Part shown: positions 1 through 64,000 of the stretch, piece by piece
How the letters are laid out: every line of letters starts with the position of its first letter
Numbering within the stretch: position 1 is the stretch's first letter
From: Saururus chinensis
Taxonomy: Eukaryota; Streptophyta; Magnoliopsida; Piperales; Saururaceae
DNA length: 64,000 bases
Reading direction: 5' to 3'
Assembly (NCBI GenBank): GCA_035235625.1
Contig: CP141147.1
Location: forward strand, 5,011,001-5,075,000
Notes under the pieces: generated by a model
Told to the model about the DNA's origin: nothing
Databases searched by the model: none
Seen by the model: only the letters and a program-made list of their open reading frames with translations
Translations under genes and position numbers: made by a program

Positions 1-576
1 ATAATATAAATTATTTTTTTAACATAATCCGATAAATCGTTCATTCACATAATTCGATAAATCATACAGAATCGGAGAAATCAGAGAGGCCTTAACATTT
101 CATTTCACAAATTCTTACTCTACAATTCATCATGTATCCTTCCCCCATCATAATAGCCCAAATGGGCATGGGTTATCTATTTTGTTGGAGTGGAGATGAG
201 AAGGAGTTGAGAAGGAGTCGCTTCATCAATAAGGGATGGCTGGATAACATGGATGTGCTCCATGTTTAAGTATTTTAAATATTTCTTATGATAATTGTTT
301 TTATGCTCTCCCTTGTAAGAGAGTGAAGGGTAACGCCGGTGTTGCTAATGTGAACTTTTTATTATTGAAAATGCAATTTCTGCACATGTATTTACTTCAT
401 ATATCCCCACAAGTAATTGGCTAAATCAAATTAATTCATTTTAGTTTTGCAGATGTTTATTTTTCTTTTCAAAAAATATATATGATTTCTGAAAATATGT
501 AGTCTTTTTCTAATAAGAGGACATATTTACAATAGCTATCATGTTAAAAAATTTTATGGTCCTTCACTTGTTTGTT
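1..576. other. AT-rich non-coding DNA
   Basis: I see no gene here. The first ~75 bases contain repeated ATAAATC words like those in the LTR copies near 11.1 kb, so this may be the end of an LTR fragment. The rest is unassigned. Confidence 0.4.
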
Positions 577-1100
577 TATCTGAACTTGAAAGATTAGCTA
601 GATGAGAAATAGAGTTTCCATTATAAATAGAGCGATCTAGAGGGGGCGAATTACTCCTATTGCATTATTGTCTAGCCCAAAGGATCATTGGGCAAACACA
701 TGAAACTCAATCTCATGTTCCACGCCTCACTAGGAAAAATTGGGAGTCTTGCATAATTAGCAATTCCAATTTAGCAAACATTCAAGGCTGCCTTGCTTGT
801 AGTTCTATGTTTTCAGTACTACTTTCAAGGTAACAGAATAAAGGGCTTCAATAATTAATCACCCTGTTTGATTCAAAACATCTTTTAATCACATTTTCCT
901 CAATCAGTACCCATTCTTTCTTGACTTTCAATGGTACTCTTTCATTTTTCTCTACACGTATTCATAAAAAAAATTAGAGGCACATGGCTGTAACATCAAC
1001 TGCTTGGTTAAGATATATGTAAAAAAAAAATTCCTTGGTAGAGAGCTTTCACAAGGCGGCAACATCAACTGCCGCAATTACATCTGGACAATGTGATTTT
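577..1100. repeat. Dispersed non-coding repeat R3, copy 1
   Basis: Shares several blocks in the same order with 29.84-30.26 kb: GCGATCTAGAGGGGGC, then TTTTCAGTACTACTTTCAA, then GGCACATGGCT with ACATCAACTGCTTGG. No coding capacity is visible. It is probably part of a non-autonomous retroelement, but no termini were found, so the class is unknown. Confidence 0.55.
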
Positions 1101-3079
1101 AATGGTTGAGTATCATAAGGTTCTCTCGTACTGGATAATTTTTTTTTATGCAACAACAGTGAATATGTTGTTTAAAACAAATATATACATTCTAATCTTC
1201 ATGATTGGTTTAGCTAACCATAGAATGAGACCAAAGATGAGGATGCAACAAATATGCAGATTTGGTATTGTCTTTGACCGAAGAAATTTAGAAAACTCTT
1301 CTAAGCTGGCTGCAGTAGTCTATAGAACAAGAAATTGATGCAGTGATCACATATAAAGTTGATATGTTTCACCTTCTTTTCCAACTGTTTTAAGCTTCCA
1401 TCTCACGCTATAATTGACACGAACTACTTTGGGACAAAAATCTGTGAGGCACTTCTCCCTCTTTACCAGCTTCGATATGACACGCACGTGCAATGACTAC
1501 ATCCCGTTTTCCATTTATTAAATACAAAGCAAATCCAACCTCTGTACTAGCTGCTAAGCACCATATTTACTAGATCTTTGGCTACTGACTTCCAGGATCT
1601 GTTTTTTAATCAGATATATTAATACCACAATTCAAAACAATAAATGCTAACTACATACAGTTTATGTGAGTATAATTTGCAAAATGAAATTAGTCATACA
1701 AAATGTACCATGGAGACCAAAGTGATGAATTATCATAACTAGCATTCTGTTTGTATAAATTTCGCAGCTGATGGATTACTAGATAGGAAGAAAGAGGAAG
1801 CGGCTTTTTAAACAATAAATGCTTATAAATTACTCATGGATGTGATATGAGGTGATCCTTAATTGTATATGTCACCTGGCAGCATTCCGATTATTTGCAT
1901 CACAACATTCAAAATACCTAGTTGCTATTTGGCATGCTTTCTTGGATGATATACATAATTTCAAAATCAACTTTCATGCTCAAGGAAGTGCAAATGATGC
2001 CCTGCCCGCCACGACATTTTTGAAAAAAGAGAGAAAAGAAAACAAGCAAAACACAACTTGGGAAGAAGTAAACAATTAGAATATGCCTACTTCCATTTTT
2101 TCTAATATTGGATAAAATACAAAAAACTCTATCCTTCAACACCCTATAGTACCTAACAGGAACCAAGCAAGGTTCAATATTGTTGTGCGCCAGAATTAAC
2201 AAATGTTGAATTTGAAATGAACTTAAGTATTATAAACTCTGGATGCAGCTAGAATTGAGAGGGAGCATTTGAGCATTCCATACTCAAACAAGAAAACTTG
2301 CATCAGAAAAAAGAAAAACTAAGAAGTTCAAGCTGCTCAAGGTGCATCAACAATGATGTCAGAAAATAGGTAACAGGAACAAGATGATTTTGGCTTATTA
2401 CAGGTGACTAGCTCACCTATGAGGGCTGAAAGGGAGAAGTAAAAAAAGAAGTGTATTACCTTTGCTTTCTCATTCAGAAATGGAATATATAAAAATAATG
2501 CAAAATGTCTATTCAGAATTACTTAAAAGTCAGGAAAAAAATAACATTGTCAGTACTTCTCCATACCATTAGCTTCACTGAAATAAGTGCATAGCTGTCA
2601 CTCCAACAAACCACCTCCTTCCTTACAATAGTCTGAGCTCTTTAAATAAGGCTCAAATACCATCAAATGTAATATATGTTGTCCATGAATTGCAATGCAT
2701 AAAATGCTGACCATACAAACAAATAAACATGCCTAAGTACAATGGCTTTCAAGAGTTAGTTGATGTCACAATAACATGCAATTTGGAGTTTGGATAAATG
2801 CAGCAAGAATTCTGCATACCGAATTTGTCGCCTAGATTTGGAACATATATTATTAACCATATCAAACTTTAACATACCTTAGACTGCTTCAACATACAAA
2901 AAGGTGATGAATTATGCTTGACGCATAAAACATAAAGGTGAAGACAATTATTCCTTGTCAAAGTACGTAATAGATTTCATTTCCACAATGTTTATGTAAA
3001 TTGGGAATAAGATATTATCTTTGCATAACCTGATAATTAAAATTCAACAAAAACTTCTATAGTACATAGCTCCAAAAAG
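1101..3079. other. Unassigned AT-rich DNA
   Basis: About 2 kb with only short open frames lacking recognisable domains or splice structure. I see no gene, terminal repeats or tandem arrays here. Confidence 0.4.
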
Positions 3080-3403
3080 CTTATCATAGCTCTAACAGTT
3101 TCTCTTGTTTAGCAGCTGATTGGGAAACTACAATGAAATTCTCACATGATTGTAACTCCAATAAAACCATGTAAACTATGACCCTGCTGAACAAAGAAAC
3201 CGGCCCAAAGTATAAAATTTTCCAAATTATTAACGCTCCTAACATTGAGTCCGTACAAGGAACCTTTCTTGATTTCAGTGAAATCGAGTTTCCTGAATAC
3301 AGGCATAACACAAACGGGAAGTTTCCAAAAATTAACACTAGTACAAATCTTAAATCGATACGAGGAAAGTTTCCCGATGTCAAAGCACCGACTTTCCAGA
3401 GTC

Positions 3404-3409
3404 TATATA
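3404..3409 (+). promoter_or_regulatory. TATA box upstream of the charged ORF
   Basis: TATATAG lies 83 bases upstream of the ATG at 3492, a normal spacing for a plant Pol II promoter with a short leader. Upstream (3230-3380) there are several GGAAAGTTTCC-like words (near 3259, 3319 and 3364), which recur in the R3 copies at 30.34 and 30.78 kb. Function is inferred from position only. Confidence 0.5.
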
Positions 3410-3491
3410 GAAGATGGTTACCCGTATCATCTTTTCTATCTCCCTCAGTTCAGTTTCTGTTCTTCCCTCCATCGTCTTGCATCCATCATCC

Positions 3492-4097
3492 ATGGCGTTC
3501 GAAAACCTGTATCAGGCCCTCAAGGAAAAAGTCAGCCGAACCAACGACGCCCGCCTCTGCGCAGAGCTAGACCCCCAGGGGAAGCGAAGCCGAAGAAGCT
3601 CAGAAGAGTATGAGGCAGAGCAGCAGGGGCGATGGTGGCGCGAGTTCGAAGAAAGAAGGAAGAGGAGCAGCGAGAAAGCATTGGCGAGGTGGGTGGATTT
3701 CGACCGCCGGGTCCCCGAGCTCCACGGCCCGCGCAAGGCGGAAGAACGTCGCCGCCTAGAGCGAAGTCGACGAGGAACCAAGGAAGCGGTGGAGAGGGCC
3801 GCGAAGGAGTACAACAGCCGGGTCGCAGAGTTCCTCCGAGCGCGCAAGGCAGCCCAGGAGGCGGAAGAGGAGGAGCGGAGGAAAGAAGCGCAGGAGGAGG
3901 AGCGCAGCCCCCTGGAGCGAAGACTTTGATACCCCGAGGCCAAGAAGTCGGCGGCGGAGGATCGAAGGCGGGAGGCGTTGCGAGCGAATCATCACCAGCG
4001 ACTGGAGTGGATGATCTCGATGGCCCAGCGCGCCTTTGAAGAGGCCCATCCAACCCTGATCATTTACAGTATTCGGAGCACAGCCCAATGGGCTTGA
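3492..4097 (+). pseudogene. Charged coiled-coil-like ORF interrupted by one in-frame TGA
   Basis: From the ATG at 3492 (context CATCCATGG, favourable) the frame runs 145 codons to TGA at 3927-3929. It then continues in the same frame with similar composition to a second TGA at 4095-4097, making 201 codons in all. The product is rich in Arg, Glu, Lys and Ala (runs such as EEERRKEAQEEE), suggesting a long charged helix or coiled coil. No signal peptide, membrane segment or known catalytic motif is visible. Base composition is GC-rich, unlike the AT-rich flanks. An earlier in-frame ATG at 3414 exists, but it lies only a few bases after the TATA box. The ORF sits inside sequence shared with the R3 repeats, so it may be a gag-like or accessory ORF of a non-autonomous element. 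I do not recognise the family. Confidence 0.5.
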
Positions 4098-4191
4098 CGA
4101 ATCTTCTGATGTCACAGAAAGAAAGAACATTGTCCACATTTGGATATGTTAGAGTGTTGTTTTAATTGCTATGTAATTAGTTCCTATGTAA

Positions 4192-4254
4192 AGAACTACG
4201 TGTGGTCTGATCCCTAAGGTGGTGCGTAGATGGCGCATAGGGTACGTAGGCAAC
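4192..4254 (+). repeat. LTR-associated motif AACTACGT...TACGTAGGCAAC
   Basis: AGAACTACGTGTGGTCTGAT is followed about 35 bases later by GGGTACGTAGGCAAC. The same paired motif recurs at 29470-29513 and, diverged, at 22717-22787 and 48111-48182 (+), and at 10951-11020 and 61868-61936 (-). Its spread across otherwise different elements suggests a conserved functional block of an LTR or leader region. Confidence 0.6.
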
Positions 4255-4959
4255 TAACACAGGATGTTAGCCCGACCCAAAAATAGATACTCTTCATGTT
4301 TATACGTTTTGATTTTTTTTTGTAAAAGTGGGAAGGGTGGTTCAAGTATTGCTATGCAAACCTTCCATTATATGAAATGAAAGAAAATTTAATTTTTTAC
4401 CCCACGTGAACCTTGCTTACTACCACCATTATGAAGTTTTTACGGTAACTAAGTCATTTTAGTATGGGATATTTAATTTTACTTTGATATAATCTTGTAT
4501 AATGTAATTATCTCAATTGCTTTGTCAAATTATGTCAACACTCTAGGATGAAAAACAACAACCTCATTGAGTATATGTTACATATAAATCATCATCACTC
4601 TTGATGATTGTCTAACAAAAAAAAAATTTAATGTGACAATAATGAAATTGAAACTGCTTCCAGTGAGATAATTTTTTTTAATGAAAACTAATATTCCTAC
4701 TCTCTTTATCTTCACTGAAAGCCTACTCCAACCTCTGATTAGATAGAGAGGGTGAGTCACACATGATGATATAGAGATTTAGTTTTCCAAGTCCAATCAA
4801 AGGCTTTTGTTGTAAAAAAAGTAAAATAAAAATATTATTTTATTTTTCTTTATACTAGAAGAAATGAAACAAACGAACTAAGAAAAACAAAGACGAGAGA
4901 AAAAACATCTAGATAAGTCTCTATGAAGGATTTGACATAATCCCTATGGAGGGTGATAG
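4255..4959. other. Unassigned AT-rich DNA
   Basis: No gene or repeat structure recognised. The first ~60 bases continue the leader-like sequence after the conserved motif. Confidence 0.35.
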
Positions 4960-5365
4960 AACTAATACCAAGAAGTGTGCTCTAATAGAAAAACTAGCCA
5001 TGAAATTTGTTCCTCGATTTTGTTCCAGGAAGATATGATGTATAGCGCAATATGTGAAGGAAGATGTTACCCTTTACATGATTCCTTTGAGCCACCAATT
5101 CTTGTTAGTGAATAATGAATTGAGAAGGTTAATTATACTTAAGGAATCACCTTGGACAATAACTTTAGATAGTTGACAATATTGCATATGTCTAACTCCG
5201 AAGGAGGCATGCATATTATTTTGCCAAAATCACCGAGGGGGAGAGTATAGCAAATCCAACAATAAAATGATTATGTGAATCTCTTACAAGAGCCCCTACC
5301 AAACATATTTGCTTGGAAGACTTGAATCCACCATCAAAATTGAGACAATGTATCCATAGGCGGAG
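4960..5365 (-). pseudogene. LINE RNase H-domain remnant (antisense)
   Basis: The reverse complement translates in pieces that match the plant LINE C-terminal RNase H domain. One frame gives LNFDGGFKSSKQICL with VGALVRDSHNHFIVGFAIL, the start of the fold with its LNFDG aspartate. A second gives KVIVQGDSLSIINLLNSLF, containing the QGDS aspartate strand. A third gives IFLEQNRGTNFMASF, the helix that in intact copies reads like REQNRGAD. At least two frameshifts and several stops separate them, so it cannot be functional. No upstream reverse-transcriptase domain was recognised. Confidence 0.75.
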
Positions 5366-6211
5366 GGGTCCATCAAAGAAAAATCATGTCCAACTGTTTC
5401 ATCTTATGTTGTATTTTACGGAGGATGTTCAAAGATTGAAGTATATGGTACCATTTATTCTGGACATTCTCCAGATTTGGTTGTTCCTAGTGAAAAACAT
5501 AGGTATTCCTGGCCTTCTAGACAAGCCAACATAATATTATAAATGACTCTCTCATATGATTTATATGAGATGAGACGAGGTTCTGTTGGAGATACAATTT
5601 TTTTCCATGGAATGTAAGTGCTATAAAATGGAATGAAGATCCATTAGTGTGAGGTAAGAAGAAGTGCACCTAGATAGACCAAACAATGAATAAATGGTCA
5701 CATTCTTCCCCCTTAAAAAAGAATTTTGTCCCCCAAATTTGGTTAAACTAAATTTCAATGTATTCAAACTTCCAAATTCAAAATTTACAAAAAATACTTT
5801 TAATTCCATCGATTCGTTGATGGGTTCATCGTCGTGTTGGTGGATCTAATTTATGTCTTAAAAATATGCACCCAGTGACTCAAACGTCACTTCACTTTGT
5901 CACCTCTCTTTTGCATTGTTTGAGTTCCTCATTAGCGATCCGGAAAAAACCACCTTCCACCACTCAGGTCAATCTTGTGTGTTCCCCTTCGGCTCCGACT
6001 CTCCTCTGTCATCTCTCGATTCCATTTTGAAGGATTCTAGAGGAAACCCCTTCTGCCGCACACAATTTCCTCAATTCACCAGTGGTGTTTTGTTCTTCAC
6101 TGATGGCATCCTTTCTTCTTTTGCCTCTCAAACTTTCGAAAATCCTTTCGTTTTCACTCCAAAATCACCAAGGTACTACATACAATTTCTTTGCTCCATT
6201 TGATTTGAATC
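5366..6211. other. Unassigned DNA left of the CACTA element
   Basis: Bases next to the RNase H remnant may be more LINE sequence. 5900-6200 holds a C-rich stretch with a 95-codon open frame but no recognisable domain. No gene call is supported. Confidence 0.35.
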
Positions 6212-6896
6212 AATCACTACAACGAAGAAGACTATTTGCAACACTTTTGTTAGCATCACAATAAAAAGTGTCCCTAAAAATTGCTTTTTGCAATGCTTAA
6301 AAAAGCATCACAAAGAAAAAGTGTCGGTAATACTATTATTTTTTTAAAATTTAAACTAAAATTTATTTCTTTAATATTGTGAAAGTTATGTTTGAGCGTC
6401 ACAATTATTATACATATTTTCTTTAATCCCATTTATGTGAGACTAGGCCCATGCACGTCAGTGTGAGCCCTAGCCTTGTAGGTAGTCAAATTTCAATCTG
6501 ACAACATATGCACATAACTCGAGGGGCAGGCAGGGAGGTTGCATGTCCGCTTCTGCCAACGGATCTTAGCAAAATCAATTAAGATCCAAGAGGAGGGAGA
6601 GAGAGAGATGGGAAGAGGGAGAGGGAGAGGGAGAGATGATAAGTTCTTATTTTTTTAAAAAAAATATTTGCGAGGCTTATACGAAAGCATCGCAAATTGA
6701 CAACTATTTGCGACGCTTCTCAACAAGCATCACAAGTAGTTCATTTTTTAAAAAAAAACTAGTATTTGCAACTCTTCAAGAGAAACATCACAAATTGACA
6801 ACCATTTGCAACATTTCTCGAGAAGCGTCACAAGTAGTTCATTTCTTTAATAACTAGTAGTCATGCTTCAAGAGAAGCTTCGCAAGTAGGGTTGTT

Positions 6897-7120
6897 AACG
6901 AGCTGAGCTAGCTCGTCGAGTAGGCCTAGATCGGCTTGGCTCGGGTTCGGTTGGAACTCAATTTGAGCTTGAATAGGCTTGAGCCAGGTTTTAGCATACC
7001 CCTGCTCGATTCAGCTCGACTTGAATATAACTCGAACTCGACTCTACTCTGCTCGAGCTTGAACTCAAACCCGAAAATAATTTTAAAATTATATATAAAT
7101 AATATATATTTAAAATAAAT
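6897..7120. mobile_element. hAT-like terminal fragment
   Basis: Begins TAGGGTTGTTAACGAGCTGA and is rich in GCTCGA/TCGAGC words, the pattern of plant non-autonomous hAT elements. No matching right terminus (CAGCCCTA-like) was found, so it is truncated. It lies inside the CACTA element. Confidence 0.5.
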
Positions 7121-7178
7121 AATACATGTATATGTTAAATAAACATAATTATTAATATAAATATATATTTATGACATA

Positions 7179-7262
7179 CTCCTTTTGTCCAAGATTAATA
7201 GCTCCGTTTGATTAGTTCATTTTGAAAAATCAAATGGAGTAATTAATCTAGGATAGCGGGAG
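7179..7262. mobile_element. Stowaway-type MITE (84 bp)
   Basis: CTCCTTTTGTCC at the left and GGATAGCGGGAG at the right are near-inverted termini of Tc1/mariner-type Stowaway elements. TA dinucleotides flank both sides (7177-7178, 7263-7264). The interior folds on itself (TTTGATTAGTTCATTTT against AAAAATCAAATGGAG). Confidence 0.75.
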
Positions 7263-7499
7263 TATATAAAAAGACATATATGTACCAATATCATGTATCA
7301 TATATGATATATGAGACCCGTTTATATAAGTTGAGGCCCACTCACAACTGTGTGAGCCCCGATATCGTGTGCCCTCTTATTTCAATCCAACAACACAACT
7401 AGGGAGGCAAATTGGTTTTTGTCCCCTTGCATCCTCAGGTCTCGATCTGATGGCCCATAATGCCTTGGCTCACGTTGACATACATGAGCCCAAACTCAT

Positions 7500-9313
7500 A
7501 TAAAATTTTTCCATGATATATCCTCATTAGTTTAACTCACATAACAAATCCGTTCATCTCAACCTAGGGAGGCAACACATCCTCAAAGGAACGTAAAATG
7601 AAAACCTGTATTTTCGGATGTAAAACCAATTCGATAAGCTTTGAGCGACTAATCTGGCAACCAATGGTACCAATTGCATCCAATCAATTAATCATGGTTA
7701 AACACGTAAAATTATTGCTTATAAAGCATTTTTATGATGCATGCGTCGTGATACATACATGAGTAAAGTCTAACGAATGTAAGCACGATTAAACATACTC
7801 AAATAAGTCCCTATGTGCATGTAACATGGTCCATTTGTGAAATAAAATTGTGTAGTCATAAGCAAGAATGTACATATGCATAGTAGTGTTCATACTTAAG
7901 CTAAAACATGTGAAACATAAATCACCTAAAATCAATGTGGCATGTGCAAGCATACATAAATTATCATAGTTCAGACCTACTGGAATTATGGAGTAATTAT
8001 GAATAAATCATCAAACATGAATTTATAACAAGTAATATATCATACTAAAACTAGACAAGTATAGTCATATTCATGCTTGAGCTAAATCATAATTCAAATA
8101 TGCTTCTCATGCAATCACAATAGCATTTATAGGTAATCATAACTCACTATAGTCATAAAGAATTATATTTATGAAAAGAGAACAAGAAATGGCCAAAAAT
8201 CCACAAAATAGGCCAAAATCACAAAATTGTAGTACAACTGTTCCAATGCCTTGGCAGGTAGCTATTCGAATGCCCTATTTGTCTATTTGAACGCACGTAA
8301 CAATTCAATTTTCTGGTTTGTCTTCAACATTTCAAAATTCAAACAAAAAACATTCCACAATTTTATATAAATTAAAAATCATCATAGAACATCATATAAT
8401 CAAAATTCTAAAACATGATGGATCTACTCATTTTCATGCTTAATCACAAGAAAATAACCATAAATCGCATATTTTTTACAAATCACCATTAAACCTCAAA
8501 ATGAAGCAAGAACTCAAATAAGTCTATATTCATGCAATCCAATGAAAAAAACCACACAAGGTAGATATCTCTTACCTCTATGTTGCCTTTGAATCCGTGA
8601 AAGAGCTTCAATCCTCAAGAACTCCTACCCAAAAATTATGGTTTTAAGTTAAACCTACTTAAAATTAGCTAATAGACTCAAATCAACTTGAAATTGGATA
8701 GATCTAGGATATTCTTAGGTTAAAATAAAAAATCACCTAATTTGGGTTCTAAATCAAAATTAAAATCAAGATTTTTATGGAAGAAATCATGAATCGAGAT
8801 AAGAGAAATGTAGATAGAAGCGATTAAGTCCAAAATCGAAAGATTAAGTATGATAAGAGTAGAAAATACACCTTAAACCAAGTTTTTCCTTTGGCAAATG
8901 GGGGTAAAGTACTGCCTCCCTTCTAGCACAGCCCTTGCCCATTTAGTTAAATAGGCTAGGGTTTTCCTTTCATAGTAAGGGTTTGGGCTGGGTTTACAAA
9001 CTATTGGGCTGGATAATAGGTCAAAGCGCCATAAGTGGCTAATTAAGGTTATTTTTTGTTCAAAAATAAATTTAATCACACCCAATCCCACTTAATTAAA
9101 ATAATAGAAGCCTAGAGGGTCAAATGGGTCGCACACCCTCGAACATGGATATTAAGAAAAAACTAGAATAAAATGTCATAAAATGGTAAAAATTGGAGTC
9201 ATAGTTACTAACCCATAACCCCAAAATCAAATCAAACCAGGAAACAAGCAAAAACCACACAAATTCACATAATTGAAAAGAAAATTAAATCAAATAAAAT
9301 TAGAAATCTTACA
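7500..9313 (-). mobile_element. Family-2 LTR copy (reverse orientation), left end unclear
   Basis: The reverse complement matches the plus-strand family-2 LTR at 39.1-41.2 kb over long stretches, for example TTTTGGGGTTAWGGGTTAGTA and the TTAGCCACTTA block. Its terminus reads ...AATCTTACA at 9313, so in its own orientation it starts TGTAAGATT. The other end was not located; ~7500 is approximate. No coding sequence is visible. Confidence 0.6.
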
Positions 9314-9489
9314 CTCCTCCCCCCTTGATCGGCTCCCCCTAGCCTCGGCATCCCCTTCCTCTAGCCCTAGCTCCCCTGCCCCCCCTACTTCCAACCAGAA
9401 CAGGAGGGGCGGATCCCCTCCTCTCCCCTATTGCTGCCAGAGCAGGAGGGGTCTCACTCCTACAACCTGGCTCCCCCCCGCCTTCGGCA

Positions 9490-10050
9490 GGATTTAATTT
9501 TTTTTATCAATGACATTCTTAAAAGTGTCTCTAATAATGGTTAAAATAAATTTTAAAATTTTTTATTAGCGATGTACAAAAAGTATCCCTAATGAGAGAT
9601 TTTTTAATTTTTTAAATAGTTTTCAATATTGGTGATGGCTTAGAAAGCAGCACTAATAATACATTATTAGTGATATTTGTCGCTAACAACAAGCTTTAGT
9701 GACGTAAAAAAAATGTCGCTAATAGTATAACGAAAAGAGAATGCATCGCCAAAAGATTACTATTAATGATGCAAAGAAAAAAGTTGCTAATATATTACTA
9801 TTTGTGACATAAAGAAAGTGTCACTAATAGATTACTATTAGCAACACACAAAAAGGTTCACTAATAGATTACTATTAGCAATGCAAAAAAAGTGTCTCTA
9901 ATAGATTACTATTAGCAACGCAAAGAAAAGCGTTGCTAACAACGATATTATTAGCGATGTTTTTTCATATACGTTGTTATTTGGCAGTTGTGATGGAACA
10001 TTTTTTTTAGCTTTTAGTGATGCTTGCTAATAACTATTAGCAATGCTTTT
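9490..10050. repeat. CACTA subterminal repeat array
   Basis: More than ten degenerate units of the form (C/T)TATTAGCAAYGC followed by AAAAAGTGTCGCTAATAG, in both orientations. In CACTA elements such arrays are transposase-binding regions. Neighbouring units are inverted, so the strand can form many hairpins. Confidence 0.8.
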
Positions 10051-10063
10051 TGTTGTAGTGAAT

Positions 10064-10369
10064 AGAATTTTACACACAACCACCCGCACTGATGGGTTGG
10101 TGTGTTATCGATGGGATACACAAAAGATTGGGCTCTCATCCACACATTCCCACCATTGTCCATTGTTTGGGGTTCAAAACCCCTAATGAACTCTGGGTTC
10201 CCATTGGCAAGTGATGGATGTATTGATGGTTACCGTTGGTGACCCCGATCACTCATCAGTGAGTTCATTGACATGTCAGTGACCACCAACTGTAACCTTG
10301 ATTGTTCATTAGTGAGTTCACCAATATGTTGCAAGGTCACTGACAGTGACTCAACCTTCTCAAAATCAA
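10064..10369. other. Unassigned DNA right of the CACTA element
   Basis: Contains an irregular internal repetition of CATCAGTGAGTTCA-like words (10253 and 10306). No gene is seen. Confidence 0.35.
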
Positions 10370-10731
10370 GTGTGATCTATATGAAGCCTAGATATTTTTA
10401 TAGCTTTGGTAACCTCATTGTACTTTACAAGTTTATCCCAAACTAGTTTAGGAGATATACAATTACAAATCAATCTATGCTAACTTTTTCTACCGCATTA
10501 AACAATGCATTCCAGGCTTTGCTATTATGATTAACCAATTTTAACTCATTCTCATCCCAATAACACTCATTTTTTAGAATTTCTTTGTCATCCTTGCCTT
10601 GGTCATTAGGGGACTCTAATCCTTAATCACAACTTTCCATACATTTACATCTAAATCTTGAATAAAGTACCTCATCTATTTTTTTCCAATAGGAAAAGTT
10701 TTAACCATTAAACAATGGTGGTCAATTCATG
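10370..10731 (-). pseudogene. Copia-type gag remnant (UBN2 family), antisense
   Basis: The reverse complement reads PPLFNG, stop, NFSYWK, then after a shift MRYFIQDLDVNVWKVVIK, then after another shift ESPNDQGKDDKEI and WNALFNAVEKVSID. This is the order seen in plant Copia gag proteins of the UBN2 family: PPLFNGxNYxxWK at the N-terminus, then the WxxV and WDxL helices. Stops and frameshifts show decay. The expected N-terminal extension lies beyond the solo LTR at 12879-12905, so the LTR inserted into this gag. Confidence 0.72.
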
Positions 10732-12878
10732 TGTAATGCCCCGACCCGAGCCAGGGTCCAGAAAATCTCTAATAAAAATTTTATTTTCCTTAAACAAGGA
10801 ATCATCATTTGTGTGCGAGAGGTACAACGTTCATCTACGCACTATGGAGCTTCAAGGCTTCCCCGTACATAGACTCAGGTTCGCGTGTAAATCAGAATAA
10901 AACTTATAATTATAATTAATTTGGATTGGGCTAACATTGCCTTGCTGTTGGTTGCCTACGTATGTATTGGATAACATTCATAATATTATTCCAATACGAT
11001 CAGATCCGAACGTAGTTCTGCCTAACAGCTATTACATACATCAGACATCACAAAATCATATACGTTAAAATACATATATTCTTATATTTAAATACATCAT
11101 TTGGAGTTAGACCGAAATCTCGTAAATTATCGAAGTAAAACAAAAATCTCATAAATCATATAAATCATCGAAATCATATGGAAATCTCATAAATCATCGG
11201 AGTTAAATGGAAATCTTATAAATTGTCAGAGTTAAATGGAAGGTAATAAATCAACGAAATCACACATCTTGCTCTACTACAGAGCGGAACATAACACATT
11301 TATACATCTCGCTCTACCCCAGAGCAAGACTGAATACATCGCGGGTCTCGTTCCATCCCAGAGAGAGACAGGTCATATTTAGTCACATCTAAACACAGCA
11401 TATCATAACACAATAGATCAAAGCATAACAGGACACTTCATATCATATTAGATAAAGCATAACAAAGTAATTCAAATCAGAACATATTAAATCATAACAA
11501 ATCATACATCTTAATTAGTACATTATTATCACTAATTAAGATGTGTAAGCATATAAATAATTTAACATCCTAAGTTAACTACTTAGGATGTATACGTATT
11601 CTCATACAGGAGATCGGGTATACTTACCTATAGTAGACATCGAAAACGGCAGCATTTAAAGTTGTTCGTTTCTTCAGAGCATCCTCCTTTTAGATCCAGA
11701 TATGGCAGACAGAATCTCATTTGAAGTAGGAAGATGTAGAATCCCTTCACCTTGAGACGCTTCTTACTTTCCGTACTTAGAAGTGACAGACAGAGCATCC
11801 TCTTTACGGAGCATTTTTCTTCTTCCGTGCTTATGAACTATGGACGGAGCCTCCCCTTCTCTTGAGGATATCTTTCTTACTGGGTGTCTTTGGTGGAGGA
11901 CAGAGTCTCCCCTACTCCAGATCACTTCTCTCATTGTGGCCCGACAACTGTGGACAAAACCCCGTCTTGTTTCTGGTCCCTTTTTCTTTCTCCAGTGCTT
12001 GAGGACGACGGGCAGGGCCTCTCCTTGTCTTAGGAAATTTCCTCCTCATACAATCATCAACTCAAAGAACAGACCCCTCCTTTTAGAGAACATGCTTGAT
12101 TTACTTAAGAACGCCTCTTGAACATGCCTAATCGGAGTTAGAACGATCAGAAACGAAGAACGAGAAGTTCTCTGGTGCTCGAGGACGATGGGTAGGGTCT
12201 CTCCTTGTCTCGGGGCGTTTCCTCCTCATATGGTCTCCAACTCAAAGAAAGGACCTTTACATTGTGTAGAGAACACTCGATTTAGTTAAGAACGCCTCTT
12301 TGATAGGCCAAATTGGACTCAAAACACTTAAAAAGGGAGAAAATGAAGATCTGGTTGTAAAAACAGCATTTGAAGCATTTAAATAGGCTTCAACGCTGAG
12401 AAAACTGCGGTGCTGCCAAATTTGGCGGCTCTCGCCAAAATGCGATGCCCACATGTAACGCGCACAGCGACTGCACATCGCGGTCCCATGTAGCACGCGC
12501 GCGGCTCCGATTTTCATGTTATTTTTATTTTTAAAAACAAATCTTCAAACGTGCGCAACTTCCTACCACAGATTTGGATTCACGCGTTCTTGGTACCGTT
12601 AGACTCGTATCGATGAGCCCTTTAATACTAGCCCACTTAATGTAGTATAACTCACTCTGTTCAAGTGCGTCCCACCTATATATAGCATGCTTCCCGTGGT
12701 TGTAATTTTCGGTCTTGACCTCCATTTTCTGCATTCTTTAATTCACTGGGCTCGTTTCTTCGAGCTCTACTCATATGCAAAGGTTTCAACCTCTGAAACC
12801 CTCTATAATTTATCAAAAATAATACTAACTACCTCTAACCCCTTTGGTTAGACATAAACAGAAAAGTGGGGTATTACA
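10732..12878 (-). mobile_element. Solo LTR, family 1 (2147 bp, TSD TCATG)
   Basis: Starts TGTAATGCCCCGACCC and ends GGGGTATTACA, with perfect 5-bp target duplications TCATG at 10727-10731 and 12879-12883. There is no second LTR, primer-binding site or coding region between the ends, so it is a solo LTR left by recombination. Reverse-complement homology to 16040 onward and to 36831 onward sets the family. It carries the AACTACGT/ACGTAGGC motif at 10951-11020 and a TATATATA word near 12675. Internal segments around 11.7-12.3 kb are partly duplicated (GAGGACGAYGGGYAGGG at 12001 and 12181). Confidence 0.88.
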
Positions 12879-13151
12879 TCATGGGATTGCCTAAATCTCT
12901 ATGCTTAACTATACTAGTATTTGAATTAGACATTAGCACACAAGCGAGAGAAAAATCAAACAAATTAGCACAAGTTGAAAGAGAAATTTTCAAATAAAAG
13001 AAAATCTAGCACTAATAAATAATAAGCAATTCTAATCCAATTTCAGAAAAAATAGTATGCAAATTTGATGGCAAGCACAATAAAAACATCTAATCTCCTC
13101 AGCTACCAATTGAGAGTTTAATATCCATCTACTATTTAGCACTACCTAAAA

Positions 13152-14640
13152 AACATGTATGCATCCACCACACACAATGATTTTAAGTGGAAACCCAAAC
13201 AGGAAAAAACCATGGATAACCACTCGCCAGCTCAAATTATTGCAGTAGGAATAAGATCTTACAAGACCAAACTACCACGCTTTACATGATACAAGAAACT
13301 ATTTTCTTTTTGAAGTCATTGGCCTTCAAGTATCTACCTTAATCCTTGAAGATTTCTCCCTTCTAGCTTGTCTTTGTCTTCTCCAAAATACTCAGTCAAA
13401 CCTCAATTTTCATTGTTGTTCTTGAGCTTCTGTAATTCCCCTTGTAAAAAACTTCTTCAGCCTCTTTGTTGTGTGTAATGTGTGTGAATCACTCTAACCC
13501 AATTCATAAGATAAATAAGAATCAAAGCTATCACCTGTCTCAATTTGCACTCAAATCATAGGTGATTTAAGGAAAAACTATTCTTTGGAAGCTCTCACTT
13601 TTTCTCTCTAAAAAATTATTTTCCCTTATGTTATTTTATCCAATGCTAGCCCTTATATAGTCTCCCAAGGAGGCTAGGGTTAAGGTAACCTAGTTAGGAA
13701 TGACTATTCCAGATTGCTTAAAATTAATTATTTCATAAATCAATTGATCATTCCCTTTCAATTACATAACCTTTATCAATCAATCATTTACTCCAAGCAA
13801 TCTAGCGATTAGGGCACTATAATATGTATCTACCTCACCTGATCAATCCTTTCAACATTCGATCGATCTTTCGTGTTACTATGCTCGACGAAATTCAATC
13901 TGATTGATCCATTAGAAAAAAATTCATGCGATTTGCCCTCTATTAAAAAATCCCAAATTTATTCAAGGCTGATGGATCCATTGCTCATTAGCTATAGATC
14001 GCTTATGAACACTCTTTGTTAGTTTCCCCATAACATTCAAAAACACTTTCTAAGGTTATTCTAATGAAAATCTAAGTGTTATGTGTACGTGAATGTGTAA
14101 AATTTTACCTTAAAGTATACCACATAAAACAATCTTCAACTGTGAACTTTCAAAACTTGTTAGCTTCTATCTTTCAAGTCATTCAATTTAAAATTTAACT
14201 CAATCAAATCACCAATCTAATCAGATTCTAAAGACAAAAATGTACACGACATTTTGGCATAGTTTTGATCACCAAAACAACTAATTACAAGACTTATTCT
14301 AATATGTTCTAACATATTGTGCATATTTCCTTTGTGTTGTGCACTCTCGAAGGATTTAGGACATGAGATCTTATAATGAAAAATAGATCCTCATATGTTA
14401 CAAATTGAGGTTGGTTTAGAATATAGAAAGATTGTACGCTAGGTAGATGGGTTTACAACGTTTACACATATTAATTGGAAAATTACCTGATCTATCATTT
14501 ACCCTTATAATAATGGGGTTGGATGCAAGTCTAGTCAAGAGCTCGGGTCAAGTTTTGATAGACTTATGTGAAATAGGGTTGGGGCGCATAGTGATGTGCA
14601 ATATAAGCACTTTTAGATACCCTATTTGATGCATTTTAAG
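13152..14640. repeat. Repeat A (paralogous to repeat B at 35.6 kb and beyond)
   Basis: From ATGCATCCACCACACACAAT on, this ~1.4-kb segment aligns throughout with 35596-36830 and then 38870-39093, with moderate divergence and small indels. It lies next to the Copia gag remnant in matching orientation, so it is plausibly that element's LTR or leader. It is also the empty-site reference for the two LTR insertions in repeat B. Confidence 0.7.
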
Positions 14641-15935
14641 ATCCATTTTATATTATTGTTGGATTATTAGATTTTAATTGTGTTTTATAGGTTTAGACGA
14701 GCTTAATTTGCAAAGAAGCTAATTTAGAATGAAATGGATGAATTTGCATGCAAGTTCTCTCCACCTTGGTCAAGTTGGAAGAGCTTGTATGATGGAGCCG
14801 ACAAAAAATACAGGTAATGCCAAGGGAAGCCTTCACGTCAAGAGAAACTTAGCAATGAGTCTTCATATGGAGCATTTTATGAAGAGCATAATTCCATTTT
14901 CAAGATCCAACGAGCCAATAAAAGGAAATTAAAGAGACAACAATATGGAAAGAGCAGTCGATGCAATAGAGAGAAATACCCAATAAAAAATGGCAACAGA
15001 CATCCAAAATTTAGTTAGGAAAGTAGCTAAACAGAGCAAGCAACCAGGAGTAGCCTTTATGTGAAACCAAAGAACGAAGTCAACAAAATAGAAAAATCAA
15101 TGCCAATGTGAAGCAAAAATTGGATAGAATTGGAAAGTATTTTTCTCTCCATGTATTCCCAAGCATAGAAAAGGAATAAGGGAAGTCCAAAGACCAACAA
15201 CCACATTCAATAGTAGCAAGTTTGCAGTAGCCAGTCAAAGCAAAGAAACAAATCAAAATCAGAGCAGAGAAAGATAAAGAAAAGGAAAGAAGAGAAAGAA
15301 AGATTGATCAGCAAGAAAGAAGAAGAAAAATGAATCAAGAATAAACAAAAAACACATAGCCCATGAGTGGGCTTCCCATTACATGGGCTCTATGCTCTAC
15401 AAGGAACTTATAGGCATCGGCCAATTTTATCAAGACATTGGTCTCATGATTAACAATTGAAGAGAAATAACATATTATATTTGTATGTTAGAGCTATTAA
15501 TCAAAGAATTTCACTCAGAATGGCAAAGAAAAGGCATAAATTCATTATTTAAAATTTTCTGGTGTAAAACTAAAGCAATCTAATTTATAGTTCAAAATTT
15601 AGTAAGAGCTTGCATACTTCATTTTAGTTCTAGCTATAGGCTTTGTTTGTGTGTTTATTTTCTGTGATAAGTGAATTAATTCCTAAACCATTTTAAAGAT
15701 TTTTTTATATAATTTAATCTATTAAAAATACTCCCTTTGTCCCATTTTAATAGCTCCTTTTAGAGATGTAAAAATATATACAAGTCATATGTCTAATTTA
15801 CTGGTTGATTTCTTTGTTAAAAATTATGTTAAGAAACCTTGTATGTATAATGAGTTTTAGAATCTGATTTGAGGTTGTTGTCGTCGAGTTAGATTTGGAA
15901 TTGATACACTTGAAAAATAGGAGTAGATGTGTTCT
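14641..15935. other. Unassigned DNA
   Basis: No gene recognised. At 15731 CTCCCTTTGTCCCATTTTAA resembles a Stowaway terminus, and AAAAATAGGAG at ~15923 could be a poor partner, but the inverted match is weak. 14940-15340 is purine-rich. Confidence 0.35.
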
Positions 15936-16039
15936 TATCTCTCTCCTCTTTTCTCTTTCTTTTCTCTCCCTTCTCTCCTCTTTCTTCTCTCTTCTCTTTT
16001 TTATCTCTCTCCTCTCTCTTTACTCTTTTTCTCTCTCTA
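15936..16039. repeat. Pyrimidine-rich CT tract
   Basis: About 100 bases of imperfect CTCTCT/CTTTCT. It is interrupted by the solo LTR that starts at 16040; the CT tract resumes at 23002, so the two tracts were probably one locus. Confidence 0.75.
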
Positions 16040-16396
16040 TGTAACGATTCATTTTCCGGTTATGTCTAACCCGAGGGGTTAGGGGTAATTCTATAATTTT
16101 AGATAAGTGTTAGGGGGTTTGAAGGGATGAAATCCCTGTATCTCGAAGTAATGAGCGTAACGAATCGAAGAACACATGAAACGGAGGTCGGGAGTGAAAG
16201 TTACAACCTCAGGAAACATGCCACATGGGCGGGACCCACTTGAAAAGTGCGGGATAACCTACCCATGTGTGGTCTTATTTCAAAAGGCTTGTTGATACGA
16301 GTCCATCAGTGGCACAAATGCACAATTCTAACTTCGGGGTAGGAAGTTATCACATTTTGAGTTTAGGATATTTTTTGAATAAAATAATATCGAATC

Positions 16397-16522
16397 GAAT
16401 AGGATCGATGACGCAACGGATAGGACTAACGACGAGTCGGATAAGATTAACGATGTAGCGAATAAGATTGATGACCTAGTGGACAAGATCGCCGATGTAG
16501 CAGATAGGACTAACACGTGTCA
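16397..16522. repeat. 21-bp minisatellite, six units
   Basis: Six consecutive 21-bp units begin at 16397, 16418, 16439, 16460, 16481 and 16502. Consensus is about GGATAAGATTAACGATGTAGC; the last unit is degraded. The period is a multiple of three, which keeps short frames open on both strands, but no protein is implied. Confidence 0.85.
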
Positions 16523-17639
16523 ATCTTATTTGCCATGTGTAAGCCTCATGTCTATCAATTTTCTCTAATCCAATTTTAAGAGACACTCCCACGTTTTCTC
16601 ATTCTCTCCCAGATTCAAGAACTTCTTTTCTCACTCATTTTAAGTCTGACTCGAGTCGTTCAGGAGGCGTTCTTACCTAAATCGAGCTTTCTGGATGTTT
16701 TGGAGGGGATATTTATCTGGTTGGAGACCTCTAAAGCCCTTACAATGGACGTCCAAGTGCATGGTGTCTGGTGTATCGTCTTTGAACTCACACGGAGAGC
16801 GAGGTAGGGGGCTTTGAACTCGTAATTTCATGATAGCATGCTTTGAATGTGTAACAACATGCTAGGAGTATATGATGCAATGTTTTGGATATTAAATCAT
16901 GATTCGTTTGCATGACATAAGAGGATAAATTATGCCATGTTGAAATGCATATGACATGTATGTGAGCTTTAAGTATGGTTGATGTATGTATGTGTAACGC
17001 CCGAGATTTTTCATACATTTTCCATAAAATTCACGAAAAATTTTTATTTTTAAATCGGAGTAAAACTGACAAAATCAAAACCCGTATAAACAGTTTATAA
17101 TTTAAAACATCATACGGTTAAACATCGTATCATCAAATCAAATCTCCTCAGGCGCTACTCGAAAACAAACGTACGACTAAATTACCATGATCATGGATTT
17201 TTAAATACAAATAACTCCCAGGCGTCCCCGAGTACAAGTCCCATAAACAGTCTACTATCTAATCCAAGCTAAAAGTCCAGAAGGTATAAACATTTAAATC
17301 TCATCTCACCCAATACATCAGATCGTGGCATCAAAAACTCTCGTTGAGTCAAATATACCCGAGTTAAAGGCGGAACGATCCACAGCAGAATCGAGCATAC
17401 ATTTCCAGGAGCTCTCCAACACAACCTGCAAAAGCCTCCCGAACCACGGGGCTAAAAATAGTAGGGTGAGTATTTTCATACTCAGTAGGAAAATACCCAG
17501 TAGGGGAAATCCCAAAAATGGTAAACTCGATAAGTTCATAAAAACATGCGTCATGCAACACAAACATGAAGCAGTCTGCAAATATAACAATCATATATAT
17601 GCATATAAAAACGCATAGCACACTAAATGGAAGCAAACT

Positions 17640-17990
17640 TACACAAACACCCTCAATCAGGGTCTTACAACGTACTCGTACCATCGTACGCATACTCAAA
17701 TCCTTACGTATACCTGTACGACCTTATTTGTACAATCTTACACTTACAGTCCTTATCAGAACATATACTTACAATCGTGCTCAGAATCGTACACTTACGG
17801 TCTTACTCAGAAACTTACTTACATTCTTACTCAAAATCATCATCTTACAATCGTACTCATACTCACACAACCTACACATACTTGTACGACCTTAATCGTA
17901 CAATCATACGCTTACACATAAACGTATTCTTACGTCTTCCTTAGGAGCTTACACTTACACATACTCTGAATCTTACACGTACAACTTACT
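17640..17990. repeat. Degenerate ~30-bp array in the nested LTR
   Basis: Recurring TTACACTTACRGTC and TTACTCAGAAT words at irregular ~28-35-base spacing. Open frames here arise from the repeat and show no known domain. Confidence 0.6.
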
Positions 17991-18229
17991 CAGAATCTGA
18001 AGCATACAACATACTCTCACTATCGAACACATACTACCGATGACTGAAGCTCATTACAATTAACAAGCTCCAATGTCGGAAAAGAAGGGAATGCCACAAG
18101 GGCGTCACCTTAACCTTCGGGGAGCAACTAGACGCCGTGGACTTTTCCGAAGGCAAGGCACACCTATGCTCATGGGGCACAGGATCAAACAGGTAAGAGC
18201 AGGTCCATGATACTACTTACCTGAGCGCG

Positions 18230-18500
18230 CAAATGCCCACTCTTTGGGGCCATACATTGCCAAAAAGGGCCATACAGTGCCAACTAAGGGCATAAAACAT
18301 ACAGTGCCACTCTTGGGCCAGAATCTTACAGTGTCATCTATAGGCAGAAACATACAGAGCCCACGAAGGGCAGAAACTTACAGCGCTCTCAACAGAGCAT
18401 CAAACGTCTGGGCTTAATAGCACACAGACCAAAACAAAGCATACATCGCTCTCAACAGAGAATCAGACATCCGGTGCTCTATAAAGCACACAGACAAGAT
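18230..18500. repeat. Degenerate ~35-bp array in the nested LTR
   Basis: Repeated units built on ACATACAGTGCCA-like and CTCAACAGAGCAT words with GGGC spacers; for example CAGTGCC recurs at about 18265 and 18302, and the CTCAACAGAG block appears twice. Confidence 0.6.
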
Positions 18501-20429
18501 CCCGCAGGATAACAACCATGGCAAGACACAGAAGTGCTCAGCCGACTCATTATCGGCTAGCTCAAACACAGAACTTAATCCGTCGAACCCTCAGGTCTCA
18601 AACTCACAACGCTATCATTAGCTTTCTTATAATTCAAGTTTGAATTAAGTATATTATGCGGTACAATTATGCCACACAAACTCAGTCCTCGACTGATCAA
18701 CCCAAAGCTGAGCCCGATCGAAACCCTAATTCGTCAGGGCAGCAGACTTCACTTACCCATCCAAGTCACACATACCTCACTGCACACAATCCTTACGTAA
18801 TCATACAACCTCTGCCATCCACCTTACAGTCCAACTGAGCTCCTCAAAGCAGATCCCCGTTACCCCCTTACTTACACCTCACTGATTATGCTTACTTTTC
18901 ACTTTATAATTTGTACGTTATGCTTGTACAATTATGCACACTCTTGTCGTCTAACAAACCCCACCTCAGGCTTCAAGCCTAAGTTCTCTTACTTACAGAA
19001 ACCAACCCCTGACTTTGTTCCACACCAAACCGATCCAATCCGCTCCATTCTTCGTCTGTCATACTTACGTTTGTCATCTTCCATCACACGCTTACTCGTC
19101 CCCATCCGACTCCATACCAAAAACCTTACCACTTTTTACCGTCCATCGCCCATCAAACTTACCTTCTCTGTCTTCCGTCGTACGCTTACATGTCCAAATC
19201 CACGTCCAACTTTGTACTAAACCCTTACCACTTCTTACCGTCCATCGTACATACCTCTGCCCACATGCACATACACATACATAAAGCATACGTGCAACTC
19301 ATACATAACAATCATACTCACAGCTCATATGCATGCCATACGTATCTAAAACATACCATATAATCATGCTTATATGCACATCATGTAATTCCTAGCATGC
19401 TACTACTCATTCAAGCATGCTATCATGAAATTACGAGTTCAAGCTCCCCTACCTCATAATCATGACGTTTGATGGTGAGCACACGACGGTGGCGGCATCG
19501 GTGGCGGAGTTGGCGGTCAAAACCATTGCCCAACTGAGAGAGCTGCTGTCCCGAGGGTGTAAGAAACGTCGGAAGCACTCACGGCCAAACAGGGGTGACA
19601 CTGATCAACGCGGAAAAATCTGTGATCCACGGCGGCGCACTACGGGCGGCCGGGAGGAAGGTCGTGCCAACGAGTGGCAGGTGCGACCGAAGATCTAGGC
19701 GTACACTAAAATTCGACCGGTGGTTGAACCATACACAACCGATCACAAGACATTGAAATCGGCCGTGGACAACACCCAACGGCGTCGATTTCGTGTTTAC
19801 TAGGGCCCACTTAAGGGCGGAGGGTGTGGGCGTCACTCAAGGACGGAGGAGACTGATGGAGGACTCCGATGTCAACTCCAGATGATGGCAGAGCCATCTG
19901 ACGGTCGGGCGGCGCCAAAGCGGCACCAAAACCCTAACCCGCACGCGCGGCTACTAGCACACGCGGCCAAAGGGAGGGGGAGAGTGCTAGACAGTGTAGG
20001 CCCAAAGCTCGGAAGGGCAGTAGGCCATGCCCAAGGGTGGTGACTTACAAGACGTCCTTTGTCGTTGTCGTGCCGAGGTAGGCCGACTAGAGGCCAATTG
20101 GCGTTCGGCGAGGGTAGAACAGTAAGAGGGCAACACGTGGCGCTCTCTATAGAGTGGTCCAACACATAATCAGCAGAGGGGAACCTGGCCCATGCCGAAA
20201 GAAGAGGGGCGGTGCCGCACTAAGGCGGCCAGCCATCTCTAGGCTGAAACCCGCCACACTAAGTGGTCCAAATGGTGTTCGGCATCCAACGATGCTCGAT
20301 AGCCCAAAACATGAAAACGGCCAAAAGCATAGAGGGGCCGGGGGAACACAGGGAGGAGCAAGGGTTACCAACGGCTCTGGCCGGCTGTGTCGTGGCTCTA
20401 GTGGCCAGGAGGAGCTGCCAGAGTTGACG

Positions 20430-21835
20430 GTCAAAGTCAACGGCAACACGCCGGACAAACAACACAATTAGGAGCAAAGGCTCGGTTTTTCCGAGTGAGA
20501 GCACCCAAGCAAGGGATGCGGATCGGGCTCCGACAAAGCGGAGGGGACGGAGGCTGAACCAGTCCGGATGGGGCCGTCTGTGGGCCATCGCCAGGCCGGG
20601 GCGGAGCCCACAACGATTGGGCTGGCTTCACTGGCCAACGACAGTGGCGACAACTCAACAAAGAATCCACCCACAATAGGGTGCAAATCGGACCGGGCGG
20701 AATGGCCAAGGGGGCGGTGGAGCTAGCTAGGGGTCGGCCTTGCAGTCACTGGACCGCGGCTGGCAGGATGGAGGCCGAGCGGAGCCGTCTTCGGCCAAAG
20801 GCGGCAATTCCCGGCGCCGGTAGTCCCAAACACCTGGACCAAAAGAAACAAGGGCTCAGAAGATCTGGTCGGAGGGAAGACGGAGGACGGAGGCAAAATC
20901 AGCTAGGGAGGGGTGGCTCAATCACTTCGCCAAACCAAGGCGGGGCTGGACGGAGGTCCGATTGGCGGTGGCTCGCCGCCGGCAACCACCGTTTCACCCA
21001 AAACAGTGAGGCGGCGGAAAAACAGGGGTGAAGGGGGATGAGGACGGGGCGGCGGAATGGAGGCCTTTGGGGCCGGGAGGGGTGGCCTCTCACCGTTGCC
21101 GGACCATGGCGGAGCCGTAGCCGGATGGCCGGCCCTTGGCGGCCCACGGCAGCGGCTCAAAACAAATCACAGTGAGAGAGGGAGAGAAAACTAACTAAGG
21201 GAAAAATGAACTCAGGGGGCCGGCGGAGCTGGCTGGTGGCCGGGCTTGTCGTCGCCGGCCCATGGCTGGCCGGACAGAGGCCGGGTGGAGCCCACCGGCC
21301 ACCGCCGGTGCTGCCACAGCACCAAACAGAGAGGGAGCAGAGAGATCGACGGAATAGGGGAGATGCGGAACGGAGGCCGGGGCGGCGGAGCGGAGACCCA
21401 CCGGGCAGGGAGGAGTGGCCTCCCGCCATTGCCGGCCCACGGCGGAGTCATAGCCGGCCGGCCAGGCCCTTGCCGGTCCACGACGACGGCCACCAAAATG
21501 CAAAACAGAGACACGAACCGGGAAAACAAGGTGGACAAAAATGAACAGGGAGGCCGAACCAGGTGGCGCTGGGCCGGGTTTGGTTGTCCCTGGCCGTCGC
21601 CAGGCCGGGGCGGAGCCCACGGCGGCCGGCCGGCCCGCGACGGCGGCAACCGAAACTCAAAACAGAGAGAGAGGGAGTCTAACCGCAGGAAACAGGGCAA
21701 GACTGGTCAGACGGCGGAGCGGCCGTGGGCGGCCGGGGCGGTGGCCCCTTGGCATCGCCGGACCAGGGCGGAGCCGGTGGCCCGACGTCCCGCTGGCGGC
21801 GGCCGGTCACCGGAGGGAAGACAACAGAAAAGGGG
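20430..21835. repeat. GC-rich tandem array, period about 165 bp
   Basis: A core like GCCGGNCCANGGCGGAGCC recurs near 20590, 20755, 20935, 21100, 21258, 21430, 21600 and 21757, spacing 157-180 bases, so about eight degenerate units. The block 19460-21890 is strikingly GC- and CpG-rich against AT-rich surroundings. It opens many frames on both strands, none with a recognisable domain. Confidence 0.7.
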
Positions 21836-22999
21836 AGGGGCTCTCTGTTTTCTGGCGACTTCCAGATCGGGCTCGACCGAGCCCGATGTTTTACTTTTTT
21901 TTTTCTTTTTTTTTTTCTGCAGTCTCCTTCTCTCTCAAATTTTTGTACTAGAAGCGCGCGTCGAGGCTATGGCCTATGACTGAACCCCATACCCGACTAT
22001 GTGTTCAAATACTGAGGCCACATACGCCGAAGTATCATATTTTTCTGCCAAAAATGATCAGAAAAATTATAAGAAATCGTAGGGAAAATCAGGGGCATTA
22101 CAGTATGTGCTAGCGATGACTAGCAAGTATGTTAGTAAGCTACATATGTAGATTATGTGTGTGCTAGTGGTGGCTAGCGAGTATGTTAATAAGCTATGTA
22201 TGAAAGTATGTGTATATTATAAATATATGTGATTGACATATGTATATGTGATGGCTATATGCCTGTGTGATGGATATATGTATGTATGTGTGTGGACAGA
22301 AGTATGGGCGATGGACGGTAAGTGGTGACATAGGGTTTTATATGGATTTGTTGAGGATGTGTAAGACTTTGACAAAATACAAAAGATGTAAGCTTGATGG
22401 GTGAGGATTGGAATGGATCAGTTTAGATTGGAGCGTATGTTAGGGGATTGTGAGACAGTAAGAATATTGCATAATTGTACAAGCATAACGTACAGATTAT
22501 GAAGTGAAAAGTAAACATAATAAGTGAGGTATAGGTAATGAGGTGATAACTAGGGTTGGCTCTGAGGAGCTCAGTTTGATGACTTTCGAGTAAGATGTGT
22601 GACTCCGATGATTTTTGAAATTCCGTCTAACTCCGAATTATTTATTCGGATAGAACGATATACATATTTTACTGCATATGATTTTGTAATGCTTGATGAA
22701 TGTAATAGCCAATAGGCAGAACTATGTACGGATCCAATCGTATTGGAGTGACATTCTAGATGTTATCCAATACATATGTAGGCAACCAATGACAAGACAA
22801 CGTTGACCAGACCCGAGTTAGATATAAGATTAGGTTTTGTTCTAGCCTATGCGTAGCGAAGCGCTAAAGTTCTGTAGCGCATAGAGGAACGTTAAGACTC
22901 TCGCACTCAGAGTCCACCGCTCTTGGTTTTATGTTTATAAATTTTGGGAACCCAAAGTACGGGTTGCCCACTGTGAACCCCTGGCTCGGGTTGGGGTGT

Positions 23000-23001
<2 letters not shown>

Positions 23002-23077
<76 letters not shown>
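23002..23077. repeat. Perfect (CT)38 microsatellite
   Basis: Thirty-eight uninterrupted CT units directly follow the 3' end of the outer solo LTR. Their purity contrasts with the imperfect CT tract on the LTR's other side (15936-16039). Confidence 0.95.
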
Positions 23078-23080
<3 letters not shown>

Positions 23081-23614
23081 CTCCCTCTTCCCATGTGCAG
23101 CAGGGTAAAATTTCTCCCAGCTGTGCTTAAATCGCCCTCCCTCCTTCCACCCCCAACTCCTCCCTCTGTCATCAAAATTTCTCCATCATCAGTTCACCGC
23201 TTATCTGCGCCTGTTCGCAACTTGTCAATGCCCCCTTCCCCCTATTGTTTCCATTATCCGACCTAGCCTATAGGCACGAATCAGCCTCCGCTGCCAACCT
23301 GGCTTCCCCTACCGACCAGTCACTCCGGCTTCCCCCTCTCCCCTATTTTTTCTCTGCTCCACCCTACTACGGCCAAATCCCCTGCCATGGCTTTGCCCAC
23401 CTCCCGGCTTAGTTGCCGCAATCTCGACTACCCCTGTCATCCTAGCTACTCCCTTCCACCTTCTCCCCTATTTTTCACTACGCTTGCTCCTGCCCTGCCC
23501 GTTGCTTGGGTCCACCACTGCCTTAGTTCCTCTGGCGCCACATCAGCTCCCCTTCTGCAAAGCCAGTCTGGCGGATCCACCCTACCCCCTCTCTCCTGTC
23601 TGTTGCACTGCCAC
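23078..23614. other. C-rich non-coding DNA, probable CACTA interior
   Basis: CCCTCC/CCACC-rich sequence resembling the C-rich stretch inside the first CACTA at 9320-9490. Interrupted at 23615 by the hAT element; the same style resumes at 25794. No gene domain recognised. Confidence 0.45.
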
Positions 23615-23900
23615 TAGGGCTGCACCGAAAAACCGGAACCGAACTGAACCGGGTAAAACCGAACCGAAATTTAGTAGTTCGGTTCGGTTTGGTTCCTTAT
23701 TCTGTTTCGGTTCGGTTCTTGAAAAAAAAAACGACTGAATTTCGGTTCAGTTCGGTTCGGTTTTAAGAAAAATAACCGGAACCGAACCGAACCAATATAT
23801 CTAAACATATAAAAATACTCATTTCTACCCCTTCCCAGCCCTAATTTTACATCCGCCCAAACATTTTCTCTGTTTCTCCCCAGCGGACTGCGGCGACGCA

Positions 23901-24058
23901 ATGGCTCCCTCAGATGCGGTGGCTCCCTACTTCCCTCCGACGTGGTGGTTCCCTTCTCCCTATGAAGAACGCGCGGCTGAAGATTCCGGCCAAGGAGCAC
24001 CAGAGCAGACCAAAACCACCAACACCCTCCTCGTCTCCCTCATGAACCAGCTCGAAAA
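23901..24058 (+). pseudogene. Captured first-exon-like fragment, source unknown
   Basis: An ATG opens a frame of about 53 codons, beginning MAPSDAVAPYFPPTWWFPSP and including TNTLLVSLMNQLEK. It runs to AAAAG followed by GTCTCT, a plausible splice donor. GC content is higher than the T-rich sequence that follows, as for a 5' exon next to an intron. I do not recognise the parent gene, and it need not be the CESA gene. Confidence 0.45.
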
Positions 24059-24150
24059 GGTCTCTTTTTTTTATTCCTTTGATCCTTTCCTCTTCTGGTA
24101 TCATTTTTTTATTCTTTTAATCCTTTCCCTCTTTTGTCTATCAAATAGAT

Positions 24151-24389
24151 GTGTGCTCTATGGCTTATTTTTTTACTGTAAGCGAGTTTCATTTTTTGTT
24201 GGAATGTTAATTTTTTATCTAATGTGTGCTCTATGGCTCATTTTTTTACTATAAGTGAGTTTCGTTTTTTGTTGGAATGTTAATTTTTTATCTGATGTGT
24301 GCTCTACGGCTCATTTTTTTACTGTAAGTGAGTTTCATTTTTTGTTGGAATGTTAATTTTTTATTTGATGTGTGCTCTGCGGCTCTGCC
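24151..24389. repeat. 73-bp tandem repeat, 3.3 copies
   Basis: Units begin at 24151, 24224, 24297 and 24370 (partial), each starting GTGTGCTCTATGGCTCAT and ending GTTAATTTTTTATCTGA. It sits in the intron-like cargo of the hAT element. Confidence 0.9.
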
Positions 24390-25103
24390 TGATATTGTAT
24401 GTTACTATTTTTATGTTCTTCCTAAACAATGAAAAGGTTTCTGTTATGGTTAAAAAGTCCCTGGACTTTCTCTAGGTAGTATTATTGTCATTGAAAATTG
24501 ATTGGTATTAGTTATTTCTTGTGGACATCCTAGATGCATCTAGTTTATGACTACCACTCTGATTTAGTGATTTGTCATGAACACTATTTAATTTGATATT
24601 TGAACGGGTGAGAAACTGCTATAAATTGGCTAGGTTTTTTTTTTTTTTAATCATGTTCTTATTCTTTGATTATATTCTCTGCATTTTCATGTTTATGTTT
24701 TTTCTTTTGCTTGAGGTAGAATGTTGATAGTTGTATTTATAGACTTTATATTATTGAATTTAAATACTGAGATGTCTTGGGCAATATCACCAAAAGGCTT
24801 CTGGATTGTTAGCTAGATGTAGTAGACTCAAAGTGCAGTGACAAAGACTGGACCAACCAAACAAGCAGGTTAAGCTTTATTTAGTAGGTAATTTGGATGT
24901 AGTTTATATAGATATATAGTTTATTTTTAGCAGGTTAAACATGTTAAGCTTTTGTGCTCTTGGGCCGTATCTCCATATAGTTTACTTGGATATATAGTTT
25001 ATTTTCCTGGAGAGGTTTGAACTTGGGGATAATTTTCTTCAGTTTTACCTTACATGTTCTTAGCTTTAGTCTTCTACCTATATTCTTGGTTGTACTGATT
25101 CTA

Positions 25104-25492
25104 GTTCCAGTGAGGATAATGGACCCTTCAAAAGACTTGAACTCATATGGGCTTCAGTACCATGTGACTCACCCTGTTCTTGATGCATATGCATTATGGC
25201 TGGTATATGATATATGTGAGATTTGGTTTGCTCTATCTTAGTTTCTCGATTTGTTTCCAAAATGGAACCCCATCAACCATCAGGCTTACCTTGCCTTGAT
25301 AGGCTTGCACTGAGGTTAGTAGATTGACTTGCATTTCTCTTATGTGTACTTTCATTTTTACTTCCCTTAAGAGATACCATCTATGAGCAATTTGAATCAA
25401 GCCTGACCTCTTTTTTTCAGTATTACAAAGAAGGGGAGCCTTCACAGTTGGCTCCTGTTGATGTATTTGTCAGTACAATGGAAGACTTTTGA
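25104..25492 (+). pseudogene. Captured cellulose synthase catalytic-subunit fragment (CESA1-like)
   Basis: Three CESA pieces in the right order. 25104-25154 encodes [17 protein letters not shown], from the cytosolic N-terminal region before the first membrane helices. It is joined directly to [17 protein letters not shown] and CEIWFALS (25155-25238), from the first membrane helices; in CESA proteins well over 100 residues separate these pieces. TAG at 25239 replaces the conserved Trp after [20 protein letters not shown] follows, then a 5-bp duplication (CCTTGCCTTG, 25289-25298) shifts frame before DRLALR. After an intron-like gap with a TTTTCAG acceptor, 25421 onward gives YYKEGEPSQLAPVDVFVST and then stops. 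No catalytic D or QxxRW region is present, so no enzyme is made. It was carried here by the enclosing hAT element. Confidence 0.85.
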
Positions 25493-25856
25493 AGAGGGCC
25501 AAAAGAAATACTTTCGGAAAGGGCAAAGGGGACGACTTTTATCAAATTTTTGTGTATAGATGTGTATTATAAATGACTTAGGTTGTAACCTTGGTAATTT
25601 TGTATTATTTCTATTTTATTTTGATTAATTAAAGTATTTTAATTAAAATATTTGGTTTCGGTTCGGTTTCAATTCGGTTTCGGTGCTTATATCGGTTCGG
25701 TTCAGTTCTTGTATCTCGGTTCCTAAAGTTGGTTCGGTTCGGTTCCTACTGGAACCGCCTGGAACCGAACCGAGATGCAACCCTAACTGCCACCCCCCCA
25801 AATAAAATAATAAAATAGCTCCTCCCTCCTTGCCCCTCCCGACTGTCATCGAAGGA

Positions 25857-26412
25857 GGAGACGAGATATTTTAAAAAATTTATTAGCAACACTTTAAAAA
25901 GCGTTGCTAATAATTTTTTTCTTTTTAGCGAAGCAAAAAAGGATTTCCTAATAATTTTTATTAAACAAATCTACATAAGAGATGGTTATTATAGCGTCAC
26001 TAATAATATATTATTAGTGACACATAGATACAGATAAGAATTTTTATTTTCTTAGCGATGTGTTTTCTAAAGCATTGCTAAAAAACTTTTTAGCAATGTT
26101 TAAAAAACGTCTCTAGTATTGTTTTTTTTATTTTTTTAAAATATGTTTCCGTATTAGCAATGTTTAATAAGCATCGCTAATTCTAAATTATTAGCGACGC
26201 TTTGTAGCAAGAGTATCTAATACACTTTTTAAAGCATTGCAGAAATACGTATATAACTAGAGATGAAAGAACAGTTGTTGCTAATAGTAGTATTATTAGC
26301 GATGCTTTTTCATTTGCATCACTAATGATTAGTTGCGATGAGACTATTAGCGACACTTTTTAAGTGTCGCTAATAGTCATTAGTAAAGCTTTTCTTCTTT
26401 TTTCTTGTAGTG
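25857..26412. mobile_element. Right end of a second CACTA element
   Basis: Arrays of TTAGCAACACTTTAAAAAGC / GCGTTGCTAATA units run to the terminus TTTTTTCTTGTAGTG ending at 26412. No matching CACTACAA end was found to the left. C-rich and CT-rich DNA on the left, interrupted by the hAT and the nested LTRs, may be its interior. The left end is either lost or too diverged to see. Confidence 0.72.
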
Positions 26413-29330
26413 TTAATTGTGAATCCCACCATTCAATAAAAATCATTTTTTTAAAAGAAATTGAGTTATTACTAGGAGGGAGTAGGATTTTAGACTATTT
26501 CTTGTTTCACACATGTAGTTTTAATTGGTTGACCACACATATGGTTCAAGAAAAGAGCATAAAAAAATTGTAAGTTTTTCAGTTATGTGATCCTTGAATC
26601 TTTTCCTTCATATGGAAGTACTTAGTTGCATTTGCAAATGCTCAATTGAATTCTATACATCATTTGAAGATCGACTTCCAATTCTCAACTAAACAGACTA
26701 GCATAAAAAACAAAAATATTCATTCAAGCTCTTCAAGTTTGCATTGACAATTGACAATGATATTGTCATAAAGAATGAAGAAAAGATAGAGGGTTTATGT
26801 TCTCTAACCCAAAAAATGAAGAAAAGATATGTCAATAAGTAGTCTTTTTTCATAGACAAAAGCCATTTCACAATGGCAATAATGTGAAGCTGAAGCAAAA
26901 CTAAACATCATGTAGTCGATCAAAATTGCTAACAAACATAATGAAACATTGATTTTATTCATTCACAATCTAATAAATGGCAGCTCTTTAAAATTGAATG
27001 TCATTTACTGCTTCAGGATGGTAATATTCATACTAGAGGACAATCCCATAGTCATTCTTTTTTGCGCCCAGATCCATATATCTTTGTTAGAATTGATAGT
27101 ATTAGCATTCAAAGAAAATGACACTTTTCTTGATTAGATCACGTAGGAAAGATTACTCACAAGGAAATATTGGGAAACCACTGCAACAATTTAACATATT
27201 GAAGGCCTTCTTGCTCCCAGTTCTTCTTTGTTTTCAGTAATTTCAACACAATAATACTACCGTCTTTGTCCCACATTAATAGCTTCATATGGTTTGCCCC
27301 GAATGTTAAAACTTCTTGTGAGTCATCCCAAACCTATTAGAACATCTAGAGTGGCATGGAGATAATTATTGGCTAGCAATTGTATACTGGGTAGAACCCA
27401 GTTTGCTTGAATATTACCTTGCATCCCAGACTCGATTCAACGAGGTCCTTTGATAGTCTAAGATCAGCAAGGTAACTGTTTATTCCGAGGCTTGGCCTCC
27501 TCCCATAGATTCTCTTATTCTTCTTTTTTGATGCCTTCATTGATTCCGCCATTTGACTGTACTCTTGTAGCTCTTCGTTTGTAAAAGATGTTATACATAT
27601 GTATATCAACAATGGGTCATGACAAAAACCAAAGAGTCATGTTGATTCAAATTATGTAACTAATGTACAAATACACGCAAAATGTATATATCGTGTTATT
27701 GGATACACTGTATGATGCCTTCTAAGACATGACAGCACAACAGTTGAATGTCACCTTTCGCATTTCGTGTTATTAATAACACATTATGTATGCTACACAT
27801 ACACGATAGGAGGACATCTATATCGAGTATCGTATTATAGATAACACAATATATTGCATATATATTGTATACTTGATAACACAACAATCTACTGAGGAGA
27901 TTAAAGTATTAACTATGTCATGCGTTCCATATCATGATATATAAAAAATCATGTATACGAACATACGATTTAGAGCTAAAGAAAGGCCTTACCACAAAAT
28001 TGATCCAAACTAGATTAACCCCTCGATTGGCCAGTTATTTTCACTAAAGTTCACTACTTTATAGGGATCGCATCAGTATACACTCAGACAGAACCTCACT
28101 TCATGGCCGAAACTTGCTTTGGGGTGGAAATTTTCAATATCACATTTCGGAAACAAGAAAAGCCAAACGTTGCGGAGTTTTTTCACATCTCACATTGGAA
28201 ATCAAGTAAAGTTTTTTTTAAACCGCCAGTGGGATGGGTTGGAAATTGGAACTCACATTGTGTATTCACTTCATACTGATTGAACTGTCAAAATCGTCGG
28301 TTTGTGAAGTCATTTGTGTGTAAATGTGACCATATAAGGGGTTTACATGATATAAAACCCTAAACCCTAACAAATGGGCATTTTTGTCCAAAACTTTCCT
28401 TATATCGTGTAAGTTTGGGTTTATTGGCATTTTTTTGGAAAACAAAGGAATATAGAATATTCCTTTTTTCGGCAAGGCAATATGAAAAAAACTCTTACTT
28501 ATATCGATATGACCACATTTTAGGAACAAAATTGAAACATTAGGTAAACGATGGATAATCTTCAAATGTGTATGTTATTAATAAGAGAATATCACTCTTA
28601 AAATTTATTATTTATGAAATTACAGTTTTTAAACTTAAGCAGTTTTCTTTACAAACAATTAAATCCGTATATTTTTTTATAAAATTGCGATATGTCTAGA
28701 AATAATTATGTATAAAAAAAATTATAACTAAAAATCAACATTTTAGTTAGATAACAATAAACAAATAATACACTATTATATCATTAATCAAATATAATTC
28801 TTAATCCAATTCGCTGTAAGCATTGTGTGAATATAGTATAATGCAGTTAATTTAAGCTACATGACTTTAATTCGAATATTATGTGAATTCATTCTACAAA
28901 TTATTTAAATGATTTTTTTGTATAAATAAACATGTAAAATAGTCAGATTTTATATTACTTTTGTTCCACACATATCATTGAAAAAAAAATATAAATCTAA
29001 AATTCTGCTAGTTGTGTTATCCTTCAATATTGTTGTTCAGATGGCAGATTTCAGTTCATGTATCATTTTCTACTCTCTCTAGCATATATCATATATGATT
29101 CAGAAAACCTTATACTTATTACTGCATTGTGCCTATGAAGAGCCGAACAAGGTTCATAGATGTTCAATACCTCCATCAACCAATGCAATATAATAGCTCC
29201 CGTGAGCTAGTTTAACATATCTTGAATTCTTAACCTCATCAAATTTAAGCTTGGCATAAATACTAGAAACCCCATCACGTTCTGTCACAACTATAATAAT
29301 TCCTCTTGTTTAAGAAACTGTAATTGACCA
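26413..29330. other. Unassigned AT-rich DNA
   Basis: No confident gene. 27190-27300 resembles part of repeat R3 (GAAGGCCTTCTTGCTCC, then TTTTCAGTA). CTACCGTCTTTGTCCCACAT at 27257 looks like a single Stowaway end. 28357-28373 contains two telomere-type CCCTAAA units. A possible minus-strand exon at 27418-27552 is listed separately. Confidence 0.35.
27418..27552 (-). other. Possible exon fragment, unknown product
   Basis: The minus strand from ATG at 27552 reads MAESMKASKKKNKRIYGRR and ends ...VESSLGCK, followed directly by GTAATA, a plausible splice donor. Lys- and Arg-rich, no domain recognised, and no downstream exon found, so it may be chance. Confidence 0.22.
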
Positions 29331-29433
29331 CTTACTCGTAATAACCACTCTTCAATGAAGAGGAGTGGCAAGAGAGAGCCGGATTGGAGACAACCGCCTT
29401 TCCCAAGTGAATTCATTAGGAAGACTGAGGATC

Positions 29434-29443
29434 TATATAAATA
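29434..29443 (+). promoter_or_regulatory. TATA box upstream of the conserved LTR motif
   Basis: TATATAAATA lies about 35 bases before the AACTACGTGAGGTCTGATC...TACGTAGGCAAC motif (29470-29513). That spacing would place the motif at the transcript start or in the R region of an LTR-like unit. Confidence 0.5.
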
Positions 29444-29534
29444 AGTGGTGTCTGGGTATTGGAGAGGTAAGAACTACGTGAGGTCTGATCGCTGAGAAGG
29501 GTACGTAGGCAACTAACTGATCCCTATTAGCCCT

Positions 29535-29664
29535 ACCGAATCCAGTCCGGAGAACTCTCCATTACCCTCTTACACTTCCAAAGCTTCTGGTTTTCGTCAG
29601 ACCGAATCCAGTCTGGAGAACTCTCCATTACCCTCTTACACTTCCAAAGCTTCTGGTTTTCGTC
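29535..29664. repeat. 66-bp direct tandem duplication
   Basis: Two adjacent copies, 29535-29600 and 29601-29664, nearly identical from ACCGAATCCAGTC to GGTTTTCGTC. High identity indicates a recent event. Confidence 0.92.
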
Positions 29665-29839
29665 CGGCAGCGACCCCAAAGTGGCCTTCGAACATTAGCT
29701 GCCCCTCTCGTATGGAGTCTGGTGTTCCCATCCGTCAGCAGTTGTACCAGCCATACAACTACATGGGATTCCTGTTTCTTCGAGCAAATTAAAAGATCAC
29801 TTAGACAATCCTATTGCACTTATACAGTCATATTTTAGC

Positions 29840-30107
29840 ATAGACTAGCTAGATGTGAAGTTAAAATCTTTCCTGATAGTGAAAGCGATCTAGAGGGGGC
29901 AAGAATGCTAGATAAACACCGGAAATTTATTTGCATGCAAGTTCAGTAATTCCCGTTTAACACACATTCAAGGGCTTCTTACTCCAAGTTCTTCTTTGTT
30001 TTTCAGTACTACTTTCAATCTAACAAGTTGATGCTGTTTGGTTCACCTTCCACACCAATTATCATGCTTATGTTTTTGGTTCACCTTCCACGCCTATGCA
30101 GGATCAT
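29840..30107. repeat. Repeat R3, copy at 29.8 kb
   Basis: Matches 577-840 through GCGATCTAGAGGGGGC and TTTTCAGTACTACTTTCAA. No coding frame. Confidence 0.55.
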
Positions 30108-31115
30108 GGTGACAAGAGTTAGGGTGATTACTGCTGGTTGTATCCGCGGTTGGAGCTAAATCAGCAAGAAATCTAAGGGGTGACTACAACTATAATCAAG
30201 GAGTAAAGAAGATTTTCCTCTTAGAGGCACATGGCTATAACATCAACTGCTTGGTTGAGAGCACTATAAAATTGTCCAAATTATGAGCACTTCTATCTGA
30301 GTTTCCTAATCAATATAGGCACAACTCCAACTAGGAAAGTTTCCATCAGTTTAAAACCGCCTTCGTATTAAGCCACAAAGAGAGAAGTTTTTCTCCACTA
30401 AAGTATGGAAGACCCAAAGAGGTCTGATCCCGGGATGAAGTTTTTCACAGAATATGTCTTGCATAAATTCATCACCCTTGACTATTTACTTACGAAAAAC
30501 TAATCGTCAAATATGAATATTATGAAACTACATTCTAGGGATAAAGAAGGAGATATTAGAGTGATACGTATTTCATATTAAGCATTGGTGGGCAGGGATG
30601 GGTTGGGACGAAGTTAGGGTGATCAGTTTTGGTTGTATCTGCGGTTGGAGCTAAAACAACAAGAAAGGTAAGAGCCGTGACTGCATCTGTAATCAAGGGG
30701 TAAACATACTCTTCATCTCATAGGAGTATAAAACTGTCCAAATTGCGATCACTTCTAACGTTGAGTTTTCTCAATATGGGCACAACTCCAACTAGGAAAG
30801 TTTCCAACGGTTTAACACCACCGTCGGTATCAAGCCACAACGAGGGAAGCCTTTCCCCAGCTAAAGTAGGGAAGAGGTCTGATTCCTAAGGATGGTGCAT
30901 AGGCAGCAAGGTATATAGGAAACTAATTCATAGGATGCTAGGCACCCCACATATACTTGTGAAGTTTTTCACGGGATATGTCTTACATAAAAATCATCAC
31001 CCTTGACTATTTATTAATAAAAAACTAATCTTCAAATATGAGTATGAATAAAGTGAAACTACTTTCTATGGATAAAGAAAGATATTAAGGTGATATTTCA
31101 TAGTAAGCTATGTAC
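30108..31115. repeat. About 500-bp tandem duplication within R3
   Basis: 30108-30600 and 30605-31115 align in order: GTTAGGGTGAT, GCGGTTGGAGCTAAA, GGCACAACTCCAACTAGGAA, TGAAGTTTTTCAC, ATCACCCTTGACTATTTA. Parts also match 3190-3400 and 4200-4280. Divergence is moderate, so this is older than the 66-bp duplication. Confidence 0.72.
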
Positions 31116-31424
31116 TACTTCTCACTCTTTTAATGTCATTGTTCTACTACATGCAAGGCAGTGGGCAGGGTGGGGGGATAGCCAAGGCTAGGCATAAATT
31201 ATCAAGTTCCAATAAAGAGTATAAGAAAATCTTGTTCAATACCAATACCTATTGGACACGCGCATGTTGTTTTTTATATGGCCCCACAAATTACTGCATG
31301 TATCCAACAAGTAATGGTATTGATTACAATTTTCTCCTTCTTATAGCATACCTAATAATTTCATGAGAAAAAGGATGAAGTTAAATGGAAGGCTAGTTCT
31401 TCAGGGAACTTCTCAACAAAATCA

Positions 31425-31661
31425 AAGTACAAGGTGCTTTCTAAACATCTCCCAAATTTGAATTGGACATCCTTTGCTTAATTCAAACAATATATTCCAC
31501 GTCATTCATTCATCAATTGGCTAATGTCGCATGCTTGGTTACTCACTTTAGATAAGATCCAAGCTCGGAAAATTCATCATGTCAATAGATGTAGTCTTTG
31601 TAAGTCTAAACTTGAATCGTTTCATAATATTTTCTTCTTTTGTAGTTACTCTAAATGGTGA
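31425..31661 (+). pseudogene. LINE reverse-transcriptase zinc-binding (zf-RVT) remnant
   Basis: One frame reads KYKVLSKHLPNLNWTSFA, stop, FKQYIPRHSFINWL. It continues AWLLTLDKIQARKIHHVNRC, SLCKSKLESFHNIFFFC and SYSKW before TGA at 31659. The order W...LTLDK...C..C....ES..H.FF.C...W is the zf-RVT domain that ends plant LINE ORF2 proteins, with the two Cys and the His/Cys ligands kept. The RT domain itself is absent and one internal stop is present. Confidence 0.85.
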
Positions 31662-32865
31662 TGAGTAATATTTTTAGATTCATTTGAGTGGATATTTCTT
31701 ATAATGAAGCTCAATAAGCACTCCAGCACATCCAGTTTTTAAGTCACTCCGTTCCAGACTTGGGTTTGCTTATGAAATATTTCTTGAACTGCACAGTTTA
31801 CTTCATTTGGAGAGAGAAATAGCCGCTTTTTGATAAATAAATTCACTCATAAGTGAAAGCTTTATTTGAAGTGTGAAGGCCAAGTTAGAGTCTATGTATT
31901 TGCTAATTATCACCTTTCTAAAATTGTTGTTGAGTTCCATTTCATAGCTAGAAGATAGCATATGTAATTTTATCAGTTTGCATTCGCACTATAAGAAAAA
32001 AAAGAATATTAGTGACTCTTAAATGTTTTATTAATAGTCCTTAAAGCGTCATTAATGACTATTAGTAACGCTTAAAAAGCGTCGCTAAAATTATCGATAA
32101 TAGTCTTGCTGCAACTGCTAATTAGCTACACATATAGGAAAGCGTCGTTAACAGTATTGATATTAGTAACACTCTATTTTTAGTTGCTAATATTAATTTT
32201 TTGTGATGCTTTAAAATCATCAATAATAATAGATTATTAGTGATGCTTATCACAAAGCATTGCTAATAATATATTATTAGGGACATTTTTTAAACATTGC
32301 TAATACATTAACATATTTAAAAAAAATATAAAAACATTATTAGTGAAGTTTTTTACCTGTCACTAAAAGTATTTTAGCGATGTTTTAGAAAAAATGTCGC
32401 TAATAAAAAAAACCCAAATTTTGAACTATTAGCAACGCTACACTAACCATCGCTAATCCAAAAAAATTTAAAATAAATTATTATCAATCTTCATTTGTGT
32501 CGCTAAAAAAATAACTTTTAAAAAATATTTGCTACATTTGTGTAAGCGTCGCTAAAATTAAAAAAAAAAACACTTGCCCCCTTGTCTACTCCTTTTCCAG
32601 TAGTCGGGAGAGGGTGGAGGTCGGGGCCGAGGTGGTGGTGGGGGGTGGCCGATAGTGGAACCTAGGCGGCGACTGTGGAGCAGAGCGACAGACGGGGGAG
32701 CTAGAGAGAGGGGCAAGAGAGGAAAGGGGGTGGTACCGGAATCTAGAGAGAGATGTAGAAAGATCGAATGTGAAGAGAGAGAGGTAGAGAGAGTGTGAAG
32801 AGAGAGAGAGTGAAGAGAGGGGTAGAGAGAGGATAGAGAGAGAAGAGAGAGCGGGTGTTGTTACG

Positions 32866-34288
32866 TCTGAAACAAGACTATGAAGAAGTCAAATTCAGAT
32901 TTGTTTTACTTGCCAAGTGTAGTAGACAAGGTCGATCCACAGGGAAAACCTTGTGCAACAAAGAATACTATTACGAAAAAAATAGAGAAAGGAAAACTAA
33001 GAAAATAAGGGTAGAAGAGTATTGAGGTAATATAGAGTTAAGAAATCAAGATGAGAAAATACTAAGGCATTAAAGATCATTGTAACATCTAATGATGTTC
33101 TTCATGTATCATGTTATCTCAGTTAGAATCGAATGAAAATTCTATCTAACCGGAAGATATGAACATTAAAATTGAAAATAAAAATAGAAATGCTTTGGAT
33201 AGATGAAGGATAAAAATAATTGTCTCTTAAAGATTTCTATGTATCCAAATCACAAAAGATCAAAAAGGAGAGCCTTCGAGCATCTTATGTATCCAAATCA
33301 CAAAGAAACAAGAAGAAGAACAATATTAAATAAACATCACTTCAAATAAACAAGACTTACTTGAAACCATTGATGAAACATGAATTGAACTCCATTAGAT
33401 TGTTACAAATCACCTCTAGCCTTAGCTTGAGAGCTTTAGAAAGCCATTACAATAAAACTAAAAACAAAATTACAAAATGAGAGAAGAAAATAGGAGAGGA
33501 GAGCTCCAAAGAGGAGGGTGTCCCTCATCTATCACGTCCACCCCTCTATTTATAGGAATAGAAGAGGTTGCTTCAAAGAGGAAAGTGAAATCATATCTCT
33601 AGATTGCATCCTGATTGATTGCCTGATTGGTTGCTTCTTTGGTAATGATTAGATACTAAATAAATCAATGATTTATTTAGCAAATAAGTATCTTTGAATC
33701 TTCCTTTAGTTAACCAATCAGCCTCCTTGTCTTTCCTTATGTGTATAAATCATAATCAATGAAAATATTCTTCATTGCTGGCCTCGGGTTAGTTTACTAA
33801 CTGTCTCTTTACATACCGAATTCGACCCATTAATCTTCGGAATTTGGAATTTCTTCCTAAAATAACACTTGTAGCAACTGAAGTCTTCTTTCTAATACCA
33901 CTAAAATCATATCAATCTGAATTATACACAAAAAGATATGATCGAAATACTAAGGCTCTGTCAATCTGTCCGAATCAGCTTCTTTCCTAATTTAGTCCTC
34001 TTCATACAAATCTCAAATCAAACGGGTCCATAGGGTTATGTTTGACCATTCCATCCATGTTTAGACCATTAGGGGCTCATTCTTGACTTTCAAATAGCTT
34101 TGGGTAAATGGGCTTTACTTCCTCTTCCACTTGGATCCTGTTAAAGCCTGTTTAGACATATAAACTCAATTAAGGTCTAACTAACTTATTCATAACATAA
34201 ATAGCCCAAATCAGCAATGAATTAACACAAAATAGGATTGCAATTTGAAATATGAGAATATTTAATTAAACATTATTTCAGTGCATCA
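32866..34288. mobile_element. Solo LTR-like element (1423 bp, TSD GCGGG)
   Basis: Starts TGTTGTTACGTCTGAAAC, ends TTTCAGTGCATCA, with perfect 5-bp duplications GCGGG at 32861-32865 and 34289-34293. It contains AAGTGTAGTAGACAAGGTCG followed by ATCCACAGGGAAA, a phrase I associate with one widespread plant LTR-retrotransposon type. No coding region. Orientation not set. Confidence 0.82.
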
Positions 34289-34440
34289 GCGGGAGAAGAG
34301 AGAGGGAGAAGCGAGAAAGGAGAGAGGGTGGGATGCTCACAATTGAGTGTCACAAATAGTATAAAAGCTACGACTTATAAGTGTCACAACTGTTATACTA
34401 TTTGCAAATAAGCGTCACAACTGTTATACTTCGCAAATAG

Positions 34441-34765
34441 GCTAAATTTATTTTTTAATCCCTCTCTTCTCTCTATCTCTATCTCTCTTCACTCTTCTCC
34501 ACTCTCTCCCTCTTACCCTCTCTCTCCCCTCTCTCTACCCTATTTCCCTCTCTCGTTTCACACACTCTCTCTATCTACTCTTCCTCTCTCTTCTCTCTCC
34601 CCTCTCTCTTTTGATCTATATCTCTTTCTTCACACTATTTTTCATTTTCTCTCTCTCTTAAGTACTCTCTCTCCTCTCCCCCTCTCTCTTCTCTATCGTC
34701 TCTCTCTCCTCTTTCTCTCTTCTCTTTCTCTTCTCTCTTCACTCCTCTCTCTCTCACCTACGCGC
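34441..34765. repeat. CT-rich low-complexity tract
   Basis: About 300 bases of CTCTCTC/CTTTCTC in the right half of the third CACTA. A matching GA-rich tract lies left of the nested LTR (32755-32860), so the two can pair in a single strand. Confidence 0.8.
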
Positions 34766-35595
34766 GTGAACGTGAGCACCAACTCTTAGAAGTGGGGACA
34801 AAGTATAGGAATTTTATTTATTTATTTATTTATTTATTATTATATATATAAATAATAAATATTAAATTAAATATATTTGTAAAGTTTTAATTTTTTTAAT
34901 ATTTATTTATTATATATTTAAATAATAAGTATTAAATAAAATAAAATAATAAAACTATTAGCAATGCTTTTTTAAAAGCACCTTTAATAGTAGTAATATT
35001 AGCAACACTTTTAAAAAAGTGTTGCTAATAGTCTTAATTTTTTTTAAATAACTTTATTTTATTTGTCATGCATCTTTTTAAGTGTCACTAATATTACTAC
35101 TATTAGTGATGCTTTTAAAAAAAGCATCACTATTATTAATACTATTTGCAACATTTTTATAAAAGCATCACAAATAGTTCTAAATTTTTATTTTTTTAAA
35201 TTTATCACTATTAGTGACGCTTTTCAAAATACATCTTAAATATTGATAATAATAGCAACGATTTTATAAAAGAGCCGCTACTAGTTTTACTATTAGCGAC
35301 ACTTTTTAAAAAGCGTCGCTAATAGTTATAAATTTTGCAACACTTATATGCATCGCAAATATTAGTTTTTAGTGATGTTTTGTATTGCATTACTATTAAA
35401 ATCATCATTAATTGTTTTTTTGTTGTAGTGTCTTAACCTTGTATTTCTCTCATTTTAATTAAAGGGACTATTATACCCCTTTTACTTATCAAAAAAATAA
35501 TATCTTCAGAATGGGTTGGGATGAAGCAAGGGCTTAGGTTATAGTTATTGCTCTTACCATATGGGTAGACATGATACCTAGCCCTTATGAATCAA

Positions 35596-36830
35596 ACATG
35601 CACGCATCCACCAACAAACAATGATTTTACGTGGAAACCCAAATGGGAAAAAACCACTGATAACCACTCGTTGACCCAAATCAATGCAGTAGCAATATAA
35701 TTGCACAAGACCAAACTACCAACATACACCTAATATAAGAAACCATTTTCTTTGTGAACTCATTAGCCTTCATGTATCTACCTTGATCCTTGACGCTTTC
35801 TCCCTTCGAGCTTGTCTTTGTCTTCTCCAAAGTACTCAATGAAACCTCCTTTTTTATTGATGTTCTTGAGCTTCTTTAATCCTGCTTGTGAATAACTCCT
35901 TCAGCCTCTTTATTGTGTGTGATGTGTGGGAATCACTCTAACCTCAATTCATAAGATAAATATGAATCAAAGCCATCACCTCTCTCAATTTACACTCAAA
36001 TCATAGGTGATTTAGGGGGAAAACTATTCTATGGAAGCTCTCAATTTTTCTCTCTTAAAAATTGCTTTCCCTTAAGTTTTTTTTATCAAAAGGTAGCCCT
36101 TACATAGTGTCCCAAGGCGGCTAGGCTTAAGGTAACCTAGTTAGGAAAGACTATATTACAGATTGCATAAACTAGGCAACTATTTCATAGATTGATAGAT
36201 CGTTCCCTGTACAATTCTATTCCATAACCCTCATCAATCAATCCTTTACACCAAATGATCAAGCAATTAGGGTACTGTAATATTCATCTAACTAAGTCAT
36301 TCAATCCTTTAAACCTAAGATTGATTGTTACATTACTATGATGGATAAAAGTCAAACTGATTGATCCATTAGAAAAATGTTCGATCAATTTGCCCTCTAT
36401 TAAAAAACCCCAAATTTATTCAAAGCTGACCAATCCATTGTTCCTTAGCATTCGATCGCTTATGAGCACTATTTTTTTTCCCCCAAAACATCTAAAAACA
36501 CTTTCGAAGGTTATTCTAATGAAAATCTAAGTGTTTTGTATACATGAGTGTGTAAAATTTTACCTTGAAGTATGCCCACTTAAAAACAGTCTTCAACCTT
36601 TAACTTTCAAAACTCGTTAGCTCCTATCTATCAAGTCATTCAATTTAAAATATGTCTCGATAACATTGCTAATCTAATTAGATTGTAAAGTAAAACATAC
36701 ACAATATTTTGGCATAGTTTTGATCTTTGAAATCAGCTCATTACATGATATATCTCAATATGTTATGCAATATTGTGTATTTTTCCTTTGTGTTGTGCAC
36801 TCGCAAAGGATTTAGGACCCGAGATCTTAT
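35596..36830. repeat. Repeat B (paralogue of repeat A), left part
   Basis: Aligns with 13152 onward from GCATCCACCAACAAACAATG to GAGATCTTAT at 36830. There it is broken by a solo LTR and resumes at 38870 (AAAATAGATCCTCATATGTT). It is broken again at 39093, with a last piece visible at 46609-46633. Non-coding. Confidence 0.72.
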
Positions 36831-38834
36831 TGTAATGACCCAGACTTTTAACGTTTTAAAATTTGAACATTTGAGCCCATTAACAAATTTAAGGCCCAAT
36901 AACGACTTTTCTTAAAATTGGATCATTTTGAGCTCGATTTGTTTGAAGGAGCCTTAAGACATTTGATAGGGCTCATAGAGACGAACGTATCAATCCCAAT
37001 AACGTGTCAAAGGGTTATTGGGTTATTAGGTTATGGCATCGAGAAGCATGCCATAGGCGGGACCCACTTTAATTTTGCAAGAAAACATGCCCTTGTGTGG
37101 TCTTGTTTCATAGGGCTTGTCAATACAAGTCCAACGGTAATAAGAAAGCGCGATTCCGAGTTCGGGGTAAGGAGTTGAGGCCATTTGAAGTGTTAAATTT
37201 TGTTTGAATATAAAAACGAAATTTAAAGAAAAAAATATTTTTTTGTTTGCATCAACAGGCTGACACAACTTTTGTGACAGCTCTTGCTGATGCAAAAACT
37301 TGCCATGGCAGGTTCACTTGTCCTGACAACAGGTGAACTGCAGCAATGTGGTGGGCATGTGCTAGGCACAGGTGACCAACAGGCTAGCCCATGCTCCTGC
37401 ACCCTTTGGATGCGTGACACATGTTGCACATCCAACGGCTCATCCTGTTTATAAAAAGGAAAGGGGGGGTAACGTTTCATTTCACAATTTTCCTCTTCTC
37501 TTCCCTTTTGACATATGCCCGTTTCTAAGCTTTAAATGTCTGTTTCTAAGCCGTTTCTCACCCGATTTCCTCCATTTAAAAATCATTCCTACCTAATTCG
37601 AGGGTGCCCGACGTCGTGAGAGGGTCCATTTTTCAAGTTAGCCTTTCTAAAAAGTGGGAACAACCCAACGCAAGAGGAGGCCCTGAAAGCGAAGACCGCC
37701 CCAGCAGTAGGGGAGGTTCTGCCTGCCTCACTCGAGCTGGACGAGGAGACTATCTTAGCACGAGGGGAGGTTCCACCCGCTGCTCCTAAGCCCACAAACA
37801 AGATAAGACTCCGACCGCCAGCCAGTACTCTAGTCAATTTCAAGGACGAAGGGTAGGTGGTTTTAAGCTCTAATTTCGTGCTACAACTAGGCATTTATTT
37901 TCGTAATTTATTCGTCTCTTAAATAAATTAGTATTTCAAGAAAGGATGATATTTATTAGAGGTCGAGCGAACGCTAATATCATAGTGTATCATACACCTC
38001 TAAGAGGGAATTTATCGTGATACGAACTTTAAGATATTATTATTTGAATTATGTTTATGAAAAATTTGACTGGATTTGAAGGGTAGTTATTTGGTATAAA
38101 ACCCAAAAACTACGATCAATTTTGAAGGGTAGCTATTTGGTATGAAGTCCAAAAGCTATCGAAGTTATGACTCTTAGGTACTGCCTATTATGGCATATAG
38201 CGCGCCCATGAAGTTGGATATCATGGGACAATCCTCTTCATTCTAATGTTGTTCCCCCATGAGCACGGGTGTATGTCACTCAGGTATCGGCGACATTCTG
38301 TGAATGATGGTTTATCCGATTTTGAATTATTTATCGGATTCTGGCTATGAACGAATTATCCGAGTTTACCGGATTCTGCGAAGAACTATTTTGTATGACT
38401 TTTCTTATAAGAAGTGTGTTGGATTCGGTTAGTCGATAATATTATTTTAAACTCAACTTTTGAATATGAATTATTATAAATATATTTTAAGCATCTTTAT
38501 TTATGCTTTATGTTTTAGCATGCTAATAGAGTTTAACTCTATCTACTGAGTATAATTATACTCACCCACCTCTAGACGTTGGATTGAAAGAAACGATATT
38601 AATGAAGATTACCCATAGAACTTTGAAAGATCTATGCTTTACCACGTTCTTTTGTTAGATGTGCACAACTTTAATTTTGTTAAGGCTCGATAGGCCTTAT
38701 TTTGTAAAGTTTTTTGTAATTACCTAAATTAATGAATAGTTACTCTTCTGTGCATGGTTGATCTTGCCCCGCTTATAATTATGAATTGCCGAAACGTTGA
38801 CCTTTAAAGTAATTTAAAAAGTCGGGGCGCTACA
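36831..38834 (+). mobile_element. Solo LTR, family 1 (2004 bp), inserted in repeat B
   Basis: Starts TGTAATGACCCAGAC, ends GTCGGGGCGCTACA. Flanks CTTAT and CTTAC match at 4 of 5 bases. Repeat A at about 14373 shows the uninterrupted site (GAGATCTTATAATGAAAAAT), proving insertion. The body shares GTGGTCTTGTTTCATAGGGC and TTCGGGGTAAGGAGTT with the other family-1 copies, and the CTACTGAGTATAATTATACT hairpin is at 38544-38567. Confidence 0.85.
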
Positions 38835-38869
38835 CTTACATGTTAAATTTGGCATTGAAGGAAGACTAA

Positions 38870-39093
38870 TTGACAACGAAAATAGATCCTCATATGTTAC
38901 AAATTGGGGCGGGTTCAGAATATAGAAAGATTGCATGCTAGGTGGATGGGTTTACTACATTTAAATTGATTAATTGGAAAATTACCCAATCTACTAGGGT
39001 CTATTTTCAAGACCATAATCATTACCCTTATATTTATAGGGTTGGGTGTTGGTCTAGTCAAAAGCTCTGGTCAAGTTTTGATAGCCCTATGTT
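38870..39093. repeat. Repeat B, middle part
   Basis: Continuation of repeat B after the solo LTR, aligning with 14380-14572, and ending at the TATGT target site of the family-2 LTR. Confidence 0.7.
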
Positions 39094-39608
39094 GAAAGAT
39101 CTTTAATTTTAACTAGGTTTAATTTCTATTTTAAGTATGTGAATTGTGTGGTTTTGCGTAATTGGCGGTTGGATTTTATTTTGGGGTTAAGGGTTAGTAA
39201 ATATGGCTTAAATAAGGTTTAATTTTACTTTTTATAAGTATTAGTATCAAACTAGATTTATCCAATTTTTACAGATTTTATGGGAATTTATCTTATTTTT
39301 TCCTTAATTAAGGGTGTGGACCCCATTGTGGGCCCCACATCCATGTTAGATGGTGTGTGACACACTTGACAATCTAAACTCTATTATTTTATTTCAGTGG
39401 GTTTGAGTATGATTAAATTTATTTTTGGACAAAAAATAACTTTAATTAGCCACTTAGGGCATTTTTAACCCATTTTACAACCTAACAATTTGTCTATCTA
39501 GTCTAAAACCCTTACTATTTAAAAAACCTAGCCTATTTGCCCAATTGAGGAAGAGCTATGTTAGGAGAAAGAAGGTGCTCTACCCCCATTTCCCAAAGAA
39601 GAAAATCA

Positions 39609-40062
39609 GGGCCCATTTGGGAGGCAATTTCTGTGAGTGGAAAGTGATTTGTTTACATTGGAAATCACTTTCTGAGCCAAAAACCATTTGGAAGGGTCAT
39701 TTAAAGTTAAAATGACTTTCCTAACAGAAGTCAACTTTTGGGTCAATTCAAACTGAATTGACCTAAAATCCGATTTCTTCAAGAACTCTCCTCCTGAGGT
39801 GAGTTCTTGAAGAAAGCCATTTCTTTTTTGAAAAGATGTGAAAAGACGTTTTACCCATTAGACAAAGACGCTTTACCCATTATGTTGGAGGATATTTTTA
39901 TCAGTTTCACATGAAAATCAAAAGTGAGCTAAAATCTGATTTTTTTTAAACCATCTAATAAAACCCTAACCAAACGTCTTGTACTTTTGCTTTTTTTGTC
40001 AAAAATCAATTCTCTTACAAAGTCATTTTCTTTCTACTTCAAATTGTTTGCCAAATGCCCCC
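39609..40062. mobile_element. PIF/Harbinger-like MITE (454 bp)
   Basis: Left GGGCCCATTTGGGAGGCAA and right TTGTTTGCCAAATGCCCCC are imperfect inverted termini, with 3-bp duplications TCA on both sides. The related LTR at 8.87 kb (inverted) lacks this segment, which confirms it as an insertion. The centre has a strong hairpin (CTTCAAGAACTC against GAGTTCTTGAAG). Confidence 0.78.
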
Positions 40063-43000
40063 TCAGATTAAGGTATGTTTTCTTTCCCTAATCACCCCTA
40101 ATCTTTTAATTTTAGTCTTAATCACTCTTATCATGATTTCCCCCATCTTGATTCTTGATTTATTTCACAAAAAATCATATTTCTAATTTTGATTTTAAAA
40201 CCCTAAATGGGTGATTTCCGTTTTTAACCCAATGATATCATTGATCTACCTATTTTCAAGTTGATTTAAGTTTATTAAAAACATATTATTTATGACCATT
40301 TTCTTGTGAGTAAGTATGAAATTGATTAGATCTATCATGTTATAAGTTAGATTTTGATTGTATAATATTCTATGACAATTTTTGAATTTATCTAGATTTT
40401 TGTTTTTGTTTGAATTTTGGAAGGTTGAAGACAAACCAAAAAATTGGCCTGTTTCGGCCGATAGGCCATTCAAACAGTCAAATGGGTTCTCTGGCCGATT
40501 GAACGGCCAGGTGTTTTAACAGCCCACCAGGGCATTCGAATAGCTAAATGACACTTTGGTTATTGTTGGCTATTTTTGTGTATTTTTGACAATTTCTTGT
40601 TCTCTTCTCATAAACTTAATTTTTTATAACTATGACAAGTTGTGGTTAGCTATAATGCTATTGTGATTGCATGAGAACCATCCTTGAATTATGATTTAGT
40701 TCAAGCATGAATAGGACTATACTTGTTTAGTTTTAGTATGATATTCTACTTGTTTTAAATCCATGTTTGATGATTTCTCCATAATTACTTGATGATTCCA
40801 ATAGGTCTTAACCATGATCATTTATGTATGCTTGCATATGTTATATTAATTTTAGGTGGTTTATGTTTCACATGTTTTAGCTTAAGTATAGATATGTTTA
40901 TACTTGTTTAGGTCTAGCATGATGTTATACTTATCTTGAACCTGTATTTCGACGTTCTCTACACATTTTCTCCATGATTTCAGTTGGATAGGACTATGAT
41001 AAAATTATGGATGCTTGTATATATAACATTGATTATAGTTTGTTCATGTTTCACATGTTTTAGCTTAGTTTTGAACATTATCACTTATGTGCACTCTTGA
41101 ATAGACATTTATGATTTTATTTGACACTAATGGACCATGTTTCATGCACATAGGGACTGATTAGTTTGTTTACTTATACTTGGACTCATTTCTCATTTGT
41201 TCACATATGTATTATATTGCATGCATCATCAAAATGATTTATAAATAACAATTAATCATGATTAGCTGTGATTGATTGATTGGATGTAATTGAATGTTAT
41301 TGGTTGTCAGATTAATACTTAGAGGCTTATCGAATCGGTTTTATGTTCGAAAGGATGGGGTTTTTATTTTGCGTCCCTTCGAGGACGCGTTGCCTCTTCG
41401 TGTTGAGAAAAGTGGATTTGCTATGTTAGTTAATTTGATAAGTTATCTGGACCCTGAGAATCCATATTGGCTTGTCCATGTGCATTGACTTACCAGGGGG
41501 TTATTTTCCCAGTCAGTGAACATACCCAAACTACTGAGGACTTCCTTTTGTAGGATTTCTAGGGGAGCAGGTCTGCTCGAGGATTTGGCCAAGGTGAGCA
41601 AGAATTGTTTTCTCAATTGCGAGACATTCACCTAGTGGTTGATGCATGTGTATGAATGATAATACTCATTGACATAGATTGTGTAGGAACAATGATGATT
41701 ATGTTATACATGGTATTATGGAATTGTTATGTTTAAATTTGTAGGATGGCATGTGATGGATATAATTGATTATGCAAGGAGAATGTGTATATTGAGACAT
41801 GATTATGCATGATATGAATATTGAGAATTGATTCATGCAAGATATAATTGTTATAATGAGATTCATATGATTACACAAGCTGGTATATGTTTTAAGAACT
41901 ATGGATGAACCCATGATGCACAGGTGGCATGATTATGGAATGTGAGATTACATCATGATATGCAGGTGACATGATTATGTCTTTATAGAATGCCGATTAC
42001 AATATGATACACAACTGGCATAGATATATGTGAATTGTCCTGTGATGAAGGTGTGGTAAATGAATATGTGATGAATGTTATGTTGATAATGCATATGATA
42101 TCATTTTGAGTTTACATTCCATATTAAAAATCCTTGCTGAGCAATAGCTCACCCTCATTGTTTTGTGGTTTTGTTTTGGGGCTGCATAGCGTGCCATATA
42201 GGTTCTTCGAATGAGCTCTACGTTGAACATGAGGCTGACCACGATCATTGAGAAGGCCTTGCTTAGGGTTATGTTATTTGGATCCATGATATGTTGAACA
42301 TAAGCATTTGACTTTACTTCACATTATGCTTAGCCATTGTAGGCTTAGACTTATTTAGCCATTGTTGGCATGTTTTATGTAATAACTAGATGACGTGTGT
42401 CACGCCACGACACCCACTCGACCCGAGCAAATCCCGGTTCAGGGGCCGGTTGAACCACACGGGGGCGACTAAATTGCATTACAGAAGTCTTAACCCCTCT
42501 AGCGGGTGATTAACTAACATGGAGTCGCACACCTTTAGTCCTTTGTGAAAGAAAAATAATGTAAAATAAAAGAGGATAACATCTCTGAAATAAATCCTCA
42601 AACTTAACCCACATACTTAATCATCCTGAGCCTAAACACAGGGCTCGAATCAAAAGATCTTAGACAAGTCTAAAAGCATTAGATAAACATAAGTCTGAAA
42701 TATAATCATCCATACAAAATGTTCTATAATCATAATCGCATAAATCAGAAGACAAAATAAGGTACTAAGGCATCCACTTCTACTCCCATGCATATCCTAC
42801 TCGTCCCTCATACAGGGAATCCTGATCAACTTCATGTCGTACCATGCAGCCCCAAAACAAAACACAAAAAGAAGGGTGAGTAAAACTGAGTAAGGTTTGA
42901 AACACGGTAATGTTAATAAGAAAACAACCACGACACATCAACATGGTAATTCATATCCATATTTCACATAATATCCCTATTTCTGATTAATTTTCTTACA

Positions 43001-43644
43001 TACCCCTATTTACCCATATGTAATTATCCTGCATAAAAGTATCTCATCCATACTAAACATTAATAATCACATCATGGCATAACATCTTTCTTGCATAATA
43101 AGTGATTCTCACTCAATCACATCATGTATAATCATCACATAAAACCTACACAAGAAGTGTCTCTTTCACACATTCAAATCATGCACATCCATCACATAAA
43201 ACCTAAATGAGAAGTGTCTCTATCACACCTTTCAGATCATGCACATCCATTACATAACCCAGCATAATAATGTCTCAAACACATTAATCCACAATAATGC
43301 ATATCAACCATATCCTAATGTGTCACATAATCTTAATTATCCCTACACAACCTGTGCAAACTGGGCATAATAGTATCTCATACACATGCATCACCAATAA
43401 TGGTAAATGTCTCCATCATGGAGAGAAATACAATCATATCACCCGCTCTGGACGTTGTCCAATTTCCTAACTGGAAAACTAGAGCATTGCCTGCTTTGGA
43501 CACAGTCCGAATTCCTTACGGAAACTAGGGTGTTTGGGGTAGTCAGCCCCTCTGCTCGCTCTGGACAGTCCATACAGGGAGGTCTGAATTCCTTACGAAA
43601 ACTAGAGCAGGCCTGCTCGCTCTGGACAGTCCTGGCCTGGAATG

Positions 43645-44139
43645 TAGGGCTGCATCTCGGGTAGGGTAGGGTTGTGTATTGCTAAACCTGACCCTACCTT
43701 AGATAAAACCCAACCCCTACCCAAGACCCGAAATAAAACCAGGGTCAAATTAAATTTCTACTAAACCTAAAAATTCAAATAACAAATCTACTATTACATA
43801 TCACCATTAAACCTTTTACTTATAAAAAAAATAAGAATTACTACTTATAATAAATTATTGTTCCTTGATAACTATTGTATTGGGCATATTAGATCATAAT
43901 GCCCAATCCAAAGCAATTAGAGTAATGAGATTAGGGTTAATATAGTGATGTATAATGTCGAGTCGGGTTCTCGGATTTTTTTTTGTTAAACCCGACCGAC
44001 GAAAAGGATGCGGGTTTTTTTTCTCAAACCCTACCCACCTTGAGATAGTACCCGACCGCCCCGAACCCGGTCAATTTTGGGTCAGTTCTACTCAGGTCGT
44101 GTCGGGTCCGGTCCGGTCCAGGTTTTTTGTGTAGTCCTA
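43645..44139. mobile_element. hAT-type MITE (495 bp)
   Basis: Left TAGGGCTGCATCTCGGGTAG and right GGTTTTTTGTGTAGTCCTA form imperfect inverted ends. Flanks CTGGAATG and CGAGAATG match at 6 of 8 bases. Subterminal GGGTAGGGTAGGG and GGTCCGGTCC words fit non-autonomous hAT elements. Confidence 0.7.
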
Positions 44140-44243
44140 CGAGAATGTCCGAATTCCGGTCCGGGTTTTTTGTGCAGTCCTACGAGAATGTCCGAATTCC
44201 GGTCCAGGTTTTTTGTGCAGTCCTACGAGAATGTCCGAATTCC
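44115..44243. repeat. 43-bp tandem triplication across a transposon edge
   Basis: Three units start at 44115, 44158 and 44201, each GGTCCRGGTTTTTTGTG...GAATGTCCGAATTCC, differing by 1-2 bases. Each unit holds the last ~25 bases of the hAT MITE plus ~18 bases of flank. Confidence 0.93.
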
Positions 44244-46633
44244 TTACGGAAACTAGAGTAGTGTATTCGCTCTAGACATCTCTGCAGTGGAAGAGTCCAA
44301 ATCCCACAAGGGAAACTAGAACACGTAGTGGCCGGTGCACGAAGGCATACTACTCTGGATTCTCAGGGTCCAGGTTTGACTGTCTCAATAAATAAATCTC
44401 AACTACATCAAATGGCTCAACTCAACTCGGGGATGATCCATGTTCCAATTAGGAACTCAAATCGAAATCATGTCCTTTCAGACGAACCAATTTCTGATAA
44501 GACAACGATCAATTAATTCAACATGCAACCTCACATCATTGCATCCAATCGATCAACCACGACTAATCTTGATAAAGTCACAATCGGAAATCCATTTCAT
44601 GATGCATGCAACATGGTATATACGTGGCAAGACATACATGAATCCTAATTTCATGGTACATGCTCCCATCAGCCCCTCATGCATCATTCATAATCATGAT
44701 GTCAAGCATCATCATAATCATCCCCTACATGTGTGTGTACATAGTAGAAATATTCAACTTTACGCATAATAACATGCCTTGTAAATAACTCATTATCATA
44801 CAACACATGCTCTTTAACATATAATCATGGTTCCTAACTGAAATCATGAGTGAAAACCATCGGAAACCATCAATTAAGTCAAGTGTAACCTCATGCTAAA
44901 CCTTATGCAAGCATATTCACACCACACTTGAATCTAGTCATAGCATCATCAATCATCCATAATTTAATCACATTATATGAAGACACACCAGTTCACTCTC
45001 ATGTTATAATCTTGCTAGAATTATGCTTAAAACATAAGGAATCATTCAATCATGGATTCAAGATAAGTAATACTAACATGTGTAGCCAACAACATGCGAT
45101 TTCACATAGCACTTAAAGACTATTGATAATTTTCAACATCAATAACATACCCTTCCAGTAGCCCATTCTAGCTCAAATTACTCAACATGAACATAAGAGA
45201 TGGTATTTAAGAGTAAAATCATAAGAATAAGCAAAAGAAATAAAATGACCAAAACTATAGTATTGCCGTTCGATCGGCCTGCATGGTTGTTTGGTCGGCA
45301 CAACAGCAGTTCCTGGTTTGTCTTCCCCACTTCAAATTCAAAACCGAAACTTCACATACACTTCCTAAAACATCAGGTCTCATCCCCAAACTTCATGATA
45401 ATCAAATTCATGCTTTCAGAACATCAAATCTAGCCATTACTAAACATAAACCCCAAGAAATTGCATCAAAGATTACACCTTTCACAAATCAATATTAAAG
45501 CTCATAACCATGGAACCCATTCAAAACCCTATCAAAACTTAAACCCAAAATCACATCAATGTTTAAGACCAAAGCACTTACCTTCCAGCAACTTCTTGAT
45601 TTGAAATAGCTCCTCAAACACCTTAAAAAACCTACCTAAAACATGATTTTTATTAATACTTTTCAAATCCGATTTTAAAACACCTAAAACCTTCAAGAAC
45701 AAGTAGATCTAGGGTTCAAGAAACCCAAAAATAAAATTCCAAACATTAGGTTTTGAAATAGAAACCTAAATCAGTAGTTTTTGAGTGAAAATAGAGATTA
45801 ATCCAAAGCAAAGGAAGAGATTTGAAAGATTTAAACAAAACCCTAATTGATTAATGAAACATTAAGCAAAATCATACCTTAATATCCTTTCTCTTTTAGG
45901 AAAATGGGGATTAAGCTCTTAATCTCCAGGTCTCAGCCTATTCCCAATTGGGAAAGTGGCTGGGCTTTTCCTTTTATAGTAAAATGTGGGGTAAACCTAA
46001 TTAATTATTGGGGTACAAATAGGATTTACAACTAAAATTGAATAAACTTGCTTATTTAAACCCAAATTGAAGTCTAAAAATACTAAAATAATTATTTCTT
46101 GTCTTAGGTTAATGTTAGGGTCATTTAAGGTTAAAAATTTAAATTTGCACTTGGGGCCCACGGTAGGTCCTGCCCGCTTAACTTTTCGGGAAAATTAATA
46201 AAAATTCTAAAAATTCAAAAAAAATTCTAAAGTACTTAAATCAACTTAAAAACCTTAAATGTGAAGAAAATTTTGGTTAAAACTTTTGTTAACCACTTAA
46301 AGTTTGAAAATAGTCAAAAACTGATCAGAATTAGCATTAAACCACACAATCGAAATCAAATAGAATAAAATAAATCGGTTCAAGTTTAGGGATCTTAAAA
46401 TATGGGTATGCATAGGCTATGATATTAATTAGTAGTCCTTTATTTTTTCTATTTGTTTTTGTATAAATTGTTTATGTGCTTACTTCGTTATGTATTCGCC
46501 CAAGGATGGGTTAAGTCTTCCGCACTCCAACTCAACTTGGTCATGCTATGGGCTGCTTACTCCTTAGACCGGGTTCGGGTCGAGGGCCATGTGTGCCAGG
46601 GCATGACATATGTGAAACAACTTTTAGGTACCC

Positions 46634-47220
46634 TATACATGTTGGATGTGTTTAGGGTTGATATGTGCGCTCTTGTGTTTTTAACACTGTTTTGCATGAG
46701 GTTGATGTCATGATTCTTTAGGATTATGTTGTGGTGTTAATATAAGCTTTATGTTTATTTAAAACCCTTACTGAGCTAAGCTCATCCCTTGTTATGTTAT
46801 TTTTGTTTTGGGGCTATATGCTTGTGCCATGTAGGTGCTTAGGATGAGTTGTTTTATGAACATGGAGGTGATGAGAAGATTCATGTGGATAGTGGGCTAG
46901 GTATTTTGTGATGAGATGGGCTCATGTTATATTTGGTGTTAGAACCTTATTACTTTACATGTTTTATAGATAGCTTTTGTTGGCTTAGACATATTGTAGC
47001 TTTTTAGGCTTATGACTACTATCTTATAAGATTATGTGGGTAATGTGTTGGACAAAGTGAGAGATTAATTAATTTCTTTACCTTCTGTTATTTGCATTTG
47101 CACAAAGGGTATACTGTGTACTTTGATCTAGCTCTCCTGGTTTAGTTTTTCCTCTTTATCTCGCCTTGTCACATCTCCTTGAACTGGGTTCGGGTCAAGC
47201 GGGGTAAGGCGGGGCATGAC
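46634..47220 (+). mobile_element. Truncated family-2-type LTR 3' part
   Basis: Contains ACCCTTACTGAGCTAAGCTC and TTTTGTTTTGGGGCTATATG as in the family-2 LTR at 42.12-42.19 kb, and ends GGCGGGGCATGACA at 47220. The 5' part is missing. Confidence 0.6.
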
Positions 47221-48069
47221 AAAATTGGTGTATGATGGTTATTTGAGTAAATGATGATATATATAATGAATGTATGGGGATCCTCATGCCCAAAAAGTGT
47301 TCAAAAGGATGAGGGTCCAATCGAGTGCTGTATGACCCAAAATCCCTCTTGTGGTTTTTCAATTAGATTGCATTGTGACTCTGCAAATCATTGTGATTAC
47401 GAGTTTGACATAATGTGATATTTGACACTTAACTAGTGATAATGGACAATGGATAATAGATGATGATCTTGGTTCTATGATGGATTGTTGATACATGATA
47501 ATTTTAAAATTATTAAAACATTTAATTCCCATGTTGATCATAAATGTTCATGATGGATTACAATGATAGTTATCTTCCTTACTGGTCTTTACTACAATTC
47601 AAAGGTAATGAAGTATCCAGAAAACTTAGGAGTTGATGACGTATAATCACGAGAGAACATCAGAATCAACTTGGGATGAATAAGAAATTTAATTACGAGT
47701 TTGTTTTTCATATGAAGAGTATGATTTGGTTTTATTCAATAGTGTAATAGACTATTCTAGTTTTTAGTAGTTCATTTCATTATGTATTTAAATTAGTATA
47801 TTCTCTAATTAACATCTTGTTGTGCACTGAGCTAATCTAGTTTTTATGAATTAGACAATGTCATGCTTGGGTTCTTTGACACCTATTTATAGATGTTGGG
47901 GTTCGGGGCATGATAGTGTCATAGGCGCTACCTCATCGATGTTGATTTCAATGTCAAACTCATAATTAGGATGAATCACCCATTGTTCGATAAGTAATTG
48001 ACTTTCTGGTGTTTGAGAGAAGATCTCCTCATTAAGGTTGGTGAAGGAGTGATGAAAATGATGAACCAT
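47221..48069. other. Unassigned AT-rich DNA
   Basis: No gene found. GGGGTTCGGGGCATGA near 47900 looks like a degraded LTR 3' end. Confidence 0.35.
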
Positions 48070-48383
48070 TTGTGATTTTGTACTGCCTGATGCATGTAAT
48101 AGTTATTAAGTAGAACTACATTTAAATCCAATTGTATTGAAATAACATCATAGATGTTATCTAATACGTACATAGGCAACCAATGACACAATAAACATTG
48201 GCCTGATTCAAATTAGTTATAAAAATAACTTTTGTTCTAGCCTATGTGCAATAGAGTATTTAAGTTCTGTAGTGCATAGAGGAACATTACAGCTCTTGTA
48301 CATAGATGTCACCGCTCCTGGTTTATTTTAAAAAAATTTATTTACCTAGTATTTTCTGTACGATCTTGGGCCGGGGTGTTACA
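48070..48383 (+). mobile_element. Family-1 LTR 3' fragment
   Basis: Matches 22690-23002: AGAACTAC...CATAGGCAACCAATGACA, TTCTAGCCTATG, GCATAGAGGAAC, then the end GGGCCGGGGTGTTACA at 48383. The 5' two-thirds of the LTR are absent or unrecognisable. Confidence 0.7.
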
Positions 48384-49095
48384 CCCATATACTTAATGGC
48401 TAGCCCAGAAGGACCCCTCTATTTCAGGACTTGCAAAACTTCTTCGTAGGAAAAGCTTTTCAATAAATAGGCTTTGAAGCCCTTCTAGAAACTTTTGAGT
48501 TTGGGGTCCAAGCTGAGGGGATAGGACGTAGACTAATAAAAATTTATTTTATTTTTTTATTTCATATGTATTTATATATGTATTATGTATGCATTTCTTG
48601 CTTCTAAGCTCCTTAAATAACATTTTTCTGCAAAAAATTGCTTATGAGAGCCATTTGAACCTGAAATAACATTTTGATATGAAATGTTATTTAATATTAT
48701 TTTTTAAAATAAACTTAAAATTTCATTTCTCACAAAACCCTCTTCATCAAAAGGGTTATATAAAAAATAACCTTTTAATTTTAATAATTTTAAAATTTAT
48801 TGACCCTTATTTTTTTAATTATTTACTACCATATATATTGGGGCTTTTTATTATTTTTATCTAAAAAAGTAAGTCATTTTAAAAATGAAAGCACATTAAA
48901 AGGGGCTTTTATTTGTGTACGGATTATGCATCCAAACCCAAAACAACTCGCTTTCTAGACGATCCTTGTTTTAAAACCTGGGGTCGAACCGGTTAGACTC
49001 GGACCCGATTTCCTTCTCGGGCAAAAATATTTCTCTACCAAATAAACGGGTTTTCAGTAGTTGAAGACCCGGGCGGGTGATGGATGATCTGCAAC
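48384..49095. other. Intergenic DNA upstream of the SEC20-type gene
   Basis: AT-rich with no gene. It presumably contains the promoter of the next gene, but I could not identify a convincing TATA box. Confidence 0.35.
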
Positions 49096-49362
49096 TCACC
49101 CAATTACACCACTCGGCCTCCAACTCACCCCTTCTTCCCTTCCATCCCTCCTCACCCTTCCAAGCTCTCTCGCATTGGACAAAGCGGCGTCGTGTAGGCC
49201 GGGAAGCTCTGGTGCTTCGCTGACGCGACAAGGAGGCGAAGTCGTGCGGGATTCCCTTCCTCTTTGGGACCCCCGCCCAACCCAATTCTCGAGTCCAAAG
49301 TCCCGAATCTGCTCGGATCCCCAAACCTCTCCTTGGGTTCTCACTGGCATTTGCGGATCATA
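49096..49362 (+). other. Probable 5' UTR exon of the SEC20-type gene
   Basis: GC-richer, pyrimidine-rich stretch ending ATCATA|GTAAGA at 49362/49363, a good splice donor. The first coding exon has an acceptor directly before it (CCCTGTAG|GTTATG, 50520/50521), so an untranslated first exon is required. The 5' boundary is a guess and the intron (49363-50520) is inferred. Confidence 0.5.
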
Positions 49363-50523
49363 GTAAGAAATTTTGATCTTGCCCAAATTCCCAATTTTTT
49401 GCTGGCTATTTTTTTTTATCTAGTTTTTGGTTTCTGATTCACGATTTATCTCCGATACAGATCCTGTTGACATGTTTTGTGGGGAGTTCTTGAACTAGTT
49501 CTTTCTGCTTGGAATTAAATTTTGTGTTTTTTTTAGGGTGGCTGGGAGAAGTAAATATTTCGTTTTTGCTGGCTGTTTCTCACAAAATCCGTTTCTGCGT
49601 TCTGTTTTCCCGAAATTTGAATTTGTCCGACCTCAGGATTTCTGAATCACAAAATCCCCGAAATGTATATCTTACGCGTCAATTATTGCTTTGTGGTTTC
49701 ATTTACTGTCTGCCAGATTTAAGAATGCTACTGGTAAGTCTTTATTTTGAACCAGTAAGATGTCTGATTATCTGGTTGGTTATGTTTATAATTTTCTTTG
49801 TCATAAGAAATAGTATATGGCAAGCGGAGATATTGAATAAACTGATTATGGTATACTGGGGAGGGAAGCTGAAAATTGTCTGTGCTGCAACAAAAATGGA
49901 GCCTTTCCCTTTATGGGTTCTCTTCCAGTCCATAAAGTGCTGCAACAAAGTGCCTCATCTCTCTTTCAGTCCGTTCTGCCTGCCCCTTCTTCACAGGCAC
50001 AATGCCTCAGCTTTAGAGGGACCTGCTGTCCAGCTTCTAGATGGCTTCCTCGTGTCTTCCCTTGCCTCCACCTCTCCCTCCTGGTGTTGGCCATAAAGTT
50101 TACCCTTACCAAGGTCCTGGAGATGGTACTCCTCCATGCCATACACCAGAGCTGTTGGTACCGGCATCAAGAAGAACTTTTCCATATGCTTGACTGAGAT
50201 TGCCCAATTTAGTACTGGTCTTCTTTGAGGTCCTCTATCTCTATCTTGCTCCTTGCTTTTCTCCCTTATTATGTTTTTTCACCCCATAAATGAATCACTA
50301 TCCCTTGATTTGGAATTGGAAAAACAATTTTTTGGCACGTGTTGTTAGATTGTTGATGATGCCCGTGATGAAAGAAGTCTCTAGTGCATATTTGAGAAGC
50401 ACCTGCAGGTCACGAGTATTGCTTTGCATGATTATATTACAATAAGGCTACGGGAGATTGTTTTTGCCTTTCATTTGTTTTTTCCCTTATGGCTATAATA
50501 TTTTTTAATTTTCCCTGTAGGTT

Positions 50524-53413
50524 ATGATGGATGAGGTTGTAGATGCAGTTGTCAAGGTGACAGAAGAATGGGATCAAATGTTTGTGCAGACCCAAGAGCA
50601 CGTAAAGAAAATTGGTAACTGTGGGAAGTCAGGAAAGGGTACAGAAGAAGCAAATTTTCTTCCTAGATTGAATGGTGCTGCACAAGATGGATTGGCTGTT
50701 CTGCGGTCCTTGCAGTTTAGACTTGATCTTCTAGCCCAACAGCTCCCAAGTGAGGAAGAGATAGAGGCTGCTCAGGCCAAATTGAAACAATGGACGGAGC
50801 AATATCAGAGGTTGTGATTTCGTTTTTTAAGGAATTGCATTGGTGTTTTACGATTGAATTCTACTTTCGGCTTCATTGCGACATATCTATGTTACTCTGT
50901 CTTGTGTTTGATGGTTTTGGGTTATGCTTCAGTTTGCATGTGAGCTTGAGGAATGCAAATTTGCAAGCCAAGGCCAACATCAGAAAAGCTGCTCAGGAGG
51001 AGGTAATTTTAGTTGTTATGCTCATGACATCTGTTTAGCGCCATAGGCATTCTCCTTGTTTGTTGTGAAGGAAATTTGTTACTTTCTCCATTGCAATTGG
51101 AGTTCTGTCAAATTATTGTTTCAATGCCCTTTTGCCCCTGTATCTAAAATGGTGATCTGGACGTAACAGAGGGAACTTCTTCTAGGAGCTGGAGAGGAAT
51201 CTACTGTTAGAAGGCGCAATCTACAGTATGTGATCATATTTTCCATTCATTGCGTAGACTTATTTATATAACAGGCAGTGTATATGTTTATTTCTAACCA
51301 TGAGATGATATTCTCAGAGAAATGTTACTTAACTTTGAGTAAATTGTAATATTGTTACTACTATATATATGCCATTCCAAGCAACTTTGCCATCTTGAAG
51401 TTTATACAGGTTATTAAGATTGTTTTGTAATTGTGTGTTAAGATAGTTTTGTGCTTGTGTTTTATCCTTCTGTAACATTTCTATAAGTTTTAGTTTCTCT
51501 GGTGATAAGAAATGTAATGATCCCTTAGGAGGAATTGTTTTCCTTTTGGATCTCAACTTTCTGTGATGCTCTTAATGATTTTGTCATGTAGGACAAAGGC
51601 TGGAATGACATCTGCTGCAGAAAGCATCACTGAAAGCCTTCGCCGCACTCGTCAGTTGATGGTTCAGGTAGTATTGTTATGGCTTAAGTTCAGCCATATT
51701 TAAGTGAAAACTTTTGTACTTGTTACTTGTTTAATCATACTATATTTGCAACATCAAAAATTTTCCAGGAGGTGGAAAGAAGTACCAATACATTTTCAAC
51801 TTTTGGTAAGTCGATCATGCTATATTTGTTATTTGTTTAGAGCTTTTTTTTATAAAAAAGTTGGGTCATCTCTGAACCGAAATGCTAATTCCATCATATG
51901 AAATGAGAGATGTATTATGGGTTATCAATGTCACTTACATGTATATCATAGGTTTTTTGCATGTAAACCCTTTTTTTAGGTCTTTAGCTTCCTTCCTTGA
52001 TTGTCCTAAACCCACCAAATGCATGAAGCTTTGCCCATTTGGTTTCAGGGAAAAAGATAGCATTCGGTTTTTGGTTATAAATAAACTTGCAATAGGGCTG
52101 GGAATCGGGTCGGGTCAAATCGGGTAGGGTTGGCCTTGACCCTCATTGAAATTGGGTCGGGTCATGACCTGACTTTATTTTTAAATTGGGTCAAAAATTC
52201 AAACCCTAACCCTACTTGAGTCGGGTCGGGTATATGGGTAACTCTTCTTTTTTTCCCAAATTTTTTTGTTAGACTTGTATTATATACGTTCTCTTTGCAA
52301 AAGGCAAACACAAATAAAATTAAATATATTAAAATATTAATTTATAATGTTTGGTTCTTTGGATAATTTGTGGAGGATACTTTTTTTTGTAGTAGCCATC
52401 AACGAAGACCTTAGAGGTATAATGTTGTATTCCTCCATTCTAAGCGAATGATAATAAAACAGACCTTCAACGTTTGTTTACTCATGATTAACCTACAACA
52501 AAATATGATATATTTTCATTTCATTCACCACACCTAAAATAATAACAGAAAAGAAATTAAATTATATATAAATTAACCATATTTTGAAGATACTAAATGG
52601 ATGTTTACTACAAAGCAAAATATATGTGATCACATCTATGCTCCAAACATCTTATTTATGCCTAAATTTATGTTTAAGCACCTCTAGTTCAACATAGTAT
52701 GCACTAAATAAATACTATAATATTAGTATAAATAAGTCTAATAGACCAACACTATAATAATAGGGTTTTTTATTATTTATTGTCGGGTGCAGGTCGGGTT
52801 CGACCTGACCCTAAATTCAAAACTGGTCAAGAGCCTAAACCTTGACCCTAACCCTACCTGAAGTTGGGTTGGGTTGGATTTTCCCAGCCCTAACTTGCAG
52901 GGGCAAAAATTTGTTAAAATGTGAAGCATTGTTCATCTCTTCCTTTATATTTACCACTTTATATGAAAAGGTATTTTTTGTTTAGATGAATCGACAAGTG
53001 TCCTAAGAAAGGCAGAAAGTGAGTTTAAAGGACACCGTTCATTACTGATGCGAACAAGACGTTTGCTCACATCTATGAGACGGCAAGATGTCCTTGACAG
53101 GTAACTTTTAAAACATCAACTTATTGAGTAATGCAATTGTTGAAGATGGCTGCCTGATGAAAAGGTTTTTCTCAACAGATTGATACTTGTACTAGGCTTT
53201 CTCATTTTTATCTCTGCGGTTCTTTTTGTTGTCTCCAAGCGGATTGGATTGCTAAGGTTGCAGAGGAAACTAACAGCTGCTGTTAGGTCCGGCTCAATTG
53301 GAATTGAAAATATTGCACAAGGTGTTGCAACTTTAGGTGCTGAGGATGGTCTGGTACAAGAAATGTTTGCACCTCCAGTGGGCATTCAAGCAAATATGCA
53401 TGACGAGCTTTGA
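50524..53413 (+). CDS. SEC20: SEC20-type Qb-SNARE, 7 coding exons, 291 aa, C-terminal HDEL
   Basis: Sec20 is an ER membrane SNARE that, with Use1, Ufe1/Syp81 and Sec22, drives fusion of Golgi-derived COPI vesicles with the ER. Coding exons: 50524-50810, 50933-51002, 51170-51225, 51592-51667, 51769-51805, 52986-53100 and 53179-53413. All introns are GT-AG, and the 876 joined bases stay in frame to TGA. Residues 1-95 are a helical N-terminal region (start MMDEVVDAVVKV). Then come SLRNANLQAKANIRKAAQ (about 100-117), ELLLGAGEESTVRRRNLQ, and the SNARE region TKAGMTSAAESITESLRRTR to the conserved RRQDVLDR (about 139-214). One membrane helix, LILVLGFLIFISAVLFVVS, lies at 215-233. A ~58-residue lumenal tail ends MHDEL, an ER-retrieval signal as in yeast Sec20p. 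Length fits plant Sec20 proteins. The exon 2 acceptor at 50932 was chosen by conservation; sites 7 or 17 bases on also exist. Intron 5 holds a hAT element. Confidence 0.92.
52093..52892. mobile_element. Non-autonomous hAT (800 bp) in SEC20 intron 5
   Basis: Termini TAGGGCTGGGAATCGGGTCG and TTGGATTTTCCCAGCCCTA are inverted, with 8-bp duplications ACTTGCAA (52085-52092) and ACTTGCAG (52893-52900), a 7 of 8 match. GGGTCGGGT/ACCCTACCC subterminal words; AT-rich centre without a gene. It makes intron 5 (51806-52985) 1180 bases long, against ~380 without it. Confidence 0.88.
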
Positions 53414-53656
53414 ATCATCCTGTATGGCAGTATGTATGCTGTATGCTAATGTCTTGGTCAAAGGCTCTGCCTCTTAAAGTTCTTTACACAAGGTGTTTCA
53501 ACGTTAGGTGCACGTTCAAGAAATGTTTGCAATTCAGGTAAGAGGAATTCAAGCAAATTTGCATGACCAACTTTGAACCCACATGTTTGGCTGTTTTGAC
53601 CATCATGTCCTGGTAAAAGCATCTGCCTCTAAGTTCTATGTGCAAGGTGTGGCAAC
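53315..53656. repeat. Tandem duplication of the SEC20 terminal exon and 3' UTR
   Basis: Copy 1 starts in the coding exon at 53315 (GCACAAGGTGTTGCAAC) and includes the stop codon and the GGTCAAAGGCTCTGCCTCT of the 3' flank. Copy 2 follows from about 53487 (ACACAAGGTGTTTCAACGTT), and the stub of a third begins at about 53640 (GTGCAAGGTGTGGCAAC). Periods are about 172 and 154 bases. Copy 2 lacks the central GAGGATGGTCTGGTA region and its terminal codons read HDQL before TGA. Confidence 0.87.
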
Positions 53657-55282
53657 CTCGTGCAGTGCGGAGGAGATGCTCCCCTATGATGTGATTAGGG
53701 AGATAGGACTGACAGGGGTGACACTCTGGAGGTGGAGAAGGGGAGTGGTGCTAATGCCAAGACCAAGGCCAATCATTTGCTGAATTTTTTGAAGGAGAAA
53801 GAATGGCATGTTGCTTCTTATTCTCACATTTTATACCAAGAAATTAATTTTTCTTTTAATCATACACTAGATACAATGTTATTATCATTCTGCCAGGCTA
53901 GCCTAGTTGAGCTGGTCGAATCTCTTTGAATTGTCTAAATGCTAGTTGTATCGTTGTCTGGTGCTCATATGTTCGTATGTTATATAATCAATTATGAGTA
54001 ATTCTGTTAACACTGGGAGGTTGTGGCATCAGTGTGCAATTGACAGTAACTTTTGGAGTCTTGTCTTCTTGCTTTGTTGGCCTATATCTTGTTTCTTGCG
54101 AAGACTATCTGACTTTTAGAATAAACAAGGGATATTGGCATGAACCTCAAGAAAATGAAAGAAATTGTCACTAGCGCGGGTGAAGAAATTGTGCCTCTTT
54201 CTTTCTCGTTCTTCTTCCCCCCGGTCCTTCTCTCTCCCCTCCCTTCCACCTCGTTTGCCTGTTGCCTTCTCCTTCGGTTGTTGCATGTGCCTAGCATGGA
54301 CCAGGCGGACACCCGACTACCTCCACTGCACCTTCTCCCACCATTGTAGCCATGACGGGTAAGTTGTGGACGACATATAAGGTTAGGTCGTTAACGTGGT
54401 TGTGGCCTGACTGTGTCAAGAAAAAAGTTGTTAATTTTTTAACCTCAAATTAATCCTCACTAGACGATTTTTGTGGACTATGTGATGTATTTTTGTGGAC
54501 TATGTGATGTGTATAGCATCTTTCATACTTTGGTGTTCGCACGCCATCATGTGGGGGCATGTGGTTTAGATTAGTTTAGATCCTTGGAGAGTGCATTTTA
54601 GCATCACATGATGGTAAATAATAGGATGAATAGTTTGTAACCCCTTGTTTTATGTTTTAGCCAGCCCACCCCGTTTATACACCGGCAATAGATATTTAGC
54701 AATGTATTAAGAGGGGTGAGCTGGCTAAAACAACACTTTTTTTATAATAAAAAAATAAGTCAAATTTGATAACATGAAAACTTAATTTGGTATAGAGAAA
54801 ATAAAGTACGGATATCAGCTTATATATTAAGAAGAGTTTTTCATGTGATTAGCATGTCCGCCATCGATCTTATCTATTACTCTCTTACATAAAGTGGCTC
54901 ATTGTTAGAAAAGAGGACGAAAAACTCTTTATAAGAAAAGAGGACGAAAAGCTCATTGTTAGAAAGGAGGGCGAAAAGCTCTTTATATTGCATAATTCAT
55001 GCAATTGGACACTCGTATTGATCACTCATGTAAGTGCACTCACAGCGGGTTTGAATGCGTGGGAAAGTGGCCGTAACAGAACGTTTCTTTCCTGCTCCGA
55101 AGAAACATGGTGTTCAGCAGCAACAGTGTCGATTTGTCTGAAAGGCGGAGCAAAGCGTCTTTGGCAGGCAGAGCTGCCCAATTCCCTTTCTTATGCTCTC
55201 ACTGTTTTTGTTTTCCTTTCTGTGCACTCAGCCAATGTAGCCTGACCCTCATGGGCTCTTGATGAGGCGCACGGAATGAAAG
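53657..55282. other. Intergenic DNA between the SEC20 and PPR genes
   Basis: No further gene found. Includes a 22-bp tandem duplicate (54468-54511, TTTTTGTGGACTATGTGATG), a 27-bp triplet array (54907-54987) and a pyrimidine-rich patch at 54190-54350. The last few hundred bases before 55283 should hold the PPR promoter; no clear TATA box was identified. Confidence 0.5.
54907..54987. repeat. 27-bp tandem repeat, three units
   Basis: Units at 54907, 54934 and 54961, consensus AGAAAAGAGGACGAAAAGCT followed by CTTTATA, differing at a few positions. About 300 bases upstream of the PPR start codon. Confidence 0.92.
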
Positions 55283-58200
55283 ATGAGGCCAAGTCTCAAC
55301 CTTGGCGCCTTATTACTTCCGATTCAAGTCAAAAGATTTCCCCTTCTCTATTCCTCTAAATTCCAAAGCATTCATCTTTCTGCCTTCTACAACGGCCGCA
55401 ACAGCCATCCTGCCAAGAATGGTGGTTCAGTTACTTTTGTGAAGATCCCTCTGAAGAACCCAGTTCCGAGTGCAGCCAGTGATGCTAGCTCTCTGTTTCA
55501 AGTGATTAAGGACATTATTGGTTCTGAAAACCTCAGCATTGAAAAAATTACGCCTGAAATATCAGAGCATGGGACCATTGGGGCAGCAGCTTCGGAATTC
55601 CGGCGGGGGAGAGATAGTAGCTCAGCTGTTCGTGGAAATTCCAGTGAGGGAAGCCTGGGTGGACATTTTGAAGAAACAAGGCATGGAACGGAAAAATCTG
55701 AACTGACCCAGTTGCTGGATTCTCAAGTAGAAGACATCAGCCCCATGGTTCATAAAATTACTGAGATTGTACGGTCCAATGCCCCAGTAATTCCAATGGA
55801 GGATGCCTTGGAGAGTTCTGGTTTCGCATTTAATTCAGAGATTGTGGAGAAGGTATTGAAAAGATGCTTCAAGGTGGGGCATTTAGCTCTTCGTTTCTTC
55901 AACTGGGTCAGGTTTCGACCTGAGTTTCGTCATACTACGGCTACTTACAATACTATGATATACATAGCTGGGGAGGCCAAGGAATTTGGCTTGGTCAAGA
56001 AGTTGTGTGAAGAAATGGAAGCAGAGTCATGCGCTAAAGACATTAAAACATGGACTATCATTATTTCGCATTATGGGAAAGCAAATATGGTTGGAGAAGC
56101 TTTGTTGTCTTTTGATAAAATGAAGAAATTCGGTTTCGAACCTGATGAAGCAGTTTACAAATTGATCATTTGCAGCCTTTGTAATGTTGGGAAAGCTGAA
56201 ATTGCAGCAGAGTTCTATAAGGAGATGGTGTCGAAAAACATGGAAGTGGACATGAGATTGTATAAATTACTTATGAAGTGCTTATCCAAATCAGGAGATG
56301 TTGCAATGGCTCGATTTATTGGTGATGACATGCTGAAAGCTGCACAAATTCCTCCCAGCGAGATTTATTATTGTTTAATGATGAGTTTTTGTGTTGCAGG
56401 AAAAGTTGAAGATGCTCTAGAATTGTTTCCGGAAATGAAACAGAAAAATGTATCTTTTAATTTGGAACATTTCAATGTTATCTTGGAAGGGCTTTGTAAA
56501 GCGAATCGAGTTTCTGATGCCTTAGAGCTTGTTGATATATTAAAAGAAAAGGATGCAGTTGATGAGAGGATCTATGGACATATTGTTAGTTTGTACCTGA
56601 GAAAAAATGATGTCACGAAGGCCTTTGAAACATTTAAGACCATGAAGGAACTAGGGTACTTACCCATGGCTTCTACTTATACTGAGATGATCCAACATCT
56701 CTTCAAATTGAAGAACTATGAAAAAGCTAACCAATTGTATGATGAGATGCTGCATAAGGAGATCAAACCCGATGTTGTTACCATAACAGCAGTTGTTGCA
56801 GGTCATGTCCGTCAAAATCATCTTCATAAAGCCTCAGAAGCCTTTCATGGTATAATAAAGGATGGTATTAAACCTACTTGGAAATTTTATTCAGTGTATA
56901 TTAAGGAGTTATGTAGAGCTAGAAAACCATGTGAGGCTTTCAAGATTTTGCAGAAAATGTGTAATGATAACATAAATCCTGGGGATGTATTGTTTCAGCT
57001 GGTTAAATCTTCATTGGAGAAGAATGGTGAATTACAGAAAGTAGCGAACCTCAAGAAAATGATGAGAGCGTTTCAAGTAGATGATCAGATGTCCAACATG
57101 CCAGGTAACTTTGTTGGCTCTGATTTCCCTTTTGAAAAGGCCCAAGTAGCTGTTGAAATGTCTCATTGTTCAATGAGAAATGATTTGGGCCCTGATCAAA
57201 TGTCGCCGGTTTCTATTTTAGAGCATTTGGAGAAGGAAGGTAACGTATGTGACATCGAAAAAATTTGTAAAATTATTTCCTCTTCCAAAGACTGGGCATC
57301 AATGAAAGAAGAATTAAGTAAGAACTCAGTGTGTTTCACACCTGAGCTTGTGTTAGAAGTTATTCGTAACTGCCAGAGACATGGGCATTCTGCTCTACGA
57401 TTTTTCAAATGGGTGGAACACCAAGATGGCTACAATCATACATCAGATACCTACAACATTGTAATTAAAATTGCTGGAAGTGCTAAAGATTTTAAATGTA
57501 TGAGAACTCTTTATATTGAAATGAAAAGAAAAGGATTACCTGTGACAGCAAATACGTGGAGCATCATGATTGCACAGTATGGTCGAGCTGGTCTTACTGA
57601 GATGGCTTTTAAGAAGTTTAATGAAATGAAGCATGATGGCTACAAGCCTAATGGCAGTACGTATAAATACTTGGTCATGTTTCTTTGTGGAAGAAAAGGT
57701 CGCAAGGTAGGCAAAGCTATGCAAATCTTTGAGGAAATGTTGGGCACGGGTCACTTGCCAGATAAAGAACTTGTTGAGGTATATCTTGGTTGTTTGTGTG
57801 AAACAGGGATGTCATCTAATGCTAGAAGAAATGTTGAATCTCTTTGCAAGAGAGGCTTCCCAATTCAATTTGGATATTCTTTACTAATTAGAGCTTTATC
57901 GCGAGCTGGAAGACTGGACGAAGCTCTAGAATTAGAAGGCGAGATTGAGGCCTTAGGATGTAAGGTGGATCAGTATATATATGGTAGCCTCATTCATGGA
58001 TTATTGAGAGGAGGACGGGTGGATGAGGCCCTGCAGAAGGTGGAAACAATGAAACAGGTGGGAAATGGGCCTACTGTCCACGTGCATACAGCTTTCATTG
58101 TCCACTATCTTAAGGAGGGAGACTTTGAAAAAGCTTTCCAAGTATACGATGAGATGAAGAAAGCAGGCTGTGAACCAACTGTAGTAACTTACTCTGCTTT

Positions 58201-58507
58201 GATTCGTGGTTATCTAAACAAAGAAATGGTTGCTGAGGCATGGAACATTTTTAACCAAATGAAGTCTGAAGGACCAACACCAGATTTTAAAACTTACTCT
58301 ATGTTATTGGATTGTTTGTGTAAAATAGGGCGCTCTGAAGAAGCACTTCCTCTACTATCTGAAATGTTGAATTGTGGAATTCTTCCCAGTAATTTTAACT
58401 TCAGAACAGTCTTCTTTGGTCTGAATAGAGAAGCCAAGCCCGATTTAGCACGCCTTGTAATGCAGCAAAAATGGGATCTTAAAAGGCGAAGAATGGTATT
58501 TTTATAA
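55283..58507 (+). CDS. P-class pentatricopeptide repeat protein, 1074 aa, probably mitochondrial
   Basis: A single uninterrupted exon, as is usual for plant PPR genes. PPR proteins are helical-hairpin RNA-binding proteins that act in organelle RNA processing, stability or translation. Residues 1-~45 (MRPSLNLGALLLPIQVKRFP) are basic and hydroxylated with few acids, like a mitochondrial presequence. Two repeat blocks follow: about 221-595 (starting TYNTMIYIAGEAKEFGLVKK) and 723-1045 (starting TYNIVIKIAGSAKDF), each with 35-residue motifs such as VVTYSALIRGYLNKEMVAEA. Each block is preceded by a matching segment, VLKRCFKVGHLALRFFNWV (191-209) and VIRNCQRHGHSALRFFKWV (693-711), so the protein is an internal duplication of one module. 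No E, DYW or SMR domain at the C-terminus (KWDLKRRRMVFL), so P-class. Length and two-block layout resemble Arabidopsis At5g06400; that match is from memory. The ATG at 55276 is in another frame. Confidence 0.95.
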   Translation: MRPSLNLGALLLPIQVKRFPLLYSSKFQSIHLSAFYNGRNSHPAKNGGSVTFVKIPLKNPVPSAASDASSLFQVIKDIIGSENLSIEKITPEISEHGTIGAAASEFRRGRDSSSAVRGNSSEGSLGGHFEETRHGTEKSELTQLLDSQVEDISPMVHKITEIVRSNAPVIPMEDALESSGFAFNSEIVEKVLKRCFKVGHLALRFFNWVRFRPEFRHTTATYNTMIYIAGEAKEFGLVKKLCEEMEAESCAKDIKTWTIIISHYGKANMVGEALLSFDKMKKFGFEPDEAVYKLIICSLCNVGKAEIAAEFYKEMVSKNMEVDMRLYKLLMKCLSKSGDVAMARFIGDDMLKAAQIPPSEIYYCLMMSFCVAGKVEDALELFPEMKQKNVSFNLEHFNVILEGLCKANRVSDALELVDILKEKDAVDERIYGHIVSLYLRKNDVTKAFETFKTMKELGYLPMASTYTEMIQHLFKLKNYEKANQLYDEMLHKEIKPDVVTITAVVAGHVRQNHLHKASEAFHGIIKDGIKPTWKFYSVYIKELCRARKPCEAFKILQKMCNDNINPGDVLFQLVKSSLEKNGELQKVANLKKMMRAFQVDDQMSNMPGNFVGSDFPFEKAQVAVEMSHCSMRNDLGPDQMSPVSILEHLEKEGNVCDIEKICKIISSSKDWASMKEELSKNSVCFTPELVLEVIRNCQRHGHSALRFFKWVEHQDGYNHTSDTYNIVIKIAGSAKDFKCMRTLYIEMKRKGLPVTANTWSIMIAQYGRAGLTEMAFKKFNEMKHDGYKPNGSTYKYLVMFLCGRKGRKVGKAMQIFEEMLGTGHLPDKELVEVYLGCLCETGMSSNARRNVESLCKRGFPIQFGYSLLIRALSRAGRLDEALELEGEIEALGCKVDQYIYGSLIHGLLRGGRVDEALQKVETMKQVGNGPTVHVHTAFIVHYLKEGDFEKAFQVYDEMKKAGCEPTVVTYSALIRGYLNKEMVAEAWNIFNQMKSEGPTPDFKTYSMLLDCLCKIGRSEEALPLLSEMLNCGILPSNFNFRTVFFGLNREAKPDLARLVMQQKWDLKRRRMVFL

Positions 58508-58984
58508 ACCTTAAATTGTCTATAATATTTGTTTTATCTGTGAAAAATATCATTATATGTTCTTTGCATCTCTTTGATAAGTGGGTCATCTAATGATTTC
58601 ATTTCTTTGATAATTAGATTCTGACTAGCTGTTGTGTTGAAGGTGAGCGTATCTTTGTAGCCTTATCTTGACACTGTTAGGGGCAGAAATATGGGTTCTC
58701 TTTTCTTCCTGTTAACATTTTAAATAGCTATACTTCACATTAAATTCTTTCTTCATTTTTGCCAATTGTCTGTGCCAACTTGCTATTTCTAATCTACTTT
58801 GTTCTTAGCTGATAATTTTTCCCTTTAATCTAAGTGGTCTATAACTATGATTAGATGTCAAGTGGTTTTTCTTTGTTTTGATGCATGCTATTGTTAGTGG
58901 AGACTTTTAAAGGAGAGTTAACATAGCTTGCTTGCAAAAAACAAAGTTTGTAGGAGAGAACACTAGGGAGCCAGGAGGGTTTTA
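58508..58984. other. PPR 3' flank
   Basis: T-rich 3' flank with no further gene. TATAATATTTG shortly after the stop could serve in polyadenylation. Confidence 0.45.
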
Positions 58985-59258
58985 AACTATTTTATGTAGG
59001 TAAAGAGTCCTTAGGAATTGGGTAGGTATAGTGGTAGACAAGGATAAGGGAAAACCTTCTAGGTGTCATGAGATTTAGTGATAGAATTATATTGGTGAAA
59101 TTACTATTAAGGGAATTTGTAGTTAATGTTATTACTGCTTATGCACCTTAAGTAGAATTAGGAGAGAACCTTAAGAAGCAATTATGGGAGGAAATGGACC
59201 TAGTAATGCAAGAGATACCTAATGGGGAAAAATATTGTAGGGGGAGATTTTTATGTAG
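58985..59258 (+). pseudogene. LINE endonuclease (EN) remnant, copy 1
   Basis: Frames on the plus strand give FYVGKESLGI, VGIVVDKDKGK, then after a shift NLLGVMRFSDRIILVKLLLR with VVNVITAYAP, stop, VELGENLKKQLWEEMDLVMQ and EIPNGEK, then GGDF. This is the order of the APE-type endonuclease of plant LINEs: NGVGIVLDK, SDRIM, VISAYAPQ and the catalytic GDFN. Frameshifts and an in-frame TAA in place of Gln after YAP show decay. It stops at a hAT insertion. Confidence 0.85.
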
Positions 59259-61139
59259 TAGGGTGGAAATGGTCTTCAGTCAACTGTGTCCTCGTCCGCG
59301 CTAACAAAGACAGATTAACCATGACCGAATTGACCGACTATTTTGGTCACATTACGGTCGAAAATAAGTGGTGGACTGTGAACTGATTGACCGACTAGTA
59401 GCCTGAAGATCCTGCTCCCGATGTCCCCTCTGCCCTAAAGTTCTCCCAGTCCTGGAGTCCCTTCTTCACTGTAGTCCCCTCCTCCCTCTTCCCTGCCGGC
59501 ATCCCATAGCTCCTGTGAGCCCTAGCCCTAGCTCCTCCATTTTCCCACGGCGACTATGACTGTGATGGTGAAAACGCTTGCTGGAGCTTGAAGTCGACGG
59601 CAACAGCAAAAAATCTCAACACATCCTTAACAGTTAAAGAATCTGAGATGGTTTTTTTCCTAGTCCTTTTGTTTTTATCTCTTTCTTCGGTTCTGACTTT
59701 GTTCTTTGGCTTTTATGGGAGAAATTCTGAAATGGGTTTTAATTGATTTCTCTATTTTGCAGGATTTGTTGTGTTCATTCCTGGCTTTTGTTCTTTCTAC
59801 TGTTTCCTTGTGTACTTTGTTCTGATGATTTCATTTCTTGTAATACAGTGGGGCTCTATGTGGCTCAGAACCGAGCTTTGGAGCAGAGTCTTCTGCTTTC
59901 ACTCGTGCATTACTGTTTTATGATCTCAATCTTTGTTTCTGACTTAATGTGATAATCAAAACGATATCAAACTGTGGGTGAGAGTCACATGGAGAGTGGT
60001 TCTACTTCATCTTTCTGTTGTCTTGTTTTAGGAGACCTTATCACATTTTGTTATACAATAATTATTCCGCCATACATGCTCACTGTGTCTGTTATTTCAA
60101 CTTTTGATTTGATTTTAGCTCATTTTGTTCCAAGTTTTCTTTGCAATCAATCTGCAAAGTCGAATTTCTGGGCTTCTAATTCTCCCAGTGTCAGCCATTT
60201 GCTCTTCATACACAATTTGCTGGACTCTTATAGTTTGGTAAATCAAGTGGCTTCAGTTGCTATTTTTTTGCATGATAGTAAGAATAATCCGTAACAGCCC
60301 AGAAAGATTTGTAAGCAGACTTGCATGACTGCCCAAAAAATTCATAAATCTGGGTCATAGTATACTTGATTCAATCATTTTTTGTTCTATATTTCATCAA
60401 TTCAGCACCTCTAAAAAATTTGTTTTTTGCATTAATTCTAAATTATGCATAAAATTGTTCAAATCATCTCCTTTTGCTGCACAAATCTCTCATCTTTCTC
60501 ATTCTTTTGATGCAATCTGGTCTTGGGTTGAGATTTTTCAGTTGGTTGTGTATTGGGTTGTTGGCGATAATGCGTCAAATCTAGTAACCTAACCATATCC
60601 ATGTGTGGGAAGTGAATGCTGATTATGAGTGTAGATTTGATGCTGTTTTTTGAAGTTACCTCACAGATTTTGAATTTGTACGGTTTTTACTTGAATGTGC
60701 TTGGTCTATATGCATGTTATTATGTGAAATTGCATGCTAACTTATGTGGAGGTTTTTTATGTGCAGCCATAGACTGCAGTTACAGAGCACTCTGTTTCAG
60801 GTTTTTGTGCATCTTTTATCAAAGATGATTTTTTTCTTGTGGTGTCAGTACACATGTTTTCACTAAATCATAAATTTTATATGTCATGTGGAATTATTCT
60901 ATTCATAAATCATAAATTTTATACAACAAGAAGGTTGCATTTGGCATAAACTAGGTAGAAGTTTTTTTTTTTTAAAAAATGATTAACAAACAAATGGATA
61001 GACTGTGACTGACCGTAGGATAGTCGGTCACAGTCAGTCCTACCATTACAGTCATGACCATAAATGGTCATACTAATCGGTCATGGTCATGGTCATGGTC
61101 AGTATATGACCATGACCGAATGACTGATTACCATCCCTA
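59259..61139. mobile_element. Non-autonomous hAT (1881 bp) within the LINE remnant
   Basis: Left TAGGGTGGAAATGG and right GATTACCATCCCTA are imperfect inverted ends. TATGTAG is present on both sides (59252-59258 and 61140-61146), a 7-base duplication with one base probably lost from the left copy. Subterminal GACCGACTA and GGTCATGGTCATGGTCATGG words fill both ends. The interior (59400-60950) has a C-rich start and then T-rich intron-like DNA with TATTTTGCAG at 59762, which looks like a captured gene 5' region, but no domain is recognisable and there is no transposase. Confidence 0.8.
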
Positions 61140-61458
61140 TATGTAGGAAAAGAGTTGAATAGGAATGGGGTAGATATAGTGGTAGACAAGGACAAGGAAA
61201 AACCGTGTAGGTGTCAAGAGATCTAGTAATAGAATTATATTAGCGAATATAGTGTTAGGGGAATTTATAATTAATATTATTAGTGCTTGTGCATCTCAAG
61301 GATGATTAAGAAAGAACCTTAAAAAGCAATTTTGGGAGGAAATGAACTTAGAAATGCAAGGGATACCTAAGGGCAAAAGTTTATCATATGGGGAAGAGCA
61401 TAGGATATGAGAGGGTACATGGAGGGTATGGATTTGGGGAGAGGAATGAGAGAGAAAC
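61140..61458 (+). pseudogene. LINE endonuclease (EN) remnant, copy 2
   Basis: Right of the hAT, a second EN copy reads YVGKELNRNGVDIVVDKDKE, then VNIISACASQ, stop, then NLKKQFWEEMNLEMQGIPKG. It extends further than copy 1, to KSIGYERVHGGYGFGERNER, the conserved block after GDFNGHVG. Decayed by stops and shifts. It is cut by the LTR that begins at 61459. Confidence 0.82.
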
Positions 61459-64000
61459 TGTCATGACTCGGATTTTCAAAACCCTTTTAAATAAAGGACA
61501 CAATAATTTTTTTTTTCTTTAAATCAAATCAAATCAATTGACTAAATATCTAGGTCATTGTACCTGGGGTTCACAAATACGAATATCAAAATATATGATT
61601 TTATTATGTGTCAAAATTCGATAAATATCATGTTAACCCTTTAAGTTCAAATCTATCATCTGACCGAAAATAAATAACCATGTAAAGTTGGCTCTCCTGC
61701 CAGTAATTATAATTATTTACCATATAAGAAATTAGATCCACTAGTGCAATGTCATCCTCAACCACTCATTGACGTCCTTATCTTGCTAGTCCCTTTAGAA
61801 GAGCATTTCTAAAGAATAAAAGTATTATTTAATATTTTTTGGATTGGACCAACATCACCCGATATTAGTTGCCTACGTACTCATCAGACAACATCTTCAA
61901 TGTTTCCTACAAAATCGGATCTAGACATAGTTCTATGTAAAAACTACAATATCTCGAGAAGCATAGCATTACATATTCAATGCTTAAGTATTTTCAACTA
62001 ATATATATTTTATGCATGTCTTTTAATCATTTCACTTATTTTAATTAAACAAGCAATATAAAAAATTGTATTAATTATCTCTCGAACCATTGTTCAATAA
62101 TTAATATCCCTGTTTAATCTTAAAGATAGACATACTTATCAAATGTCAACCTAAGTAACAAATGATACAATTATTATAAACATCATTGAAAGGGAACCAT
62201 CCATAGTGTGGCCCTAGAATCTATCAGGAAGTGCATAAACTAACTTAGCCCATAAAGACCTGACCGGAGTAGAAGGCTATGGCCCACAACTACACTTAAA
62301 TAAAAGTGAGGAGAAAAGCTAACTAAGCAGGATGTCAGCTAATCCAAACGTGTGTACACTAAATAATTCCAAATAAATCGGTGGTAAGCATAGCTCACGC
62401 AGAGCTCCCTCTAACGGGGAGGTGCAATTTTACGGCCAAATCAACAGCTCCTCAACAGAGCTAAGACTCAGAAAAATCATTTTGAACCCTATTTTGTTCA
62501 TCAACAAGCAAGGATCCTGAATGATTATCCCAAACCTTATCACTCCCATCTAGACTAGGTTTAAAGCTAAAAAGTATCATCGGTTTATTAACCAAGGTAA
62601 ATGATTAGGTCAAAGGCCTTGTTCACTTCGTAAACTAATCTCAGCCCCTTTGAGGAAATTTTAGTCTTTATCTTAATTAGCTGTTCTTGCCCAATCCAAA
62701 GTTATATAACCTCATTGATTAATCTTTCATTAATCTTAAACTAGTAATAAATTACTATTACAACAATAATAGCAAACATTAAAACAATGAATGACATAAA
62801 TAATACAGACCCACATAGGTCCAAGCATATCATAATATCAAGAACCAAACTCAACAATGATATTAGAAATGTTTGCGCTCTTGTGCCCTAACCCTCCTTG
62901 TGATTGCTAATTAAACTTTTATAAAAATGGGTCATAATGCACCTATGGGCATTAAATTAATTATATTACATTGAACATAATCCTCTCCATTCTCAGTTAA
63001 ATATTTGACCTCTCAAGAGGTTCCAATATCAAATTAGCCCGTTAAATCCATTCACGCAAATGTATGTCGGTCTGTTCATAAGGGTATTTCTGTCATTTTG
63101 TTAAGGGTTCCCTTGAACCCCAATGAGTCCAAAACTAATTTCAGGGGTACTTCTTCATGTCATGGACCTTTGGTAATTTTCTTGTCGTTTAACGGGGTCG
63201 TAAACCCTTTGAACCTACCCTAATTGAATTAACGGTTATACCTTAACCTTAGGGGTAAAACAGTTAATTATTTATTTACTAAGATTTTCCCCCAACTTGT
63301 GCATTAGTCTACAATTAGGGGACACGTACACCTATTACTGAGATTTTTCTTAATTTTTAAACGTACTCATAAGCCCCTGAACCAGAGCCCCTAAGTTGGG
63401 TTATTAAAAAATATTCTACGATTTAACTCATATGGGTAAATTGGTCATTTCAAAGCTTCTGGGATTTTATCTTAGTCTAAAACTTGGTCGGAACAGACAT
63501 AAAAGTCTTTGGATCTAAGGGTAATTTTGTCAAATTATTTTGAAAAGTAAAAGTACCTGAACCGGACCCGATTTAGAAGTACTTGAATCGGACCCAGTTC
63601 AGTAGTTTTGTTTTTTTTAAACCCTGGATCGGGCCATGCTCAGCCTGGCTAGGTACTGGCCAAATGGGTTAGGTGACCCGACCTAGGCTCGACCTGATGA
63701 CCCGCTTCATGGGTCATCTTTCCTGCAACCGGCTATTCCACCGGGGCCGAGCAAGGGGCCAGCTCAACCAAATTACTATTGCATGGCGAGTCTTGGAGTC
63801 CCGGTCCTATCGCCGGCCTGGATTCGTGTGGCCGTCTTCTCCATGTACTGCCAGCGCCTTCATGCGTCGTGGCCGGTGTGACAACAAACAGTTGCGGCCC
63901 AGTGAGGGCTGGTTCAACCAGACCGCCGCCCCGCGGCGAATCCTGGAAGCCAAGTCCCATCACCGACTGGAGAAATGTGGCCCCCGCATCTCTGTTCCTC
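61459..64000 (-). mobile_element. Family-1-like LTR running off the window
   Basis: Starts TGTCATGACTCGG straight after the LINE frame. At 61840-61936 it has the inverted family-1 block GGATTGGACCAACATCACCC, TTGCCTACGTACTCATCAGA and GGATCTAGACATAGTTC, matching 10921-11020. The adjacent left 5-mer is GAAAC; the other end lies beyond the window. No coding sequence was recognised in the visible 2.5 kb. Confidence 0.7.
63750..64000. repeat. GC-rich repeat, period about 150 bp, at the window edge
   Basis: GGCGAGTCTTGGAGTCCCGG at 63785 and GGCGAATCCTGGAAGCCAAG at 63935 mark two units, as do the GGSCNRSYTCAACCA words at 63757 and 63908. Similar in style to the array at 20.4-21.8 kb, with a different sequence. 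Confidence 0.6.

Follow-up and report, generated by a model that had tools for sequence, protein, structure and literature searches.

A shortened hAT element with DNA from two host genes

The window, i.e., the whole 64,000-nucleotide stretch that was analysed, corresponds to C8:5011001-5075000 of the 11-contig, 516-Mb genome. At positions 23615-25785 it contains a hAT element of 2171 bp, flanked by an exact 8-bp target-site duplication (TSD), ACTGCCAC, which occurs twice in 64 kb, both times precisely at the element borders. The terminal inverted repeats (TIRs), TAGGGCTGCACCGA and TAGGGTTGCATCTC, are equal at 10 of 14 positions, and the tips of the element read TAGGGCTGCACC on the left and GATGCAACCCTA on the right. 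Repeats of the CGGTTCGG type are present in both ends. The motif CGGTTCGGTT was counted six times inside the element and not once in the rest of the window, GGTTCGG seven times inside and four times outside. The window copy thus combines the 8-bp TSD of hAT elements with short TIRs and repetitive subterminal motifs, and the first-pass annotation was right to call it a hAT from its inverted ends, perfect 8-bp duplication and subterminal arrays. When the window was scanned for TAGGG...CCCTA pairs at a spacing of 200-10000 bp with identical abutting 8-mers (67 left and 65 right sites), this element was the single match; the same scan on 200 mononucleotide shuffles of the window gave none.

The window copy contains no hAT transposase, which is present in related copies of the family. 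As in Pack-hATs, it carries gene DNA in place of a transposase, and the donor genes lie elsewhere. The element is a shortened, non-autonomous plant hAT with DNA from two unrelated host genes, LIP5/VTA1 and cellulose synthase (CESA). Its features, in window coordinates, are as follows.

23607..23614, no strand: left TSD ACTGCCAC, exact 8-mer
23615..23628, plus strand: left terminal inverted repeat TAGGGCTGCACCGA
23629..23850, plus strand: left subterminal region with CCGAACC/GGTTCGG repeats, common to CESA-less relatives
23851..23974, plus strand: GC-rich segment holding the start of the open reading frame of the first-pass annotation; no donor found
23975..24058, plus strand: LIP5/VTA1 exon 2 fragment; donor L049, C1
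24059..24628, plus strand: LIP5 intron 2 sequence up to donor position 4289; donor L049
24148-24385: 73-bp tandem units inside the LIP5 intron part
24629..24757, plus strand: hAT sequence 5' of the transposase, common to transposase-bearing relatives
24757..24758, no strand: joint left by the 2.8-kb internal deletion in which the transposase region was lost (1002/3834 in copy L013)
24758..25034, plus strand: hAT sequence 3' of the transposase
25035..25154, plus strand: cellulose synthase piece 1, an intron with the start of an exon; donor L050 4898-5017, 95% identity
25152..25154, no strand: CTT overlap at the joint of a 351-bp deletion
25152..25482, plus strand: cellulose synthase piece 2, an exon and an intron followed by the start of an exon; donor L050 5366-5692, 89% identity
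25483..25771, plus strand: right subterminal region with GGTTCGG/CCGAACC repeats, common to CESA-less relatives
25772..25785, minus strand: right terminal inverted repeat
25786..25793, no strand: right TSD ACTGCCAC, exact 8-mer

Beyond the right TSD, window positions 25873-26413 contain inverted repeats resembling TTAGCGACG and, at 26400, one TTTTCTTGTAGTG site, which we take to resemble a CACTA-type terminus; an exact 13-mer search of the window for the opposite end found none.

The captured pieces stem from LIP5/VTA1 and a cellulose synthase gene

Window positions 23975-24628 align to locus L049 (C1:22.57 Mb), covering part of exon 2 and intron 2 of LIP5/VTA1, a membrane-trafficking gene. 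The donor exon reads RLYAMERGLKIPAKERTKTTNALLVSLMNQLEK and matches the Pfam family Vta1 at an E-value of 2e-4, below the curated cut-off; a later exon of the donor matches Vta1_C (E 2e-11) as well as plant LIP5 proteins. In a protein search with a LIP5 donor exon (240 aa), the named proteins among 120 of 129 matches listed come from flowering plants, at identities of up to 60%. Since exon 2 is joined to its own intron, this piece was copied from DNA. The window element retains the splice donor GT of the exon, and the 73-bp tandem units fall within the captured intron. The first-pass annotation had suggested that a second exon-like piece at 23901-24058 may come from another gene. This is borne out from 23975 onwards, where the LIP5/VTA1 exon 2 fragment begins; for 23851-23974, a donor was looked for and none found. 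Within this GC-rich segment, the stretch at about 23906-23960 recurs several times in copy L015, in which several repeats of a short GC-rich unit are seen just upstream of the LIP5 exon, at approximately 380-540 of the element.

The second piece, window 25035-25482, aligns to locus L050 (C4:25.67 Mb) across exons and introns, in agreement with the proposed capture from DNA rather than cDNA. Of the donor exons, one is similar to cellulose synthases in the PDB (E 4.5e-50), and the one following it is assigned to PF03552 (E 2e-61); when three CESA donor exons were searched against Pfam, two gave no family. Donor exons were used because three short pieces of the window element, taken from its CESA and LIP5 parts, had no Pfam match themselves. 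Relative to the donor, 351 bp are missing at the CTT overlap, creating the odd protein joint before QYHVTHPV that the first-pass annotation had described as distant CESA segments directly joined. Its Trp-to-stop change and 5-bp duplication are likewise seen against the donor, as TGG-to-TAG and a CCTTG insertion. A parental CESA locus with matching introns (labelled CESA1-class in that annotation) and a different parent for the first piece, both of which it had called for, thus exist as L050 and L049, and the element is indeed chimeric, with donors on two different chromosomes, C4 and C1. CESA and LIP5 donor DNA matches the window solely inside the element.

Copies of the element across the genome

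A genome search with the whole element, in which 40 of 499 candidates were scored, returned at least 80 matches, and copy numbers are therefore lower bounds. Other copies of the ends, on which the first-pass annotation had made its reading depend, do exist in the genome. From the whole-element matches 20 regions were compared, of which L009-L027 are 19 copies or relatives and L028 is the CESA donor; 16 further regions were added later. The TSDs of the 19 copies or relatives agree at 8/8 positions in 11 and at 7/8 in three; in the remaining five they were not located at the cuts used, the match falling short of at least one tip, and L023 reaches 7/8 after a 1-base shift. That a degraded CESA pseudogene has been flanked by accidental repeats is of negligible probability, given that 14 of 19 copies or relatives share this kind of termini with 7/8 or 8/8 TSDs and that the shuffle control gave 0/200.

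When the genome was searched with the CESA part alone, 14 candidates were scored and 16 matches obtained. Eleven of these are element copies, the window copy among them, and two fall in the donor gene; another two, at C4:31.64 Mb (74 and 83%), may belong to a related gene, and the last is a short match in L018. Apart from the window copy, the CESA-bearing copies have TSDs of 8/8 (seven copies) or 7/8 (two copies), with none located in L020. One of them, L009 (C8:4856515), lies 178 kb from the window copy on C8 and has the same TSD, and its flanks are 96-97% identical to those of the window copy over 581 bp upstream and 1517 bp downstream. The shared TSD and near-identical flanks identify the two as one insertion that was duplicated with its surroundings, which rules out separate transposition; all other located TSDs differ from each other. 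The duplicated stretch at C8:4.856 Mb, hAT element included, corresponds to window 23026-27324 (the end of the compared DNA) at about 95% identity.

In a tree of both ends (15 copies), the CESA-bearing copies form one group with a support of 0.47, rising to 0.93 when L016 is left out. In the tree of the left end, L016 falls beside L018, and the CESA-poor L027 inside the CESA-bearing group; the branch of L017 is long in the end trees. The end trees thus weakly favour a single group of CESA-bearing copies.

The 351-bp CESA deletion is common to eight copies. L016 and L020 contain donor sequence from 5276 and 5278, respectively, which is absent in these eight and is joined to LIP5, in L016 at CCTTTGA, found in both partners. 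Since they keep CESA sequence that the eight have lost, L016 and L020 derive from a state preceding the deletion. L017, whose CESA piece starts at donor 5380, is uninformative on this point. The right CESA border is donor 5692 in nine of 11 copies, with L016 and L020 ending earlier. Among the 11 CESA-bearing copies, TGG-to-TAG is confined to the window copy and L009. The CCTTG insertion is found in both, as well as in L010, L011, L012 and L015; it is absent from L013, L014, L016 and L017, and L020 is deleted there. TAG replaces CAG in eight of 11 copies (TTG in the window copy and L009, AAG in L020), which makes early disruption of the CESA piece probable. All 11 CESA pieces are damaged by a stop, an indel or a deletion.

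The right border of the LIP5 piece is donor 4289 in the window copy, L009, L010, L012-L015, L018, L019 and L021-L025, and donor 4285 in L011. Directly after donor 4289, the element sequence GCTAGG or nearly so follows in CESA-bearing and CESA-less copies alike; the border sequence was inspected directly in 11 of the copies with this border. The same border in both kinds of copies argues for a single capture. Counting against this, the LIP5 piece matches its donor more closely in the CESA-less copies (92.8-95.4% identity, substitutions only, n=5) than in the CESA-bearing copies (86.6-91.4%, n=8), a difference for which we have no explanation, despite the identical border. The CESA-less L018, L019, L021, L022 and L023 contain donor 3786-4289 as a single block at 90-94%.

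A transposase-bearing copy contains both pieces

L013 (C4:15.84 Mb, 4869 bp, TSD CATATAAC, 8/8) is the only copy examined that has both pieces together with a transposase. Its hAT transposase region is located between the LIP5 and CESA pieces (PF14372, E 7e-23 in the scanned piece) and is broken by stops and a change of frame. The LIP5 and CESA pieces are oriented alike and in the same direction as this transposase. Together with the retained LIP5 splice donor, this arrangement would suit cargo maintained for a coding or silencing function of a chimeric LIP5-CESA transcript; the damage to the CESA piece in 11 of 11 copies and an 8-bp insertion in the window LIP5 exon relative to the donor make such a role very improbable.

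Relative to L013, the window copy, L009 and L012 lack an identical 2.8 kb (1002/3834), the kind of internal loss by which Ds elements derive from longer, transposase-bearing ones that share their ends. Other copies have junctions at 1083/3892 (L010, L011), 938/3405 (L014), 1153/3757 (L015), 479/4219 (L016), 482/4244 (L020) and 562/4233 (L017). With L016 and L020 taken together, this amounts to six kinds of junction, and L010, L011, L014 and L015 retain stretches beside the transposase that the window copy lacks. Most of the junctions read as Ds-like internal deletions of transposase-bearing ancestors. As L016 and L020 hold CESA sequence that is absent from L013, an ancestor with more CESA than L013 is required.

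The short copies could instead be classic Pack-hATs, in which a short transposase-less element captured both pieces and the transposase of L013 was gained later via recombination with a full-length relative. The absence of a transposase from ten of 11 CESA-bearing copies, and arms that look exchangeable among relatives, are in keeping with this model. We consider it improbable, because the six kinds of junction lie at different places and four copies keep transposase-adjacent stretches; also listed against it are L016 and L020, which hold CESA sequence that L013 lacks and are not simple deletions of L013. Deletion from transposase-bearing ancestors is the reading we prefer. Capture and the 351-bp deletion most likely occurred in an ancestor and not in the window copy, as the deletion is common to eight copies including the transposase-bearing L013. 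Capture by the window copy itself was thus no longer taken as the simplest reading.

L014 contains a further 3.5 kb at approximately 1516-5031 of the element, an insertion whose borders overlap by 5 bp. It is partly matched by L049 1-1505, a stretch that lies upstream of the LIP5 gene, and is therefore probably a separate repeat.

Transposase-bearing relatives carry other cargo

A genome search with the transposase protein, in which 124 of 1359 candidates were scored, gave at least 127 matches. Beyond L013, the closest among the matches listed are C11:21911687 (90%), C3:10927101 (89%) and C1:59987771 (89%). With flanks, these three loci (T52, T53 and T54) align to the L013 core at about 90%, T52 at 90% over 3.2 kb. 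The transposase of T52 comprises zf-BED, hAT-like_RNase-H (PF14372) and Dimer_Tnp_hAT (PF05699) in two stop-free pieces. No LIP5 capture was found in the compared DNA of the three loci. Their left arm is L026-type sequence and their right arm encodes a fragment of isoleucyl-tRNA synthetase (best PDB match E 2.6e-10), for which Pfam returned no family. Among the first loci compared, this fragment is confined to T52-T54; two more copies were found later, and further ones are among the matches listed. C10:32744737 and C1:18032140 were rejected as its donors, since both carry element arms and right-end sequence. The genome search found no donor, the sole other match of a different kind being C6:32822919 (65%), a possible isoleucyl-tRNA synthetase gene. 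A copy on C1 with this fragment is interrupted by about 870 bp of other DNA (L085 1376-2249).

A slot beside the transposase of T52 is occupied by 116 bp from the CESA donor gene (donor 5140-5254, 89%). L061 has 47 bp of this gene, and L027 a 31-bp match (28/31) with a score of 25 against a maximum of 18 in 30 shuffles. No CESA match above shuffles was obtained in nine other stretches (T53, T54, L062, L058, L026, L018, L019, L022, L051), and no LIP5 match above shuffles in any of the twelve stretches compared. CESA remains without LIP5 are thus found in L052, L061 and L027, and LIP5 without CESA in the L018 group. This pattern may reflect either arm exchange between copies, or losses, or repeated captures, and the order of capture it suggests is inconsistent. 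Between the CESA remnant and the isoleucyl-tRNA synthetase arm of the C11 element, a stretch of about 460 bp (L052 420-880, in part also in L061 and L062) is possibly another captured fragment.

The transposase and ends are thus constant, while the gene-derived parts in the arms (LIP5, CESA, isoleucyl-tRNA synthetase) vary, as in the grapevine Hatvine-6 elements. We tentatively suggest, at somewhat short of even chances, that the lineage has two exchangeable cargo arms around a retained transposase, which would have been repeatedly refilled with host DNA (LIP5, CESA, isoleucyl-tRNA synthetase and unassigned sequences) and reshuffled between copies, spreading gene chimeras and then shedding short derivatives.

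Discussion

The comparison of copies gives us high confidence that the window element is a non-autonomous, Ds-like deletion derivative of a hAT lineage of which a transposase-bearing member already had LIP5/VTA1 upstream and CESA downstream. The ancestor would have been a transposase-bearing hAT with LIP5/VTA1 exon 2 and intron on one side and the cellulose synthase segment on the other. Gap repair is a possible route by which such elements take up host DNA. During repair of a double-strand gap inside the element, host DNA may have been copied in from ectopic templates, replacing the arm between the transposase and the end. Internal deletions would then have removed the transposase, giving short Ds-like copies such as the window element. 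Shared ends suggest that this copy moved in trans, through the transposase of related copies recognising them. The captured fragments presumably have no protein function, of which there is no sign, given the damage to the CESA piece in all 11 copies that carry it.

Gap repair, also mentioned as such a mechanism in PMC3260210, is most likely the route of uptake, because the cargo sits in the arms, the donors are on two chromosomes, with no hAT ends found in the DNA examined at either locus, and introns were kept. Its main rival is fusion of two neighbouring elements, which is possible if the donor-side insertions have been lost. In this local hopping model, put forward for Pack-TYPE elements and reportedly illustrated with hATs in a supplementary figure (PMC8903248), two neighbouring hAT insertions around each donor segment are mobilised as one element. 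We regard it as unlikely here, though less so than an origin as classic Pack-hATs: the donors lie on C1 and C4, no hAT ends (E <= 1e-3) were matched at either donor locus within the 9.9 kb examined, no internal TIR remnant was found within the 30-60 bp inspected at the junctions, and the transposase is positioned between the two pieces.

The first-pass annotation regarded gene capture as notable because hATs are not the usual capturers. This argument is weakened by reports of hAT capture from 2008, 2011 and 2022 (PMC2528002, PMC3260210, PMC8903248). Grapevine Hatvine-6 hATs share transposase and TIRs, and the remainder often matches host exons and introns (PMC2528002). In its organisation the present family resembles them, with a constant transposase and ends and a variable host-derived rest. 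It differs in its 8-bp TSD, as Hatvine-6 has a 9-bp TSD and a 13-bp TIR, and in that donors, junctions and deletion derivatives could be traced copy by copy. The same study describes a grapevine family with cellulose synthase exons and introns, which belongs to the Mutator superfamily, whereas the window element is a hAT.

In maize, gene fragments were described in 2011 for two Ds2 and nine Ds-l4 elements, which belong to the non-autonomous Ds group (PMC3260210). Like these, the window element has hAT ends, an 8-bp TSD and intron-retaining fragments from genes on other chromosomes; a difference is that here a transposase-bearing copy has pieces of two host genes. Surveys of maize and rice include Pack-hATs, and one PIF family carries pieces of two genes (PMC8903248). 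The window copy, a TIR element with host gene DNA and no transposase, is like these Pack-TYPE elements, which that paper defines as non-autonomous, whereas here the cargo is also found in a transposase-bearing copy. A hAT with LIP5 and CESA pieces was not found described in open-licence papers.

Gene capture by hATs is already known, and the window element is a clear, unusually traceable example of this process. What is unusual is a hAT copy whose transposase is flanked on either side by host gene pieces, with the short Pack-like copies looking like its derivatives. According to a 2026 review, an undiscovered mechanism might, besides fusion of neighbouring insertions, let DNA transposons take up unlinked gene pieces (PMC13317346). 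As its junctions are known to the base, its donors have been located on two chromosomes, only some of its copies lack a transposase, and its relatives hold other cargo in the same arms, the family makes it possible to compare gap repair with fusion. It suggests that a Pack-type element can arise by deletion from a transposase-bearing element that already carries gene DNA, and need not have been the capturer itself.
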